A stretch of DNA of 64,000 nt. Source: Candidatus Krumholzibacteriota bacterium. GTDB lineage: Bacteria > Krumholzibacteriota > Krumholzibacteriia > Krumholzibacteriales > Krumholzibacteriaceae. A program made the position numbers and the translations under genes. The notes beneath the pieces are model-generated. The model saw nothing but the letters and a program-made list of their open reading frames with translations, was not told the DNA's origin and searched no databases. Shown here piece after piece: positions 1 through 64,000 of this stretch (positions are counted from its first letter, which is position 1; each line of letters begins with the position of its first letter). Location of the stretch: positions 1 to 64,000 of the forward strand of contig JAFGBF010000016.1 in the NCBI GenBank assembly GCA_016933255.1. Reading direction: 5' to 3'.

Positions 1-287
1 AGGGCTCTCAGTACGGGAGTGACGACTGGCATCGGTTCTGCCGGGATAATGATTTGAAGCCGAGCATGAGCCGTCGCGGGAACTGCTGGGACAACGCAAT
101 GGCAGAGTCATTTTTCAGTTCACTGAAGAAAGAGAGGGTGCGTAGAAAAGTCTATCGGACAAGGGATGAAGCACGAACAGACTTGTTTGATTACATCGAG
201 ATGTTCTATAATCCGAAGCGTCGACACAGCCACGTCGGCGATATAAGTCCTGAGGCGTTTGAACGCGCCTCTAACTATGACCTTTAG
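1..287 (+). CDS. IS3-family transposase (OrfB), C-terminal part, cut by window start
   Basis: The reading frame is open from base 3 to the stop at 285-287 and has no internal start that makes sense, so the gene begins outside the window. The visible 94 residues are the end of an rve (DDE) integrase core: GSQYGS, then MSRRGNCWDNAMAESFF, with the catalytic Glu in AMAESFF, and the C-terminal YNPKRRHSHVG and SPEAFE motifs. These are diagnostic of the OrfB/InsF transposase of IS3-family elements, which catalyses copy-out-paste-in transposition. Nothing in the visible part is broken. Whether the element is complete cannot be judged because its left part is missing. Confidence 0.93.
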   Translation, partial: GSQYGSDDWHRFCRDNDLKPSMSRRGNCWDNAMAESFFSSLKKERVRRKVYRTRDEARTDLFDYIEMFYNPKRRHSHVGDISPEAFERASNYDL

Positions 288-288
288 A

Positions 289-313
289 TGTCTACAAAAC
301 CGTGGGAAGTCCA
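289..313 (+). repeat. Probable right terminal inverted repeat of the IS3-family element
   Basis: Immediately after the transposase stop lies TGTCTACAAAACCGTGGGAA followed by GTCCA. This has the TGT-to-CCA form and position of many IS3-family right ends. The left partner is outside the window, so the boundary is inferred. If correct, the insertion stops only about 15 bp from the 3' end of the next gene without cutting it. Confidence 0.5.
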
Positions 314-328
314 CTCCTTCCAGAGCCT

Positions 329-4425
<4,097 letters not shown>

Positions 4426-6945
4426 TCATTCCGGAAGACGTTCCTGCCAGGATCCGACGTTGAAATTGAATCTTTCGGCGAGCCTGAGAAAACTTGTCAC
4501 AGCGGAAAGATCCTCGGTTGAGCCTGCAGGGTCTTCAAGAATCCGGCCGATCGCTTCTTCTACAAGAGATTCAAGGATCGCAAATATTTCATTCTGAATA
4601 CCATGCTGGGGGATATCCGCCCCGAATTCATGGCAGTATTCCACAAACTTATAAAGCTGATCCGTAACGCTTTTCGAAAGCCCGCCTCGGATCGAGGAAA
4701 GCCTGGTGAGAAAGAAATCAGTGAAGATATCTATAGTTAGTCCCTTGTCCAGCTTGATCCCGTAGTAAACCGATTCTGATATTATTTTGCTTATCTCCTC
4801 CAGTACCGCAGGGTGGTGATCTTCCTTCCATCTTTCGAGCTGGTCAGAAAGGCGTTCTTCCAGCACAGCTCTTGCCGGAGCCAGGATGCTTTCGGGAGCT
4901 GACAGGGAAGTGCTGCTGAATAGCCGGAGGATCTCGCGGCTGTCTATATAGAGGTTCTCAAAGAGATTTCTTGCCTGGTCCATCTGCCTGGAAGCCATCA
5001 TCCCGAGTATCTTTTCCCTGTCTTCGACAAAGAGGTCGTTCAAGGCAAAGAGGTCTTCTCCGAAGTAGTCGGACATCGTGGCGGTGATATCAAAAAATCC
5101 CGTGTTCGAAGGTGTAGATGAAAAATGCCCTTTCATCTTTTCGAACTCTTCATCATTTGCGCATTCGTTTATCGCACAGGCAACCTGCGCGGGAGTGCCG
5201 ATGATAAGGACATATTTATAGTTGTACTTTTCGAGGGTGTATGGAGATGCCATGCTTATTCTTCCGATCTGCATCGAGATCCCGGAAATATCGATCTCTG
5301 TCGTATCGAAACTCGAAAACTCATAACCGAATTTCTCGGGTGAAGCATCGGGACATGAAAGGGACGAGGCGAGAGCGTATTGGCCTGCGAGAAATACCGG
5401 ATCTACGGAAGATGATTTTTTCATCTTCAGATAAAGGTCTTTTCCGTTTCCCGCAGAGGGCAGGTTGCTTTTTGCCTTCTCAAGAAAGAGAAGAAATTCG
5501 TTTTCGATCTTTTCTGCCTGCTCGTTCCCGACAAGTTCGATCGCGCGCGCTGCGTATTTGAGAAGCTGGACTGTTTCGATGCCGGAGATATCGTTAAAGA
5601 ACCAGCCGCAGGATGTGTACATAAGGAGCGAGTTTCTCTGTGATTCGAGAAGCCTGCAAGCGCGCGACACGCCTTCTTCCGAAAGGGGCGAAACTGCTCT
5701 TTCGCGGATAAAAGCCTCGATTTTTTTAAAGCTTCGCTGGTGTATTGCCGAGATATAATCATCACGGGCTTTCCATGGGTCGGAGAGAAGGGATGCAGCC
5801 TCTTTTTCGTAGATCTCCCGGAGCCGGTCCCGGAGCATGTCGAGGCCGTTTCTCAGAGGTTTGCGCCATTTCTGATTCCAACCGGGAGCCCCGCCGGTCT
5901 GGCACCCGCAGTCATCCTTCCACCGGTCGACTCCGTGTGAGCAGGACCAGGCTGTCCCTTCGTCTTTCTTCCCGGTCTTGATCAGTACCTCGAAGCCTGT
6001 CTCGTGAGTTTTAAGGTAGCTGCTGAAATTCGTGAAGGTAATGCCGTGCTTTTCTGCCCCCTCATCTATCAGATACGCCAAAGCCATATCTCCGAAAGCT
6101 TCATGGTGCCCGTATATCTCGCCGTCAGTCGCGATAGTCACGAGGTCGCCGCCGCATCTTGCAAAAGAGGAGGAGATCGATTCAGCCAGATTGTCTCCGT
6201 TTGAGAGAAGGTGGTTGAAGCTGATATCGCTCGAAAGCCTGGCGTCGTAGAAAAATATATCGATAAATTTCTTGCTTCCGCGTTTCCCCTTTTTCTGCTG
6301 TCCGTAAGATCTGTACGCCCTGCCGGTCGGGATCGTGCCGTTTTCCGAGCTTGTCCATTCTCCGGTTCCCTCGAGCGGGCGGAATTTTTCCGCCTGGTAG
6401 GGAGAAAGGATCACGAAACGGAACCCGAAATCGATAAGCAGTTCGAGAGTCGTACTGTTTATCGCTGTCTCTGCGAGCCATATTCCTTCGGGATCCCTTT
6501 CGAAACGTCTTTTGAAGTCGAATATCCCCCATTCTATCTGCGTCTTCTGATCGCGGATCTCGGCAAGCGGCATGATGACGTGGTTGTAAACCTGGGCTAT
6601 CGCGTTTCCGTGTCCGCCGAGGCGCCCGGCGCTCGCCCGGTCGGCATCTGTTATCTGATCGATCAGCCCGGGATATCTACCCTCGATCCATGACAGAAGC
6701 GTGGGACCGAAGTTGAAACTCAGATATTCGTAGTTATTTACAAGCCGCGTGATCCTTCCAAATCCGTCAAGCCGCCTCGACCGCGCGTTGGAATGATAGC
6801 ATTCCGTGCTTATTCGATCGTTCCAGTCATGGTAGGGAAAAGCCGACTCCTCACGCTCTACGCGCTCGGTCCATGGATTTTCACGGGGAGGCTGATAAAA
6901 ATGCCCGTGAATTATCAGGTAGCGTTTTCGGCTGGTCTCATCCAT
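4426..6945 (-). CDS. Glycoside hydrolase family 57 protein with DUF3536-type C-terminus
   Basis: 839 residues. The N-terminal 300 residues are a GH57 (beta/alpha)7 barrel: HGHFYQPPRENPW near residue 14, the nucleophile motif GIWLAET (Glu159) and the acid motif ATDGEIYGHH (Asp274). The remaining 500 residues are mostly helical and match the DUF3536 type of extension found on a subset of GH57 proteins. GH57 enzymes act on alpha-1,4-glucans as amylase, 4-alpha-glucanotransferase or branching enzyme; the exact reaction of the DUF3536 group is not established to my knowledge. No signal peptide, so cytoplasmic. It lies 14 bp downstream of a second GH57 gene, which points to glycogen-like polymer metabolism. 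Confidence 0.88.
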   Translation of the reverse strand: MDETSRKRYLIIHGHFYQPPRENPWTERVEREESAFPYHDWNDRISTECYHSNARSRRLDGFGRITRLVNNYEYLSFNFGPTLLSWIEGRYPGLIDQITDADRASAGRLGGHGNAIAQVYNHVIMPLAEIRDQKTQIEWGIFDFKRRFERDPEGIWLAETAINSTTLELLIDFGFRFVILSPYQAEKFRPLEGTGEWTSSENGTIPTGRAYRSYGQQKKGKRGSKKFIDIFFYDARLSSDISFNHLLSNGDNLAESISSSFARCGGDLVTIATDGEIYGHHEAFGDMALAYLIDEGAEKHGITFTNFSSYLKTHETGFEVLIKTGKKDEGTAWSCSHGVDRWKDDCGCQTGGAPGWNQKWRKPLRNGLDMLRDRLREIYEKEAASLLSDPWKARDDYISAIHQRSFKKIEAFIRERAVSPLSEEGVSRACRLLESQRNSLLMYTSCGWFFNDISGIETVQLLKYAARAIELVGNEQAEKIENEFLLFLEKAKSNLPSAGNGKDLYLKMKKSSSVDPVFLAGQYALASSLSCPDASPEKFGYEFSSFDTTEIDISGISMQIGRISMASPYTLEKYNYKYVLIIGTPAQVACAINECANDEEFEKMKGHFSSTPSNTGFFDITATMSDYFGEDLFALNDLFVEDREKILGMMASRQMDQARNLFENLYIDSREILRLFSSTSLSAPESILAPARAVLEERLSDQLERWKEDHHPAVLEEISKIISESVYYGIKLDKGLTIDIFTDFFLTRLSSIRGGLSKSVTDQLYKFVEYCHEFGADIPQHGIQNEIFAILESLVEEAIGRILEDPAGSTEDLSAVTSFLRLAERFNFNVGSWQERLPE

Positions 6946-6959
6946 GATCTCACCGGACG

Positions 6960-8545
<1,586 letters not shown>

Positions 8546-8549
<4 letters not shown>

Positions 8550-9763
8550 CTGATCACCGGAGTCCTGTGTTTCGACTTTTTCTTCACAGTCGTCTCTATC
8601 GTCCGTTCTTCTATCCCGTCAGATGATTCGGCCGTCACCGGTATATCTATTTCGCAGTCGGGCAGGGCGAAGCGCATCGAAAATGTCCCGTCCGGGCGCG
8701 TCTTGATCTCTTTTCCCTGGATAGTCACGCGGGCGTCAGGCTCGGTGGCTCCGTAAAGGATGAGCTCGGTGGCGACGCTAAGCCTGAATCCTCTCTGTTT
8801 TATGAATTTCTGGAGCTCTGCGCTGCTGAAACTCGATACAGCTTCCGACCCCATCTCTTCTATAAGCCTGTGTTCTATCAGCGCCCTGAGTTCGGCAGAG
8901 CCTTCCTGTCTTTCATATCCTCCGGAGGCCGCGAATATGCGGTCATAGATATCGTCCGGTACGAGCCATTTATCATCTATGATATCGCTTATTCTGTCGC
9001 TTGGAGTCTCGGCAATGTTGGAAATCGCGATCTCCACGAATTTTCCGTCGGGATCGAGAAGGCCGATAGCTGCTTGGTATCTTTTGCCGGCGGATACCCT
9101 GATATACCAGCTTGTCGTCCCATATCCCGGCTCGATATCAAAATAGTTTTTTCTGCTTTCCGTCCTGTCGAAGACTCTGAGGATGATCCTGCATCGAGAC
9201 CAGTTTTTGCCGTATGTCCTCTCGAGTTCGCGGTACCGTTCCCCGGCTACCTCCCAGTAGGCGAAGATCCAGTTCGGGTCGCGGACCATCACCACGATAC
9301 GGGTTATCTCGTATCGGTCAGGGATCTTCATCGAATCGACCGGAGGCATCGCGATAGGGCCCGTCGTTAGGTGGTATTTTTCTTCGACGGCCTTCTGCCT
9401 GATCGTGCGGTCGTCATCGAGAGATGAAGGCTGCGAAACGGGTTTTCCCTTCGGCCGTTTCCCGGCAGCCGGTTTTCCGGCGGGACGTTCGACGGCCTTT
9501 CTTTTGACAGCCTTCTTTTTCAGGGTCTTTTTCTTTACAGTCTTCTTCTCCGCGGCTGCGGACGATTTTGTCTTCGAGGTGCTTTTTGTCTTCGCCTTGA
9601 CTTTTGCCGCCGGCTTCTTTTTGGCGGACAGGTGCTTTTCTATTATTTGAATAAGCTCGGCTTTCAACATTCTCGTCTTGACCGGTATCTTTTTTTGCCT
9701 TGCCAGCTCTAGAAGGCCGGCTTTCGGCATCTTTTTAAGATCTACGGGTCTCATCCTGATCAC
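8546..9763 (-). CDS. DUF4912 protein with Rho-N-like head and Lys/Ala-rich linker
   Basis: 405 residues. Residues 1-50 resemble the Rho N-terminal/SAP-like helical domain (LLELARQKKIPVKTRMLKAE). Residues 50-115 are a very basic, low-complexity Lys/Ala/Thr linker. Residues 140-300 are a DUF4912 domain (DRYEITRIVVMVRDPNWIFA, FAYWEV, DIEPGYGTTSWYIRVS), and the C-terminal 80 residues look like a beta-sandwich (TELILYGATEPDARVTIQG). The basic head and linker could bind nucleic acid; DUF4912 has no known function that I can name. It is the first gene of the operon and is coupled to the GH57 branching-type gene by a 4-bp overlap. This suggests a role linked to glucan metabolism or its control. Confidence 0.8.
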
Positions 9764-9849
9764 TTCCCTTGCTGCCGATCTTTCGGCAGGACTATTGATT
9801 CCGGCCGTAACCGCAAGCAGCGGCGGGATTCGGCCTCGTTCCGGCGCAT

Positions 9850-9878
9850 AATATATATTTCGGATATTGTTATGTCAA
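9850..9878 (-). promoter_or_regulatory. Strong sigma70-type promoter for the DUF4912-GH57-ligA operon
   Basis: On the minus strand TTGACA (9873-9878, perfect -35) is followed after 17 bp by TATATT (9850-9855, five of six -10 bases). The predicted transcript starts near 9843, about 80 nt before the ATG at 9763. It is the best-matching sigma70-type site seen in the window. The rest of 9764-10010 shows no gene or clear repeat. Confidence 0.78.
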
Positions 9879-10010
9879 ATGCTGCGCTTAACCAATAAAA
9901 CTCCTGATTTTCATCCTTGTCAAGACTAAACGGTCATGCCGGGAAGTTGGGCGTCATGCGGAGATGTAGCCATCGCTGACATCAGCAGTAAATACTTAAG
10001 GAATAAGCTG

Positions 10011-11432
10011 TTAAAAATGTGCGTTCACGAGAGGCAGGACTCTGAAGCCTTCCGGATTGTTTTTCGCGATATTTATAAATCCTATCTGGATACCCTGAAG
10101 GATCTCAGCGTAGTTGACCACTCCGATCGAGAACCCTTTCTGTTCCCCTTCGACCCAGTTCACGCAGCTTGCCGAGAAGCCGCTGAGCAGATCTGTCCTG
10201 GTGAAGATCCCCGAAACGGCGCCTCCCGTTATTTCCCCGGAACGGATGTCTATACCGCTGATACCCAGCCCAACGAGCCTGTTGGCGATATTGATGTCTA
10301 TGCCGTGGACGACCACGATCCCGGCATTTCTCGCTTTGAATCCGAATACCTGGAAATTGAGCTCATAATTTTTGCTGTCGTTTTCGCCCGAATTTTCAGT
10401 CGATAACCCTCCGATCGCGCCGACTCCGATCCCCACAAAGTCCGATTCGGTCACTATCGATCCGCCGGAGATGTGAATCCCGGAAATATTTTCATCGGAA
10501 CCTGTAAAAAGACCGCTTATCGAGAGGCCGGAAATATCATCTCCGGCCACATTGGCGATTCCCGACACGGCGATCCCTTCCATACTCCCTCCGGAGACAT
10601 TGGCAAGCCCGGCGATGCTTATTCCCGAGTGGGCTGTTTCGCTTACATTCGCTAGTCCACCTACGGTGATCCCGGAGGTTCCCCCGCTGGAGACGTTGGC
10701 AAGCCCGCCGATCGCGATCCCTTCCATATCGCCATCGATGACATTGGCAAGCCCGCCGATCGCGATCCCTTCCATACTGCCTCCGACGACATTAGCCAGC
10801 CCGCCTGCCGCCGCTCCGCTTATATCGGAATCGGTGACGTTAGCCAATCCCCCGTAAGATATTCCGTTGAGGCTGCCGTCTACTACATTGGCCAGTCCGC
10901 CGATGCTTATTCCGTTTAGGTTCCCGTCGGTGACGGTCGCAAGCCCGCTTATCGTTATCCCGTTGACATCATCCCCCGCCACTGTGGCAAGCCCGCTGAC
11001 AGATATTCCGTCTATTCTTCCCCCGCTGACCGCGGCGAGCCCGGCCAGCGAGATCCCTGACATCGTACATTCTGCTTCGATCGATAAGAGGCCGAGAGAG
11101 ATGCCGCTGAGCTTGCAGGCCGAGGGGCCGTAGAGACCGAAAGCAAGCCCTTTGATCACCGCGTCCGGATTCTCGCCCGGTTTCCAGAGGGTAAGATTGA
11201 TTCCGATGACCTCCTCGACATACGAATCCTTGAAATTCAGCCTGATTCCTCTGATATTCCTGGAATTTCCAAGACTGATCCCGTACCCGTTGACCGCGAG
11301 ATCCAGGCTGCTCTTCGGAGAATCGTATTCCCCGGTCCTGTCACCGTTCTGTTCGATCTCGATCGATCCGGCCGGAACCGCTGAAAGAACAAGGGAAAGA
11401 AAAATCAACAACAGAAGAGGAGACCTTTTCAT
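10011..11432 (-). CDS. Exported protein with fourteen 16-residue GI.I.GLANV repeats
   Basis: 473 residues. A signal peptide is clear (MKRSPLLLLIFLSLVLSAVP, then AGS). Residues 110-333 are fourteen consecutive 16-residue units without gaps, consensus G-I-x-[IV]-[GSA]-G-L-A-N-V-x-x-[GD]-x-[MLI]-x. A looser Gly-rich region follows, ending IQIGFINIAKNNP then a PLVNAHF tail. The repeat spacing and the end resemble the surface-repeat proteins known from Leptospira and Bacteroidetes (LA_2272 type). A beta-solenoid or barrel at the cell surface is likely, but this is inference. It is a single gene between operons. No catalytic domain is seen. Confidence 0.75.
   Translation of the reverse strand: MKRSPLLLLIFLSLVLSAVPAGSIEIEQNGDRTGEYDSPKSSLDLAVNGYGISLGNSRNIRGIRLNFKDSYVEEVIGINLTLWKPGENPDAVIKGLAFGLYGPSACKLSGISLGLLSIEAECTMSGISLAGLAAVSGGRIDGISVSGLATVAGDDVNGITISGLATVTDGNLNGISIGGLANVVDGSLNGISYGGLANVTDSDISGAAAGGLANVVGGSMEGIAIGGLANVIDGDMEGIAIGGLANVSSGGTSGITVGGLANVSETAHSGISIAGLANVSGGSMEGIAVSGIANVAGDDISGLSISGLFTGSDENISGIHISGGSIVTESDFVGIGVGAIGGLSTENSGENDSKNYELNFQVFGFKARNAGIVVVHGIDINIANRLVGLGISGIDIRSGEITGGAVSGIFTRTDLLSGFSASCVNWVEGEQKGFSIGVVNYAEILQGIQIGFINIAKNNPEGFRVLPLVNAHF
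10434..11105 (-). repeat. Fourteen tandem 48-bp coding repeats
   Basis: 672 bp made of 14 in-frame 48-bp units encoding the 16-residue repeats. Adjacent units vary mainly at third positions and at the linker residues. Neighbouring units near 10690-10800 are nearly identical over more than 20 bp (both encode EGIAIGGLANV), which suggests recent unit duplication. Confidence 0.9.
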
Positions 11433-11496
11433 CCTGGGGCACCTTTCGAACCAGAACTGTAGATTCTGCCTGAGAGCTTATTCAACCGCTTTGATT

Positions 11497-11502
11497 ATTA
11501 TA
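11497..11502 (-). promoter_or_regulatory. Possible -10 box for the repeat-protein gene
   Basis: A perfect TATAAT on the minus strand about 65 bp upstream of the ATG at 11432. No convincing -35 hexamer lies at 16-18 bp, so the call rests on the -10 box and position only. Confidence 0.35.
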
Positions 11503-11606
11503 CGATAAACAGGCAGAAGGGTTGCACCGTTTTTTTGGAGAAATTCCAGGAGAAAGAACAAAGCGGGCAAGGGAGCGTATCACAGTCTTAGCGGTCGAAA
11601 ATAAGC

Positions 11607-11635
11607 TTGACCTTATAAAATGGCGCCAGTAGTAT
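11607..11635 (+). promoter_or_regulatory. Sigma70-type promoter for the hybrid histidine kinase
   Basis: TTGACC (11607-11612), 17-bp spacer, TAGTAT (11630-11635). The transcript would start near 11642, only about 15 nt before the TTG at 11657 and about 60 nt before a second in-frame TTG at 11702. Confidence 0.5.
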
Positions 11636-11656
11636 TCTCCGCAACCCAGCTTCGTA

Positions 11657-14155
11657 TTGTGTTTTCATGGTTGTTCGGGCGAATATTCGCGGGTCGAAAG
11701 ATTGTATACTAGAAAACCTTTCCTCATATTCATTTCCTTTCTCTTCTTCGTAGCTTTTTTTTGCTCAAATGGACAGTCCCGCCAGCAGACGTACAGGGTC
11801 GGGATCTACCAGAACGAACCTTACGTATACACGGATTCGGCGGGAAAGGAACAGGGTATTTGCGTAGATGTAATAGAGGAGATCGCGGCAAAAGAAGGCT
11901 GGAAGATCGAGTATGTCAAGGATTCCTGGCCGCGGATTTATGAAAAGATCAAGACCGGAAAGATCGATATACTTCTTGCCGTAGCATATGTGAAGGAACG
12001 GGAAAAGGAGCTGGTCTTCACTTCGGAAAATCAGATTATAACCTGGGCCCAGATATTTACGAGGAAGGGTTCGGGGATAAAATCGAAGATAGACCTCGCC
12101 GGCAAGGTGATCGCGGTTCAGGAAGATGATATCTACGCGGAGAATATTGAAGAGGATCTGGACGGTTTCGGGCTGAAGTGCGAGTTCATCCTCTGCGCTG
12201 ATTATAAAGACGTATTCCGCAAGCTGGAGTCGGAGGAGGCGGATGCCGGCGTGGTTGACAGGATCTTCCGGAGGAGATACCTGCTTGCGCGGGATATTGA
12301 CGAGACTGCGATCATATTTTCGCCTATCGAAGTCAGGTTTGCTTTAAAAAAGGAAGATTCCCAAACGCTTAAGCGCACGATCGACAGATATATCGGCGAG
12401 ATGACCCGTGACAAGGAGTCGGTCCTTAATCAGTCGATCGACCGGCATATGGCGATGGGAGAGAGGGGGAGATTCAGGCGAAATAGGATAATAAGCGGTA
12501 TCTGCGCTTCTCTCATACTATTGCTTGTCTCTGTCATCCTGTTTTTCGTGCGCAAGGCCGGCAAAAACAGAAAAGCGCTATTGAAGACATCCGATCAACT
12601 CGTTATGGAATCGCGCAGCCGGCGGAAAGCGGAGGAGGCTCTCGGCGATTCGGTGGAGAGGTATAAACAGATCTTCGAATATTCTCCTGCCGGAATAGTG
12701 ATCCTCGGTCTTGACGGGACTCTGGTCGACGCCAACGCGGTTGCTGCCGATCTTGTCGGCGTGAGCCGGGAGGATAGTATAGGAAAGAATATCTGTGATT
12801 TTCCTTCTCTTCGGGAGCAGGCTTCTTTTATCCGCAAAAAGATCGAAGAAGCGGTCGATCTCGGCAGGCTCGAACCTTTTGAAATGGAGATCGTCCCTGA
12901 AAACGAGACCAAATCAAGGATAATCAGCATACACGCTTCAACTATAGAACAGGGCGGAGAAATTCTTATACTCGCCCTATTTTCCGACGCCACCCAGAAA
13001 AAGATGCTTGAGAACCAGATGCTGCATATGCAGAAGATGGAATCGATAGGGACGCTGGCCGGCGGAATAGCGCATGATTTCAACAATATTCTTACGGGAA
13101 TCCTCGGATACGCGAACATGCTGAAAATAAACCATCATGATAATAAAGAGGTCTTCAAGGCGGCTGATGTCATCGAGAAGGGGGCCGAACGTGCCGCGAT
13201 GCTCACTTCCCAGCTTGTCGGTTTTGCCAGGGAGGGAAAACATCTGGTCCAGCCTGTAGATATGCATAGAGTGATCGATGCCGTGCTCGGGAGGCTGGAA
13301 AAAGCTGTCGACAGGAAAATAAGGATGGAGAGGAAATTCATGGCGGACCGGCCGTTCGTTTCCGGGGATCCCGATCAGCTTGAGCAGGTTATCCTGAATC
13401 TTTCGCTGAACGCCAGGGACGCCATGCCCTCAGGCGGCAAACTGCTTATCAGGACGGAGAATATCGATCTGGGAGACAGCCCGCCGGAGAAGGGTTCGGA
13501 TGGGCCGTCGGGAAAGATGCTCATGATAGAGATGGAAGATACCGGACAAGGAATACCCAAGTATATCCAGGACAGGATCTTCGATCCGCTCTATTCCACA
13601 AAGCGAAAAGTAAGAGGGGGCGGAATGGGGCTGGCCATGGTATACGGGATAGTCATAAACCACGGTGGAAGCATCAGCGTGGAAAGTGAAGAAGGATTGG
13701 GATCTTCATTCAGGATCCTTCTTCCGGTCGAGGAATCAGCAAATAAAGACGCCAGAGAGACTGACACGATAATCCCGTTTATAGGCAAGGGCAGAATAAT
13801 GATCGTCGATGATGATGAGGTGGTCCTGAATGTGGTTCAGGGGATGCTTGAAAAACTTGGATACGGGGTCGAGGTATGCCAGGACAGCCTGAAAGCGATA
13901 GATCTCTATAAAGAAAACCACCATGAGATCGATCTTGTGATCATAGATATGATAATGCCCGGAATGGATGGAGAAGAACTCTATAGAAAGCTTAAAGATA
14001 TCAACCCGGATATAAAGACTATCCTCTCGAGCGGGTTCATTCTCGACGAGCGTATACAGAAACTCCTCGATGAGGGTATGAACGGGTTCCTTCAGAAACC
14101 ATTTGTCGTGACTCAGTTTTCAAGGCTTGTAGCCAAGGTCCTGGATCTATGTTAG
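11657..14155 (+). CDS. Hybrid histidine kinase: solute-binding sensor, TM, PAS, HisKA, HATPase, receiver
   Basis: 832 residues. N-terminal hydrophobic segment (about 20-40), then a family-3 solute-binding domain (45-270: YRVGIYQNEPYVYTD, IDILLAVAYVKERE), a transmembrane helix (about 276-296), a PAS domain (330-450), HisKA with His473 in GGIAHDFNNILTGIL, an HATPase domain (GDPDQLEQVILNLSLNARD; GGGMGLAMVYGIV) and a C-terminal receiver with Asp764 in VIIDMIMPGMDG. It should sense a periplasmic small ligand and pass phosphate from His to its own receiver. No output gene is adjacent. The start is uncertain: TTG at 11657 or TTG at 11702 (YTRKPFLIFIS). The second would leave a cleaner signal segment. 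The ligand cannot be predicted. Confidence 0.88.
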   Translation: MCFHGCSGEYSRVERLYTRKPFLIFISFLFFVAFFCSNGQSRQQTYRVGIYQNEPYVYTDSAGKEQGICVDVIEEIAAKEGWKIEYVKDSWPRIYEKIKTGKIDILLAVAYVKEREKELVFTSENQIITWAQIFTRKGSGIKSKIDLAGKVIAVQEDDIYAENIEEDLDGFGLKCEFILCADYKDVFRKLESEEADAGVVDRIFRRRYLLARDIDETAIIFSPIEVRFALKKEDSQTLKRTIDRYIGEMTRDKESVLNQSIDRHMAMGERGRFRRNRIISGICASLILLLVSVILFFVRKAGKNRKALLKTSDQLVMESRSRRKAEEALGDSVERYKQIFEYSPAGIVILGLDGTLVDANAVAADLVGVSREDSIGKNICDFPSLREQASFIRKKIEEAVDLGRLEPFEMEIVPENETKSRIISIHASTIEQGGEILILALFSDATQKKMLENQMLHMQKMESIGTLAGGIAHDFNNILTGILGYANMLKINHHDNKEVFKAADVIEKGAERAAMLTSQLVGFAREGKHLVQPVDMHRVIDAVLGRLEKAVDRKIRMERKFMADRPFVSGDPDQLEQVILNLSLNARDAMPSGGKLLIRTENIDLGDSPPEKGSDGPSGKMLMIEMEDTGQGIPKYIQDRIFDPLYSTKRKVRGGGMGLAMVYGIVINHGGSISVESEEGLGSSFRILLPVEESANKDARETDTIIPFIGKGRIMIVDDDEVVLNVVQGMLEKLGYGVEVCQDSLKAIDLYKENHHEIDLVIIDMIMPGMDGEELYRKLKDINPDIKTILSSGFILDERIQKLLDEGMNGFLQKPFVVTQFSRLVAKVLDLC

Positions 14156-14168
14156 AACGGCTACCATT

Positions 14169-14378
14169 CTAATCCGTGAAAAAATCGAATATATTTCCAA
14201 GCATGCTGCTGTCTGCTCTGTAGATCTCGGTATACTGGCATCGGGAACATGTGACTGTCGTGAATTTTTTAGTCTGGATATCAAAGATCTTTGTTAAAAA
14301 TCCTCCAGTCGCCCGAAATTCGCTGACATCGTAGCCGGTGTTGGAACATTTTGGGCAGACAAAATTCAGGCCCTTCAT
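14169..14378 (-). CDS. Small zinc-ribbon nucleic-acid-binding-type protein
   Basis: 69 residues with two CxxC knuckles (FVCPKCSNTGYD and VTCSRCQYTE) around the motif FRATGGFLTKIFDIQTKKFT, ending SMLGNIFDFFTD. This is a widespread family of short Zn-ribbon proteins predicted to bind nucleic acid; no precise role is known. The start at 14378 is chosen because GGGAGG lies 6 nt upstream; a longer frame begins at 14450 but lacks this site. It converges on the hybrid kinase gene with 13 bp between them. Confidence 0.8.
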   Translation of the reverse strand: MKGLNFVCPKCSNTGYDVSEFRATGGFLTKIFDIQTKKFTTVTCSRCQYTEIYRADSSMLGNIFDFFTD

Positions 14379-14545
14379 AGATACCCTCCCTGGCAGCGTT
14401 GATCTCATTATTCTCAAATCCATTACACATGAAAATCGGTTATTATTCAAAGTTTTTTCTCATGAAACGGACAAAATCGGGGAGAAACCCCTTCTCCGGA
14501 AACAGGCGGGAAAGAGATCCCGGCGTGAAAGAGATTATTTTCTCT

Positions 14546-14573
14546 TTGACTGGGAAGAGCTAATTGTTATAAT
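14546..14573 (+). promoter_or_regulatory. Sigma70-type promoter for secD-secF
   Basis: TTGACT (14546-14551), 16-bp spacer, perfect TATAAT (14568-14573). The transcript would start near 14580, leaving a 107-nt leader that contains a 7-bp GC-rich hairpin (GTGCCCC paired with GGGGCGC near 14600-14620). Confidence 0.7.
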
Positions 14574-14686
14574 TTAGACTCTCTACTCGATAATGGGCGA
14601 GTGTGCCCCGACATAGAGGGGCGCGAAGATTAAAAACCGAATAAAGATACCAAGACTGGTCCTGGACTGTAGTAAAGCGAGGAAAC

Positions 14687-16423
14687 GTGAGTAAGAGCCT
14701 GAGATACAAGACAATTCTGGTGCTTATCGTGAGTTTGGGTGCTCTCTGGTTTTTATTGCCGACCTTCCGACTCATCATGATGAGCGAGGAAGAACGGCAG
14801 GCGATGGCTATTGAGAGGCCTGAGGAATATGACAAGCTTGAAAGCAAGGCTATCAAGCGGGGACTCGATCTGAGCGGAGGGATGCATCTGGTCCTCGAAG
14901 TCGATGACTCGAAACTCGACGAAGATGAACGGGTCGATGTAGTGGATAGAGCTCTGGAAGTGATCAGGAACAGAGTCGATCAGTTCGGAGTGACAGAGCC
15001 GGTAATCAAAAGGGAAGGATCGAAAAGGATCATTGTCCAGTTACCGGGACTCCAGGACCCCGCAAGGGCCAGAAGGCTGATCGGGCAGACAGCGATGCTT
15101 GAATGGCGGCTGATACGGCAGAGGGCGGTCGTAGTCGATATCGTCAAGCGGCTGGATGTCGTTCTCAGGGACACGCCCGAAGATTCGCTGGCAGAGAAGC
15201 AGGTTATCGAAGGAGAGACATCGATAGGTACTGATCCTGTCCTGGACCGGTCCGAAACTGAAATAGCCGCGGCGATCCAGGATCAGCCTGATTCGTTTGC
15301 CCAGGACTCTCTTCTATTTCCCCTGCCCCAGTCCGAGATCCTTCCGGAGATCCCTCTTCAGGAATCCGACAGGGACAAACCGTTCAGTTCGTATCTTATG
15401 ACGTTCTACAAAGACTGGCTTGTCGTTCACGAAAAGAATGTGCCGAGAGTAAGAAAACTGCTCGCTCTTGAGGAAGCGCAGAAAGCGATCCCGGATGATT
15501 CCGATTTTCTGTGGCTCGACGAATGGGCCGATCTGCCGGAGGGGGGAAGGGGTAAATTCCTTTTCCTGGTCGCCCGCGATGAGATGGTATCGGGGAAAAA
15601 CCTTCAGAACGCAACTCCAGCTTCAGATCCGAACAGCCCCAACAAGCTTCTTATCAGATTCCAGTTCAATCGGGCCGGAGCGAGGGAGCTTTCGAGATTT
15701 ACCGGAAAAAATATCAACAGGTTCACTGCTATCGTTCTTGACGGGAAGATCAAATCATATCCTATTATCAGAACAAAGATCCCTGACGGACGCGGAGTCA
15801 TAGAAGGAACCTTTACCGACACGGAAGCAAAAGACCTCTCGGTCGTTCTCAGGGCAGGCGCGCTTCCGGCCGACCTTATTCCGAGGGAAGAGAGGACTGT
15901 CGGTCCGAGCCTCGGATCCGATTCGATCATGATGGGCCTTCGCGCGGCGCTTCTCGGTCTCGCGCTGGTCGTTCTCTTTATGGTTTTTTATTATAAAATA
16001 TCAGGTTTGATCGCTTCGCTTGCTCTGATCCTGAACCTGCTGATCCTCTTCGGCCTGCTTGCCTATCTTGGCGCGGCGCTTACGCTGCCGGGGATCGCCG
16101 GTATCATTCTTACGATCGGAATGGCGATTGACGCGAATGTGCTCATTTTCGAAAGGATCCGTGAAGAGCTTAGAAAAGCGAAGACGATCCGCTCGGCGAT
16201 CGATGCCGGCTACGACAAGGCATTTACCACGATCGTTGACGCGAATCTGACTACGCTTATTACTGCTGTGGTCCTGTGGCAGTTTGGAACCGGGCCGATC
16301 AAGGGATTCGCCACGACATTAAGTATTGGGATACTTGGAAGTATGTTTTCCGCGCTGATCTTCAGCCGCCTGTTGTTCGATCTTTGGACAAAAAATGGAA
16401 AGATAAAAAAGCTCAGCATCTAG
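14687..16423 (+). CDS. secD: Protein translocase subunit SecD
   Basis: 578 residues. One N-terminal transmembrane helix (about 8-27), a large periplasmic domain starting with the family motif KRGLDLSGGMHLVLEVD, RVDQFGVTEPVIKREG and LIGQTAMLEWRLI, then five C-terminal helices with GTFTDTEAKDLSVVLRAGAL and GMAIDANVLIFERIREEL. SecD with SecF uses the proton gradient to pull exported proteins out of the SecYEG channel. The GTG start at 14687 is the only one consistent with the signal anchor. SecF follows after 25 bp. Length and motifs are normal. The many exported proteins in this window would depend on it. Confidence 0.96.
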   Translation: MSKSLRYKTILVLIVSLGALWFLLPTFRLIMMSEEERQAMAIERPEEYDKLESKAIKRGLDLSGGMHLVLEVDDSKLDEDERVDVVDRALEVIRNRVDQFGVTEPVIKREGSKRIIVQLPGLQDPARARRLIGQTAMLEWRLIRQRAVVVDIVKRLDVVLRDTPEDSLAEKQVIEGETSIGTDPVLDRSETEIAAAIQDQPDSFAQDSLLFPLPQSEILPEIPLQESDRDKPFSSYLMTFYKDWLVVHEKNVPRVRKLLALEEAQKAIPDDSDFLWLDEWADLPEGGRGKFLFLVARDEMVSGKNLQNATPASDPNSPNKLLIRFQFNRAGARELSRFTGKNINRFTAIVLDGKIKSYPIIRTKIPDGRGVIEGTFTDTEAKDLSVVLRAGALPADLIPREERTVGPSLGSDSIMMGLRAALLGLALVVLFMVFYYKISGLIASLALILNLLILFGLLAYLGAALTLPGIAGIILTIGMAIDANVLIFERIREELRKAKTIRSAIDAGYDKAFTTIVDANLTTLITAVVLWQFGTGPIKGFATTLSIGILGSMFSALIFSRLLFDLWTKNGKIKKLSI

Positions 16424-16448
16424 ACGAGCTACCTGTAGAGGAGAAAAA

Positions 16449-17618
16449 ATGCAGTTTTTTGGCGAAACGCACATTAATTTTGTGGATTTCAGGAACAAGG
16501 CTTTCATCCTCTCTCTTGTCCTGATCCTGGCAGGCCTCGGTTCTCTGGCTATCAAAGGGGGGCCCGACCTCAGTATTGATTTTGAAGGCGGGACACTGGT
16601 ACAGCTCAGATTCGACAAGCCCGTACCGATCTCTACGCTCAGGACCATCATAGAAGAAGCGGGATATGAAAAAGGCGATATCCAGGAGTTCGGCGATCCC
16701 AAAGAATTTCTGATAACGATAGAAAAAATCAGCGAAACAGAAATAGCGGCGGAAAAGCTTCTTGAAGCTCTTGTCAAAACCGCTCCCGATGCCGGTTGGA
16801 ATCTTGTCTCCGCGAAAGAGATGCCTCCGGATTTCTCGAGGGATTTCGAGGGCGGCAATCTTGTTGTGGTAGAGGCAGCCTCGCTGCCTCCGATGGACGG
16901 CCTCAAGGAAGGGGTCAGAGAGAACGGCGTAGGGTTTGTAGAGGTGACAAAAGAATCTGAAAGCAGGGTCGCTTTCAGCCTGCCGTATCTGGGAATCGAA
17001 TCTAAAGCAGCCCAGGAGCTTAAAGAGATAGTCATGGCGCAGTTCCCTGACAGGAAGATAGAGATCAGAAGGACGGAGACGGTAGGCCCGAAGATCGGGG
17101 AGGAACTGAAGAACCGTGCATGGGCGGCGATCATAATCTCGATGTTCGGAATACTTGTCTACATCAGCTGGCGGTTCGAATTCAAGTTCGCCATAGGTGC
17201 GATCCTGGCGCTTGCTCATGACGTTATCATCACGCTCGGAATATTCTCCCTTCTCGGCAAGGAGATATCGCTTGTCATTATCGCCGCCTTGCTGACGATA
17301 GTAGGATATTCTCTAAACGACACGATCGTTGTTTTTGACAGGATAAGGGAAAATTTCAGCCTGAGAAGACGTGAATCGTACGACAGAATGATCAACATCT
17401 CGATCAACGAATCGCTGGGAAGGACCATCATAACATCGCTGACGACTCTTATAGTCGTTGTATCCCTGTATTTTTACGGTGGGGAAGTCATCCACGATTT
17501 TGCCTTCGCCCTGCTGGTCGGAGTTGTGGTCGGTACGTATTCATCGATCTTTGTAGCAAGTCCTGTCCTTATTGAATGGCAGAACAGGTTCACGGCCCGC
17601 AGCAAGACCAGGTCGTGA
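16449..17618 (+). CDS. secF: Protein translocase subunit SecF, with enlarged periplasmic domain
   Basis: 389 residues. An N-terminal helix, the motif LSIDFEGGTLVQLRFDK, a periplasmic domain, then five helices with RFEFKFAIGAILALAHDVIITLG, GYSLNDTIVVFDRIREN and SINESLGRTIITSLTTL, all diagnostic of SecF. It partners with SecD in the same operon. Typical SecF is about 300 residues; the surplus of roughly 80-90 lies between the first FEGG motif and TVGPKIGEEL and includes a second DFEGGNLVVVEA motif, as though part of the P1 head were repeated. Whether this is a true duplication needs structure prediction. Confidence 0.94.
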   Translation: MQFFGETHINFVDFRNKAFILSLVLILAGLGSLAIKGGPDLSIDFEGGTLVQLRFDKPVPISTLRTIIEEAGYEKGDIQEFGDPKEFLITIEKISETEIAAEKLLEALVKTAPDAGWNLVSAKEMPPDFSRDFEGGNLVVVEAASLPPMDGLKEGVRENGVGFVEVTKESESRVAFSLPYLGIESKAAQELKEIVMAQFPDRKIEIRRTETVGPKIGEELKNRAWAAIIISMFGILVYISWRFEFKFAIGAILALAHDVIITLGIFSLLGKEISLVIIAALLTIVGYSLNDTIVVFDRIRENFSLRRRESYDRMINISINESLGRTIITSLTTLIVVVSLYFYGGEVIHDFAFALLVGVVVGTYSSIFVASPVLIEWQNRFTARSKTRS

Positions 17619-17668
17619 CCTCAGCAGGCATGATCCGGCGGTCTTCTGGTCAGTGAGGATCCTTCCGT

Positions 17669-18184
17669 ATGGGCGCAGTGTTTGAGCATATCGGCCTGGT
17701 GCTGCTGTATATCTTTTTCCTGCTTCTCAATCTGCTTATATTTGTGGGGCTTCCGGGCTCGTGGGTGATGTTTGCCGGCATCATCATATACCTTCTTTTT
17801 GCCGGTATTTCGTCGATAGGCTGGACCTGTCTGATAATCATGGCCGCTCTTCTTGTAATCGGCGAGATAGTCGAGTCCACTCTCGGCGTCGTAGTCGCTG
17901 CAGGAAAGGGGGCGACAAGGTGGGGGATCCTGGGCACCTTTCTCGGCGGGATCGCGGGCGCGATCGGGGGCACGGCGATAATCCCGGTCATCGGGAGTGT
18001 GATATTTGCCCTTGTCGGAGCATTCGCCGGGGCTGTGATCTGTGAATATATATATTACAACTCCCTTGATCAGGCTCTCAGAACAGGATTTTTTGCCTTT
18101 ATCGGCAAGCTTCTGGCGATCTTTGTCAAGGTCGCGCTGGGTTTGATAGTCCTCGGTCTTTTCATTTATAAAAGCTGGCCCTGA
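17669..18184 (+). CDS. DUF456 family membrane protein
   Basis: 171 residues, almost entirely hydrophobic with four or five helices and two Gly-rich stretches (LGTFLGGIAGAIGGTAIIP; GAFAGAVICEYI) typical of DUF456. The family has no established function. GAGG upstream supports the ATG. It follows secF by 50 bp and probably shares its transcript. Confidence 0.82.
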   Translation: MGAVFEHIGLVLLYIFFLLLNLLIFVGLPGSWVMFAGIIIYLLFAGISSIGWTCLIIMAALLVIGEIVESTLGVVVAAGKGATRWGILGTFLGGIAGAIGGTAIIPVIGSVIFALVGAFAGAVICEYIYYNSLDQALRTGFFAFIGKLLAIFVKVALGLIVLGLFIYKSWP

Positions 18185-18279
18185 CCCGCAAATGTATATT
18201 TTTCAGGACATCATTCTAAAAAACAGGACACTTTCATTTCGAAGAGCCCCGTAACTCGTTATTTTTCATCTTAATCTAA

Positions 18280-18294
18280 TGGCACATGCCTTGC
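18280..18294 (+). promoter_or_regulatory. Sigma54-type (-24/-12) promoter
   Basis: TGGCACATGCCTTGC has the invariant GG and GC at the correct spacing and TGGCAC plus TTGC exactly as in the family consensus TGGCACG-N4-TTGC. The start would be near 18306, giving a 156-nt leader before the DUF4783 gene and the NtrY-like kinase. Sigma54 promoters need an enhancer-binding ATPase, which is not encoded in this window. Confidence 0.72.
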
Positions 18295-18305
18295 CCTTAT
18301 ATTAA

Positions 18306-18461
18306 AGGCTAACGTGATTGTGCCGCCTTTGAAGCAGAGGCGGTGTGGCTGCGGCGTAGAGACAGCCGTTCCCGGACCGCCGGCAACCTGAACCGGGTCA
18401 CTCCCGTGATTTTCGGGAGGAACCTGCCCGGGAGCTGCGATCCCTGGGGAGGAAAGTCGTT
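18306..18461 (+). ncRNA. Candidate structured 5' leader (unidentified)
   Basis: Four successive hairpins can be drawn: CCGCCT 18323-18328 with AGGCGG 18338-18343; GGCTG 18347-18351 with CAGCC 18363-18367; CCCGG 18371-18375 with CCGGG 18393-18397; CTCCCG 18401-18406 with CGGGAG 18414-18419. Then CCTGCCC (18423-18429) can pair at six of seven positions with GGGGAGG (18446-18452), which contains the ribosome binding site. It fits no riboswitch class I can recognise. It may be a translational control element. Confidence 0.4.
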
Positions 18462-18953
18462 TTGCGAAGTTTGCTCATATATCTATCTGTGATTTCTTTC
18501 ATATCGCTTATGGTCTGGCCCTGTGAGATTGAGGCACAACGCCCCGGAAGGACTCTCCAGGATCCTGCTTCGCTGAAAGAGGCCAGTTCCCCCTCGAAGA
18601 TCTTCAGTAAGATAGAGATATCGTGGCGGAATTCAGATGCCAGATACCTGGCGGATCTTGTGGGCAGCGGAAAGGCATATATAGTGTTGGGGGAGAAAGG
18701 TCCCCGGGGCGGTTATTACAGCAAGTCACAGGTCTTTTATCTTATGAAGAGGATGTTCGGGGAATATTCCCAGCTAAAGTTTGAATTTGTAAAGTATCAC
18801 AATATCAACGATAGAAGCAAAAAAGTCTTCGCGGTCGCTTCCCGAAGCTATAAAAACATTCGCAGTGACAAGGTCTTTCAGGATAAGGTATACATTACAC
18901 TCGGTAAAGAGGGGGATGACTGGGTGTTGACCGAGATCAAGACTACGCGATGA
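18462..18953 (+). CDS. Exported DUF4783-like (NTF2-fold type) protein
   Basis: 163 residues with a signal peptide (MRSLLIYLSVISFISLMVWP, cleavage near EAQ). The rest has the DUF4783 pattern: GGYYSKSQVFYLMKRMF, then FEFVKYHNIN and DKVYITLGKEGDDWVLTEIK, a cone-shaped NTF2-like fold in which no catalytic residues are obvious. TTG start at 18462, supported by GGGGAGG ending 9 nt upstream. It stands 31 bp before the giant sensor kinase and shares its sigma54-type promoter, so a periplasmic accessory role for that kinase is possible but unproven. Confidence 0.7.
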   Translation: MRSLLIYLSVISFISLMVWPCEIEAQRPGRTLQDPASLKEASSPSKIFSKIEISWRNSDARYLADLVGSGKAYIVLGEKGPRGGYYSKSQVFYLMKRMFGEYSQLKFEFVKYHNINDRSKKVFAVASRSYKNIRSDKVFQDKVYITLGKEGDDWVLTEIKTTR

Positions 18954-18984
18954 CCTTCGATACCGGTTCCTGGAGATTTGTGCT

Positions 18985-21900
18985 GTGTATATTGAAAAAG
19001 AAAAAAAGATATTCAATACTGCTCTCTGGGTGTTTCTGATTGGGGCACTCGCTTTTTTTATCGCATTTATCTCGACAGGAAGGATCAGTATCAAGGCCAC
19101 CGTATGGCTCGTCCTTCTTCTCCTGAATGCCGGGTTCATAATATTCATACTCCTGCCCTATCCGGGAAGGAAGCTTGCGGGGCCGCGGCGCGGGGCGCAT
19201 ACCCAGAAGAAATGGTATCCGAAAAACCTCTCCGATATAGTGGAAAAAAAGGAAGAAGGGCCTGAAGACCGGAAACGAAAGATCTTTTCTCCGTCCAGGA
19301 CGATAGAACCTGTTCCGCTGATCCCCCTTTTGCTTCTCCTTGTCACGATTATTTTCGCAATGCCTCTCAGGCGTGAATCTGAACAGTCGCGAGAAAAAGA
19401 GGTGAAGGCCCTCGTTGAGATCTTTGACAGATCAGGTTCGGCAATCAGAGATCTCGAAGAGGCTGCGATCTCCAGCGCGGAAACAAGCGCTGGATTTCTT
19501 GCCGGGTACGATCTCGAAAGGATCGCCAATGATGAAGTCGCAAAGTTGATGACGGCTCTCGATTCTATCGCTGTCGATAAGGGGGCGGGGCTCAGGCCTT
19601 TTGGTGAACTTGGCATACAGATATATTCGATGAGCGGTAAAAGGGTGGCGTGGGGCGGGTCGCCCCGTTATCACGGGAGCGTCCTGCCTGAAAGCGAAGA
19701 TTCAGTAATATTTACCAGCATGACACAGCTTTATACTCTGCTTGTCTATGAGGCTCCTTTGCCCGCCGGCGGGAGGGTAGTGATCGATATACCTCTGGAG
19801 GTCAACTACCGGATAAGCAACAGGTTTCTAAAAAACACAGGCATTGCGGAGATGCTTACAGTCAAGTATGGCCACGAAGTCGAGTTCAGGTTCTGGATGG
19901 GTAACGATCCGGGCGGCGCAAATTGGAAAGCAGATGAACTTCTGGAAAGAAAGCCCCGGGTCGTCAGGGAAGAGAGCGGAAAGGTCAGAGTATTCGGAGT
20001 CCTTCGATCAGTCTTCGGCCACAGGCTGGCAATTCTTAACGTAAGCGGAGAGACGTACGGCGCAGCGATAAGTTCGAAAGAGAAAAAAAAGACAATGTGG
20101 GCTGGCGTACTTCTCATTATTAACGTCCTGGTCCTGGCCAAATGGGTCTATCACAGGTTTGCCAAGAAACTAAGGGTGGGGCGGGGAGAAATATGGAATC
20201 TTGTCAGGCGGGTAGCATTTCTGACATTCCTCCTTGTTTTGATCAGATACATCCTGCTGCGGACAGATACACCGAGCATCTTTTTCGGGATCAACCTCTT
20301 CGATCCGGCTCTCTTCGCCGATAATCTTCCGGGAGGTCTTGCGAGGACCACGGGGGATTTTCTTATTACATCCCTCTTTTTTCTGATACTGGTCTTTGGC
20401 GTAGTAAAGGTCTTCCGCACATATTATTCCGGATACATGGAGAGGAAGATCGAAACAGGGAAAAAAACCAATTATCTGAGAATCGCCGCAAAAGCTGTTT
20501 TGCTGACATTGATCCTTGCGGCGGCGGCCTATCTTTCTTCGCGGACAGTCTCAAGGGTGATCCTCAACGCCAATCCCAGATTGCTCGGCCTCGACACGGA
20601 ATTTTACAGAGTACCGGTGCTCTCGCTCCACATGGCCATGCTTTTTTCTTTGGCCGGGATTTTCATCACCACGATCTTCTGTAGCCGTGTCGTCCTGGTA
20701 TGGGGAGGAGGCAATCTTCTGGAGGGTATCCCGGCGGGTATAGCCGCGATCGCTGCGATGACGCTTTTGCTCGATCCTCACTGGTCGCTGATCGCCGCCT
20801 GCGCGGCCCTGTTTTTCCTTTCTGTGAGGATCTTTCCCCTGCTTAGAAAAGAAGAAGCGCTTTCGCTGATATTTACCTCTTTTTTCATAGTCCTTGTCTG
20901 TTCTCTTGTCGTGTACGGAATCGCTTCATCGGAATATGAAGGGCTGCGCAGGGGAAGAGTGGTGGAAAAACTGGAAAGTTTCAATGATCCCGAAGGCAAC
21001 TGGCTGATGATCGTACTTCCGGATCTATGTGAGAATATTACTCAAAGCAGGGCTGCTACGGCGAAAGTCCTTTCGAGAAAAAACTCTACGGCATTCGAAT
21101 TATGGGCAGAAAGCGAACTGAGCCGATTCGGGTTTCCATGCGTTTTTGATGTCTATGACGCCAGAGGAACCAGGTTTTCCAGATTTTCAATGGGGATGCC
21201 TTATGAAGTGATCTACGCTCTCCCAGATACTCTGAGGGTAAGCCAGGTGCCTGATGTAGTGAAGATCACAAGGGAGACAGAGGTGGGTAAAGTCCATTTT
21301 CTGATCGGAACAGCTCCCCTTTATCATATCAACGGGATCAGCGCCGGGTATGTCGAGATCAAGGTGCCGTACTTCTTCGATAACCCCGAACTGCTTGTAA
21401 GCGCTGGCCCGATGGCGCCGGAGATATTCAAGAATCTGGAAAGCGGAGAACTTGCCCCGAGGATAGACGAACCGGAGGATCTGCTGGTGGCGCGTATCAG
21501 CGCAGGCAGGGTGATAAGTTCATCAGCGCCTGTTATCGCGTCAGGAGCGGCGCTGTCGAAAAAAGAAGGAGAATGGTTCAAACTTGAAGCTGACGGAGAA
21601 AGGTACAGCTGCCTGACAGGATACGGCGCGGAAGATAAGGGTTATCTGGTCGGTTACAGGGAGGGATCGTTAAACGATCGCATCCTTCAGTGGGCGATGG
21701 TGGTCTCCATCAATATAATCCTGACTCTGATATCCCTTGCAGTCCTGCTTATCATACGCAGGCTCCCGATACTGGGGAGCCTTACGCCCGCGGTTGAATT
21801 TTCGAACAGGCTGAGTTTCAGGCGCAAGCTGCTCCTCTCATTCCTTGCGGTATCTGTCATGCCTGTGATCCTGATGGGAGTCTTTTCCGGAAGATATATC

Positions 21901-23859
21901 AAGTACAGATTCAGGGCGGAGGGAGACCGTGAAGCTTTGGCCGCCGTCAGATCGGCAGAGTCGTTTATCCGCCATTCGATAAGGTCTGAAGCTGAAGCAT
22001 TTGCGGGAAGCCAGTATCTTGGAGACGTTCTTTCCGGAGAGGAAGACCCGGAGATAAGGGATATCTCTAGATTCGAGGGCACGAGATTCACTTTGTTTGA
22101 CAGGGATGGGGATATCCTTCTTGATGAGAACCTCGGCGATTTCAGCGGTGAAGAGATCGGTCATCTTATTTCGCAGAGCGAGACAGGCATGGTGACTCTG
22201 ACGTACAGCTATCCGTTCCTGTATGGGGGAACGGTAATACCTGTTTCGCTCCCGGGCAGTCCCAAGGGATTTCTTTTCTACACAAGGAGACTTGACGATG
22301 ATTTCATCGGGAAAATAGCCGGTGTCATCGGACAGAATATTAACATCTATTTTGACGGGACGATAAAAGCGACAAGTAAAAGAGAACTTTTTACCGGAGG
22401 TTTTCTCGATCAGCTTCTTTCCCCCTCCGTCTATGCCGATATAGGTCTTGGAGGAAGCAGCACGATTGTGCGCGACCAGACTCTTGGAAATTATTCGTAT
22501 AAGGTCGCAAACAGGGTGCTTTCCTCGATCTCCGGGAATATAAGATGCGTGCTTGCTGTCCCTATGCTTTATCGTACTGCTCTTGTCAGAAGAGAGGTCC
22601 TGAAGTCATACGCCCTTATTCTGGGGCTGCTTGCGCTGCTCTTTTCCGCCGCTGTAACGCTTGGGGTATTTCTCGCCGGGAAGATCATAAACCCGATCGC
22701 AGCTCTCAGAGGAGGAACAAAAAGGATAATCAAAGGGGATCTTGAATTTATGCTGGAGGCGGAAGCCCAGGATGAGATAGGCGATCTTGTCGATTCTTTC
22801 AACACGATGACGACTGCTTTGAGAGGAGCAAGGCGCGATATCCTGGAAAGGCAGAGGTATCTTTCCGCGATCCTTGAAAATATCGGGACCGGCGTAGTGT
22901 CGACTGGAAAAGACGGCCGTATAGCTACGATCAACCCTTCGGGCGAAAGACTCTTCGGTCTGAAAGGAAGGGAAATAATAGGGATGAAACCCGAAGAAAT
23001 CGGTCAAAAAGAGTTGGCGCCTTTCATGGATCTGTTCGATATAAATTCCGAGGAAACAATTGAAAAAGAGATAACACTTCTTCCAGGAGAGAACAAACGT
23101 ATCGTCAAAGCGGTAATAACAAGGCTGTCTGCCGAAAATGAAAATCTTGGGACGGTGATAGTCTTTGACGATCTTACCGAATTGATAAAGACGAAGAAAC
23201 TGTCGGCATGGGTGGAGATGGCCAGGCAGATAGCGCATGAAGTAAAAAATCCTCTGACTCCGATAAAACTTTCTGTGCAATTGATGCAGAGGGCTTACAG
23301 GGGGGATAGGGAAGAGTTCGCGCAGATCTTCGAGGAGGGCTCTGAAACAGTAATTCGACAGACAGAAATACTTAAGAAGATAGCATCAGAATTTTCAAGT
23401 TTCGGAAAGGTGATAGATCTCAACCCTGAAAAAATAGAGGCCGGTGATTTTATAAGAAAGATACTATCAGGGTATAAAGGCGCCGATGATGTAGAGATAA
23501 GTTATACTGAAAAAGACCAGGTGGCAGTATTAGCCGACAGGGAAGGGTTGCGGAAGATCATCGTGAATCTTATTGAGAATGCACTGGATGCGATGGAGAA
23601 TGGCGGAGGATTGGAGGTCGGACTCGCTCGGGAAGGGTCGATGGCAGTGATCTCCGTTGTCGACAGCGGGATCGGGCTGTCTGGAGAGATCGAAGGAAAG
23701 CTATTTGAGCCTTACTTTTCCACCAAGACTAATGGTACGGGGCTGGGCCTTGCTATATGTGAAAGTCTCGCCAGGGAAATGGATGGAGAGATCGTTATCA
23801 GGAACAGAAGCGGTATTCAGGGAGTCGAAGCTATTATCAGAATACCGGCTGCGGAGTAA
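18985..23859 (+). CDS. Very large NtrY-like membrane histidine kinase
   Basis: 1624 residues, about twice the usual NtrY length. The N-terminal 1200 residues alternate hydrophobic clusters (near residues 10-55, 105-125, 365-530, 545-660, 890-990) with extracytoplasmic stretches. A last helix near 1207-1228 is followed by HAMP (to about 1285), PAS (1290-1400), HisKA with His1418 in MARQIAHEVKNPLTPIKLS and HATPase (NLIENALDAMENGGG; TNGTGLGLAICESLAREMDG). The kinase core and the NPLTPIKLS box are NtrY-type; NtrY kinases signal through an NtrX-type sigma54 activator. No regulator gene is adjacent. GTG start at 18985. The stop is 3 bp before the DUF4159 gene, so co-transcription with the envelope genes downstream is likely. 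Confidence 0.86.
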   Translation: MYIEKEKKIFNTALWVFLIGALAFFIAFISTGRISIKATVWLVLLLLNAGFIIFILLPYPGRKLAGPRRGAHTQKKWYPKNLSDIVEKKEEGPEDRKRKIFSPSRTIEPVPLIPLLLLLVTIIFAMPLRRESEQSREKEVKALVEIFDRSGSAIRDLEEAAISSAETSAGFLAGYDLERIANDEVAKLMTALDSIAVDKGAGLRPFGELGIQIYSMSGKRVAWGGSPRYHGSVLPESEDSVIFTSMTQLYTLLVYEAPLPAGGRVVIDIPLEVNYRISNRFLKNTGIAEMLTVKYGHEVEFRFWMGNDPGGANWKADELLERKPRVVREESGKVRVFGVLRSVFGHRLAILNVSGETYGAAISSKEKKKTMWAGVLLIINVLVLAKWVYHRFAKKLRVGRGEIWNLVRRVAFLTFLLVLIRYILLRTDTPSIFFGINLFDPALFADNLPGGLARTTGDFLITSLFFLILVFGVVKVFRTYYSGYMERKIETGKKTNYLRIAAKAVLLTLILAAAAYLSSRTVSRVILNANPRLLGLDTEFYRVPVLSLHMAMLFSLAGIFITTIFCSRVVLVWGGGNLLEGIPAGIAAIAAMTLLLDPHWSLIAACAALFFLSVRIFPLLRKEEALSLIFTSFFIVLVCSLVVYGIASSEYEGLRRGRVVEKLESFNDPEGNWLMIVLPDLCENITQSRAATAKVLSRKNSTAFELWAESELSRFGFPCVFDVYDARGTRFSRFSMGMPYEVIYALPDTLRVSQVPDVVKITRETEVGKVHFLIGTAPLYHINGISAGYVEIKVPYFFDNPELLVSAGPMAPEIFKNLESGELAPRIDEPEDLLVARISAGRVISSSAPVIASGAALSKKEGEWFKLEADGERYSCLTGYGAEDKGYLVGYREGSLNDRILQWAMVVSINIILTLISLAVLLIIRRLPILGSLTPAVEFSNRLSFRRKLLLSFLAVSVMPVILMGVFSGRYIKYRFRAEGDREALAAVRSAESFIRHSIRSEAEAFAGSQYLGDVLSGEEDPEIRDISRFEGTRFTLFDRDGDILLDENLGDFSGEEIGHLISQSETGMVTLTYSYPFLYGGTVIPVSLPGSPKGFLFYTRRLDDDFIGKIAGVIGQNINIYFDGTIKATSKRELFTGGFLDQLLSPSVYADIGLGGSSTIVRDQTLGNYSYKVANRVLSSISGNIRCVLAVPMLYRTALVRREVLKSYALILGLLALLFSAAVTLGVFLAGKIINPIAALRGGTKRIIKGDLEFMLEAEAQDEIGDLVDSFNTMTTALRGARRDILERQRYLSAILENIGTGVVSTGKDGRIATINPSGERLFGLKGREIIGMKPEEIGQKELAPFMDLFDINSEETIEKEITLLPGENKRIVKAVITRLSAENENLGTVIVFDDLTELIKTKKLSAWVEMARQIAHEVKNPLTPIKLSVQLMQRAYRGDREEFAQIFEEGSETVIRQTEILKKIASEFSSFGKVIDLNPEKIEAGDFIRKILSGYKGADDVEISYTEKDQVAVLADREGLRKIIVNLIENALDAMENGGGLEVGLAREGSMAVISVVDSGIGLSGEIEGKLFEPYFSTKTNGTGLGLAICESLAREMDGEIVIRNRSGIQGVEAIIRIPAAE

Positions 23860-23862
23860 GCG

Positions 23863-24594
23863 ATGAACTCGTTCCTGAAGACCCTGATTTTCCTGATACT
23901 GATCGCAGCGGCGGCGCTTTGCGTGAAGGGGCAGGGGTACTACCGCCCGGAAGAGGATCCGGCCGCAGCAGAGCCCGGGGAGGAAGAGATAGATATCGGG
24001 CGGGCAAGGATCGGGATCGGACGGGTGAGGTACGGCGGCGGCGGCGACTGGTATGGAGATCCTTCATCGATACCTAATCTTTTGAAGGAGTTCAGCAAAA
24101 GGACCGGGATACGAACTGCAAAAAACGAGACTGTCGTCAGTCTTCTCGATCAGGATATCTTTTCTTATCCTTTTCTGTATATTACGGGGCACGGAAATAT
24201 AGGTCTTCAGGAAGAGGAGCTGGCGAACCTACGCAGGCATCTTCTGGGAGGAGGGTTTCTCTACGCGGATGATAATTATGGTATGGATGAATCCTTCCGT
24301 TCGATGGTAAGCAGCCTTTTTCCAGAAAGAGATCTTGTAGCAGTCGCCCTGGATCACGATATCTATAATTGTTTTTATCATCTTGAAGGCGTTCCAAAGA
24401 TCCATGAACACGGAGGGAAACCGCCGGAAGGGCTGGGTGTCTTTAACGGAGACCGTTTGATGATCTTCTATACTTACGAAAGTGATATCGGTGATGGGCT
24501 CGAAGACGCCGATGTCCATGGAGATCCACCCGGGAAAAGGGAGGCGGCGGTCAGGATGGCGGTGAATATCCTTTATTATGCCCTTACCTACTGA
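23863..24594 (+). CDS. DUF4159 domain protein, exported
   Basis: 243 residues. Signal peptide (FLKTLIFLILIAAAALCVKG), then the DUF4159 core: IGRVRYGGGGDWYGDPSSIP, LYITGHGNIGL, LRRHLLGGGFLYADDN, GMDESFRSMVSSLFPE and VALDHDIYNCFYHLEG. The fold is a class-I glutamine-amidotransferase-like Rossmann type; DUF4159 is commonly found C-terminal in, or beside, MoxR/BatA-type clusters. Biochemical role unknown. ATG 3 bp after the kinase stop. It overlaps the DUF4175 gene by 17 bp. Confidence 0.85.
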   Translation: MNSFLKTLIFLILIAAAALCVKGQGYYRPEEDPAAAEPGEEEIDIGRARIGIGRVRYGGGGDWYGDPSSIPNLLKEFSKRTGIRTAKNETVVSLLDQDIFSYPFLYITGHGNIGLQEEELANLRRHLLGGGFLYADDNYGMDESFRSMVSSLFPERDLVAVALDHDIYNCFYHLEGVPKIHEHGGKPPEGLGVFNGDRLMIFYTYESDIGDGLEDADVHGDPPGKREAAVRMAVNILYYALTY

Positions 24595-27500
24595 AAAGAT
24601 ATTTGCCGAGCTGTCGGCTTCTGTCAGACGGCTTTCCTCGATACGGCGTCTCTATATGACAAGGGGCCTTTTTTCCCAGACAATTGCCTGGACAGCATCG
24701 ATATTCCTGTTCCTCCTGGCAGGCGGACTGATTTTCCGCAGCTGGAGGTACTGGCCGCTGGCGTGCTTTATATTCTTCTGGGCAGGCATGATAGCCATCG
24801 CGGTCAATGCTGCTTTCCGGGTGCGGCGGGGCTTCAAGCCGGTTGAAGAGCTTGCTGGTGATCTTGGAAAGAAGACCGGTAATGGGAGCCTGTTTTCCTC
24901 AGCGCTGGAGTTTTCTGAAGAAGGGAAAAGGCTTGAGCAGTACTCGGGATTTCTAATGAAAGAGACGGTGAAAAGGGCCTCGCGGAAAATTGCAAAGATC
25001 TCTCCTTCAGATACCTTCGAAGCCGAGGGAAAAACGGGCTGGATGATTCTTGCTTCGGTGCTGTCTATGATCCTTCTTCTTATTACATTCAGCTCGAGCA
25101 GACAGGCCGCAGGGCTGTTACGGTCGTTAGGCGACCCCGGGGTAAGTTTTTCTTTCAGACCGGGAAACAATCTGCTTCTCACCGTAAGAGACACGACTGT
25201 TGTTGCCGGAGAGGATATTACCGTCAAGGCCGTAAGGATGGGGTCTTTGCGGGGGAAAGTCGAAATCAGGTTCAGCAGCCTTCCGGGGGTCTGGAAGAGA
25301 GAGGCGGTAAAGCAGGGAGAAGATCTTCCCGAAGGAGAAAGAGAAAGAAATTTCCGGCATACGTTCAGGAATGCAGAAGAAGATATCGAATATTATTTCA
25401 CCTCGGGCGGAGAGAGGACCAGAAGCGGCCGCATCAGTGTAATACAAAAACCGATCATAAATTGTATCGGGGCAATCCTGGATTATCCGGCATACACGGG
25501 AAAAGCTCCGGACACTTTGTCGGCGCTTGCAGGAAAAACGGCGGTTCTCTTCGGTACGCGGGTGGTTCTTTCCGGAGAAGTCAACAAGCCTGCAGTGAGT
25601 GCGCGGGCTGATTTTTCGTCGGGGCTCAAAGTCGATCTCAATACGGAGGGAAAGAGGTTTTCGGGGGAATTCATGGCGGAAAAGAGCGACACAATAAGAT
25701 TTTCTGTTACAGATTCAGCGGGGCTTGTCAGTGATTCCCCGGTAAGGTATCCCCTGGTCTGCAGAAGCGACAGAGCACCGTCCATAGAAATACTGTCTCC
25801 TGAGGATCATGCGGTCCTTCCCCGCTCGCTCAGGACGACTCTGCTTTTCAGGGCAACAGACGACTACGGAGTGTCCGAGATACATCTCAGGTATATGAAG
25901 GAAGGCAGGGATATAAGCTTTTCCACAGAAGTGATCGAAAAGAAAGACGAAAATATTTCAAAAGAGATCGAAAGACCGTACGAGTGGTCGCTCGAGGAAG
26001 AAAGGGTCTTTCCCGGGGACAGGATCGATTATTACATGGAAGCATGGGATAATAACGATCTGAACGGACCGGGGTATGCCAGGACGAAAGTCTTTAGAAT
26101 TACGATGCCTTCATTATCGGATCTGTACGAGCTCGCTCGAAAGAAAGATCAACTTAGAGAAAAGGATTTCGAAGATATTCTCGAAGAAAGCAACGAGATC
26201 CGGCAAAGGCTTAAAAAATTCTCGGATGAATTCAAGGCGGCTGGACAGATGGACTGGGAGAGCAGAGAGGAGGGAAAAGAAATCCTGGGAATCCAGGAAA
26301 AGATCAGAGAAAAAATAAGGGAAGCGGCCGGAAGCATAGAAAAAAGTCTGGGGGAATTGGAAGAAAACAGGATGACTTCGATGGAGATCGGGAGAAAGAT
26401 GGAGGAGATACAGGAGCTTCTCGAGAGGATAGAAAGCGAAGACCTTGCGAAATCGATTGAAAAGCTGCAGGAGTTGATGAGAGATATGCCTGAAAGCGAA
26501 GTCTCATCCGCGCTCGATGATATAGATCTGCAGGCGGAAGACCTCTCCGAAAGCCTGGATCGGACGATCGAACTGCTCAACCGTATAATCAGGGAAGAAA
26601 AGATGGAAGAACTTCTCCGCAGGATGGAAGATATCATCGAGCGGCAGATCTCCCTGAGAGATTCTACAGAGAACGGAGATCTTGACAGGATCGCCGAAAA
26701 AGAGAAAGAGCTGAAATCAGATTACAGTTCCCTGGAGAATGATATGAGGGATTTCGCTGAAAGCACAGGCGAAAAAGAGACCGGATCAGAAACGGAAGAG
26801 CTTGTGAAAAAGATCGACGAAGCGAAAGCAGCCCCTCATATGCAGGAAGCTGTCAGCCGGATGGAATCCGGCGAAAGAAGTGAAGCGAGGAAGGCTGAAA
26901 GCGATGCGGTCAATGAGATGTTCAGTCTGTACACGAGCCTCGGACGATTTCAGATGTCGATGAATATGGTCGCGGAGATCGAAGCTGCCAGGATAGTTGA
27001 AAGTTCGTTATGGAAGCTTATCGAGATCTCCCGGCTGTCGGAAAGTTTCGCCGGCCAGGCCGCTCTTCGCTCGGCTCCATCAAGGCTTGACAGCCTGCTT
27101 GAAGAACAGGCCGTTATCAGAGACGCGATAAGAAAGGTGCTGGGCGATCTTCTTGAAGCGGCAAGGATGAGGCTGGGGATATCGAGAAGCGTTTTCAGCC
27201 ACCTTTCGGCGGCCCTCGTCACGATCGAGGATGTAATCGCTTCAATGGAAAACAGGCGGTTTTCACAGGCGGCCGATAGATCAAACCAGATTATGACCGA
27301 ACTTAATCTGACGATAATCGAGTTGCTCAAAACCAGTTCCGCTTCGGGAGGAAGCGGTGGAAATTCAGGACAGAGTATGCAGTCTATGCTGAACGGACAG
27401 ACGTCGATAGACCGTCAGCTGAAAGAGATGATGGGAGGGGGAGATAGCGGGAACTCTCTCGAAGCAAGAGCAAAGATGGCCAGGTTGGCCGCGGAGCAGA

Positions 27501-27913
27501 GAAAGATGGAGGAGTTGCTTCAGCGGATTAAGGAGGAATCTCTGGGAACCGGCGAGATCATCGGGAAACTGGACGATATGGGGTCTGAGATGAAGGAGAT
27601 CGCCGGGCAGCTCGATGAGGGGCGTCTTGATAAAGAACTGATAAAAAGAGAAGAAAGAATCCTCAGCCGAATGCTCGAATCCCAAAGATCCCTGAACAGG
27701 CGCGACTACAAAAGAGAGAGAGTAAGCAGGACAGCGGGAAATATGGGAGCGAAAGATGCCGTAGAGAAGTCTGGTAAAAAGGACGAGCTTGAATTCATCC
27801 TGGAAAAGATCAGAAGAGGGATGCAGGAAAAAGGGCCTGCCGAATATGAAGAATTGATACGAGCCTATTTCAGGGCCCTCTCCCGGAGAGCAAGGGAAGG
27901 TGCGACAAGATGA
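24578..27913 (+). CDS. DUF4175-family membrane-anchored coiled-coil protein
   Basis: 1111 residues. Three hydrophobic helices (about 28-47, 52-72, 150-170) anchor it. Residues 190-470 look like beta-sandwich domains (PIINCIGAILDYPAYTGKAP; SDRAPSIEILSPEDHAVLP). From about 500 to 1090 it is highly charged, Glu/Lys/Arg-rich coiled coil. This matches DUF4175, a family of unknown function usually encoded in MoxR-AAA/DUF58/BatA clusters together with DUF4159. Here it overlaps DUF4159 by 17 bp and the TPR gene by 4 bp, so the three are translationally coupled. Likely a scaffold spanning the periplasm. Confidence 0.83.
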   Translation: MPLPTEKIFAELSASVRRLSSIRRLYMTRGLFSQTIAWTASIFLFLLAGGLIFRSWRYWPLACFIFFWAGMIAIAVNAAFRVRRGFKPVEELAGDLGKKTGNGSLFSSALEFSEEGKRLEQYSGFLMKETVKRASRKIAKISPSDTFEAEGKTGWMILASVLSMILLLITFSSSRQAAGLLRSLGDPGVSFSFRPGNNLLLTVRDTTVVAGEDITVKAVRMGSLRGKVEIRFSSLPGVWKREAVKQGEDLPEGERERNFRHTFRNAEEDIEYYFTSGGERTRSGRISVIQKPIINCIGAILDYPAYTGKAPDTLSALAGKTAVLFGTRVVLSGEVNKPAVSARADFSSGLKVDLNTEGKRFSGEFMAEKSDTIRFSVTDSAGLVSDSPVRYPLVCRSDRAPSIEILSPEDHAVLPRSLRTTLLFRATDDYGVSEIHLRYMKEGRDISFSTEVIEKKDENISKEIERPYEWSLEEERVFPGDRIDYYMEAWDNNDLNGPGYARTKVFRITMPSLSDLYELARKKDQLREKDFEDILEESNEIRQRLKKFSDEFKAAGQMDWESREEGKEILGIQEKIREKIREAAGSIEKSLGELEENRMTSMEIGRKMEEIQELLERIESEDLAKSIEKLQELMRDMPESEVSSALDDIDLQAEDLSESLDRTIELLNRIIREEKMEELLRRMEDIIERQISLRDSTENGDLDRIAEKEKELKSDYSSLENDMRDFAESTGEKETGSETEELVKKIDEAKAAPHMQEAVSRMESGERSEARKAESDAVNEMFSLYTSLGRFQMSMNMVAEIEAARIVESSLWKLIEISRLSESFAGQAALRSAPSRLDSLLEEQAVIRDAIRKVLGDLLEAARMRLGISRSVFSHLSAALVTIEDVIASMENRRFSQAADRSNQIMTELNLTIIELLKTSSASGGSGGNSGQSMQSMLNGQTSIDRQLKEMMGGGDSGNSLEARAKMARLAAEQRKMEELLQRIKEESLGTGEIIGKLDDMGSEMKEIAGQLDEGRLDKELIKREERILSRMLESQRSLNRRDYKRERVSRTAGNMGAKDAVEKSGKKDELEFILEKIRRGMQEKGPAEYEELIRAYFRALSRRAREGATR

Positions 27914-29778
27914 CTGCCTCATCCTTAGCAATAAAAAAGGCGATACTCCCCGCCGTATTGATCCTGTGCATGGGATCTGTGGTCATTGACGCTTCGGCCG
28001 ATGAAATTAAAAAACCGGTCAGTGCGGATATGATCAAGCAGGGGCGAAGCAAAGCGATGGAATTGCTCGCCGGCAGGAAATTCGACGAGGCGGTAATCCT
28101 GCTGCGTGAGCTGCATGAAAAAGCCCCGCAACATCATGCCTTCACTGAACTTCTCGCCGATACCTATCTGCGGATCAGGGAGCCGGAGAAAGCCGCCGAG
28201 CTGCTTGAAAAAGGGCTTAAGGACTTTCCGGGGCGAACAAAGTACGCGGAGGCTCTTGGAAAAGCATATCTCGATATGGGCCAGAGAGAAAAAGCTGTAG
28301 AGGTATGGCACAGCATCCTTGGAGAAAACACCGTGCACCCTTACGATTACGTGACAATAGCCGGGATCGAATGGGAAGCCGGTCTCTTTGAGACAGCGAT
28401 CGTGACGCTGCGCGAAGGAATAAGGAATGGGAAATATTTCCAGCGGGCCCAACAGAAACTGATAAAATATGAAACACTGTTGGGAGATCATGACTCCGCT
28501 TTCAGGGACGGGCTAATATTCCTTGATGCTCATGATGACCCTCTCGCAGGAAATATCGATTTTCTCCTGGAGTCGTTCAGAGATTCCGGGCGGACCGAGG
28601 ATCATCTCTCCGCTGTCGATTCCCTTGCCATAGTCTCTGAAAATCACAGGAGGTTTTTCACGATCGTCAAGGGTGTCCTCCTTGTCGAATCAAGGCGGTA
28701 CGGGGAAGCGGAAAAGGTTTTCCGCGAGATGGAGCTTACCGACAGGGAGATGTATTTTGTTTTGGGGCTCCTCTTCAAGATGAAAGAAAACCAGGGTTCC
28801 GGGAAATTCCGTGATTTTGAAGCTTCGCTGAGTGATGAATTCCTTCGAAGAAATCCGGAATCTCCGGTTGTTCCGCAGGTCCTTCTCTCAATCGCTGAAT
28901 CAGAAATAGCCGCGATTACGGAAAAAGGAAAGATCTCCGACAGAGACGCGGATGCAGTCGTCTCGATCCTCGATCGGGTGATCGGGCACCGGTATGGAGC
29001 TTCGTACAGAAAAAGGGCAGTACTGCTCAAGGCCGGATTCCTTTACTATGAGATGCACAGGCCCGCGGAAGCTCTGGCCTCTTTGCGCGGAGCCGAGTTT
29101 ACCGATATAAAGGATATTAGGGAAAGTGCAAGGATAGAGGTGCTCTCTCTGCTCGCTGGCGGCCAGAAGTCAAAAGCAGGGAAAAGATTCGCACAATTGT
29201 CTTCGTACCCCGATTCAAGTATCGCGGCGCTGGGAAGATTCGCAGCCGGTACACTTTTCTTTTTAACCGGCGAATATCAGAAATCGATAACTGAGTTATC
29301 GGGCCTTGCTGAAGATCATCCGTCGAGTGAATGGGCCAATGATGCACTTGACAGGGCAGTGTTGACCAAGAAGGCGATGGCTGACGGCAAAGAAAGCCTG
29401 AAGATCTATTCGGCAGCCGTACAGATGGAATTAAGGGGCGAGTTTGACAAAGCGGCGGCGGCGCTTGATTCGCTGATCAGAGACTTTCCCGGATCGTATT
29501 TATTTGCTGCGGCTGTATATTCCAGGGCCTTGCTGCTCGAAAAAGGCGGCAACCCGCACGCAGCCGCCGAAGCTCTGCTGAGATTCGCTGAAAAATATCC
29601 GCTTGATGATCTTGCTCCAAAAGCTCTTGAAAAGTACGCAGTTTTGATCGAAGCCGAATATCCTGATTCGGCGTCGATAATCTTCGGCCAGGTAATGGAA
29701 AGATATCCGGAATATCATTTTATCAGCAGGGTAAGAGAGAAATATATTTCGTCTAAAAAATCAAAAGGCGGCGGATAG
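27910..29778 (+). CDS. Exported TPR-repeat protein
   Basis: 622 residues. Signal peptide (KKAILPAVLILCMGSVVIDA, cleavage near ASA). At least eight TPR-type helix pairs are visible, for example AMELLAGRKFDEAVILLREL, PEKAAELLEKGLKDFPG, AEKVFREMEL and ALDSLIRDFPGSYLFAAAVY. Such arrays bind partner proteins; here probably periplasmic and tied to the DUF4175 and DUF4159 products, since its ATG overlaps the DUF4175 stop (ATGA). No enzymatic domain is visible. Confidence 0.85.
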   Translation: MTASSLAIKKAILPAVLILCMGSVVIDASADEIKKPVSADMIKQGRSKAMELLAGRKFDEAVILLRELHEKAPQHHAFTELLADTYLRIREPEKAAELLEKGLKDFPGRTKYAEALGKAYLDMGQREKAVEVWHSILGENTVHPYDYVTIAGIEWEAGLFETAIVTLREGIRNGKYFQRAQQKLIKYETLLGDHDSAFRDGLIFLDAHDDPLAGNIDFLLESFRDSGRTEDHLSAVDSLAIVSENHRRFFTIVKGVLLVESRRYGEAEKVFREMELTDREMYFVLGLLFKMKENQGSGKFRDFEASLSDEFLRRNPESPVVPQVLLSIAESEIAAITEKGKISDRDADAVVSILDRVIGHRYGASYRKRAVLLKAGFLYYEMHRPAEALASLRGAEFTDIKDIRESARIEVLSLLAGGQKSKAGKRFAQLSSYPDSSIAALGRFAAGTLFFLTGEYQKSITELSGLAEDHPSSEWANDALDRAVLTKKAMADGKESLKIYSAAVQMELRGEFDKAAAALDSLIRDFPGSYLFAAAVYSRALLLEKGGNPHAAAEALLRFAEKYPLDDLAPKALEKYAVLIEAEYPDSASIIFGQVMERYPEYHFISRVREKYISSKKSKGGG

Positions 29779-29805
29779 AAGAAATCTCCTTATCCGGGGA
29801 AAGCA

Positions 29806-31083
29806 GTGATCGAGATGAGAGTCTCCGTTGGAATATTCATAATGATTTTGAATGTGGTGAGCGCAGTGGCCGCGGGCGATGCCTGGGCTGCGATACTCGT
29901 GCCGATGGATCTCGCGCAGACGAACCACCTGAAGGCTTATGGGCTTGCTTACTACGCGCTGACAAAAGGAGTCGATGTGAAGTGGCTCCTGAATTACCGC
30001 GGGGGGTCGTTTCTGATCCCTGAGTTTGCCGGCCTGCCGCTTGAGGGCCAGGCGAGAAATATAACTATGGAAATGATCACAGACGAAGAGGCCGAGTCGA
30101 TATTCAGGCAGATAGAAAGCGGGAATATGGATGTCGTGCTGCTCGAGAAAGCGCCAAAAATCGCAGTATACGCCCCTCCGAACAAACAGCCGTGGGACGA
30201 TGCCGTGATGATGGCCCTTGAATACGCGGATATTCCTTATGATGTCGTCTATGACAGGGAAGTCCTGACCGGCGGAATCGAAGAATACGACTGGCTGCAT
30301 CTGCACCATGAGGATTTTACCGGGCAGTACGGAAAATTTTATTCGGGATTCAGAAATGCAGAATGGTACATACAACAGCAGATCCTCTTTGAAAAGATCG
30401 CCCTCTCGCTCGGATTTGACAAGGTGTCGGACGAGAAAAAGGAGGTCGCCCGGATGATAAAGGAGTATATCCGGTCTGGCGGGTTTGTCTTCGCCATGTG
30501 TTCAGCCTGCGACACGATCGACCTTGCTCTGGCAGCCTACCGGATAGATATAGTGCCCCGGGAATATGATCATGATTCCACTACGCCGGGGTGCCAGGAA
30601 AAACTCGATTTCACGAGATGCCTTGCGTTTGAAGGGTTCGAGCTGATCACTGACCCCTATACATACGAGTTCTCGAATATCGATATGACCCTTAAAGCAT
30701 CTGAAAGAGGCGAAGACAGGGACTACTTTACCCTTTTTGAGTTCTCGGCAAAATATGATCCTGTAGCGGCGATGCTGGTGCAGAATCACGTGTCGGTGAT
30801 AAAAGGATTCATGGGCCAGACTACTTCTTTCAGGCAAAGCCTGTTAAAAAAGAAGGTCCTGGTACTTGGAGAAGTAAAAGGAAAGGGAGAGGTGAGGTAT
30901 CTTCACGGGAATTTCGGGAAAGGGACTTTTACCTTTTTCGGGGGGCATGATCCGGAAGATTATCAGCATCGCGTCGGAGACCCTCCTACCGACCTGAATC
31001 TGTACCCCGGATCTCCCGGGTACAGGCTGATCCTGAACAACGTCCTTTTCCCGGCCGCCAGGAAAAAAGAGCAGAAGACGTGA
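29806..31083 (+). CDS. GATase-like exported protein (often mislabelled asparagine synthetase B)
   Basis: 425 residues. Signal peptide ending near AAGDAWA. Family motifs: LVPMDLAQTNHLKAYGLAYY, DVKWLLNYRGGSFLIPEF, APKIAVYAPPNKQPWDDAV, EYDWLHLHHEDFTGQYGKF and GGFVFAMCSACDTIDLALAA. Cys232 in FAMCSAC sits at the nucleophile-elbow position of class-I glutamine amidotransferase/DJ-1 folds. I recognise the family from FCB-group genomes, where it is sometimes called asparagine synthetase B, but no synthetase domain is present. GTG at 29806 or ATG at 29815 could be the start. It ends the operon, with a pfk gene converging 66 bp away. Confidence 0.7.
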   Translation: MIEMRVSVGIFIMILNVVSAVAAGDAWAAILVPMDLAQTNHLKAYGLAYYALTKGVDVKWLLNYRGGSFLIPEFAGLPLEGQARNITMEMITDEEAESIFRQIESGNMDVVLLEKAPKIAVYAPPNKQPWDDAVMMALEYADIPYDVVYDREVLTGGIEEYDWLHLHHEDFTGQYGKFYSGFRNAEWYIQQQILFEKIALSLGFDKVSDEKKEVARMIKEYIRSGGFVFAMCSACDTIDLALAAYRIDIVPREYDHDSTTPGCQEKLDFTRCLAFEGFELITDPYTYEFSNIDMTLKASERGEDRDYFTLFEFSAKYDPVAAMLVQNHVSVIKGFMGQTTSFRQSLLKKKVLVLGEVKGKGEVRYLHGNFGKGTFTFFGGHDPEDYQHRVGDPPTDLNLYPGSPGYRLILNNVLFPAARKKEQKT

Positions 31084-31149
31084 TACAGGCATCCCTCGGG
31101 GCCGATAGCCCGGCCATGATGTAAAACACGCTGCAGGCGCGCCACGAGG

Positions 31150-32352
31150 TCAATCACTTGCCATGATAAACAGCGGTTTGTTCTCAAAGCTCTCGTAGAA
31201 GGGGCGCAGGCGGTCTTTATTATAATACTGGTCGATATCGACGACTTTTTTGAAACTCGTCACGATCTCGATCGGAACATTGTCGTACCGTCCGTTTTTC
31301 AGTGCTACCAGCCTGCCTGATTTGCCCGCGAGAATAAGATTTAACGCAAGGTTTCCGTAAGCCATCGGGACGATCGAATCGATAGCATCGGGATTTCCGC
31401 ATCGGACGAGGTATCCGAGCCTCTGATTGATGACATTGATCTTCCGGCCGTTATTGAATTTTGGGGAGATCTCCTTGAGGTTTCTTGATATATAATCCCC
31501 GTTTCCGCCCAGTTTTTTATGGCCATAGGCATCTTTTTCCTCTTCGGAAAAGGTCATTTCGCCGCCTTCATGCATAGCGCCTTCCGAGACAAGGACAACG
31601 GAATAATGGCTGGGGTTGGTGAACCAGTCCTGCACAAGCAGCTCGCATAATCTCTCCATTTTAAAAGGATATTCGGGGATGACGCATCGGTTTGCAGCTC
31701 CTGCCATTGTCGGGAGAAGGGCTGTAAACCCGGCATATCTACCGAAGACTTCGATAACGAGAAACCGCTCGTGCGAACCTGCAGAGGTGCGGAGGCTGTG
31801 TGTCATCTCTATAGTCCTGGTGACGCAGGTGCTGAAACCTATACAATAATCTGTCCCCGGCACATCATTATCCATCGTCTTGGGGATCGCTATCACCTTG
31901 ACTCCCTCATGATGAAGCCTTACGCCATAACTCAGGGTGTCATCTCCGCCGATGGGGATAAGATAGTCGATTCCGAGGTAATCGAGGTTTTTCATGACTT
32001 CAGGAGTCAGGTCGTTCATCTCTTCGGTATATTTATCTTTGAGGTGCAAAGGGACGTCAGCTGCGGCAATATGACTCGGCCTGGTCCTTGAGCTGTGCAA
32101 AAATGTGCCCCCGGTCCTTCCTATCCTGTTCACCATATTTTCGGTAAGAATTTCAAAACAGCAGCTGTTGTCAGCCTCCCTGTCTTGTACGAGCTCTACC
32201 AGGCCGGCCCATCCGCGCCGGATACCTATTACTTCAAACCCTTCCCTTATGGCTCTTATCGTCACGCTTCTTATTGCCGGATTAAGGCCGGGGACGTCTC
32301 CTCCTCCGGTAAGGATCGCGATCCTGCCCTTGATCTTGTTGATATTGCTCAT
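31150..32352 (-). CDS. 6-phosphofructokinase, predicted PPi-dependent
   Basis: 400 residues. Phosphofructokinase fold: ILTGGGDVPGLNPAIRS, PIGGDDTLSYG, PKTMDNDVPGTDYCIGFSTC, EVFGRYAGF. It phosphorylates fructose 6-phosphate in glycolysis. In E. coli numbering, ATP enzymes have Gly104 (GGDGS) and Gly124 (PGTIDND); this protein has Asp (GGDDT) and Lys (PKTMDND) at these places. That pair is the established mark of pyrophosphate-dependent enzymes, which are reversible. Cytoplasmic. It is a single gene, divergent from the methyltransferase. A weak promoter (TTGACC, 18 bp, TTTAAG) lies just upstream on its strand. Confidence 0.88.
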   Translation of the reverse strand: MSNINKIKGRIAILTGGGDVPGLNPAIRSVTIRAIREGFEVIGIRRGWAGLVELVQDREADNSCCFEILTENMVNRIGRTGGTFLHSSRTRPSHIAAADVPLHLKDKYTEEMNDLTPEVMKNLDYLGIDYLIPIGGDDTLSYGVRLHHEGVKVIAIPKTMDNDVPGTDYCIGFSTCVTRTIEMTHSLRTSAGSHERFLVIEVFGRYAGFTALLPTMAGAANRCVIPEYPFKMERLCELLVQDWFTNPSHYSVVLVSEGAMHEGGEMTFSEEEKDAYGHKKLGGNGDYISRNLKEISPKFNNGRKINVINQRLGYLVRCGNPDAIDSIVPMAYGNLALNLILAGKSGRLVALKNGRYDNVPIEIVTSFKKVVDIDQYYNKDRLRPFYESFENKPLFIMASD

Positions 32353-32418
32353 CTCTACGTCTCCATTTCTTAAAGCCGCTTATCTTAGATAAGGTCAAAA
32401 ACCCCGTGCCGCGCCGCC

Positions 32419-32441
32419 GGCCTCCGTTTGAAACGGAAGCC
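32419..32441. other. Near-palindromic hairpin between pfk and the methyltransferase gene
   Basis: GGCCTCCGTTT is mirrored by AAACGGAAGCC with a single mismatch. No T-run follows on either strand. It lies in the divergent 32353-32758 gap. Operator or leader hairpin; role unknown. The rest of the gap holds the promoter at 32606 and nothing else I can name. Confidence 0.4.
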
Positions 32442-32605
32442 GCGCTGCGCTCTATTCAGCATAGATTGTAAGGTAAAAATTGATGGAACAAAACAGAAAA
32501 GAGATATTTTCAGGGAAGAGCCGGCACAAAATACGTTTGGATCCGGCGCGACCCCCTTGCGGAAAGATTCCTGTCATGGGATGGAAAAACGGTATATCAT
32601 TAAAA

Positions 32606-32634
32606 ATGACTATTCGGAAAGACAGTGGTACAAT
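32606..32634 (+). promoter_or_regulatory. Possible sigma70-type promoter for the methyltransferase gene
   Basis: ATGACT (32606-32611), 17-bp spacer, TACAAT (32629-32634; five of six). The transcript would start about 118 nt before the ATG at 32759. Confidence 0.4.
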
Positions 32635-32758
32635 CCTGCGCGGTCGAAATCGCCGGGGAAATGAGTTCCGGCGCCTGGCATATGATCGTGCCAATAGTGC
32701 GGATTACTGATATACAGTGGAAATCGTCTTCTGCTGCAGCGAATATAAGGAGAAAATG

Positions 32759-33499
32759 ATGGCTCTCAGAGAAGAACTTGCAATCACAGGGGTAAGGTTG
32801 TTTCGATGGAGAAGTTACCTTCCGCTTGTCATGATCGCCGGGTTCCTGCTGGTAATGGTCTGCTGCGAATATCCTGAGTACAGCAATAAATTTGACGATA
32901 TTTGGGAGGCATTCTGCCTCTTTGTCAGTTTCTCGGGATTAGCCGTCCGCATAGTAACGATCGGGCACACTCCTAAAGGCACTTCTGGAAGAAACACGAA
33001 AAATCATGTCGCCGACACCCTGAATACGAAGGGGATCTATTCTGTCGTTAGAAATCCTCTGTATCTGGGCAATTTCTTTATGGGCCTGGGTATCGCGTTG
33101 TTTACACATTTCTGGTGGCTCGCGCTTATCTACATTCTGGCCTTTTGGCTTTACTACGAACGGATCATCTTCTCTGAAGAGGAATATCTGAGGGATAAAT
33201 TCGGAGATGAATTTCTTGAGTGGGCGGAAGTTACCCCCGTGTTTATTCCGCAACCATGGAAATATCAAAAATCGGATCTGACCTTTTCGATCAGGAATGT
33301 ACTCAAACGGGAATACAGCGGTTTTTTCGCCGTTGTTCTGGTTTTGTCTTTGTTCGAAGCGGTCGGAGAGTATGCCTCTCATGGCGAATTCGATTTCAGC
33401 CTCCGCTGGATGATTCTGCTGGGCGTCAGCTGTGTCGTCTGGCTGACTTTGAGAATATTAAAGAAACAGACGACACTCTTCGATGTCAAAGGGAGGTAG
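32759..33499 (+). CDS. Isoprenylcysteine carboxyl methyltransferase-like membrane methyltransferase
   Basis: 246 residues with about five helices. The conserved SAM-binding region of the ICMT/PEMT-like family is clear: TKGIYSVVRNPLYLGNFFM, then LALIYILAFWLYYERIIFSE EEYL split across the last helices, and FGDEFLEWAEVTPVFIPQPW. These proteins methylate lipids or small lipophilic substrates at the membrane; the substrate cannot be told. The ATG at 32759 is preferred because AGGAG ends 6 nt upstream (tandem ATG at 32756); a GTG at 32717 lacks a site. The C-terminal 60 residues add two helices. Confidence 0.82.
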   Translation: MALREELAITGVRLFRWRSYLPLVMIAGFLLVMVCCEYPEYSNKFDDIWEAFCLFVSFSGLAVRIVTIGHTPKGTSGRNTKNHVADTLNTKGIYSVVRNPLYLGNFFMGLGIALFTHFWWLALIYILAFWLYYERIIFSEEEYLRDKFGDEFLEWAEVTPVFIPQPWKYQKSDLTFSIRNVLKREYSGFFAVVLVLSLFEAVGEYASHGEFDFSLRWMILLGVSCVVWLTLRILKKQTTLFDVKGR

Positions 33500-33537
33500 A
33501 ATCACAAGAATCTGCGGCAGGGGAATAGTATTTTATC

Positions 33538-36387
33538 CTACCGTCCTCCCGATTCCGCGATTTCCCCGCCACCGATGAACTCGATCGGCCTCAGTTGAGG
33601 GATTATATTGATTACCAGATTCGTGTTTTCTCCTGCGTCGAGATCAAGATCGAACTGGTCTTTTTCGAACCGGAAAAGGGTGGGCAGTCCATACTCATAA
33701 ACAGTCAGATGCCATCTGCCAGGGTGAAGGTTGATGAATGAGAAACGCCCCGATCTGTCCGTTTCCTGCCGGAGCACTTTATTTCCGTCGGTCAGCTCAA
33801 CGAAAAGGTCTGGGTATCCTCCTACGATCTTCATATCGTCAGGGGAGAGAGGCGCAGCCACGGCGCCCCCGGCTCCTGTCAGAAGAGAGCCTTCCGGGAA
33901 TCCGCCGCCTTCCTTGAAATTCAGTCTTTCCCTGTCAGGCTCGAGCAGCAGCACCTGCCCGGCGACCTGACATTCCGGAACGACTTCGATCACCCTGGCA
34001 GTCTCTTCTCCGCCTTCTACAGTTACGATGGTCGGATTCGTGCCGGATGTGGTCTCATTAAGGCTGATCGATTTCTGGTCGACTCTGAGTGCGTATGTCC
34101 CCGGCTCGAGCGGAGGGAATGTGAATATTCCCTCGCTATCAGTGACCGTCTTGAGGTCCCCCGCTGCGAGAAGTATATTAGCCCGAGGCCTGTTTGCAGC
34201 TCTATCGCCTTCGAACACGCGCCCTTTCAGTACGCCGAAACTCCGATTCTTGGTGACAGGCACTCTGAACGGGATCGTGTATGCGGCCTGGAAGGAAAGG
34301 TCATCCCTGCCATTATCCTCGAATTCGAACCATCTTGCCTTCAGGGCGATCGAATGGCCGTTCGGAAGGCTCAGATCGGCGGTCGAGAAGAAGTAATGCT
34401 GAGCTTGAAGATCGTCGTCTTTCGACATATTGTTCTTCTGATAGTTCAGTGAAAACCTGATCCAGTTTACCGGTGTCACCGAAGTTGAAACTCCGGTATT
34501 CACAGTTCTCGTCGGGGTTCCCGTAAACCTGCTGTGGCCGATTCTGGTAAAAGCCGAAATCGACACTCCCGGTTTCAGGCGCAAATATGTGTAGATGCTG
34601 TACCGCTCCAGAACCTTGTTCGACTCATCGTGGACCCGATCGTCGAACAACGCCCTCTCCGCGTAGGTCTGTATCCCGACCCGGTCGAATGACTGGCAGG
34701 CACCCAGCCGTAGGATCTTTTCGCTGTAATCGAAGAGCGGATCGGCCAGTTCATCTTTTCGGGCAAAATCGTCGTAGTTCAGCGAGATGTTCAGGCCGAA
34801 CGTGAATGGATAAGCTATCTCTCCGCTGAAAGATCGTTCTCTGGGCGCTGAATCCTGATCGGGATCAAGATCGAGGTTGCGTTCGTGGAACCTGTAGGAG
34901 AAGTTGCCCTTGAGCCGGTCAAAAATCGGAAACGCGACCGTACCGTTGTTGTAGAGGACATCCCCGTAGTAACCGAGGTATTCCGCCCCGGCGCGGGTAT
35001 TTTCGAAAATGTACCACATCCGATCGGAAAGCTGACCGTCAAGAGAGATCCTGTGCGCAAAATCGTTTCCGCGATCCTTTGAATCGGAGACACTGTAGCC
35101 GTACTCCATGCCGAGCCTGAGTTTTTTGCCGGGCGTCACCGTTGCCGAGACAGAATAGATATTCCCTTCGTAACCTTCGAATGTTGGTTCGGACAGCTTG
35201 CTCTTTGCGAGAAAATTGGTCCCGACCGAGAGCAGTTTCTTGTGGGAATATCCGGCATAGACGCCGACCTCGCGCTTTTCCGGCACATCCCATCTTGACT
35301 TTATGTAAAATGAGCCTAAAGACATCCCCTTCGCGTGCAGGCGTCCTTCGATGCCCCTTCCGAAGGTGAGAAGTTCGGTCAGATGAGACATTGTAAAGAG
35401 ACGGTCGCCGGCATGAAGGTCGATCAGCTGATCGCTGTAATCGAGCCTTACGGCATCCCGCAACCCGTAAATGGATTTATTTTGCTGATCCGGCCCGCGC
35501 AGAAGGAAGCTCATCCGTCTGGTCCCCTCTTCGTTGATCGAACCGTTCCCTGAGTATTCTACCTGAAATCCGCCTTCTTCCTTGCCTCCGACAGCGATAA
35601 GCCGGGCCCTGGTCGAAATCGTATTATACCGTTCGATTTTTCGGGTCAAACGGGGAATGATCTCTGTGACGACTGTACGCTCGAGCGTGGTCGTCTCTCC
35701 TTCGGCCGATTCCGCTTTTGCGATGATCTTGACTATGTGGCCGATCTCTTTTTTGATATCCTCTTTTGTATTGACGGTGAACTCTATCGTTTTCGATGAT
35801 CCCGGGCCGATAGTGCTGCAGCTCGGTTCAACTGCTATTGTGAACCCGTGTGAAGCCTCTGCTTCGATGGTGAAATCAGCGCTGCAATTACCCTTATTTA
35901 CGAGCAGCATACAGAAAGAATAGTCATTGCCGGCTAATATAAATTGGAGTGCATTATTGATCGTCGCCTCAAGCTCCAGGAGAGCATCTACCACGACCGT
36001 AATACTATCCCTTATGATACCGTCTCCAGCCCGGTCCCTGTACGAATAGACCGCTTCGTAGGAGCCGGCAGGGCAGTTTTGCGGCACTCTGAACGTCACC
36101 AGACTGAACCACTGTTTTCCAGGTTCGAGAGTCAGCTCCCGTTCGTATTCGATCATCGGTTCCCATCCCTCAGGGAGTGAGGAGAGATCGAGAGACTCGA
36201 CAAGATCAAGCGGGAGATCAGAGTTGTTAGATAATAGAAATCCGGCAGTTATGATCTGTCCCGGTTCAGCGTTCACGATCTTTGGCGTGGTCAGGCGCAT
36301 CTCCGCGCCCTCGCCGTTCCATTGGGCAACGGCTGCCGAGGGGAGGAGCAGAACGATAAATACGATACATGCGGCATATAGCTTCAA
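33538..36387 (-). CDS. Usher-like outer-membrane protein with NEW3 and carboxypeptidase-regulatory-like domains
   Basis: 949 residues. Signal peptide (LYAACIVFIVLLLPSAAVAQ). Residues 25-240 are two NEW3-type Ig domains (GFLLSNNSDLPLDLVESLD; LVNKGNCSADFTIEAEA). Residues 245-700 are rich in alternating amphipathic beta strands, a large barrel, with LHAGDRLFTMSHLTELLTFG near its start. Residues 715-935 are two carboxypeptidase-regulatory-like beta-sandwiches (LKGRVFEGDRAANRPRANIL; TDSEGIFTFPPLEPGTYALR; DRSGRFSFINLHPGRWHLTV). The plan of N-domain, barrel and two C-terminal sandwiches parallels fimbrial ushers, but this is not a standard usher family sequence. TTG start overlapping the chaperone stop (TTGA) supports a joint function as secretion pore for the subunits. 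Confidence 0.65.
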   Translation of the reverse strand: MKLYAACIVFIVLLLPSAAVAQWNGEGAEMRLTTPKIVNAEPGQIITAGFLLSNNSDLPLDLVESLDLSSLPEGWEPMIEYERELTLEPGKQWFSLVTFRVPQNCPAGSYEAVYSYRDRAGDGIIRDSITVVVDALLELEATINNALQFILAGNDYSFCMLLVNKGNCSADFTIEAEASHGFTIAVEPSCSTIGPGSSKTIEFTVNTKEDIKKEIGHIVKIIAKAESAEGETTTLERTVVTEIIPRLTRKIERYNTISTRARLIAVGGKEEGGFQVEYSGNGSINEEGTRRMSFLLRGPDQQNKSIYGLRDAVRLDYSDQLIDLHAGDRLFTMSHLTELLTFGRGIEGRLHAKGMSLGSFYIKSRWDVPEKREVGVYAGYSHKKLLSVGTNFLAKSKLSEPTFEGYEGNIYSVSATVTPGKKLRLGMEYGYSVSDSKDRGNDFAHRISLDGQLSDRMWYIFENTRAGAEYLGYYGDVLYNNGTVAFPIFDRLKGNFSYRFHERNLDLDPDQDSAPRERSFSGEIAYPFTFGLNISLNYDDFARKDELADPLFDYSEKILRLGACQSFDRVGIQTYAERALFDDRVHDESNKVLERYSIYTYLRLKPGVSISAFTRIGHSRFTGTPTRTVNTGVSTSVTPVNWIRFSLNYQKNNMSKDDDLQAQHYFFSTADLSLPNGHSIALKARWFEFEDNGRDDLSFQAAYTIPFRVPVTKNRSFGVLKGRVFEGDRAANRPRANILLAAGDLKTVTDSEGIFTFPPLEPGTYALRVDQKSISLNETTSGTNPTIVTVEGGEETARVIEVVPECQVAGQVLLLEPDRERLNFKEGGGFPEGSLLTGAGGAVAAPLSPDDMKIVGGYPDLFVELTDGNKVLRQETDRSGRFSFINLHPGRWHLTVYEYGLPTLFRFEKDQFDLDLDAGENTNLVINIIPQLRPIEFIGGGEIAESGGR

Positions 36388-37190
36388 TCCTGCAACCTCA
36401 GATTGTAATTTGCCCCGAATACGCGGTCATCTCCGCTGTCGACTATCATCAGCGCCGAATATTGTCCGGAAGGGACTTCGGTCAGATCGAGAGTGTGTCT
36501 CACCGAGCAGCCGGGGAATATTCTCTGTGTCCTGCTCTCATATCGCCCGGAGAATCTTCCCTGTTCGTCGTACAATTCCACCCAGAAGGTCGGCCGCATC
36601 CATCGGTCGCCGGCGTTTTCGATGTCGGATACGAGCATCCTTTTTCCCTCGATGTCGATCAGCTCGTTTTTTACTACCCTGACAGAAGTATTTCCCGACT
36701 CGCCGATGTTTACGATAACCTGAACGGCGTACCGGACTACGGTATTAAGCCCTAAAGTCGATCTTCCGTCCTTCCCTCGCAGTTTCTGTGAATTCACCGG
36801 CGCTTCGGGTTCTATCATGATTATGCTCCAATAGGTGCCGGCAAGACCCGGGCCCGGAGGGACAGCTATCTCATAGTAGACCGGTATCGTTTCGCCGGGC
36901 GGTATGTTGATGTGAGTAGGACTTATCGAGATCCATCCGGCATTCGATCTCTCGGCCGATCCTGGATCTCCGTACTCCGTCCTGCCGTCGGCATAGAACA
37001 GGTAGTCAGTCTGGAAGAGTCTTACGACGGCGACAGAGTCGGTGTCGTTGTTCACTTGTATCAGGCCTTCCATCCTGTCTCCCGGCTGCAGTGTCGCCTC
37101 GTGCGTCAGACCGCCGAGAATCGTTACTCCGCTCTCGGCCGAAGAAGCCAATACGGCCAGCAGGATAAATAAAAGTGCGATTCGTTTCAT
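36384..37190 (-). CDS. Periplasmic pilus-chaperone-like protein
   Basis: 268 residues. Signal peptide (RIALLFILLAVLASSAES). Two Ig-like domains: residues 20-130 (LQPGDRMEGLIQVNNDTDSV; WISISPTHINIPPGETIPVY; GTYWSIIMIEPEAP) and 150-260 (RYAVQVIVNIGESG; VSDIENAGDRWMRPTFWVEL). The arrangement, with a first-domain edge strand before a Pro-rich hinge, is that of PapD-like chaperones, which cap fibre subunits by donor-strand complementation. Sequence similarity is low, so this is a fold-level call; a NEW3/DUF916-like protein is the alternative. ATG with GGAGG 5 nt upstream. It lies between the subunit genes and the usher-like gene. Confidence 0.65.
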   Translation of the reverse strand: MKRIALLFILLAVLASSAESGVTILGGLTHEATLQPGDRMEGLIQVNNDTDSVAVVRLFQTDYLFYADGRTEYGDPGSAERSNAGWISISPTHINIPPGETIPVYYEIAVPPGPGLAGTYWSIIMIEPEAPVNSQKLRGKDGRSTLGLNTVVRYAVQVIVNIGESGNTSVRVVKNELIDIEGKRMLVSDIENAGDRWMRPTFWVELYDEQGRFSGRYESRTQRIFPGCSVRHTLDLTEVPSGQYSALMIVDSGDDRVFGANYNLRLQD

Positions 37191-37238
37191 CCTTGCCTCC
37201 TGAGAGTGCTTTTGAGTGCTCCAAACATCGTTCCTCCT

Positions 37239-37748
37239 CTAATTAAGAGTTGTGAGCGTGAGGGTGACCGTCCTTGAGCTCGAGGAGATAACTCCCGCTC
37301 CGACCGTTGCGGAAAACTCGTAGGTAATACTGAGTCCCCCCTGGTTCGTGTGATGCACCATGCCTGTTATAAGATCCTTGGCGGTAGTCGTTAGCTGTAC
37401 AGATCCAGAACTGGTTCCCCCTGCAGGTGCCTGGAGCGTTATCCTCAGATTTACATTTGGCGGCATCGACGAGTTCAATTCGCCGGTTATCCGCATTTGG
37501 GCAGGAGTCGTCACCACGCTGTAGGTAGTCGTCGCATCCGTTACGCTCGTCGGCTGCGATCCTGCTGTAACAGAATTGATTACCAGTATACCCGGGTCAC
37601 CGCTTACAGTAAGGCTGTCGGCGTACAGAGGGAAGCTCGATATATGCAGGCAAAAGGCAACCAATATCGACAGAAGCAGGGCCGCACGCCCCGGCTGGCG
37701 GCGCTCTCTGTCTCTATGGCCATTATCGCTGGATATATATATCCTCAT
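37239..37748 (-). CDS. Fibre subunit-like protein 2 (no N-terminal extension)
   Basis: 169 residues; a basic leader and hydrophobic segment end near PLYA, giving a mature part of about 125 residues that begins directly SLTVSGDPG. It shares with its paralogues at 37816 and 39823 the motifs LVINSVTAGSQPT, TDATTTYSV, RITGELNSSMP, APAGGTSSG, DLITGM and SRTVTLTLT. All-beta, Ser/Thr/Gly-rich, with no cysteine in the mature part. Closest to the 39823 paralogue (shared TTPAQMRITG and HHTNQGGL). Second gene of the operon, 67 bp after subunit 1, with a strong hairpin between them. Inferred role: tip or minor subunit of a surface fibre. Confidence 0.68.
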   Translation of the reverse strand: MRIYISSDNGHRDRERRQPGRAALLLSILVAFCLHISSFPLYADSLTVSGDPGILVINSVTAGSQPTSVTDATTTYSVVTTPAQMRITGELNSSMPPNVNLRITLQAPAGGTSSGSVQLTTTAKDLITGMVHHTNQGGLSITYEFSATVGAGVISSSSRTVTLTLTTLN

Positions 37749-37767
37749 CTCTTCAAGAAGCTCGGCT

Positions 37768-37801
37768 GGTCCGGGGCGCTCGGCGAGAGACGCCCCGGAC
37801 C
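37768..37801 (-). other. Intercistronic 11-bp hairpin between subunit 1 and subunit 2
   Basis: GGTCCGGGGCG (37768-37778) is perfectly complementary to CGCCCCGGACC (37791-37801), with a 12-nt loop. There is no T-run on the minus strand, so it is not a classical terminator. A structure here would protect the 3' end of the subunit 1 message and reduce read-through, as between major pilin and downstream genes in many pilus operons. Confidence 0.75.
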
Positions 37802-37815
37802 GTAAGCGACCACAA

Positions 37816-38298
37816 CTAGCTGTCGGTCAGCGTCAGTGTTGCCGTCCTCGTATCTGAGGCGACGACACCTGCCGCTGTTGTAGCTGAGAAGTTGTAGCTG
37901 ATCGTAATGCCGCTCTCCGCCAGGGTACTGATTCCAGTCACGAGATCCGCGGCTGAAGCAGTGAGAGTCACCTGGCCTGCGCTGGATCCCCCAGTCGGAG
38001 CAGTGAGTGTCACGGCGAGCGTAGTATTTGCCGGCATCGCAGAATCGATATCGCCGGTGATCTTTTTACTACTGCCGTTTGTTGTTATGCTGTAGGAAGT
38101 TGTTGCATCGGTCGCAGCCGTGGGCTGGGAGCCGGCAGTGGCAGAGTTGACTATAAGTGCGCCAGGGTTACCACTGACCGAGATCTCATCAATAGCCGTT
38201 ACCTGAAACGTGACCGTTTGAGTGGCTGTCTGCGCGAATGCGTTTCCGCCTGCGAAGATGATGGACCCAACCGCAATAAACAAAACGAGCTTCTTCAT
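37816..38298 (-). CDS. Fibre subunit-like protein 1 (probable major subunit)
   Basis: 160 residues. Signal peptide (MKKLVLFIAVGSIIFAGGNA, cleavage AFA-Q). The mature protein starts with a 15-residue extension, QTATQTVTFQVTAID, with alternating hydrophobic residues, then the common core: EISVSGNPGALIVNS, ATAGSQPTAATDATTSYS, KKITGDIDSAMPANTTL, APTGGSSAG, DLVTGIS, TRTATLTLTDS. No cysteines in the mature part. Such an extension is what donor-strand exchange subunits need. The ribosome site is the best in the window (GGAGGTGA just before ATG), which fits an abundant product. It has a sigma54-type promoter and a distant upstream element. Function as a fibre subunit is inferred from context. Confidence 0.7.
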   Translation of the reverse strand: MKKLVLFIAVGSIIFAGGNAFAQTATQTVTFQVTAIDEISVSGNPGALIVNSATAGSQPTAATDATTSYSITTNGSSKKITGDIDSAMPANTTLAVTLTAPTGGSSAGQVTLTASAADLVTGISTLAESGITISYNFSATTAAGVVASDTRTATLTLTDS

Positions 38299-38423
38299 TA
38301 TTCACCTCCCTCGCGTTTAAATGATCGGAACTTGCAATAAACCAATACGTTAGCGGACAATCTCCTGCGGTTAAGCATCGGAGACCCCGATCCTCTCAGG
38401 GGGTCGTACGATCCAGGGAATAC

Positions 38424-38444
38424 TGCAATAAAAAATTGCAGCAC
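38424..38444 (-). other. Small hairpin in the subunit 1 leader
   Basis: CTGCAAT and ATTGCAG (7-bp stem, 5-nt A/T loop, near 38424-38444) lie in the roughly 165-nt leader between the predicted sigma54 start and the ATG at 38298. It could stabilise the message. Position is approximate by a few bases. Confidence 0.4.
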
Positions 38445-38475
38445 TGTAGTCGTATCACCCTACTGTCCGTATGGG

Positions 38476-38490
38476 GCAAGTAATATTCCC
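38476..38490 (-). promoter_or_regulatory. Sigma54-type promoter of subunit 1
   Basis: On the minus strand GGGAATATTACTTGC has GG and GC at the sigma54 spacing and shares ATATTACTTGC with the element at 47440. The -24 box deviates (GGGAA for TGGCA), so it is weaker than the other three. The start would be near 38465. Confidence 0.5.
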
Positions 38491-38544
38491 TATACAGGGT
38501 TGCGGATGCGTTGACAGTGCAGTCTTTATCTGAAGACAAAAAGT

Positions 38545-38561
38545 GAATATTTCAAATATTC
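38545..38561. promoter_or_regulatory. Perfect 17-bp palindrome upstream of the subunit 1 promoter
   Basis: GAATATTTCAAATATTC reads the same on both strands except for the centre base. It lies about 70 bp upstream of the -24/-12 element, and a half copy (GAATATTTGAG) follows about 50 bp further up. Candidate protein-binding site. Confidence 0.5.
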
Positions 38562-38710
38562 CGGGGGAATTTTTTGTAAGGTAATGCTGGAATTTGAGAT
38601 ATCGAATATTTGAGGTGTTGTACCCAGCAATTTTTATTGACTCTTCCCGACCTGTCCCGACTTCGAAAATTTTTAAACAATTGAATTTTCTTGCGTTTCT
38701 CCCGGAAAAA

Positions 38711-38729
38711 CTGTCAAATATATTTGCAG
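38711..38729. promoter_or_regulatory. Conserved upstream element, copy 1
   Basis: CTGTCAAATATATTTGCAG, an inverted repeat (CTG-CAAAT / ATTTG-CAG with one extra T). Its centre is 237 bp upstream of the centre of the subunit 1 -24/-12 element. The same element occurs at 40609, with similarity continuing into TCTGT and ATTCCGG on its right. Candidate enhancer-binding-protein site. Confidence 0.6.
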
Positions 38730-38806
38730 TCTGTTAAAATAAATTCCGGACAGCCGGAGGTTGAAAAGAAGATTTTTGCCGCCTGGATCGCTGAACGGGA
38801 GGGTTT

Positions 38807-39742
38807 GTGAAAAAGCGTCTGATCATTATATTTTCGACAGTGATGGTAATTTGTCTGATCTCATTTCGCGAGGGGTCCGCTATGGATAAAAAAGAATACA
38901 ACAGACTGACAGAAGAAGAAGAGAGAGTCATCATCGGAAAGGGTACGGAGGCGCCTTTCAGCGGGATCTATAACGATTTTTTTGATAGAGGTGTCTACCG
39001 CTGCAAAAGATGCGATGCCCCGCTGTATATTTCAGATGACAAGTTCTCGTCATCCTGCGGGTGGCCGAGTTTTGACGATGAAATAAAAGGAGCTGTCAGA
39101 AGACAAAAGGATCGTGATGGAATCAGGACCGAGATCCTGTGCGCAAATTGCGGAGCGCATCTGGGACATCTTTTTGAAGGAGAAGGCCTCACAGAAAAGG
39201 ATATCAGGCATTGTGTCAATTCTATCTCGCTGATCTTTGTGCCTGCCGAACAGACTCCAGATATTGCGAAGGCTTATTTTGCGGGAGGATGTTTCTGGGG
39301 CGTAGAATATTTATTTGAACAAAAGGAAGGGGTTGTCTCCGCGGTGTCAGGTTATGGTGGAGGCGATCTCGAAAACCCGTCATATCAGGATGTAACTGTC
39401 GGAAATACCGTTCATATGGAGATCGTGGAAGTGACATACGATCTGAACAAAGTGAGTTATGAAGATCTCGCCAGGTTTTTCTTTGAGATCCATGATCCGA
39501 CCCAGGAAGACGGGCAGGGTCCGGATATCGGGGAACAGTACATGTCAGCGGTATTTTTCAGTAGCGAAGAAGAAAAACTGACAGCTCAGAGGTTGATCGA
39601 TACCCTCAAAAACAAGGGGTATCCGGTCGTTACAAAGCTTCTTCCGGCCGGAACCTTCTGGAAGGCGGAAGAGTACCACCAGAACTATTACGAAAAGAAC
39701 AAAAAAACACCCTACTGTCACAGGTACGAGAAGAGATTTTAA
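38807..39742 (+). CDS. msrBA: Exported methionine sulfoxide reductase, MsrB-MsrA fusion
   Basis: 311 residues. Signal-like N-terminus (KRLIIIFSTVMVICLISF). Residues 28-150 are MsrB: YRCKRCDAPLY and EILCANCGAHLGHLFEGEG give the two zinc CxxC pairs, and the catalytic Cys is in DIRHCVNSISL. Residues 157-310 are MsrA: AYFAGGCFWGVEYLFEQKEG with its catalytic Cys, SGYGGG and NPSYQDVTVGNT. The two domains reduce R- and S-methionine sulfoxide in proteins, here probably in the periplasm. GTG start with GGGAGG upstream. It is divergent from subunit 1 and convergent on subunit 3, so it sits inside the fibre locus and may repair its exported proteins. Confidence 0.95.
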   Translation: MKKRLIIIFSTVMVICLISFREGSAMDKKEYNRLTEEEERVIIGKGTEAPFSGIYNDFFDRGVYRCKRCDAPLYISDDKFSSSCGWPSFDDEIKGAVRRQKDRDGIRTEILCANCGAHLGHLFEGEGLTEKDIRHCVNSISLIFVPAEQTPDIAKAYFAGGCFWGVEYLFEQKEGVVSAVSGYGGGDLENPSYQDVTVGNTVHMEIVEVTYDLNKVSYEDLARFFFEIHDPTQEDGQGPDIGEQYMSAVFFSSEEEKLTAQRLIDTLKNKGYPVVTKLLPAGTFWKAEEYHQNYYEKNKKTPYCHRYEKRF

Positions 39743-39822
39743 TCACACTTGCTCTTGCCCGGTTTCGACAGTCGTTCTGCCGGCTGAGCGTCCTCGCCTT
39801 CTTTTTGAAGAGGACCCATTTG

Positions 39823-40341
39823 CTAATTATGATCTGCGAGTGTGAAAGTGACCGTTCTCGAGCTGGAGGAGATGACTCCCGCCTGGACCGTTGCCGATAG
39901 TTGGTAGGTAATGGCAAGTCCTCCCTGGTTCGTATGATGCGACATGTTTGTCACGAGATCTTTGGCGACAGCCGTCAACTGCACCATCCCCGAACTGTCA
40001 CCCCCTGCAGGCGCCTGAAGCATTATGTGCAGGGTCACATTCGCCGGCATATTCGAATTCAATGAGCCGGTTATCCTCATTTGGGCCGGAGTTGTAGCCA
40101 CGCTGTAGGTCGTGGTCGCTTCTGCGGTACACTCGGGTTCCAGCCCGGCGCTCGCTGTATTTATCACCAGTGTCCTCGGATCGCCGCTGACACTGATGCT
40201 GTCGGCGCAGAGCGGAGGGGATCCGAACTGCAGAAAAATGATCGTCAGGAAGAGACGAAACAGGTCGGTGCGCTTCAGCCGGAAACCATATTCTCTAAAG
40301 ATCCCTCGAGGATCGTTACTTGCTGTTTGAAAAAATGACAA
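39823..40341 (-). CDS. Fibre subunit-like protein 3 (no N-terminal extension)
   Basis: 172 residues. The hydrophobic signal segment is LFRLFLTIIFLQFGSPPLCA; the mature part begins directly DSISVSGDPRTLVIN, then AEATTTYSV, TTPAQMRITGSLNSNMPANV, APAGGDSSG, HHTNQGGLAITYQ, SRTVTFTL. It is the closest relative of subunit 2 and, like it, lacks the N-terminal extension of subunit 1. It has one cysteine (LEPECTAEA). Start is TTG at 40341, fixed by AAAGGAG 8 nt upstream. It is separated from the rest of the operon by msrBA on the other strand and has its own sigma54-type promoter and distant element. Probably an alternative tip or minor subunit. Confidence 0.66.
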   Translation of the reverse strand: MSFFQTASNDPRGIFREYGFRLKRTDLFRLFLTIIFLQFGSPPLCADSISVSGDPRTLVINTASAGLEPECTAEATTTYSVATTPAQMRITGSLNSNMPANVTLHIMLQAPAGGDSSGMVQLTAVAKDLVTNMSHHTNQGGLAITYQLSATVQAGVISSSSRTVTFTLADHN

Positions 40342-40375
40342 TTTAAAAGCTCCTTTGGACGATATTATGAAAATG

Positions 40376-40390
40376 GCAAGGATGGTGCCT
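40376..40390 (-). promoter_or_regulatory. Sigma54-type promoter of subunit 3
   Basis: On the minus strand AGGCACCATCCTTGC matches TGGCACG-N4-TTGC except for the first T and the G after CAC. The start would be near 40365, leaving a 24-nt leader that holds the AAAGGAG site before the TTG at 40341. Confidence 0.65.
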
Positions 40391-40608
40391 TCGGCCGGCT
40401 GCCCCCAGGCTGATTACTCCAGGCACAGGAAAAATTTAGAGGGCTGCTTTCCCCGGCTGGAATTGTGGTTTTCCGCAAGGTATTGTGAAAACAGCAAGTA
40501 TAAGTGCTTAGGTAATACTGCCCATCAACCTGAATTTTTTCATTACAAATTTTTTTGAAATCAAAAAAACTTTACAGGTGTAATTTTCATCTGATCCCAG
40601 TGTAAAAA

Positions 40609-40627
40609 CTGTCAAATAAATTTGCAG
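40609..40627. promoter_or_regulatory. Conserved upstream element, copy 2
   Basis: CTGTCAAATAAATTTGCAG, one base different from copy 1 at 38711. Its centre is 235 bp upstream of the subunit 3 -24/-12 element. Between element and promoter the two leaders have no evident similarity, so the element itself appears selected. The rest of 40342-40989 holds no supported gene. Confidence 0.6.
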
Positions 40628-40989
40628 GTCTGTCATATTCCGGCCAGGGCGCACCGGCCAGTGTGACGGATCTGTAATCGATCGTTGACGTTTCATTATG
40701 AGGATGGTTATCTCCCCGCTCGTGACGTTCTTCGGCTTTTCGAGCAGTACCGGCAGATGGCGGACCAGAGATCACCGGCAGCTTTTTAGGTATTTTCTCG
40801 GTTCTCATCTCCGGACACTCCTCCTGTCCTCCCTGCAGGCGTGCGGCATGGCGCAGGTATCATTTTCCTTGACAGGTTATTGGAAACCGGAGAATATGAG
40901 AATCCTCAAGGTAAGGATGTGTGGTTCTGCTGGGATTAACGTGGAGATGGAGGTGAAAGATCCGGTTTGTGGTAGGCCGGGTCGGGATT

Positions 40990-41181
40990 ATGCCGGAAAC
41001 ATTTACAGGGTGCCTGAAGTGCAATAAGGGAGTGCTGCTTCCCTTGTCCGATTACGGAAGAGACGGAGCGCCTATCCGCTATAAAGCCTGGGTTTGTAAC
41101 AATCCTGATTGCGGGTTCAATTTGCGTATCGACAATGGCGAGTTGAGTCTGGGAAAATCGTTGGGGTATTCGACAAAATAG
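40990..41181 (+). CDS. Small four-cysteine zinc-ribbon-like protein
   Basis: 63 residues: PETFTGCLKCNKGVLLPLSD, then RYKAWVCNNPDCGFNLRIDN. CxxC and CxxxxC pairs would bind one zinc ion. The middle (LPLSDYGRDGAPIRYKAWVC) looks like a conserved small family, but I cannot name a function. ATG at 40990 is preferred over GTG at 40969; the ribosome site is weak for both. The gene stands alone and converges on the CPBP gene. Confidence 0.6.
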   Translation: MPETFTGCLKCNKGVLLPLSDYGRDGAPIRYKAWVCNNPDCGFNLRIDNGELSLGKSLGYSTK

Positions 41182-41208
41182 TTAATTCCTTATATCTGAT
41201 AGATATAT

Positions 41209-42075
41209 TCAAGAGGATGGTGGCAGGGGTCTGTCATTATCCTCTTTATTTTCAGAACCGTTCTGTCTGCGGAGAAGAAGTATTCCCGCCGCGCAAGCGG
41301 CGGCCGATATTATTGTCCAGGAAATGGAAGGGGTCTCTCTCTCCCCAAGCAGGATGACTTCCTTACTTGTCATATTCAGGTCGATCAGGGAGACAAGATT
41401 AAAGAAAGCATGCGCGAAAAACGGGTATAGAAGATTTCCGGTCATATAAAAGATATATCCAAGGATCACTCCCAGGATAATGAGGCTGAGAAGGTGGGGA
41501 AGATTGAAATGGGAAGCCCCGAATACCAGCCCAGAAAGGATTATAGCCGCTGAGGCCGGCATATTTCTGTGAAAGACCTGCTGTATGAATCCTCTGAACA
41601 GAAGTTCCTCTCCAAAAGGGGATATGATCACCGTTCCCGCCAGGATGCCGAGAAACGAGAAGAACCCTTTGGGCTTGATTGAAATAAGAAATTCTATATA
41701 ATCAGGGTCTACGGGATTTTTGCCTTCGATCAGCCACGTGATCATATTTGTGGGAAGGATCGACCCCGCCGCGATAAGAAGGATTATTGCCGTCAAGAGA
41801 GGATCAGGTCTTTTCAGTTTGAATTCACGGCGGAAGGGAATGTAGAATCTTCTGGTCAGGGTGTAGAGCGGCAGTATGATTCCCAGCAGGGAAGGTACGA
41901 TCAGCGAGATCACCGTGAGCCCTTTCAGAAAGATTATGACCGATACGGAGAGATAGATAAGAAGACAGGATACTGCATACAAAAGAAGTACGTAGTTGTT
42001 TATGAAACCCGCGAGAGGGGGGATCTCCGGCGGAGGATCCTCCTCAAGCTCATCTCTTCCTGGAGTCTCGTTCAT
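41209..42075 (-). CDS. CPBP (Rce1/Abi-type) intramembrane metalloprotease
   Basis: 288 residues with about eight helices. The conserved CPBP motifs are all present: PFGEELLFRGFIQQVF (EExxxR), GLVFGASHFNL (FxxxH) and FAHAFFNLVSL (HxxxN), the three glutamate/histidine groups that bind zinc or act in catalysis within the membrane. The family cleaves prenylated or membrane proteins; in bacteria it is often tied to peptide or bacteriocin processing. Its substrate cannot be told here. ATG start. It is divergent from the HAD hydrolase with 51 bp between. Confidence 0.9.
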   Translation of the reverse strand: MNETPGRDELEEDPPPEIPPLAGFINNYVLLLYAVSCLLIYLSVSVIIFLKGLTVISLIVPSLLGIILPLYTLTRRFYIPFRREFKLKRPDPLLTAIILLIAAGSILPTNMITWLIEGKNPVDPDYIEFLISIKPKGFFSFLGILAGTVIISPFGEELLFRGFIQQVFHRNMPASAAIILSGLVFGASHFNLPHLLSLIILGVILGYIFYMTGNLLYPFFAHAFFNLVSLIDLNMTSKEVILLGERETPSISWTIISAAACAAGILLLRRQNGSENKEDNDRPLPPSS

Positions 42076-42126
42076 GGAGATAGAATATACATTTGATATA
42101 TTCCTGCCACAAGGGGAAAGGTACTG

Positions 42127-42822
42127 ATGATAAAGCTCATTATTTTCGATCTCGACAACACGCTTACCGATTTTATCCGCATGAAGGACAATTCGATCGA
42201 TGCCGCAGTAAAAGCGATGATAGATTCGGGGGTCGATCTGCCGGCGGACGAGATAAGGGAGATGATATTCACCATCTATGACAATGAGGGGATCGAATAT
42301 CAGAAGGTCTTCGACAGGCTTCTCGTAGACCTGCTCGGAGAGGTCGATTACAAGGCCCTAGCCTCGGCGATTGTGGCCTATCGCAAAGCCAGGGAAGCTG
42401 CTCTTGTCCTCTATCCCCATGTCAACAGGACGTTGCTTGCTCTTGTCAAGGCGGGGCTGAAACTCGCTGTGATCTCCGATGCTCCAAGGAAAGAAGCCTG
42501 GCTGAGGTTGTGCTATCTCCAGCTTCAGCATATTTTTGATAAAGTGGTCGCCTTCGAGGATTCAGGGGAGCATAAGCCTAGCCCCGCTCCCTTCCGCATG
42601 GTGCTGAGCGAGCTTGAAGTCGAACCGAAGGAAGCAATAATGGTGGGTGACTGGCCAGCGAGGGATATAGTCGGTGCTTCCGAGCTGGGGCTGACGACTG
42701 TTTTTGCGAGGTACGGCGATACTTTTGGCACGGAGGTCTCCGGAGCCGATTATGATATAGATGATATCTCAAGTCTTATCGATATCGTAGAGGATATAAA
42801 CAGCAGGGGAATGAAAGGATAA
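42127..42822 (+). CDS. HAD-superfamily hydrolase
   Basis: 231 residues. HAD motifs: FDLDNTLTDF with the nucleophile Asp (motif I), VISDAPRKEAWLR (motif II), and GDWPARDIVGASELGLTTVF (motif IV); a helical cap lies between motifs I and II. Likely a small-molecule phosphatase of the TIGR02253 or phosphoglycolate-like type, substrate unknown. It is 5 bp before the nnrE/nnrD gene, and the operon continues with thiL, a phosphatase and tsaD, so a metabolite-repair role is plausible. Confidence 0.88.
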   Translation: MIKLIIFDLDNTLTDFIRMKDNSIDAAVKAMIDSGVDLPADEIREMIFTIYDNEGIEYQKVFDRLLVDLLGEVDYKALASAIVAYRKAREAALVLYPHVNRTLLALVKAGLKLAVISDAPRKEAWLRLCYLQLQHIFDKVVAFEDSGEHKPSPAPFRMVLSELEVEPKEAIMVGDWPARDIVGASELGLTTVFARYGDTFGTEVSGADYDIDDISSLIDIVEDINSRGMKG

Positions 42823-42827
42823 GAGAT

Positions 42828-44417
42828 ATGTACCTCGTGACGAGTGAAGAAATGAGGCGTCTCGACAGTAAGACGATCGAACGGTTCGAACCGGGGCTTG
42901 TCCTTATGGAGCGTGCCGGACAGGGGGTCTTTGATTCTGTCTCCGCGCATTTCGAGGATCCTTCCGGGGAGTGCGTATCTATTTTTCTTGGAAGAGGGAA
43001 CAATGCCGGTGACGGCCTCGTGGCCGGCCGGCTTCTCGCCGAAGCAGGTGTAAAAGTCGTGCTTCTCTATATGCACGAACCGGACAAATTCACTCCTGAC
43101 GCGGCGAAAAACTATTCCCGCCTGGACAAGATCAGGGCCGATGGAGGGATAGAAGAGGTATTCCTTTATCTGTCTGACAGAGCGCAGAAGGCGTTATCGG
43201 CTATTAACAAAAGCACTGTCATAATCGACGCTTTGCTGGGAACGGGGATAAACAGCCCGGTAAGGGATGAATATGCTGAAGTGATCGACCAGATAAATAT
43301 CAGCGGGATACCGGTCGTATCGGTAGACATACCTTCCGGAATAAACGGCACTTCAGGGGAGGTCATGGGAAGAGCGGTAGCTGCTGACCTGACTGTTACT
43401 ATGGGCTTTCCGAAAACGGGAATGGCATTCTATCCGGGCAAAAGCTACTGCGGAGTAGTAGATATAATCGATATAGGGATTCCCCGGGAGGTGATCGAAG
43501 AAAGCGGCCTGAAAGATCGGATACTCGACATAGATCTCGTGCTGGGCGAACTTCCTGAAAGGGATCCGGCGGCGCATAAGTTCGACTGCGGGTCTCTTCT
43601 TGTCATCGCGGGAAGCAGGAGTTACAGCGGAGCTGCTTATCTCAGCGCTGTTTCTGCCCTCAGGTCCGGATGCGGTATCGTTTACCTTGCCGCACCAGAG
43701 TCTATAAGAACGGTGATCCAGTCTCTTGCTCCCGAAATAATCTTTATCTCTCTGCCGGAAACTGGATTCGGGTCGATATCTCTGGAGGCCGCAGAGAGTA
43801 TCCCGCGGGATCTGAGATATGATGCCGCAGTCATAGGTCCGGGGCTGACAAACGGGAAAGAGACTTCCGGTTTTGTGACCCGTTTTGTCTCCGGTTGCAA
43901 AAAACCTCTTTTGATCGATGCTGACGGGCTGAACGCTTTTCTCCGTGGATTTTCAGATCTCGCGGCTTATTCAAAGGAGAGGGAGATCATTCTCACTCCT
44001 CACTCCGGAGAGCTGCAAAGGCTCACCGGAAGCGCCCCTCCGGCCTCACCAGCAGAAAGAACGGAGTATCTTCGAACCCTGGTTGAAGGTACCGGCATTA
44101 CCCTTATCCACAAAGGGGCTCCGACCCTGATCGCGCATAACTCTCTGGATATCGATGTCAATATCCACGGCCATCCGGGCCTTGCGACCGCGGGCAGCGG
44201 AGATGTGCTCGCAGGGGCCGTCGGCGGCATTCTCGCGCAAGGGGTCTCTGCGGGATCTGCCGCAAGGGTCGGGGTCTATCTGCACTCGAGAGCCGCCGAT
44301 CTGGCAGCGCAGGAAACTGGTGAAAGAAGCATGATAGCTGGAGATTGCTGCAATGCTCTTCCTCTGGCAATGATCGAGCTTGAGGAAGACTATCCGTCTG
44401 CTGCTTACGGGGAATAA
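42828..44417 (+). CDS. nnrED: Bifunctional NAD(P)HX epimerase / ADP-dependent NAD(P)HX dehydratase
   Basis: 529 residues. The N-terminal half (1-215) is a YjeF_N epimerase domain (FLGRGNNAGDGLVAGRLLAE; VDIPSGINGTSGEV); the C-terminal half (235-510) is a ribokinase-like dehydratase (LLVIAGSRSYSGAAYLSAVS; AVIGPGLTN; LLIDADGLNAF; GSGDVLAGAVGGILAQG). Together they convert damaged hydrated NAD(P)H back to NAD(P)H. ATG start. All motifs intact. The thiL reading frame continues directly after this stop, in the same frame. Confidence 0.96.
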   Translation: MYLVTSEEMRRLDSKTIERFEPGLVLMERAGQGVFDSVSAHFEDPSGECVSIFLGRGNNAGDGLVAGRLLAEAGVKVVLLYMHEPDKFTPDAAKNYSRLDKIRADGGIEEVFLYLSDRAQKALSAINKSTVIIDALLGTGINSPVRDEYAEVIDQINISGIPVVSVDIPSGINGTSGEVMGRAVAADLTVTMGFPKTGMAFYPGKSYCGVVDIIDIGIPREVIEESGLKDRILDIDLVLGELPERDPAAHKFDCGSLLVIAGSRSYSGAAYLSAVSALRSGCGIVYLAAPESIRTVIQSLAPEIIFISLPETGFGSISLEAAESIPRDLRYDAAVIGPGLTNGKETSGFVTRFVSGCKKPLLIDADGLNAFLRGFSDLAAYSKEREIILTPHSGELQRLTGSAPPASPAERTEYLRTLVEGTGITLIHKGAPTLIAHNSLDIDVNIHGHPGLATAGSGDVLAGAVGGILAQGVSAGSAARVGVYLHSRAADLAAQETGERSMIAGDCCNALPLAMIELEEDYPSAAYGE

Positions 44418-44483
44418 GGTTTCGCAGAGAATACGGCAGGCGGGATCCGGAAGTCATCCTGCGGCCTTTACCTGGAGGATATC

Positions 44484-45581
44484 ATCAGGGAAAAATATGT
44501 CATCGACAGGATAAAAGAAGCTTTTCCGAAGAGCGGGATCGGCGATGACACCGCGGTCCTCCCTTCGGTCGAAGGAGATCTTCTTTTCGCTTCTGACGCC
44601 GTAGTCGAAGATGTCCATTTCAGGCGCAGGTACTCGACTCTGAGCCAGGCTGTCCAGAAGGCTGTGACTTCCAACGTGTCGGATATATATGCGATGGGGG
44701 GCAGGCCCCTGAATATGCTGCTTACGGCCGGGCTTCCGGCTGGGTGCGATGAAAAGGATATCGAGGAGCTGATCGACGGGCTGAAGAAAGGGTCGAAGGC
44801 GTACGGTGTGAGACTCTCCGGAGGAGACACTGTCTTTTCTCCCGGCGGGTACTTTTTCGATATCTCTGTGATTGGCGAGGTCGAAAAGGGTTGCGCGTTA
44901 ACGCGAGGCGGAGGGGCGAAGGGGGACACCCTTGTGATATTCGGAGAGTGCGGGGGATCTCTGGCCGGGCTCAGATTTCTTCAGGCGATCTTCGATGAAC
45001 CCGGCGAAAGGTCTTTCATGGAGAGATTTCTTCCCGCCGGCAAGGAAGAGATAGAAGGGATTAAAGAGATGATCCCCGGCATGTCGCTATTATCGACTTT
45101 CGCCGAAATCCGGGAGCTTGCGGAGAAATACGGCCTTCGCGGCAAAACTGCCGACATCCCCGGACTGATCATGCGCCATATCGTACCGAGGGCTGTAAGG
45201 CTGGATGAGAGGTTTATCGCTTCCGGAGGAGCTGAAGTCTCCGCAATGACAGATATAAGCGACGGGCTTGCCGAAGACCTTGCCTCGATCTGCAAAGCCA
45301 GCGGAACAGGAGCTCTGATCGATTTGGGATCGATCCCTCTTCCGGCATTTCTCGCCTCGGAAAGCCGGATCGGGGAACAGGAACGGATGGAACTTTCGCT
45401 TGCGAGCGGGGAGGAATATTCCCAGCTTGCTGCGGTAAGGGACCTTGGGGGGCTGGAGCTTCCGGAAGGAGCCGCGGTGATAGGGAAATTGACCGCCGTG
45501 GAAGAAGGGATGATGATAAGGGGTAGTGACGGTATCGCGAAAAAGATCACGGAGACCGGGTTTGAACATGATTTCAGGTGA
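44484..45581 (+). CDS. thiL: Thiamine-monophosphate kinase ThiL, start codon non-canonical
   Basis: The frame is open from 44418. It encodes the typical ThiL N-terminus: IIREKYVIDRIKEAFPKSGI then GDDTAVL (Mg/ATP site), LLFASDAVVEDVHFRR, VSGGDTVFSPG-type motifs, and in the C-terminal half DISDGLAEDLASICKASGTG. It phosphorylates thiamine monophosphate to pyrophosphate. There is no ATG, GTG or TTG between 44418 and 44664, and a start at 44664 would delete GIGDD. GGAGG at 44474-44478 lies 5 nt before ATC at 44484, so an ATC start is the best guess; CTG at 44472 is the other. About 365 residues from ATC, slightly longer than usual. Confidence 0.85.
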   Translation: MREKYVIDRIKEAFPKSGIGDDTAVLPSVEGDLLFASDAVVEDVHFRRRYSTLSQAVQKAVTSNVSDIYAMGGRPLNMLLTAGLPAGCDEKDIEELIDGLKKGSKAYGVRLSGGDTVFSPGGYFFDISVIGEVEKGCALTRGGGAKGDTLVIFGECGGSLAGLRFLQAIFDEPGERSFMERFLPAGKEEIEGIKEMIPGMSLLSTFAEIRELAEKYGLRGKTADIPGLIMRHIVPRAVRLDERFIASGGAEVSAMTDISDGLAEDLASICKASGTGALIDLGSIPLPAFLASESRIGEQERMELSLASGEEYSQLAAVRDLGGLELPEGAAVIGKLTAVEEGMMIRGSDGIAKKITETGFEHDFR

Positions 45582-45636
45582 CCGCAAGCCTTTGTGAAAG
45601 GCGCAGGGCTTGAAGATTGAAACAGATGGAGAGTCG

Positions 45637-46257
45637 ATGCTTATATATTTGATCAGGCACGGCAGGACTGACTGGAATGAAGAGCGCAGAATAATGGGGG
45701 TCAACCCCGTCCCGCTCAATGACAGGGGCCGTGAAATGGTCGAGAAGCTCGCCTCTTTCCTCGGCGCCGAAAAGATAGGGACGATATATTCGGGAACGTT
45801 AAAAAGGACGATGGAAACGGCTAAAATACTTGCCGGTGCATGGAGCGCCGAAATTCTGGAAGAGCCGAGGCTTAACGAGTCCCCTTACGAAAAATGGGCA
45901 GGGAAGAGGTATTCGGAGCTTGAAGAAGATCCCGATTTCATCCTCTATTCCACTCAGCCGACGAGCTCCTCGTTTTCAGAAAATGAAGGTATGATAGATA
46001 TTCAGAAGAGAAGCGTCGCGGCAATAGAGAGGATACTCAGCGAAAAGAGGGGAGAGCGGGCAGCTCTCGTATCCCACAGCGATGTGATCAAACCGGCGAT
46101 TGCAAACTATCTCGGAATGAAGATCGATTCGATCCACGCTCTGGCGATAGCCAATGCTTCGATAAGCCTTCTCGATATGAGCGATCATCGATCTCCGAAA
46201 ATGAGATATATAAACCTGATGCCCTGGAAATGGAAAAAAGAGAGGTTCTGGCCCTGA
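45637..46257 (+). CDS. Histidine phosphatase superfamily protein
   Basis: 206 residues. Catalytic motif LIRHGRTDWNEERRIMG near the N-terminus, TIYSGTLKRTMETAKI, and AALVSHSDVIKPAIANYLG with the second catalytic His. These are the phosphoglycerate-mutase-like phosphatase residues; the substrate is not predictable (CobC/GpmB-type and others share this pattern). ATG at 45637 is chosen because GGAGA lies 5 nt upstream; a longer TTG-started frame exists. It overlaps tsaD (TGATG), so they are coupled. Confidence 0.9.
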   Translation: MLIYLIRHGRTDWNEERRIMGVNPVPLNDRGREMVEKLASFLGAEKIGTIYSGTLKRTMETAKILAGAWSAEILEEPRLNESPYEKWAGKRYSELEEDPDFILYSTQPTSSSFSENEGMIDIQKRSVAAIERILSEKRGERAALVSHSDVIKPAIANYLGMKIDSIHALAIANASISLLDMSDHRSPKMRYINLMPWKWKKERFWP

Positions 46258-47276
46258 TGAAGGAAAAGCTGTATCTTGGGATCGAGACATCGTGCGACGA
46301 TACCTCCTGCGCGGTATATTCGCCTGACAGGGGCGTCATCGCGCACAGGACCGCTGCTCAGCTGGATCATGAGAAATACGGCGGGGTGGTTCCCGAAATA
46401 GCTTCCAGATCTCATATGCGGTCGCTGCTTCCGCTTTATTCTTCAGTCATGGAAGATGCTGGCATCGAGCCCATATCCCTGTCGGGCATAGCGGTGACCA
46501 ACGGGCCGGGGCTTACCGGATCGCTTCTCGTGGGGCTATCCTTCGCGAAGGCTCTGGCCTATGGATTCGGTATCCCTTTGACCGGCGTCCACCATCTTGA
46601 AGGCCATATTCTAGCGAACGCGCTTACAGGGGAATTTGTGACCCCCTCTGTTGTGCTGGTGGTTTCCGGAGGACACTCACAGCTTATAAAAGTCGATCGC
46701 CCGGGGCTCTATGAATTTCTCGGGGGGACCAGGGATGATGCCGCGGGGGAGGCGTTCGACAAAATCGCGAAAATGCTGGGGCTTCCGTATCCGGGAGGCC
46801 CATCGCTCGAAAAAACGGGAAAGAACGGGAACAGAAATGCGTATGATTTTCCCAGAGCCCTGAAAAATTCAGGGAAGTGCGACCTCTCTTTCTCCGGTCT
46901 CAAGACATCAGTCAGGTTGAAGTTCGAATCGATAGAGGATATCAGCGATAAGATCATAGCGGATATAGCAGCATCTGCACAGGAAGCTATAGTGGATATC
47001 CTCGCGATAAAATCAAAAATGGCTGTAGAAGAGAGCGGTGTAAAAAGATTCTATATCGCAGGCGGTGTAGCCGCCAACCAGAGATTAAGAGATGTGATGC
47101 TCGAAAGGCTCGGTGCCGGGGGGATAAAGGTCTCATGGCCTGAAATGAGGTACTGCACGGACAATGCCGCTATGATAGCCTGCGCCGGATATTATCATTT
47201 TTCCGCCGGGAAGGTAGACGGGCTTGAGCTGAATACATTTCCCCGGGGGGGACTCGGATCCTGGGTATCGGAATAA
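46257..47276 (+). CDS. tsaD: tRNA threonylcarbamoyladenosine transferase TsaD
   Basis: 339 residues. KLYLGIETSCDDTSCAV, the metal-binding His pair in VHHLEGHILANAL, VVSGGHSQLIKV, DDAAGEAFDKIAKMLGLPYPGG and GGVAANQRLRD are the family motifs. With TsaB and TsaE it transfers threonylcarbamoyl to A37 of ANN-decoding tRNAs. ATG at 46257 overlaps the preceding stop (TGATG); an ATG at 46230 would add nine residues not expected in the family. All motifs are intact. TsaB and TsaE are not in the window. Confidence 0.96.
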   Translation: MKEKLYLGIETSCDDTSCAVYSPDRGVIAHRTAAQLDHEKYGGVVPEIASRSHMRSLLPLYSSVMEDAGIEPISLSGIAVTNGPGLTGSLLVGLSFAKALAYGFGIPLTGVHHLEGHILANALTGEFVTPSVVLVVSGGHSQLIKVDRPGLYEFLGGTRDDAAGEAFDKIAKMLGLPYPGGPSLEKTGKNGNRNAYDFPRALKNSGKCDLSFSGLKTSVRLKFESIEDISDKIIADIAASAQEAIVDILAIKSKMAVEESGVKRFYIAGGVAANQRLRDVMLERLGAGGIKVSWPEMRYCTDNAAMIACAGYYHFSAGKVDGLELNTFPRGGLGSWVSE

Positions 47277-47439
47277 TTCGCCAGAATGAGCGATTATATC
47301 TCTTTATGCGAAAATTGATTCCGCCTTTTTCGCCATTCTGCAAATACAGAGCTTCCGGCCGATTCCCCGCCGGAATGGAACCGCTCGCCTATCGGCAGTA
47401 ATAACATAAAGTTACAACATATCACCTCCGCCTACCCCT

Positions 47440-47454
47440 TGGCATATTACTTGC
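47440..47454 (+). promoter_or_regulatory. Sigma54-type promoter of the receiver/GGDEF-kinase operon
   Basis: TGGCATATTACTTGC has TGGCA and TTGC at exact sigma54 spacing. The start would be near 47466, about 60 nt before the ATG at 47527. A half copy of the 38711 element (CTGCAAAT) lies near 47337. The rest of 47277-47439 holds nothing else I can name. Confidence 0.68.
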
Positions 47455-47526
47455 GGAACCTGCAAATGCGCAGATTTCGAGTCTTCCTGCGTCTTCGGAA
47501 TTTTGAAAGATTTGGAGTAATTCCCG

Positions 47527-48504
47527 ATGGGGTCTGAAAATATAAAGGGAGAATTCAAAATACTCGTTGCCGATGACGAGGAGCATATCAGGAGAATACT
47601 CCAGTTTCAGCTTGAGAAATACGGATTCGAAGTCCGGACAGCCGAAAATGGAGAGATAGCTCTTGAGATGGTACACCGGGAGAGGCCTGATCTCCTGATC
47701 CTCGATCTTATGATGCCGAAGGTCGACGGGTTTGAAGTCTGCAGAAAGTTGAGATCGAATTTCCAGACAGCCCAGATCCCGATAATCATGCTGACCGCCA
47801 AGAGCGATCTTTCAGATAAGATAAAGGGGCTTAGTGACGGAGCGAACGATTATCTGATCAAGCCGTATTCGAACGAAGAATTGATCCTTCGGGTAAGAAA
47901 CGTCCTTGAATGGAGCCAGAAGCAGAAAAACGCCAACCCGCTTACAGGTTTCGCCGGAAACAAGGCGATCGAAAAAGAACTTCAGCGAAGGATCGAGGCC
48001 GGAGAATCGTTCGCATTCCTGTATATCGACATAGATAACTTCAAAGCTTACAACGACTATTATGGCTATCACAAAGGCGATGAAGCAATCGTTTTTGCCG
48101 CCGATACGATCTCAGAAGCCGTAGAATCGCTGGGCGGGCCGGATGATTTTGTCGGTCATATTGGAGGGGACGATTTTATCGTCCTTACATCAGTAGGCAG
48201 GGCGGAGTTCGTATCCCGCCACGTAATAGATGAATTTGATAAAGGGTCGCTGTTTCTTATGGACGAGGAAGATATCAGAAGAGGATATCTGGAGATCAGA
48301 AACCGCCTTGGAGAGATCAAAAGAGTGCCCCTTATGTCTCTGACCGTAGCGATCGTCATCAACGAAAATCAGCGGCTGCGCCATTTCGCGCAAGTCAGTG
48401 ATATCGCTTCGGAACTTAAAAAGTTCGGCAAAGGTATGACCGGAAGCGTAGTCGTCAGAGAAAGACGCAGGAAGACGAATCCTGCTGAAAAAATAGAATC
48501 ATAA
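47527..48504 (+). CDS. Response regulator with degenerate GGDEF output domain
   Basis: 325 residues. Receiver domain 1-120 (KILVADDEEH; phospho-acceptor Asp60 in LLILDLMMPKVDG; MLTAKSD; KPYSN). Residues 135-310 are a GGDEF-type cyclase domain (NPLTGFAGNKAIEKELQ; YIDIDNFKAYNDYYGYHKGD). The signature at 213-217 is GGDDF instead of GGDEF or GGEEF, so diguanylate cyclase activity is uncertain; no RxxD inhibitory site is visible. First gene of the operon, driven by the sigma54-type element. It probably takes phosphate from one of the three kinases that follow. Confidence 0.86.
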   Translation: MGSENIKGEFKILVADDEEHIRRILQFQLEKYGFEVRTAENGEIALEMVHRERPDLLILDLMMPKVDGFEVCRKLRSNFQTAQIPIIMLTAKSDLSDKIKGLSDGANDYLIKPYSNEELILRVRNVLEWSQKQKNANPLTGFAGNKAIEKELQRRIEAGESFAFLYIDIDNFKAYNDYYGYHKGDEAIVFAADTISEAVESLGGPDDFVGHIGGDDFIVLTSVGRAEFVSRHVIDEFDKGSLFLMDEEDIRRGYLEIRNRLGEIKRVPLMSLTVAIVINENQRLRHFAQVSDIASELKKFGKGMTGSVVVRERRRKTNPAEKIES

Positions 48505-48553
48505 TATCCGGTGTTGAATATCGTTGAATCGAATCGAAGACGGAGGCGCGGCT

Positions 48554-49384
48554 GTGGCCACGATCTCAAAAAAGAAAAACAAGATGCTGCCCGGGCAGCC
48601 GGGGTTTGATTTCGAGAAAGAACTGGAGTTCCTCCGGTCCGAGATCAAAAGGTACGAAAGCATATTCGATTCGGCCCGCATGATCGTCGGGCATGAACTG
48701 AACAGGCCGCTCACGTCGATAAGCGGCTATCTTCAGCTTCTTGAGGCGAAGTATGCGAAGGTCTCGGGCGAAAAGGAGCTCGGATATTTCTCCAAGGCGA
48801 AAAAAGCTACGGAAGATCTTCAGGATCTGATCGAGGCATTTGTCCAGATGCTGCGTTTCGACAGGTCTTCGGAAAAGGGAGAGGATCTCGAAGAGATTGT
48901 CCTTTTTGATCTGGTCGAATCGCTCAAGATGAAATACTTCAACTATCCGCCAGGTGTCGTAAACAGCGTTGACCGGGATCTGCCGCCATTATTTGTACGG
49001 GCCAGGTGCCTGGAGATCGTTCTGGATAACCTGATTTCGAACGGCCTGAAACATGGCGGGAACAATGGCCCCGTTGTAGTATCGGCCGTTGTGCAGCTCG
49101 ACAGGCGAGGCATATCGAGAAAACGCCTTCTTATAATCACAGTCAGGGATCATGGGTCTGGAATATCGGAAGAGGAGATCAAAGAGATCTTTGATCCTTT
49201 CTACAGGGGCAGTTCTGGAAAAGAAGTCAACGGCCTGGGTCTTGGGCTCTCACTGGTGAAAAACGTCATTAATGTCATGATGGGTGACATTCAGATAAAA
49301 AGCGATCCTGGTTCCGGCGTGACCGCGACTATTGCAGTCCCGATCCAGGATGAAAACCCCGATCCTTACGAAAGAATCGGGTGA
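48554..49384 (+). CDS. Soluble sensor histidine kinase
   Basis: 276 residues, no membrane segment and no obvious sensor domain. HisKA with MIVGHELNRPLTSISGYLQL (phospho-His in GHELNRP), then HATPase (NLISNGLKHGGNNG; DHGSGISEEEIKEIFDPFY; GLGLGLSLVKNVINVM). GTG at 48554 is preferred because GGAGG lies 7 nt upstream; a TTG at 48524 would add ten residues. It lies between the receiver/GGDEF gene and the kinase/HD-GYP genes. It may serve as their phosphate donor or integrator. Confidence 0.85.
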   Translation: MATISKKKNKMLPGQPGFDFEKELEFLRSEIKRYESIFDSARMIVGHELNRPLTSISGYLQLLEAKYAKVSGEKELGYFSKAKKATEDLQDLIEAFVQMLRFDRSSEKGEDLEEIVLFDLVESLKMKYFNYPPGVVNSVDRDLPPLFVRARCLEIVLDNLISNGLKHGGNNGPVVVSAVVQLDRRGISRKRLLIITVRDHGSGISEEEIKEIFDPFYRGSSGKEVNGLGLGLSLVKNVINVMMGDIQIKSDPGSGVTATIAVPIQDENPDPYERIG

Positions 49385-49392
49385 GGTAAATA

Positions 49393-52386
49393 ATGCTGAC
49401 ACGCGCGAAGGTCAAAGAAAACCCACAGAAGTTCGTCAGCTTGCCCCAGATAAGGATTATCGAACTTGTCAGTCTTTTCATCATCGTATATATAGCCAAG
49501 GAGATAGCGGGGTTCAACTTCAGTACGAGCCTGGTCATAGTAATATTTCTCGGTTCGACCTTCATCAATCTTTTTCTCACGGGATTTGAACCGTTAATCC
49601 TGAAATGTCAGAAAAATAATCTTCTCAGTGATAATTTTCTGTCCTGGGCCACGATCTTTGTCGATTTTGCAACTGTGATGACCCTTGTATATTTTACGGG
49701 AACCGTGGAAAGTCCGTTTATCTTCGTTCTGGTAGTGCCTCTCTTTTTCGCGGGAAGATTGCTGCCCGCTATGAAAGCGGGAACAGTTGTCACCGGAGCG
49801 ACGATTTCTGTCATGGCGCTTCTTGCTTATCTCGAGTTCAAGGGCTTTATCCCCCATTATTCGTGTTTTCCCGGCTATGAAGGCAGTAAGGCAGATCCAA
49901 ACTATATCTCGGGCGGCCTTCTTGTGATCGGCGGGTTCATGTGTCTCATGACATATCTCTTCGCCACATTTTACGACAATTTCGACATATACTTTAAAAG
50001 GGCCGAAGACAAACTGATAAGTTCGCAGAAGCGGATTGTGGAACTTGCGAGGCTGTATGATATCAGCCTCGGGATCAATTCGGTAATCAGCCTCGATACG
50101 CTTCTTAAGATGGTATGCAAGGAGATGACTCTTCTTGTCCGCCGGCCGTGGGCGGCAGTGCTCCTCGTCAACAAGAAAAAAGAAATCACCAATTTTGTCG
50201 AATTGGGCGAACTTGGCGTCGTGAGCGTGAAACACGACGGAAGATATAATGATGATAAACTGTTTCTCGAGATCATTAAACATAACGACGGTTTCTCGAT
50301 CGAAAATATATCAGAAGAGAGGATCTTTAAAAAATCGCAGATCGTCGCGGGGAAAAACCTGGTGCCGTTTCTGTCGGTACCTGTGATATCGACCAAAGAG
50401 CGGATCGGCGTGCTGCTTGTCTCCGACCAGAATCCGAGGCCGTTTACCCATGAAGATGTAAGGCTCTTAACGATACTTTCAGGCCAGGTCGCCACCGCGA
50501 TAGAGAAAAGCCGGCTCTATGAAGTCATGAATTCGAGGATAGACAGGATAGAACATGAGAATGACAGGCTCGAAGGAGCAAACATCCTGAAGACAGGTTA
50601 TATCTCCCACCTGTCTCACGAATTCAGAACTCCGCTGACATCTATAAAAGCATATGTCGAATCATTGAAAGACCATATAGATGATCCCGACTTCAAGGAA
50701 AAGAAGGATTTTCTCGAAGTAGTATCGAACGAGACTGACAGGTTGATAAGAATGGTAAGCAAGGTGCTCGATGTCTCGAAAATAGAGTTCGGACAGAGGC
50801 AGCTTAAAAGAAACATATTTGATCTTAAGAAAGTCGTCGATGAAGTCGATTCTTCCCTGCAGCCGTGCCTGCAGGACAAAAAACTGAATCTCATCAAAAT
50901 GATCCCGGATGAGCTTCCAATGGTCGATGGGGACGAAGATCTCATCAAACAGGTCTTCATAAATATCATTGGAAACGCGGTGAAGTATTCATCTGCGGGA
51001 GAGAGGATATTTGTAGAAGCTAATGAGGATGCAGTCTCTATCAGAGTAACAATAAGAGATGAAGGTATGGGGATCCCCGAGGACGACCTTAAAAACATAT
51101 TCAAACAGTTCTATCAGGTCGGAAAAGGTCTGGGAGACGGCGTAGGGCTTGGGCTTGCGATAGTGAAAAATATTATTGAGCAGCACGGAGGAACGATTCA
51201 GGTGACAAGTGAAATGGGCAAGGGGAGCCGGTTCACTTTTTCGCTGCCGAAAGAACATCATTTCAACGATCTGCTCGGCTTCCTCTTCGGAGCGGGAGAA
51301 GCCGAAGAAGAGATCAAAGAAATATTCAGGCTTACCGTTATCGTGGTCGCCGAGATGCTTTCCGCAAAGATCGTCTCTCTCATGCTGATAGATCAGGAAA
51401 GAAAAGAGCTGTATATCAAGAACGCGTACGGACTGGATGAGGAGATCGTAGAAAAATCCAGGGTAAAACTCGGAAGAAGCATTGCCGGAAAAGTAGCGGA
51501 ATCGGGGGAACCGCTGCTGATTGAAAATGTCGAGGAACTGGGGATAGCCGGAAATGCGAACAAACCGCAGTATGAGACGAAATCGCTGATAAGCGTCCCG
51601 CTCGTAATGGGATCAACCATAATAGGAGTTATAAACGTCAATAACAAGACGTCTGGTAAATCATTCAGCGAAGATGACCTACAGCTTCTAATAAGCCTCA
51701 GCCAGCGGTTTTCCAAAATACTCGACAGGATCAGGACGACGGAGGATATCCCGGCTTTTGTGGAGGAGACGATCGTCTCGCTTCGTTCTCTCCAGGAGAT
51801 ATGCAGTAAAGACAAGGGCGGCCTTAAACGAAAAGCCGTCAGTTGGGCGATCAAGATGGCCAGGAAGATGATGCTCAGCGAAAAAGAAATACAGGTCATA
51901 CAATATGTGGCGAGTATTCATGATGTGGGGATGACGACGATCAGCGAGGATATCCTTAATAAGACCCTTGAACTGACTCCAAAAGAGATCGACGAGATAA
52001 GGCACCATCCGCAGCGTGGAGCCGAGATCCTCAGGCCCCTCGAGTTTGTCGAGCTGGTAAGCCAGATAATGCTGTCCCATCATGAAAGGATCGATGGGAA
52101 GGGGTATCCAATGGGGTTGAAAGGTGATCAGATCCCGGTAGGAGCGAAGATCCTTTCGATCCTGGATGCTTATGTCTCGATGATCAGCACAAAACCGTTC
52201 CGGAGGCAGCTTGCTATCGAGGAGTCTATCGAAGAACTGATCATAAATGCCGGTTTGCAGTTTGATGTGAAAGCTGTTTCAGCGTTTATAGAAGTTCTTA
52301 TGGATGAAGGATATATAGACATCGAAAAGTACACGTCGTTTTCAGACAGATTGAGATTCGGCGGAAAACACAAGACGATTTCGTAA
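49393..52386 (+). CDS. Membrane histidine kinase fused to GAF and HD-GYP domains (protein 1)
   Basis: 997 residues. Residues 20-190 carry about six helices; GAF (220-370), HisKA with His409 in HLSHEFRTPLTSIKAYVESL, HATPase (NIIGNAVKYSSAGE; GVGLGLAIVKNIIEQHGG), a second GAF (640-780), and a C-terminal HD-GYP region (820-990) with His843-Asp844 in IHDVGM, SHHERIDGKGYPMGL and AKILSILDAY. The family form is HDIGK; here Lys is Met. Fusion of a complete kinase to an HD-GYP c-di-GMP phosphodiesterase in one chain is unusual. It is 17 bp before a paralogue of the same layout. Confidence 0.87.
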   Translation: MLTRAKVKENPQKFVSLPQIRIIELVSLFIIVYIAKEIAGFNFSTSLVIVIFLGSTFINLFLTGFEPLILKCQKNNLLSDNFLSWATIFVDFATVMTLVYFTGTVESPFIFVLVVPLFFAGRLLPAMKAGTVVTGATISVMALLAYLEFKGFIPHYSCFPGYEGSKADPNYISGGLLVIGGFMCLMTYLFATFYDNFDIYFKRAEDKLISSQKRIVELARLYDISLGINSVISLDTLLKMVCKEMTLLVRRPWAAVLLVNKKKEITNFVELGELGVVSVKHDGRYNDDKLFLEIIKHNDGFSIENISEERIFKKSQIVAGKNLVPFLSVPVISTKERIGVLLVSDQNPRPFTHEDVRLLTILSGQVATAIEKSRLYEVMNSRIDRIEHENDRLEGANILKTGYISHLSHEFRTPLTSIKAYVESLKDHIDDPDFKEKKDFLEVVSNETDRLIRMVSKVLDVSKIEFGQRQLKRNIFDLKKVVDEVDSSLQPCLQDKKLNLIKMIPDELPMVDGDEDLIKQVFINIIGNAVKYSSAGERIFVEANEDAVSIRVTIRDEGMGIPEDDLKNIFKQFYQVGKGLGDGVGLGLAIVKNIIEQHGGTIQVTSEMGKGSRFTFSLPKEHHFNDLLGFLFGAGEAEEEIKEIFRLTVIVVAEMLSAKIVSLMLIDQERKELYIKNAYGLDEEIVEKSRVKLGRSIAGKVAESGEPLLIENVEELGIAGNANKPQYETKSLISVPLVMGSTIIGVINVNNKTSGKSFSEDDLQLLISLSQRFSKILDRIRTTEDIPAFVEETIVSLRSLQEICSKDKGGLKRKAVSWAIKMARKMMLSEKEIQVIQYVASIHDVGMTTISEDILNKTLELTPKEIDEIRHHPQRGAEILRPLEFVELVSQIMLSHHERIDGKGYPMGLKGDQIPVGAKILSILDAYVSMISTKPFRRQLAIEESIEELIINAGLQFDVKAVSAFIEVLMDEGYIDIEKYTSFSDRLRFGGKHKTIS

Positions 52387-52403
52387 GGCGAAAGGATATC
52401 CCG

Positions 52404-55400
52404 ATGTTTAGATCGGGTGCTGAAAATATTTTTACTGGCGACGGGGGATCTCTGACCTATGTTTTCCTGATCGTCTTTCTTACTCTCTTCTCCGTCTACA
52501 GGATCGTCTCTGTAATGCAGAGCAAAAGCGGCTCTGCTGTGCGCAGACTGAGTGCCGGAGTAGCGCTGGTCTCGATATCGAGGATAGTGAACGCTTCGGT
52601 CTTCTCTCGTGCTCAAGAAGGATTCCCGATCATATCGTCCCTGTTATCGATAATCGGTTTTTATCTCCTGATGGCGGTGATGTCGTCAGGCAGGAGAAGC
52701 GATGATCTGTCATTATGGAATAAAGGCATACTGGTTTCGGCTGCCGTTGCGGGTCTGTTGATCGGCGGGGTCGTTCATTTCGCGATAATAGGAAATATCG
52801 TGATCCTGTCGATATTATTTTCATGTTCGACTTTTGCGCCCGTGGGAGTAATGGCCGGCTACTTTTTCGAAAAAAAGAAGATCGGATCACCTGTCCCGGG
52901 GCTTTTTGCGATTTCAGCTTCAATGCTTATGATATCGACCGTAATGATGAGTCTCAGGGCTTCCGGAGCAATCGGACCGGATCCTTTCTGGGGTCAGCTT
53001 TTCTCCATCATAGATGTCGCGGGATTTTTCCTTTTTCTTGCCTCGTTTACCGGCGAAAACTCCAAAACCGGGTCCGGTCAGGATCTGAAAGTCACTCAGC
53101 CACGTGTGGTCGAGCTTTTAAAAAGTTCAGATGTGATCTCCGGCACTGCGGCCGAAGGCAAACAACTTGTTGATATAAGCCTGAAGGTGATCAGTGACGA
53201 AGGGTCTCAGAGTATATACAAGAGTATAGCGGAAGTTCTCCGTGAAGAAACGGGAGCTGATTTTGTACATATAAGGACTATCATGAAATCCAGAGAAAAG
53301 CTCGAACTGAGGGCCTTTGCGTCAGAATCTGGAGAAAACATCTCTCCTCAATTTTCGAACAGCATAAGCAAATCCAGGATCCTCAGCCTCTGCAGCGACG
53401 ACAATGCCGCGGGGTACGGGTACAAGCTTGATAAAAAGGTGCTTTCCGATGATGCCGGTTCCTTTGTTCCGAAAGATTGCGACTGGAAAAACGGATTCCT
53501 GCTTTTAATGCCGGTAAAGTTCGAGGGGGTCCTCACGGCGGTGATCACTGCCGGGTTCTTCGAAGAGAATGTTGTCTCTGCCACAAGAAGCATGTGGATA
53601 TATTCGAACAATATTGTCGAACTCAGAGCACGGGAAAACTTCAAGGCCATTATTAAAAATGCCCGGAAAGAACTCTCCTTCGTCAAGGATGAACTTGAGA
53701 CTGCTAACCAGCTCAAGTCGAATTTTCTCTCCATCGTCTCACATGAGCTTCGGACTCCTCTGACTTCGGTCAAGGCATATTCTGAGACTCTGCTGGACAA
53801 CATCGAAACGATCGAAAACGATACGACCAGAAACTTCCTTAATGTAATGGGCGAGGAAACAGACAGGGTCATCAAGCAGGTCGACAATATTCTCAATTAC
53901 TCAAGTATGGAGAACGGCCGGCTGTCAGTTGAGAAGTCATCGTGCAATCTCAACAGGCTTATCAGGCTGGCCGTCGAAGAACTCGATAAAGATTTCCTCG
54001 ACGGCAAGATCGAGAATATAGTCAAACTTCCCGATCACGACGTCTTTATCGATGCCGATGAGGGGCTGATCAAACAGCTGCTTGTCAATCTTGTTGGCAA
54101 CGCGGTCAAGTTCACTCCCGAGATGGGAAAAGTGATCATATCGCTTGAAGAGGAAGCATCGGCCGCCCGCATAGTCGTACAGGATACCGGGAGCGGAATA
54201 CCTGAAGAGCAGCTGGAAAAGATCTTTGAAAGGTTCCATCAGGTCGACGCGACCAATACGCGTGAATATGGCGGATCGGGACTGGGTCTTGCGATATGCA
54301 AAAACATCACCGAGTGGCATGACGGCAGGATATGGGTCGAAAACGTCAAGGACTCAGGCGCAAAATTCGTAATAATCCTTCCGATGAAAGATATTATTGT
54401 AAGGCAGGCTTCTTCGTCCGGGAATATAGGGTCGGTACGGTTTGAAAGAGAAAGATACCTTTCTCTCCTTGTCGAGATGTTATCTGAATTCATGCAGGCC
54501 AGGAAAGCCTCTATCATGGCGTATGATGAGGACAAGAATGTCTTGAGAGTCATAGCCGCCAAAGGTCTTAACGCGGAATTTGTACAGAATACCAGGGTCG
54601 AGACCGGGGAAAGGATCGCCGGCCGCGTATTCGTAGAGGGAGAGTCCGTCCATGTCTTTGATATTGAGATGGACGACAGAGTCGGAAGGGCTAACAATAG
54701 TGCGTATTACGGGACAGGTTCATTTATATCCACGCCTGTCAAGGATTCCGGGAAGGTGATAGGCGTCCTCAACGTAAGCGATCACGTCGATGGACGGGAA
54801 TTCACGAAAGCCGACAGGGAGATTCTCGAAGCATTCAGCTCCATTATCGGAAGGATGATGAAGAAGCTTGAAGCCTATGAAAAGGTCTCTTACAACTTTG
54901 AAAAAGTAAAAGACGCCATGAGAAGCATCCTGTATATGAGAGAAGGACTTGGAAGCAGAAACCTTGTCAATTATACTCTGATAGCGCTTGCTGTCGCCGA
55001 AAGGATCGGGCTTTCGGAAGAATCGAAGATCGCGTTGAGAATGGGTATGAATATGTATGACCTGGGGATGATGAAGGTGCCCCGAAGCATCCGGGTCAAA
55101 AAAGAAGAACTTACGAATCGTGAAAAGAAGAAATTGATAGACCACCCGAATATTGGATTCTCGCTTTTATCGCCGATGGGGATCGACGAGCGCATCATGA
55201 AGATGGTTTACTGCCATCACGAGTACTATGACGGAAGCGGATACCCGGAAGGGCTTGTCAGGGAAGAGATCCCGATAGAAGCAAGGATAGTGGCTGTCGT
55301 GGATTCATTCAGGGCGCTTGTCTCCCAGGGTCCTTACAGGAGAACTTATACCCTTGATGAGGCGAAGAACGAGGTGATCAGAGGGTCGGGGACAAAATTC

Positions 55401-55565
55401 GATCCAAAGATAGTAGGCGCATTCATCAAAGCTCTTAATGATTCCGGAGCCAGGGTGGATGACGGTGATTTTTATCTCGATGTGATCGAGAAAGAACTTG
55501 AGGAAATAAGAAGAGAAAACAGGAAAAAATATAATAATGAAAAAATGAAGGAGGAGATTACATGA
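52404..55565 (+). CDS. Membrane histidine kinase fused to GAF and degenerate HD-GYP (protein 2)
   Basis: 1053 residues, same plan as the preceding gene: about seven helices (10-220), GAF-like region (255-400), HisKA with His447 in IVSHELRTPLTSVKAYSETL, HATPase (NLVGNAVKFTPEMG; GGSGLGLAICKNITEWHDG), GAF (680-820), HD-GYP-like (860-1030). The HD position reads MNMYDLGMMKVP: Tyr885 replaces the metal-binding His, while CHHEYYDGSGYPEGL is kept. Loss of that His should abolish phosphodiesterase activity; it may bind c-di-GMP or partner the first protein. Its stop overlaps the receiver ATG (ATGA). Confidence 0.87.
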   Translation: MFRSGAENIFTGDGGSLTYVFLIVFLTLFSVYRIVSVMQSKSGSAVRRLSAGVALVSISRIVNASVFSRAQEGFPIISSLLSIIGFYLLMAVMSSGRRSDDLSLWNKGILVSAAVAGLLIGGVVHFAIIGNIVILSILFSCSTFAPVGVMAGYFFEKKKIGSPVPGLFAISASMLMISTVMMSLRASGAIGPDPFWGQLFSIIDVAGFFLFLASFTGENSKTGSGQDLKVTQPRVVELLKSSDVISGTAAEGKQLVDISLKVISDEGSQSIYKSIAEVLREETGADFVHIRTIMKSREKLELRAFASESGENISPQFSNSISKSRILSLCSDDNAAGYGYKLDKKVLSDDAGSFVPKDCDWKNGFLLLMPVKFEGVLTAVITAGFFEENVVSATRSMWIYSNNIVELRARENFKAIIKNARKELSFVKDELETANQLKSNFLSIVSHELRTPLTSVKAYSETLLDNIETIENDTTRNFLNVMGEETDRVIKQVDNILNYSSMENGRLSVEKSSCNLNRLIRLAVEELDKDFLDGKIENIVKLPDHDVFIDADEGLIKQLLVNLVGNAVKFTPEMGKVIISLEEEASAARIVVQDTGSGIPEEQLEKIFERFHQVDATNTREYGGSGLGLAICKNITEWHDGRIWVENVKDSGAKFVIILPMKDIIVRQASSSGNIGSVRFERERYLSLLVEMLSEFMQARKASIMAYDEDKNVLRVIAAKGLNAEFVQNTRVETGERIAGRVFVEGESVHVFDIEMDDRVGRANNSAYYGTGSFISTPVKDSGKVIGVLNVSDHVDGREFTKADREILEAFSSIIGRMMKKLEAYEKVSYNFEKVKDAMRSILYMREGLGSRNLVNYTLIALAVAERIGLSEESKIALRMGMNMYDLGMMKVPRSIRVKKEELTNREKKKLIDHPNIGFSLLSPMGIDERIMKMVYCHHEYYDGSGYPEGLVREEIPIEARIVAVVDSFRALVSQGPYRRTYTLDEAKNEVIRGSGTKFDPKIVGAFIKALNDSGARVDDGDFYLDVIEKELEEIRRENRKKYNNEKMKEEIT

Positions 55566-55939
55566 GCAAGGGCAAGATTCTTGTCGTTGACGATGAGATC
55601 AACATAACGCAGATCCTTGAATTCAGTATCGGTTCGGAAGGGTACCAGGTGATCACCGCGTCAAATGGTGAAGAGGCCGTAGATGTCGCAAAGCGGGAAC
55701 AGCCCAACCTTATCATCCTCGACATTATGATGCCGAAGATCGACGGCTATGAAGCCTGCCGTATAATCAAAGCCAATCCGCTGACGAAAAATATTCCGGT
55801 CATTCTTCTCACTGCAAAAGGAAGAGATATAGATAAAAGGCTGGGATACGAGGTGGGCGCGACAGACTATATCATGAAACCTTTCAGTCCTACTCAGCTG
55901 ATCGAAAGGATCCAGGAACTTCTTGTCAATGCAAGATGA
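55562..55939 (+). CDS. Single-domain response regulator (CheY-like)
   Basis: 125 residues, a receiver only. ILVVDDEINITQILEF, phospho-acceptor Asp54 in LIILDIMMPKIDGYEA, VILLTAKGRD, and the switch Lys in DYIMKPFSPTQL. No output domain, so it would work by protein contact or as a phosphate shuttle among the operon's kinases. Its ATG overlaps the stop of kinase/HD-GYP protein 2, which suggests a fixed ratio. Last gene of the sigma54-type operon. Confidence 0.93.
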   Translation: MSKGKILVVDDEINITQILEFSIGSEGYQVITASNGEEAVDVAKREQPNLIILDIMMPKIDGYEACRIIKANPLTKNIPVILLTAKGRDIDKRLGYEVGATDYIMKPFSPTQLIERIQELLVNAR

Positions 55940-55979
55940 CGGATTATTGCCTGTCTAAGCTGCGGCGGAGCGGTTTTGC

Positions 55980-56022
55980 GGGCAGGAGCTGCTGCCGGAT
56001 CGGCAGATGCGGCTGCCTGCCC
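55980..56022 (+). terminator. Strong hairpin after the signalling operon
   Basis: GGGCAGG (55980-55986) pairs with CCTGCCC (56016-56022), enclosing CTGCC and GGCAG (55992-56006). No run of T follows directly, so intrinsic termination is only possible; a Rho-assisted end is equally likely. Confidence 0.4.
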
Positions 56023-56048
56023 ATGCAGCAGCAATTCTCCCTTTTAAG

Positions 56049-56077
56049 TTGTCGAATCGACCTTCGGATCATATAAT
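56049..56077 (+). promoter_or_regulatory. Promoter of priA, giving an almost leaderless message
   Basis: Perfect TATAAT (56072-56077), 17-bp spacer, TTGTCG (56049-56054). Start predicted near 56084, only about 4 nt before ATG at 56088. A longer frame begins at 56007 but would contain the promoter. Confidence 0.55.
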
Positions 56078-56087
56078 CCCCTGCACT

Positions 56088-58091
56088 ATGACAAGTCAGT
56101 CCAATGAAAGAGTATTTGCCGATATTGCCCTGCCGCTTCCGGTCGACAGACTCTTTACCTATAAGGTGCCGGGTGATATGGCAGAGAGCCTCGCGCCGGG
56201 ATGCCGCGTCGTTGTTCCTTTCGGAAAGAGGAATATCACGGGATATCTCATCTCCCTTCACGGCGTGAATGACGGAAAGTTCAAGATAAGATCGATTCTG
56301 AAGCAGGTCGATGAGCATCCTCTTCTGCACGGCGATCTCATGAAACTGGCCGAATGGATGTCTGAATATTATATCCATCCTATTGGAGAGATCCTGAGGG
56401 CGATGCTCCCCGCGGGAGTAAAAGGAAAAGGAAGGAAATCTTCCGGGCCTCGATCATCAGGGGATTTTCCTCCGGAAGCGGAGAACCCTGTCCTGGGAGA
56501 TGACCAGGGCTCGGCCTTTTCCGCCATTACTGATGCAGTCAGGAGATCTTCTGCGGAGACTTTTCTTCTGTACGGGGTAACCGGAAGCGGAAAGACCGAA
56601 GTATATATGCGTGCGATCAAAGAAGCTCTTTCTATCGGCAGGACGGCGCTGGTCCTTGTTCCCGAGATAGCCCTGATCCCGCAAGCCACGGCGAGGTTCA
56701 GACACAGATTTGGCGACCGGGTTGCGGTCCTGCACAGCAGGCTGACAGGTCCTCAGCGTTCATCAATATGGGAAAAAGCCTCGGCCGGAGAGATCGATGT
56801 GGTGATCGGGCCGAGATCGGCGGTCTTTGTGCCTCTGAAGGGGCTTGGTATCATTGTCGTCGATGAAGAGCAGGATTCTTCATTCAATCAGGAGGAGAAA
56901 CCGCATTACAGCGCTGTCGATGTCGCGAAATTCAGAGGAAAGAATGAAAATGCCGTAGTCGTACTCGGTTCAGCGACTCCCTCCCTGGAGAGTTATGACA
57001 GCGCCGTTCGAGGAGAGATCAGAAGTTTCCGGATCTCTTCGCGTCCTGCCGAGAGCATTCTTCCGCCGGTCGAAGTGATCGATATGCGGGGACGCGATGA
57101 GATCATATCGAGTGAACTGCTTGATGAGCTTGAACGGTGTGTCGGCAGGGGAGATCAGGCGATCGTTTTAATAAACAGGCGCGGACACGCCAATTATATC
57201 CAGTGCCGCAAATGCGGATGGATCGACAGATGCCCGAACTGTTCGATCTCACTTACTTATCATAGCAAGGGACACAGGCTTGTCTGTCATTATTGCGGGT
57301 TTTACCGCGGACTGCCTGAAAGATGCCCGAGGTGCGGAGATTTTAAGATCATCCAGAAGGGGGTCGGTTCGCAGAGGATCGAGATGGAACTGGGCAATCT
57401 TGTTCCTTCGGCGAGAATCCTCAGAATGGATCTTGATACTACTACGGGGAAAAAGGGCCACCTGGAGATCCTTGAAAGGTTTGGGAAAAAAGAGGCAGAA
57501 ATACTGCTGGGTACGAGGATGGTAGCAAAAGGGCATCACTACCCCGACGTAACCCTTGTAGGAGTGATCGCTGCCGATGCCGGGCTGAACTTTCCTGATT
57601 TCAGGGCAGCCGAACGCACCTTTCAGCTGCTTTCACAAGCGGCAGGAAGGACCGGAAGGGGCAGAAAAAGAGGTAATGTCATCATCCAGGCTTTTGCGCC
57701 GGAGCACTATCTATACGATTATCTCAAGACACACGATTTTGACGGGTTCGCCCGTAACGAACTGGAGCTTAGAAAACAGTTCAGATATCCTCCCGCGAGC
57801 AGGCTGATCCTTTTCACAGTATCATCGCGTTCTTCCCGTCTTGCGCTTGAGGCAGCAGATCGGGCTAAAGAGGAAATAGTGTCGAAGGGCATTATTGATG
57901 AGGATGATATCCTAGGCCCGACGCCTGCTGTCGTCGAAAAGCTGAGAGGACGATTCAGGTTTCTTCTGCTCGTAAGAGGGGTCGAAAAAGCGGTGGAAAA
58001 GCGAAGGCTCGTCGATATCTTTAAAAAAGAACTTGCCGAAAGAAAAGAAGCAGAGATCCAGTGGAATGTCGACCCGGCAGGCCTCTTTTAA
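56088..58091 (+). CDS. priA: Primosomal protein PriA (replication restart helicase)
   Basis: 667 residues. N-terminal DNA-binding domain (VFADIALPLPVDRLFTYKVP), Walker A GVTGSGKTEVYM, DEEQ helicase box in IIVVDEEQDSSF, VVLGSATPSLESY, eight zinc cysteines between residues 370 and 420 (YIQCRKCGWIDRCPNCSISL and CHYCGFYRGLPERCPRCGD), and GRTGRGRKRGNVIIQ. It reloads the replication fork helicase after collapse. ATG at 56088 is chosen because the family starts here and the promoter lies just upstream; the codons from 56007 encode no conserved residues. Confidence 0.95.
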   Translation: MTSQSNERVFADIALPLPVDRLFTYKVPGDMAESLAPGCRVVVPFGKRNITGYLISLHGVNDGKFKIRSILKQVDEHPLLHGDLMKLAEWMSEYYIHPIGEILRAMLPAGVKGKGRKSSGPRSSGDFPPEAENPVLGDDQGSAFSAITDAVRRSSAETFLLYGVTGSGKTEVYMRAIKEALSIGRTALVLVPEIALIPQATARFRHRFGDRVAVLHSRLTGPQRSSIWEKASAGEIDVVIGPRSAVFVPLKGLGIIVVDEEQDSSFNQEEKPHYSAVDVAKFRGKNENAVVVLGSATPSLESYDSAVRGEIRSFRISSRPAESILPPVEVIDMRGRDEIISSELLDELERCVGRGDQAIVLINRRGHANYIQCRKCGWIDRCPNCSISLTYHSKGHRLVCHYCGFYRGLPERCPRCGDFKIIQKGVGSQRIEMELGNLVPSARILRMDLDTTTGKKGHLEILERFGKKEAEILLGTRMVAKGHHYPDVTLVGVIAADAGLNFPDFRAAERTFQLLSQAAGRTGRGRKRGNVIIQAFAPEHYLYDYLKTHDFDGFARNELELRKQFRYPPASRLILFTVSSRSSRLALEAADRAKEEIVSKGIIDEDDILGPTPAVVEKLRGRFRFLLLVRGVEKAVEKRRLVDIFKKELAERKEAEIQWNVDPAGLF

Positions 58092-58126
58092 GCGGACTGT
58101 CCGGCCGTTGCCCGATCCGATACTTC

Positions 58127-58155
58127 TTGACATGGCAAAAAGTGATTGCTAATTT
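58127..58155 (+). promoter_or_regulatory. Sigma70-type promoter for the TPR lipoprotein
   Basis: Perfect TTGACA (58127-58132), 17-bp spacer, TAATTT (58150-58155) preceded by TGC (extended -10). A 6-bp hairpin (TGGAGC/GCTCCA) lies in the leader. Confidence 0.55.
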
Positions 58156-58231
58156 TCATCTGGTATTGGAGCGCTTACAAGCTCCACGGTCTTACCGTTC
58201 TCTTGCTGCAATTGAAGGAGGTATTTTGAGG

Positions 58232-59284
58232 ATGAGAAGAAATCGCGCGATTTTATCGCTTCTGGTTTTTATGCTTTTGGGGGTTTTTGCGTGCAAAAGC
58301 GTTGAGACCACGAGCGCCATGCTTCATAACCAGACCAAGAATTTCGATAAGGCGATCGAAATGGCGAACCTTGCTCTCGAGAAAAAACCGGATGACGCAG
58401 AAGCATATTTTCAGCTCGGTATTTCGTACAGTTATACAGGCAAGATGAGGATGGCCTACGATTCGTTTAAAAAGGCGGCCGAACTCGATCCAAAGAAAGA
58501 AAAACTGGTTATTCAGAATATCGCTTCAAACTGGGCAAAACATTACAACCTGGGGATCAATGAGCTTCAGGCCGACAATTACGAGGGTGCCGCGAATGAA
58601 TTTTTTGAAGCGACAGAATCAGACCCCGAGAAGGTAAAGAGCTGGTTCAACCTCGCGATGGTCTACAATCACCTTTCAACGACCGACAGCACTTATCTGG
58701 AGCCTTCCTTTGAGGCAGCCGACCAGTTGATGGAAAAGGTCACAGATTCCGATCCTGATTACAGCAAGGCCCTTGCCCTTGCCGGAAGGATCATGGTCAA
58801 GCGCGGAGAAGATGAAAAAGCTGTAGAGATATTGACAAGACTCCTTCTCTTCGATCCTACCAAGGCTGAGACGGTCGAGATCATGGGAAATGATTATCTT
58901 GACCAGGATAATTATGAAGCAGCGATAAGGCTCTATGAGCTGGCTATTGACGGGTATATTCGCGCCGAGACGACAAGTGCCGATGTCTATTATAACATCG
59001 GGATCTGCTATCTGCAGACAAAGGACTATTTGAAAGCCGCAGATGCTTATCAGCACGTAATAGCGCTTGAGCCTGACAACAAACGCGCGCACTACAGTCT
59101 TCTGCTTGTTTACTATCAGGGTGAACTGTGGGAAGAGGTCATCCTTCAGGGACAGAAGTATACTACCGAGATAGCTCCCGAAGATCCGGGCGGATGGCAG
59201 ATCCTCGGGCTTACGTACGGTAAAAAACAGATGAAGACCATGGCTGAAAAAGCAATGGAAAAATATCTGGAACTTACTCAATAA
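58232..59284 (+). CDS. TPR lipoprotein
   Basis: 350 residues. Signal peptide with lipid attachment site (SLLVFMLLGVFAC-KS; Phe at -2 is atypical), then about eight TPR motifs from residue 45 (DKAIEMANLALEKKPDDAEA; AYDSFKKAAELDPKKEK; AADAYQHVIALEPDNKRAHY). Likely periplasmic, inner face of the outer membrane, as a protein-binding scaffold. The ATG at 58232 follows AAGGAGG; an in-frame TTG at 58226 is closer to the site and could be used instead. Single gene between priA and rho. Confidence 0.85.
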   Translation: MRRNRAILSLLVFMLLGVFACKSVETTSAMLHNQTKNFDKAIEMANLALEKKPDDAEAYFQLGISYSYTGKMRMAYDSFKKAAELDPKKEKLVIQNIASNWAKHYNLGINELQADNYEGAANEFFEATESDPEKVKSWFNLAMVYNHLSTTDSTYLEPSFEAADQLMEKVTDSDPDYSKALALAGRIMVKRGEDEKAVEILTRLLLFDPTKAETVEIMGNDYLDQDNYEAAIRLYELAIDGYIRAETTSADVYYNIGICYLQTKDYLKAADAYQHVIALEPDNKRAHYSLLLVYYQGELWEEVILQGQKYTTEIAPEDPGGWQILGLTYGKKQMKTMAEKAMEKYLELTQ

Positions 59285-59292
59285 AATCATGT

Positions 59293-59327
59293 CACGGCGG
59301 GCGGACCGTTCAGGTTCTCCCGCCGTG
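59293..59327 (+). terminator. Hairpin after the TPR lipoprotein gene
   Basis: CACGGCGGG (59293-59301) is perfectly complementary to CCCGCCGTG (59319-59327), with a 17-nt loop. The following bases are GATATTTCC, not a strong T-run. It lies 8 bp after the stop, so termination or 3'-end protection is likely. Confidence 0.5.
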
Positions 59328-59367
59328 GATATTTCCAGATCCGATATTCGATTATTCTCTATTTTTC

Positions 59368-59396
59368 TTGACAGGGCGGCTCGTTTCAGGTAGATT
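59368..59396 (+). promoter_or_regulatory. Promoter of rho with a long leader
   Basis: Perfect TTGACA (59368-59373), 17-bp spacer, TAGATT (59391-59396). Start near 59403, about 315 nt before the ATG. A long untranslated rho leader agrees with known autoregulation of rho by attenuation; the leader holds repeated CAGCCGG near 59587-59600 but no gene. Confidence 0.6.
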
Positions 59397-59717
59397 TCCA
59401 GGTATATAGAAAGGACATCTTTCTTCGTTGTCTCAGATCTCCATATAATACAGCCTGGAGGCGGAACCCGAAGCGGCTCTGTACAATTTTTCCTCAAGAA
59501 ATCAGGATTACGCGCCGATTGAGAAATAGTGATTCCATAAATGACAATGGAGCAGTTTTGCAGAAAAAAGGTTGATACGGAATCAGCCGGTCAGCCGGAT
59601 CGCTCAATTCAAATCAATCAGTCGAGAACGAGTCGATGGTCAGTCAAAGCCTGGGCCGTTATTATCGAAAATGAACAATAAAGAGTGTCAAATCAGCATT
59701 AGAAAAGGTTGGGGGCA

Positions 59718-60965
59718 ATGGACATTGCAGAATTAAAAGGTAAGAAGATCGAGGAACTCATGGAATTGGCTCATGGACTCAAAGTCGAAGGAGCCAGTAA
59801 TATGCGCAAGCAGGAGATCATCTTCAGCATCCTTGAAGCGCAGGCCAAAATAAACGGCCTTATTTTCAACAAGGGTGTGCTGCAGATACTTCCGGAAGGC
59901 TTCGGATTTCTCAGGTCGCCGGCTTACAACTATCTTCCAGGTCCGGATGATATCTATATTTCCCCATCGCAGATAAAGAAATTTTCTTTAAGAACGGGTG
60001 ATACTGTCTACGGGCAGATCCGTCCGCCGAAAGATTCAGAGAGGTATTTCGCCCTCTTAAAGGTCGAGGCTGTCAATGACGAGAATCCCGAGAAAGCAAG
60101 AGAGAAACTGTTTTTTGATAACCTCACGCCCCTCTATCCCGATCAGCTGATCCAGCTTGAGCATGATCCGAAAGATCTTTCGACCAGAGTAATGACTCTG
60201 GTCACGCCGATCGGCAAAGGCCAGCGTGCGTTAATAGTCGCTCCGCCTAGAACGGGAAAGACGATTCTTCTGCAGAAGATCGCAAATTCAATAACAGCAA
60301 ACCATCCGGAAATAGTACTGATCGTCCTTCTTATAGATGAACGTCCCGAAGAGGTCACCGATATGGAAAGGTCGGTCCAGGGAGAGGTCATAAGTTCTAC
60401 TTTCGATGAACCTGCGGACAGGCACGTTCAGGTCTCGGATATGGTGCTTGAAAAGGCGAAAAGGCTGGTCGAGCACGGAAAGGATGTCGTTATCCTTCTC
60501 GATAGCATAACCAGGTTGGCCAGGGCGCATAATGCGGTAGTTCCTCATTCCGGCAAGATCCTCTCGGGCGGGGTCGATTCAAACGCGCTGCAGAGGCCGA
60601 AGAGGTTTTTCGGGGCGGCAAGAAATACGGAAGAACAAGGTTCACTTACGATCATAGCCACCGCGCTTGTCGAGACCGGAAGCAGGATGGACGAAGTCAT
60701 CTTTGAAGAATTCAAAGGAACGGGAAATCTGGAGATAGTCCTCGACAGAAGGCTGGCAGACAAGAGGGTCTGGCCGGCGATAGACATTTTCCGCTCAGGC
60801 ACAAGAAAAGAAGAACTTCTTCTGGACGAGAAGGTGATCAGCAAGGTATATATCCTGCGCAAGTTCCTTAGCGACAAGGGCTGTGTCGAAGCGATGGAAT
60901 TTCTTCTTGAAAAGATGACGAGGACCAAGACCAATTCAAAATTCCTGTCATCTATGAACGCGTAG
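59718..60965 (+). CDS. rho: Transcription termination factor Rho
   Basis: 415 residues. Rho N-terminal helical domain ([20 protein letters not shown]), RNA-binding cold-shock domain ([30 protein letters not shown]), Walker [13 protein letters not shown], Walker [15 protein letters not shown], and the Q and R loops ([20 protein letters not shown]). It is the hexameric RNA helicase that ends transcription. ATG at 59718 with GGGGG just upstream; an earlier in-frame TTG adds only three residues. It heads the rho-rpmE-DUF1385-prfA-prmC run. Confidence 0.98.
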
Positions 60966-61048
60966 CGGCAGAAAAACAGGAAAAAGAATACGAAAAAACA
61001 GTAAAATCAGTTTGAATTGAAGAAGAAATAGTATTAGATTGTATCCTC

Positions 61049-61065
61049 TGCGTGGGACGCACGCA
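61049..61065 (+). other. Small hairpin in the rpmE leader
   Basis: TGCGTG pairs with CACGCA around a GGACG loop, 34 nt before the rpmE ATG. Ribosomal protein genes are often controlled by leader structures, but this one fits no described motif I know. Confidence 0.35.
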
Positions 61066-61098
61066 AAATGGACCTGATTCAGGAGTCGGAGCATAGTT

Positions 61099-61323
61099 AT
61101 GAAAAAAGAAATTCATCCCAAGTACTCAAATACGAAGATAAGCTGTCTTTGCGGGAATGTTATCGAAACATCTTCAACACAGGAAGATATCCACGTAGAG
61201 ATCTGTTCGAGCTGCCATCCATTCTTTACCGGGAAGCAGAAACTGGTCGATACGGCGGGACGCGTTGAAAGGTTCCAGCGTAAATACGGCGATTATCTCA
61301 GCAAGAAGTCTAAAGAGAAGTAA
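61099..61323 (+). CDS. rpmE: 50S ribosomal protein L31, zinc-binding type
   Basis: 74 residues: MKKEIHPKY, then CLCGN and the [13 protein letters not shown] motif, typical of the C+ (zinc-containing) form of bL31. The Cys residues bind zinc. A possible promoter (TTGAAT, 17 bp, TAGATT) lies near 61011-61039. The gap after rho is 133 bp. Confidence 0.97.
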
Positions 61324-61364
61324 CAGGGATCTTCTGTTCTCACCTTTGTTCAATCGGAGAATAA

Positions 61365-62285
61365 ATGTCCGGCAGAGAAGGATCTGGGAATCTTCATGTC
61401 GGTGGACAGGCAGTCATCGAAGGCGTGATGATGCGTTCTCCGCGCGGCCTTGCAACGGCTGTCCGTTCGGATGATGGAAAGATAGTCGTCAAAGCGGAAG
61501 AATATATAAGCCTCACGCAAAAAAGCAGGCTCGCGGGGTTTCCGGTGATCCGGGGGGCAGTCGCCATGATCGAGACATTTATCGTCGCGGTCAAGGCCCT
61601 TTCTTTTTCTGCCGATCATGCCGCTTCCGCGCATAAAGTGAAGGATCGCCCGAAAAAGGCCATTTCGGCCCTCAGCATGGCGGCTATCGTGACCGGCGCT
61701 TTCGCTCTCGGGTTCATTGTTTTCTTCTATTTGCCGCTTTTGATCACGGAGATGTTCGGTTTTGAAAGCGGGATCCTGTTCAATCTTGTGGATGGGATCT
61801 TAAGGCTTCTGTTTCTCTTCCTGTATATAATCGCTATCACCAGATGGAAAGATATGAGAAGGATCTTCGAATATCACGGCGCGGAACATAAGGCGATATT
61901 CGCGTTTGAAGATGATCCTGACGTGACAGCTGAAAAAGCTCTGGAATCCTCAAGGTTTCACCCCAGGTGCAGCACGAGTTTTCTGCTGATAGTAGTAATC
62001 GTCAGTGTGTTGGTGTTTATATTTCTGGGAAGGCCGGAAACGATCGCTGATCGTTTGATCCGTTTCTCCTTTATTCCCGTGATAGCCGGTATATCGTATG
62101 AGGTGCTGAAGCTGTCGGCGCGTAAAAAGATAGGCCGGAAGATCGGGTTTCTCCTGTGGCCCGGATTATTTCTTCAGAGATTTACTACGCAGGAACCTTC
62201 GGCCGATCAGGTAGAAGTGGCAATTGCGGCGCTCAAAGCCTGCCTGGATGACAATTTACTGGCAAGAAACGGCATTATTAATTAA
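61365..62285 (+). CDS. DUF1385 family membrane protein
   Basis: 306 residues. N-terminal [21 protein letters not shown], then four or five helices, with the conserved [14 protein letters not shown] and [13 protein letters not shown]. These are the motifs of the DUF1385 family, of unknown function, widely encoded between rpmE and prfA, as here. ATG start. The two conserved His-rich loops suggest metal binding; this is inference. Confidence 0.92.
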
Positions 62286-62359
62286 AGTTGCTCGAACAGG
62301 GGCCGCCTCCCGGGCCCAGCGTGATTTTCCTTCGATCCTGGCAAATGGAGGGGTCATTT

Positions 62360-63463
62360 TTGGGTAATATTGAAAAATATGAAAAGATATTGAAACGATA
62401 TGATTCTCTCGGCGACGAACTGTCCAGGCCCGAAAATATAAGAAATCAGTCTCTTTACAGGAAAATCGGGAAGGAAAGAAGCGACCTTGAAGATGCGGTC
62501 GTAGCTATCAGAAGATTTATCGAGCTGTCCGGGAGGATTGCGGAAGCCCGCGGTGTGATAGACGAATCCGGGGATGAGGAGTTCATAGAGCTCGCCAGGG
62601 CGGAAATCGATGAGATAGAGGACGAATACTACAGGCTGCAGGAAGAGATCAAACTGCTTCTGATCCCAAGCGATCCGGATGATTCGCGTAATACGGTAAT
62701 AGAGATAAGAGCAGGTACCGGCGGGGATGAAGCAGCTCTTTTTGTCCATGACCTTGCAAGGATGTACAGGCTTTTTGCGGAAAATCAGAAATGGAAAGTC
62801 GATATTCTCAGCAGCAACCCGACGGAGATGGGCGGGTTCAAAGAAGTGATCTTCCTTGTTTCGGGAGAAAATGCTTTCGGAAAGATGAAATTCGAAAGCG
62901 GAGTGCACAGGGTCCAGAGAGTGCCTGTCACCGAATCCGGCGGCAGAATCCACACCTCCGCCGTTTCCGTGGCGGTTCTGCCTGAAGCTGAGGAAGTGGA
63001 TCTTGATGTCGAAGCGAAAGATCTGAAAGTCGATGTATACAGGTCAAGCGGCCCGGGAGGGCAGAGCGTAAATACGACCGATTCGGCAGTCAGAATAACT
63101 CATATACCTACAGGTATGGTAGTTACATGCCAGGACGAAAAATCACAACATAAGAATAAAGCCAAAGCGATGAAAGTCCTTCTTTCAAGGCTTCTTGAGA
63201 AAGCTAAACGTGAACAGGCGGACGAGATCGCGGAAGTCAGAAAAAGTATGGTGGGATCTGGCGACCGATCTGCAAAGATCAGGACCTATAACTTTCCCCA
63301 GGGCCGCGTAAGCGATCACAGGATAGGTTTTACGTCGCATAACCTCGGGGGCATTCTCGACGGGGAGCTGGACGAATTAATAGCGGAACTTGCTTTGGCC
63401 GAAAGGGAACATCTGCTGGCTCTCGCTATGGAAAAGGAAGAGAAAGACAAAGCTGGCGGATAA
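62360..63463 (+). CDS. prfA: Peptide chain release factor 1
   Basis: 367 residues. Domain I helices, the [12 protein letters not shown] peptide-anticodon region (PVT variant of PxT) for UAA/UAG, and the catalytic GGQ in [16 protein letters not shown] that triggers peptidyl-tRNA hydrolysis. The TTG at 62360 is selected because GGAGGGG ends 6 nt upstream; the ATG at 62345 would overlap that site. PrmC, which methylates this GGQ glutamine, follows directly. Confidence 0.95.
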
Positions 63464-63527
63464 GGCCCGGGGCTTGTTTCTTTCCGGATATGACATTGTG
63501 AAAAACGAACCGTTTGAAAGGCCGGGT

Positions 63528-64000
63528 GTGGAGCAGATGGCAGGTGCGCCGACCGTACTGAATGCAGTCCGACTATCGGAAGATTATCTGCGCAAGTATG
63601 GCGTGGAATCTCCCCGGCTGAGCGCCGAGCATCTTCTGGCGAGCGTTATGAGATGCTCCCGGCTCGACCTCTATCTTCGTTTTGAAGAAACACTTGAAGA
63701 TGATACCGTAAAAAGGTACAGGGAGTACCTGAAGAAAAGAGCTTCCCATTACCCGCTTCAGTATATTCTCGGTGAAGTCGAATTCGTCTCTCTCCCTTTT
63801 CTGGTGAGGGAAGAGGTCTTTATACCCCGGCCCGAAACAGAACTCCTTATTGAATCGATAGAAAAATCTCTTTCCTTAAGGAAAGAGATACGGTTCCTGG
63901 AACTTGGGACAGGCAGCGGAGTGATATCGGGGGCACTGGCTCACCGCAACAAAGGATGGCGCGGAGTAGCTTTCGACATCTCTGAAAAAGCGGTGAAGCT
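63528..64000 (+). CDS. prmC: Release factor glutamine methyltransferase PrmC, cut by window end
   Basis: The visible 157 residues encode the helical N-domain (LSAEHLLASVMRCSRLDLYL), the linker motif HYPLQYILGEVEF, FIPRPETELLIES, and the SAM site FLELGTGSGVISGAL. The NPPY motif lies beyond the window. It methylates the GGQ glutamine of RF1 and RF2. The start is uncertain: GTG 63528 (GAAAGG 6 nt upstream) is preferred, with ATG 63537 and GTG 63498 also in frame. Confidence 0.92.
   Translation, partial: MEQMAGAPTVLNAVRLSEDYLRKYGVESPRLSAEHLLASVMRCSRLDLYLRFEETLEDDTVKRYREYLKKRASHYPLQYILGEVEFVSLPFLVREEVFIPRPETELLIESIEKSLSLRKEIRFLELGTGSGVISGALAHRNKGWRGVAFDISEKAVK

Follow-up and report, generated by a model that had tools for sequence, protein, structure and literature searches.

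A conserved sigma-54 promoter and a probable tandem dyad enhancer upstream of a DUF4783-like gene and an NtrY-like kinase gene in Krumholzibacteriia

Sigma-54 promoters of the NtrC/NifA type combine an enhancer, a site at which IHF (consensus YAANNNNTTGATW) bends the DNA, and the -24/-12 element. Proteins with the DUF4783 domain (PF16022) are represented by Bacteroides structures (PDB 4orl, 4q53, 4ouq), and a literature search for DUF4783 returned 0 papers. In the NtrYX system, NtrX of Rhodobacter sphaeroides is reported to bind upstream of envelope genes and of the ntrYX operon that encodes it, binding of Brucella abortus NtrX upstream of its own ntrYX operon is cited in the same paper, and GCAn9TGC has been proposed as the NtrX motif of proteobacteria (PMC7240162); the TGTCC/GGACA described below is unlike it. 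TGTCC or GGACA had 0 matches in the text, motif figures excluded, of PMC4641369 and PMC3333781, and a search combining 'krumholzibacteri' with 'sigma-54', in that spelling only, found no paper linking the two.

Here, we analysed a 64,000-nt stretch of a Krumholzibacteriota genome (the window), and compared one of its operons with these systems (Table 1). Like enhancer-dependent sigma-54 promoters that use IHF, the locus has a -24/-12 element, a tandem dyad upstream activating sequence (UAS) about 50-90 bp upstream of -24 and an IHF-like block between them, and the genome encodes RpoN and NtrC-family activators. Unlike typical sigma-54 systems, the UAS (TGTCC...GGACA) was matched to no named activator, and the stretches read around the operon contain no activator gene. 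Like NtrYX, the locus has an NtrY-like kinase core, the genome an NtrX-like regulator, and this regulator is proposed to bind upstream of the kinase operon. In contrast with NtrYX, kinase and regulator are encoded on different contigs, the 1624-aa kinase gene lies behind a DUF4783-like gene, the DNA motif is different, and the regulator scores under the curated NtrX cut-off. The DUF4783-like protein shares a predicted NTF2-like fold with the Bacteroides proteins, but it falls under the Pfam cut-off and is encoded beside a sensor kinase. We consider it highly probable that the locus carries a conserved sigma-54 promoter and a dedicated enhancer with an ordinary leader; the class is little studied, and the kind of system is an ordinary one.

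Table 1. Features of the operon and its upstream region (window coordinates)
Feature	Position	Strand	Basis or remark
Putative tandem dyad enhancer (UAS), consensus TGTCCnCTTTtnnGGACnCcATTCTcCAAAAgtGGACAc	18193..18230	+	conserved in aligned family promoters; strict pattern counts
IHF-like block TAACTCGTTATTT at -28	18252..18264	+	YAACn(3-4)TT at conserved position
Sigma-54 -24/-12 promoter TGGCACATGCCTTGC	18280..18294	+	exact pattern match; precedes orthologues in 27/29 regions, 23 strict
Predicted 5' leader, GC-rich, not conserved	18306..18461	+	+1 from spacing only
Ribosome-binding site GGGGAGG	18446..18452	+	sequence
DUF4783-like protein, signal-peptide-like N terminus (by eye), predicted NTF2-like fold, TTG start	18462..18953	+	
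NtrY-like sensor histidine kinase, 1624 aa (HAMP, PAS, HisKA, HATPase)	18985..23859	+	
DUF4159 protein	23863..24594	+	same operon by spacing
1111-aa protein, membrane and coiled-coil segments by eye	24578..27913	+	overlaps DUF4159 gene
622-aa TPR-type protein	27910..29778	+	overlaps gene of 1111-aa protein

The DUF4783 label given to the first gene in the initial annotation holds by predicted fold and is weak by sequence. The product scored 18.8 bits, below the Pfam cut-off of 24.1, and 14 of 16 orthologues matched the family at E up to 1 (best 4.2e-05). Its predicted structure (mean pLDDT 82.1) has an NTF2-like fold, the top PDB match is 4orl, itself a DUF4783 protein, and the ten best matches include 4q53 and 4ouq. 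The gene is present in 17 of 20 genomes of the family and was found by profile in 48 of 78 genomes of the class. Residues 1206-1624 of the kinase match annotated S. meliloti ntrY (E 8e-44, 28.6% identity, 95% coverage); no NtrY model was among the 25 of 82 NCBIfam matches listed, the best of which was AtoS, below its cut-off. The kinase is unusually long, and no Pfam match begins before residue 1229.

The promoter was judged to be real because it is conserved, not because of its motif match alone. The strict pattern was TGGCAY-N5-TTGC, and variants one base off were also counted. With up to one mismatch to this pattern, 5 sites were observed in the window and 4.23 were expected, so the pattern alone proves little. 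The site at 18280-18294 had been called the best -24/-12 match in the window; it is indeed an exact match to TGGCAYNNNNNTTGC (TGGCAYN5TTGC), but it shares this rank with 47440-47454, and these two are the only exact matches. Loci were available for 30 of the 48 class genomes with a DUF4783-like match, and one of them (G019) is cut at a contig end, which left 29 orthologous upstream regions. A -24/-12 site precedes the gene in 27 of these, comprising 23 strict sites and 4 that are one base off (GGGCA in G012 and G075, ATGC in G013 and G018), where both accepted variants were added after the sequences had been seen. By family, the site was found in 16/16 regions of f1, 6/6 of f7, 4/4 of f5 and 1/1 of f8, and it was absent from both f3 regions examined (0/2). 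When TGGCAYN5WTGC was searched on both strands of the 29 loci (191,778 bases), 25 of its 26 occurrences were this promoter. When 18250-18560 served as a DNA query against 38 other genomes, the promoter stretch alone matched, in G001 and G011. Thus the sigma-54-type promoter claimed in the initial annotation is strongly supported, with sequence, spacing and enhancer conserved among orthologous upstream regions. Between 18100 and 18480, two sigma-70-like matches were found against 0.3 in shuffles, one of them a weak one (9 of 12) at 18123-18150 on the + strand, and there were 0 terminator-like sites.

The initial annotation had covered 18280-18461 only, and the UAS and the IHF-like block just outside it went unnoticed. 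The UAS consists of two palindrome-like sites about 20 bp apart, at a near-fixed distance upstream of -24. Counted from the T of TGGCA, the window copy has the right half GGACA at -54 and a degenerate left half, TGTAT, at -87. In an alignment of 17 family promoters, four of which were shifted by 1-3 bases, the UAS averaged 1.19 bits per column; the upstream flank reached 0.24, the linker 0.25 and the leader 0.33. Among the 16 f1 promoters, 14 have the right half GGACA at -54 to -57 and 10 have an exact TGTCC at -87 to -90; of the 6 f7 promoters, 4 have GGACA at -55 to -57. YAACn(3-4)TT is present in 11 of the 16 f1 promoters, where it stands at -28, and in all 6 f7 promoters, where it stands at -29/-30; YAANNNNTTGATW between UAS and -24 is matched in full in some relatives, such as G017, and imperfectly in the window. 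Neither the UAS nor the IHF-like pattern was present in the three f5 regions with enough flank, the fourth having 37 bases only. A different block, around CTTTTTGGCCACGA, is common to the f5 upstream regions L096 and L097, which lack the UAS; it is perhaps the site of another activator.

TGTCC/GGACA-like inverted ends occur in insertion sequences, and this would favour reading the upstream dyad as the end of a mobile element, or else as a chance repeat. The genomic distribution makes such a reading scarcely credible. Searched with up to 2 mismatches, the strict pattern GGACANCATTCTNNAAAANNGGACA had one match per genome in 12 of the 20 family genomes, and all 12 lie before this operon at the near-fixed distance from -24; it had 0 matches in the 60 other class genomes, and its reversed control had 0 in all 80. 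G005, G008, G010 and G017, four genomes of the family that do have the gene, differ from the strict pattern by more than 2 mismatches. GGACAn45-52 followed by the promoter matched 15 times, in 13 of the 20 genomes; 12 of these matches belong to this operon, and the control gave 0.

The region downstream of the promoter had been proposed to be a new regulatory RNA, perhaps shared by related genomes, with a masked ribosome site. Such a structured RNA would be of the riboswitch or thermometer type. We regard this as very unlikely, although parts of the description stand. The leader length of 156 nt agrees with a transcription start predicted at about 18306 from the usual spacing and the TTG start at 18462. 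The hairpins are able to form, but their stability is marginal, as the fold energy of 18306-18480 lies only slightly under that of shuffles (z = -1.71, equalled or bettered by 11 of 200 shuffles). CCTGCCC, which starts at 18423 and was suggested to cover GGGGAGG, pairs with the first three G of the site (p about 0.8), but the remainder is not covered by it, and the three bases that follow have their partners at 18474-18476, inside the coding sequence (p about 0.8). Masking of the ribosome site is ordinary and no better than with shuffled leaders: its mean unpaired probability was 0.157, compared with 0.249 (sd 0.118) for the shuffles, and 42 of 200 were as low. The comparison with relatives argues against the RNA. 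In G001, the sole other genome of the genus, the leader is about 40 nt long and the hairpin stretch is absent, and across the 27 promoters the estimated lengths range from about 15 to 156 nt (starts chosen by hand). Nine of the 16 family leaders were aligned; no column was invariant or nearly so, little was common beyond the first bases, and the RNAalifold consensus fold had 0 pairs. The covariance check suggested for homologous leaders therefore gave no consensus pairs, in the sense that homologous hairpins are absent rather than that pairs are broken. Seven other leaders folded no better than shuffles (z from -1.11 to +1.87). With the leader as query, BLAST searches of the window and of the extracted loci returned self copies and one 22-nt match (E 0.03). 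The earlier statement was that no known riboswitch family fits, and an Rfam scan gave no match at gathering anywhere in the window; at E up to 10, three chance matches (E 3.2-4.3) lay near the leader. When its three frames were read by eye for a small ORF, one was open past the gene start. The leader looks like a normal 5' UTR, particular to its lineage, in which no regulatory fold could be detected; an RNA specific to this species is improbable, and no observation demands it. The case is a caution that a GC-rich leader should not be taken for a regulatory RNA without relatives.

Given the promoter and the enhancer as described, the identity of the activator has to be weighed. The genome has one sigma-54 (RpoN) gene and 18 sigma-54 activator domains above 130 bits, none of them on this contig. 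No activator gene was present in the stretches read around the operon, and tblastn of 17 of the genome's own activators against the window and 25 orthologous loci (3.6-20.5 kb) gave receiver-domain matches only, with 35 from the positive control. We infer, with about even chances, that the activator of this promoter is the NtrX-like response regulator encoded at G000:C11:128459-129835 (L024), because it has the top NtrX score, no kinase signature nearby and a counterpart in the NtrY-like kinase core downstream of the promoter, and because of the Rhodobacter precedent. On the NtrX model it was first of the six receiver-type activators scored, with 449.5 bits (the others 348.5-404.3; curated cut-off 600), and 16 kb read around its gene contained no kinase signature. 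We place this identification no higher because the NtrC model scores it as high as the NtrX model does, slightly higher in fact, at 450.7 bits (NtrC cut-off 558.6); its best PDB match is 5m7n, a nitrogen assimilation regulatory protein, with NtrC-family entries close behind. The NtrX-like gene had matches at E up to 1e-105, some of them paralogues, in 76 of the 78 genomes of the class, including families in which no DUF4783-like gene was found. Its near-universal presence means that distribution does not single it out. In the window's genome it is followed by a gene whose 1016-aa product is a TPR protein that carries a sigma-54 activator domain (G000:C11:128459-133545, L140), and the reciprocal matches of these two genes lie less than 4 kb apart in G007, G036 and G047.

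It is nearly as plausible that a different member of the NtrC family acts at the same promoter and enhancer; candidates include L023, L022, the PAS-type L031 and the TPR-type L037. In a comparison of one genome per family, from which the own activator L039 and the f7 locus L229 were left out, 8 of the 17 activators, five of them receiver-type, had reciprocal best matches in f1, f7 and f5. L023 (C3) and L022 are receiver-type activators that are likewise without a kinase signature nearby, and the dyad does not resemble the motif proposed for NtrX. What speaks against these candidates is the NtrY-like kinase downstream, together with the rank of L024 as the most NtrX-like of the receiver-type proteins scored; moreover, of the four other receiver-type activators with reciprocal matches in all three families, three adjoin a kinase signature. 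L022 in particular exceeds the PEP-CTERM regulator cut-off (563.9 vs 502.6) and lacks reciprocal matches in the genomes of f7 and f5.

For the conserved promoter with its enhancer, the following course of activation can be proposed. Sigma-54 polymerase would be held in a closed complex at 18280-18294, dimers of the activator would occupy the tandem dyads at 18193-18230, and IHF may bend the DNA at 18252; ATP hydrolysis by the activator would then open the promoter. In this way, a phosphorylated NtrC-family activator could switch on the operon for the secreted NTF2-fold protein and its probable kinase partner, and if the operon-encoded kinase phosphorylates the NtrX-like regulator, the circuit would form a positive feedback. 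A stronger version is a split loop, in which the NtrX-like activator, through the sole strict enhancer of each genome, drives its own giant NtrY-like kinase together with the DUF4783-like partner, the DUF4159 gene and the TPR genes; we put this forward tentatively, as a rather unlikely possibility. If this is true, much of Krumholzibacteriia would have kept an envelope switch that reinforces itself and has a single target. The locus gives a testable regulatory unit in an uncultured class, made up of an enhancer motif whose geometry is nearly fixed, the operon it would control and a few candidate activators.

Sites of a similar kind were also seen elsewhere. GGACA stands at the right distance from promoter-like sequences in G006:C147, G009:C122 and G017:C41, which may be chance, and the first two of these precede unrelated-looking genes; the G009 site (G009:C122:83504-83575, L179) is sigma-54-like, with GGACA and GTAACGAGTTA, and lies upstream of an MglA-like GTPase gene (named by eye). 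In G004:C41, the UAS and the promoter lie at the contig end and the gene is cut off. The window's own genome has a second sigma-54 promoter with the same IHF-like block at G000:C28:8864-8906 (L201), upstream of a gene that by eye resembles one for a peptide-binding lipoprotein. The second exact sigma-54-like site in the window, TGGCATATTACTTGC at 47440-47454, lies upstream of an ORF from about 47529 that has a response-regulator-like start, with receiver-domain matches at 47557-48015.
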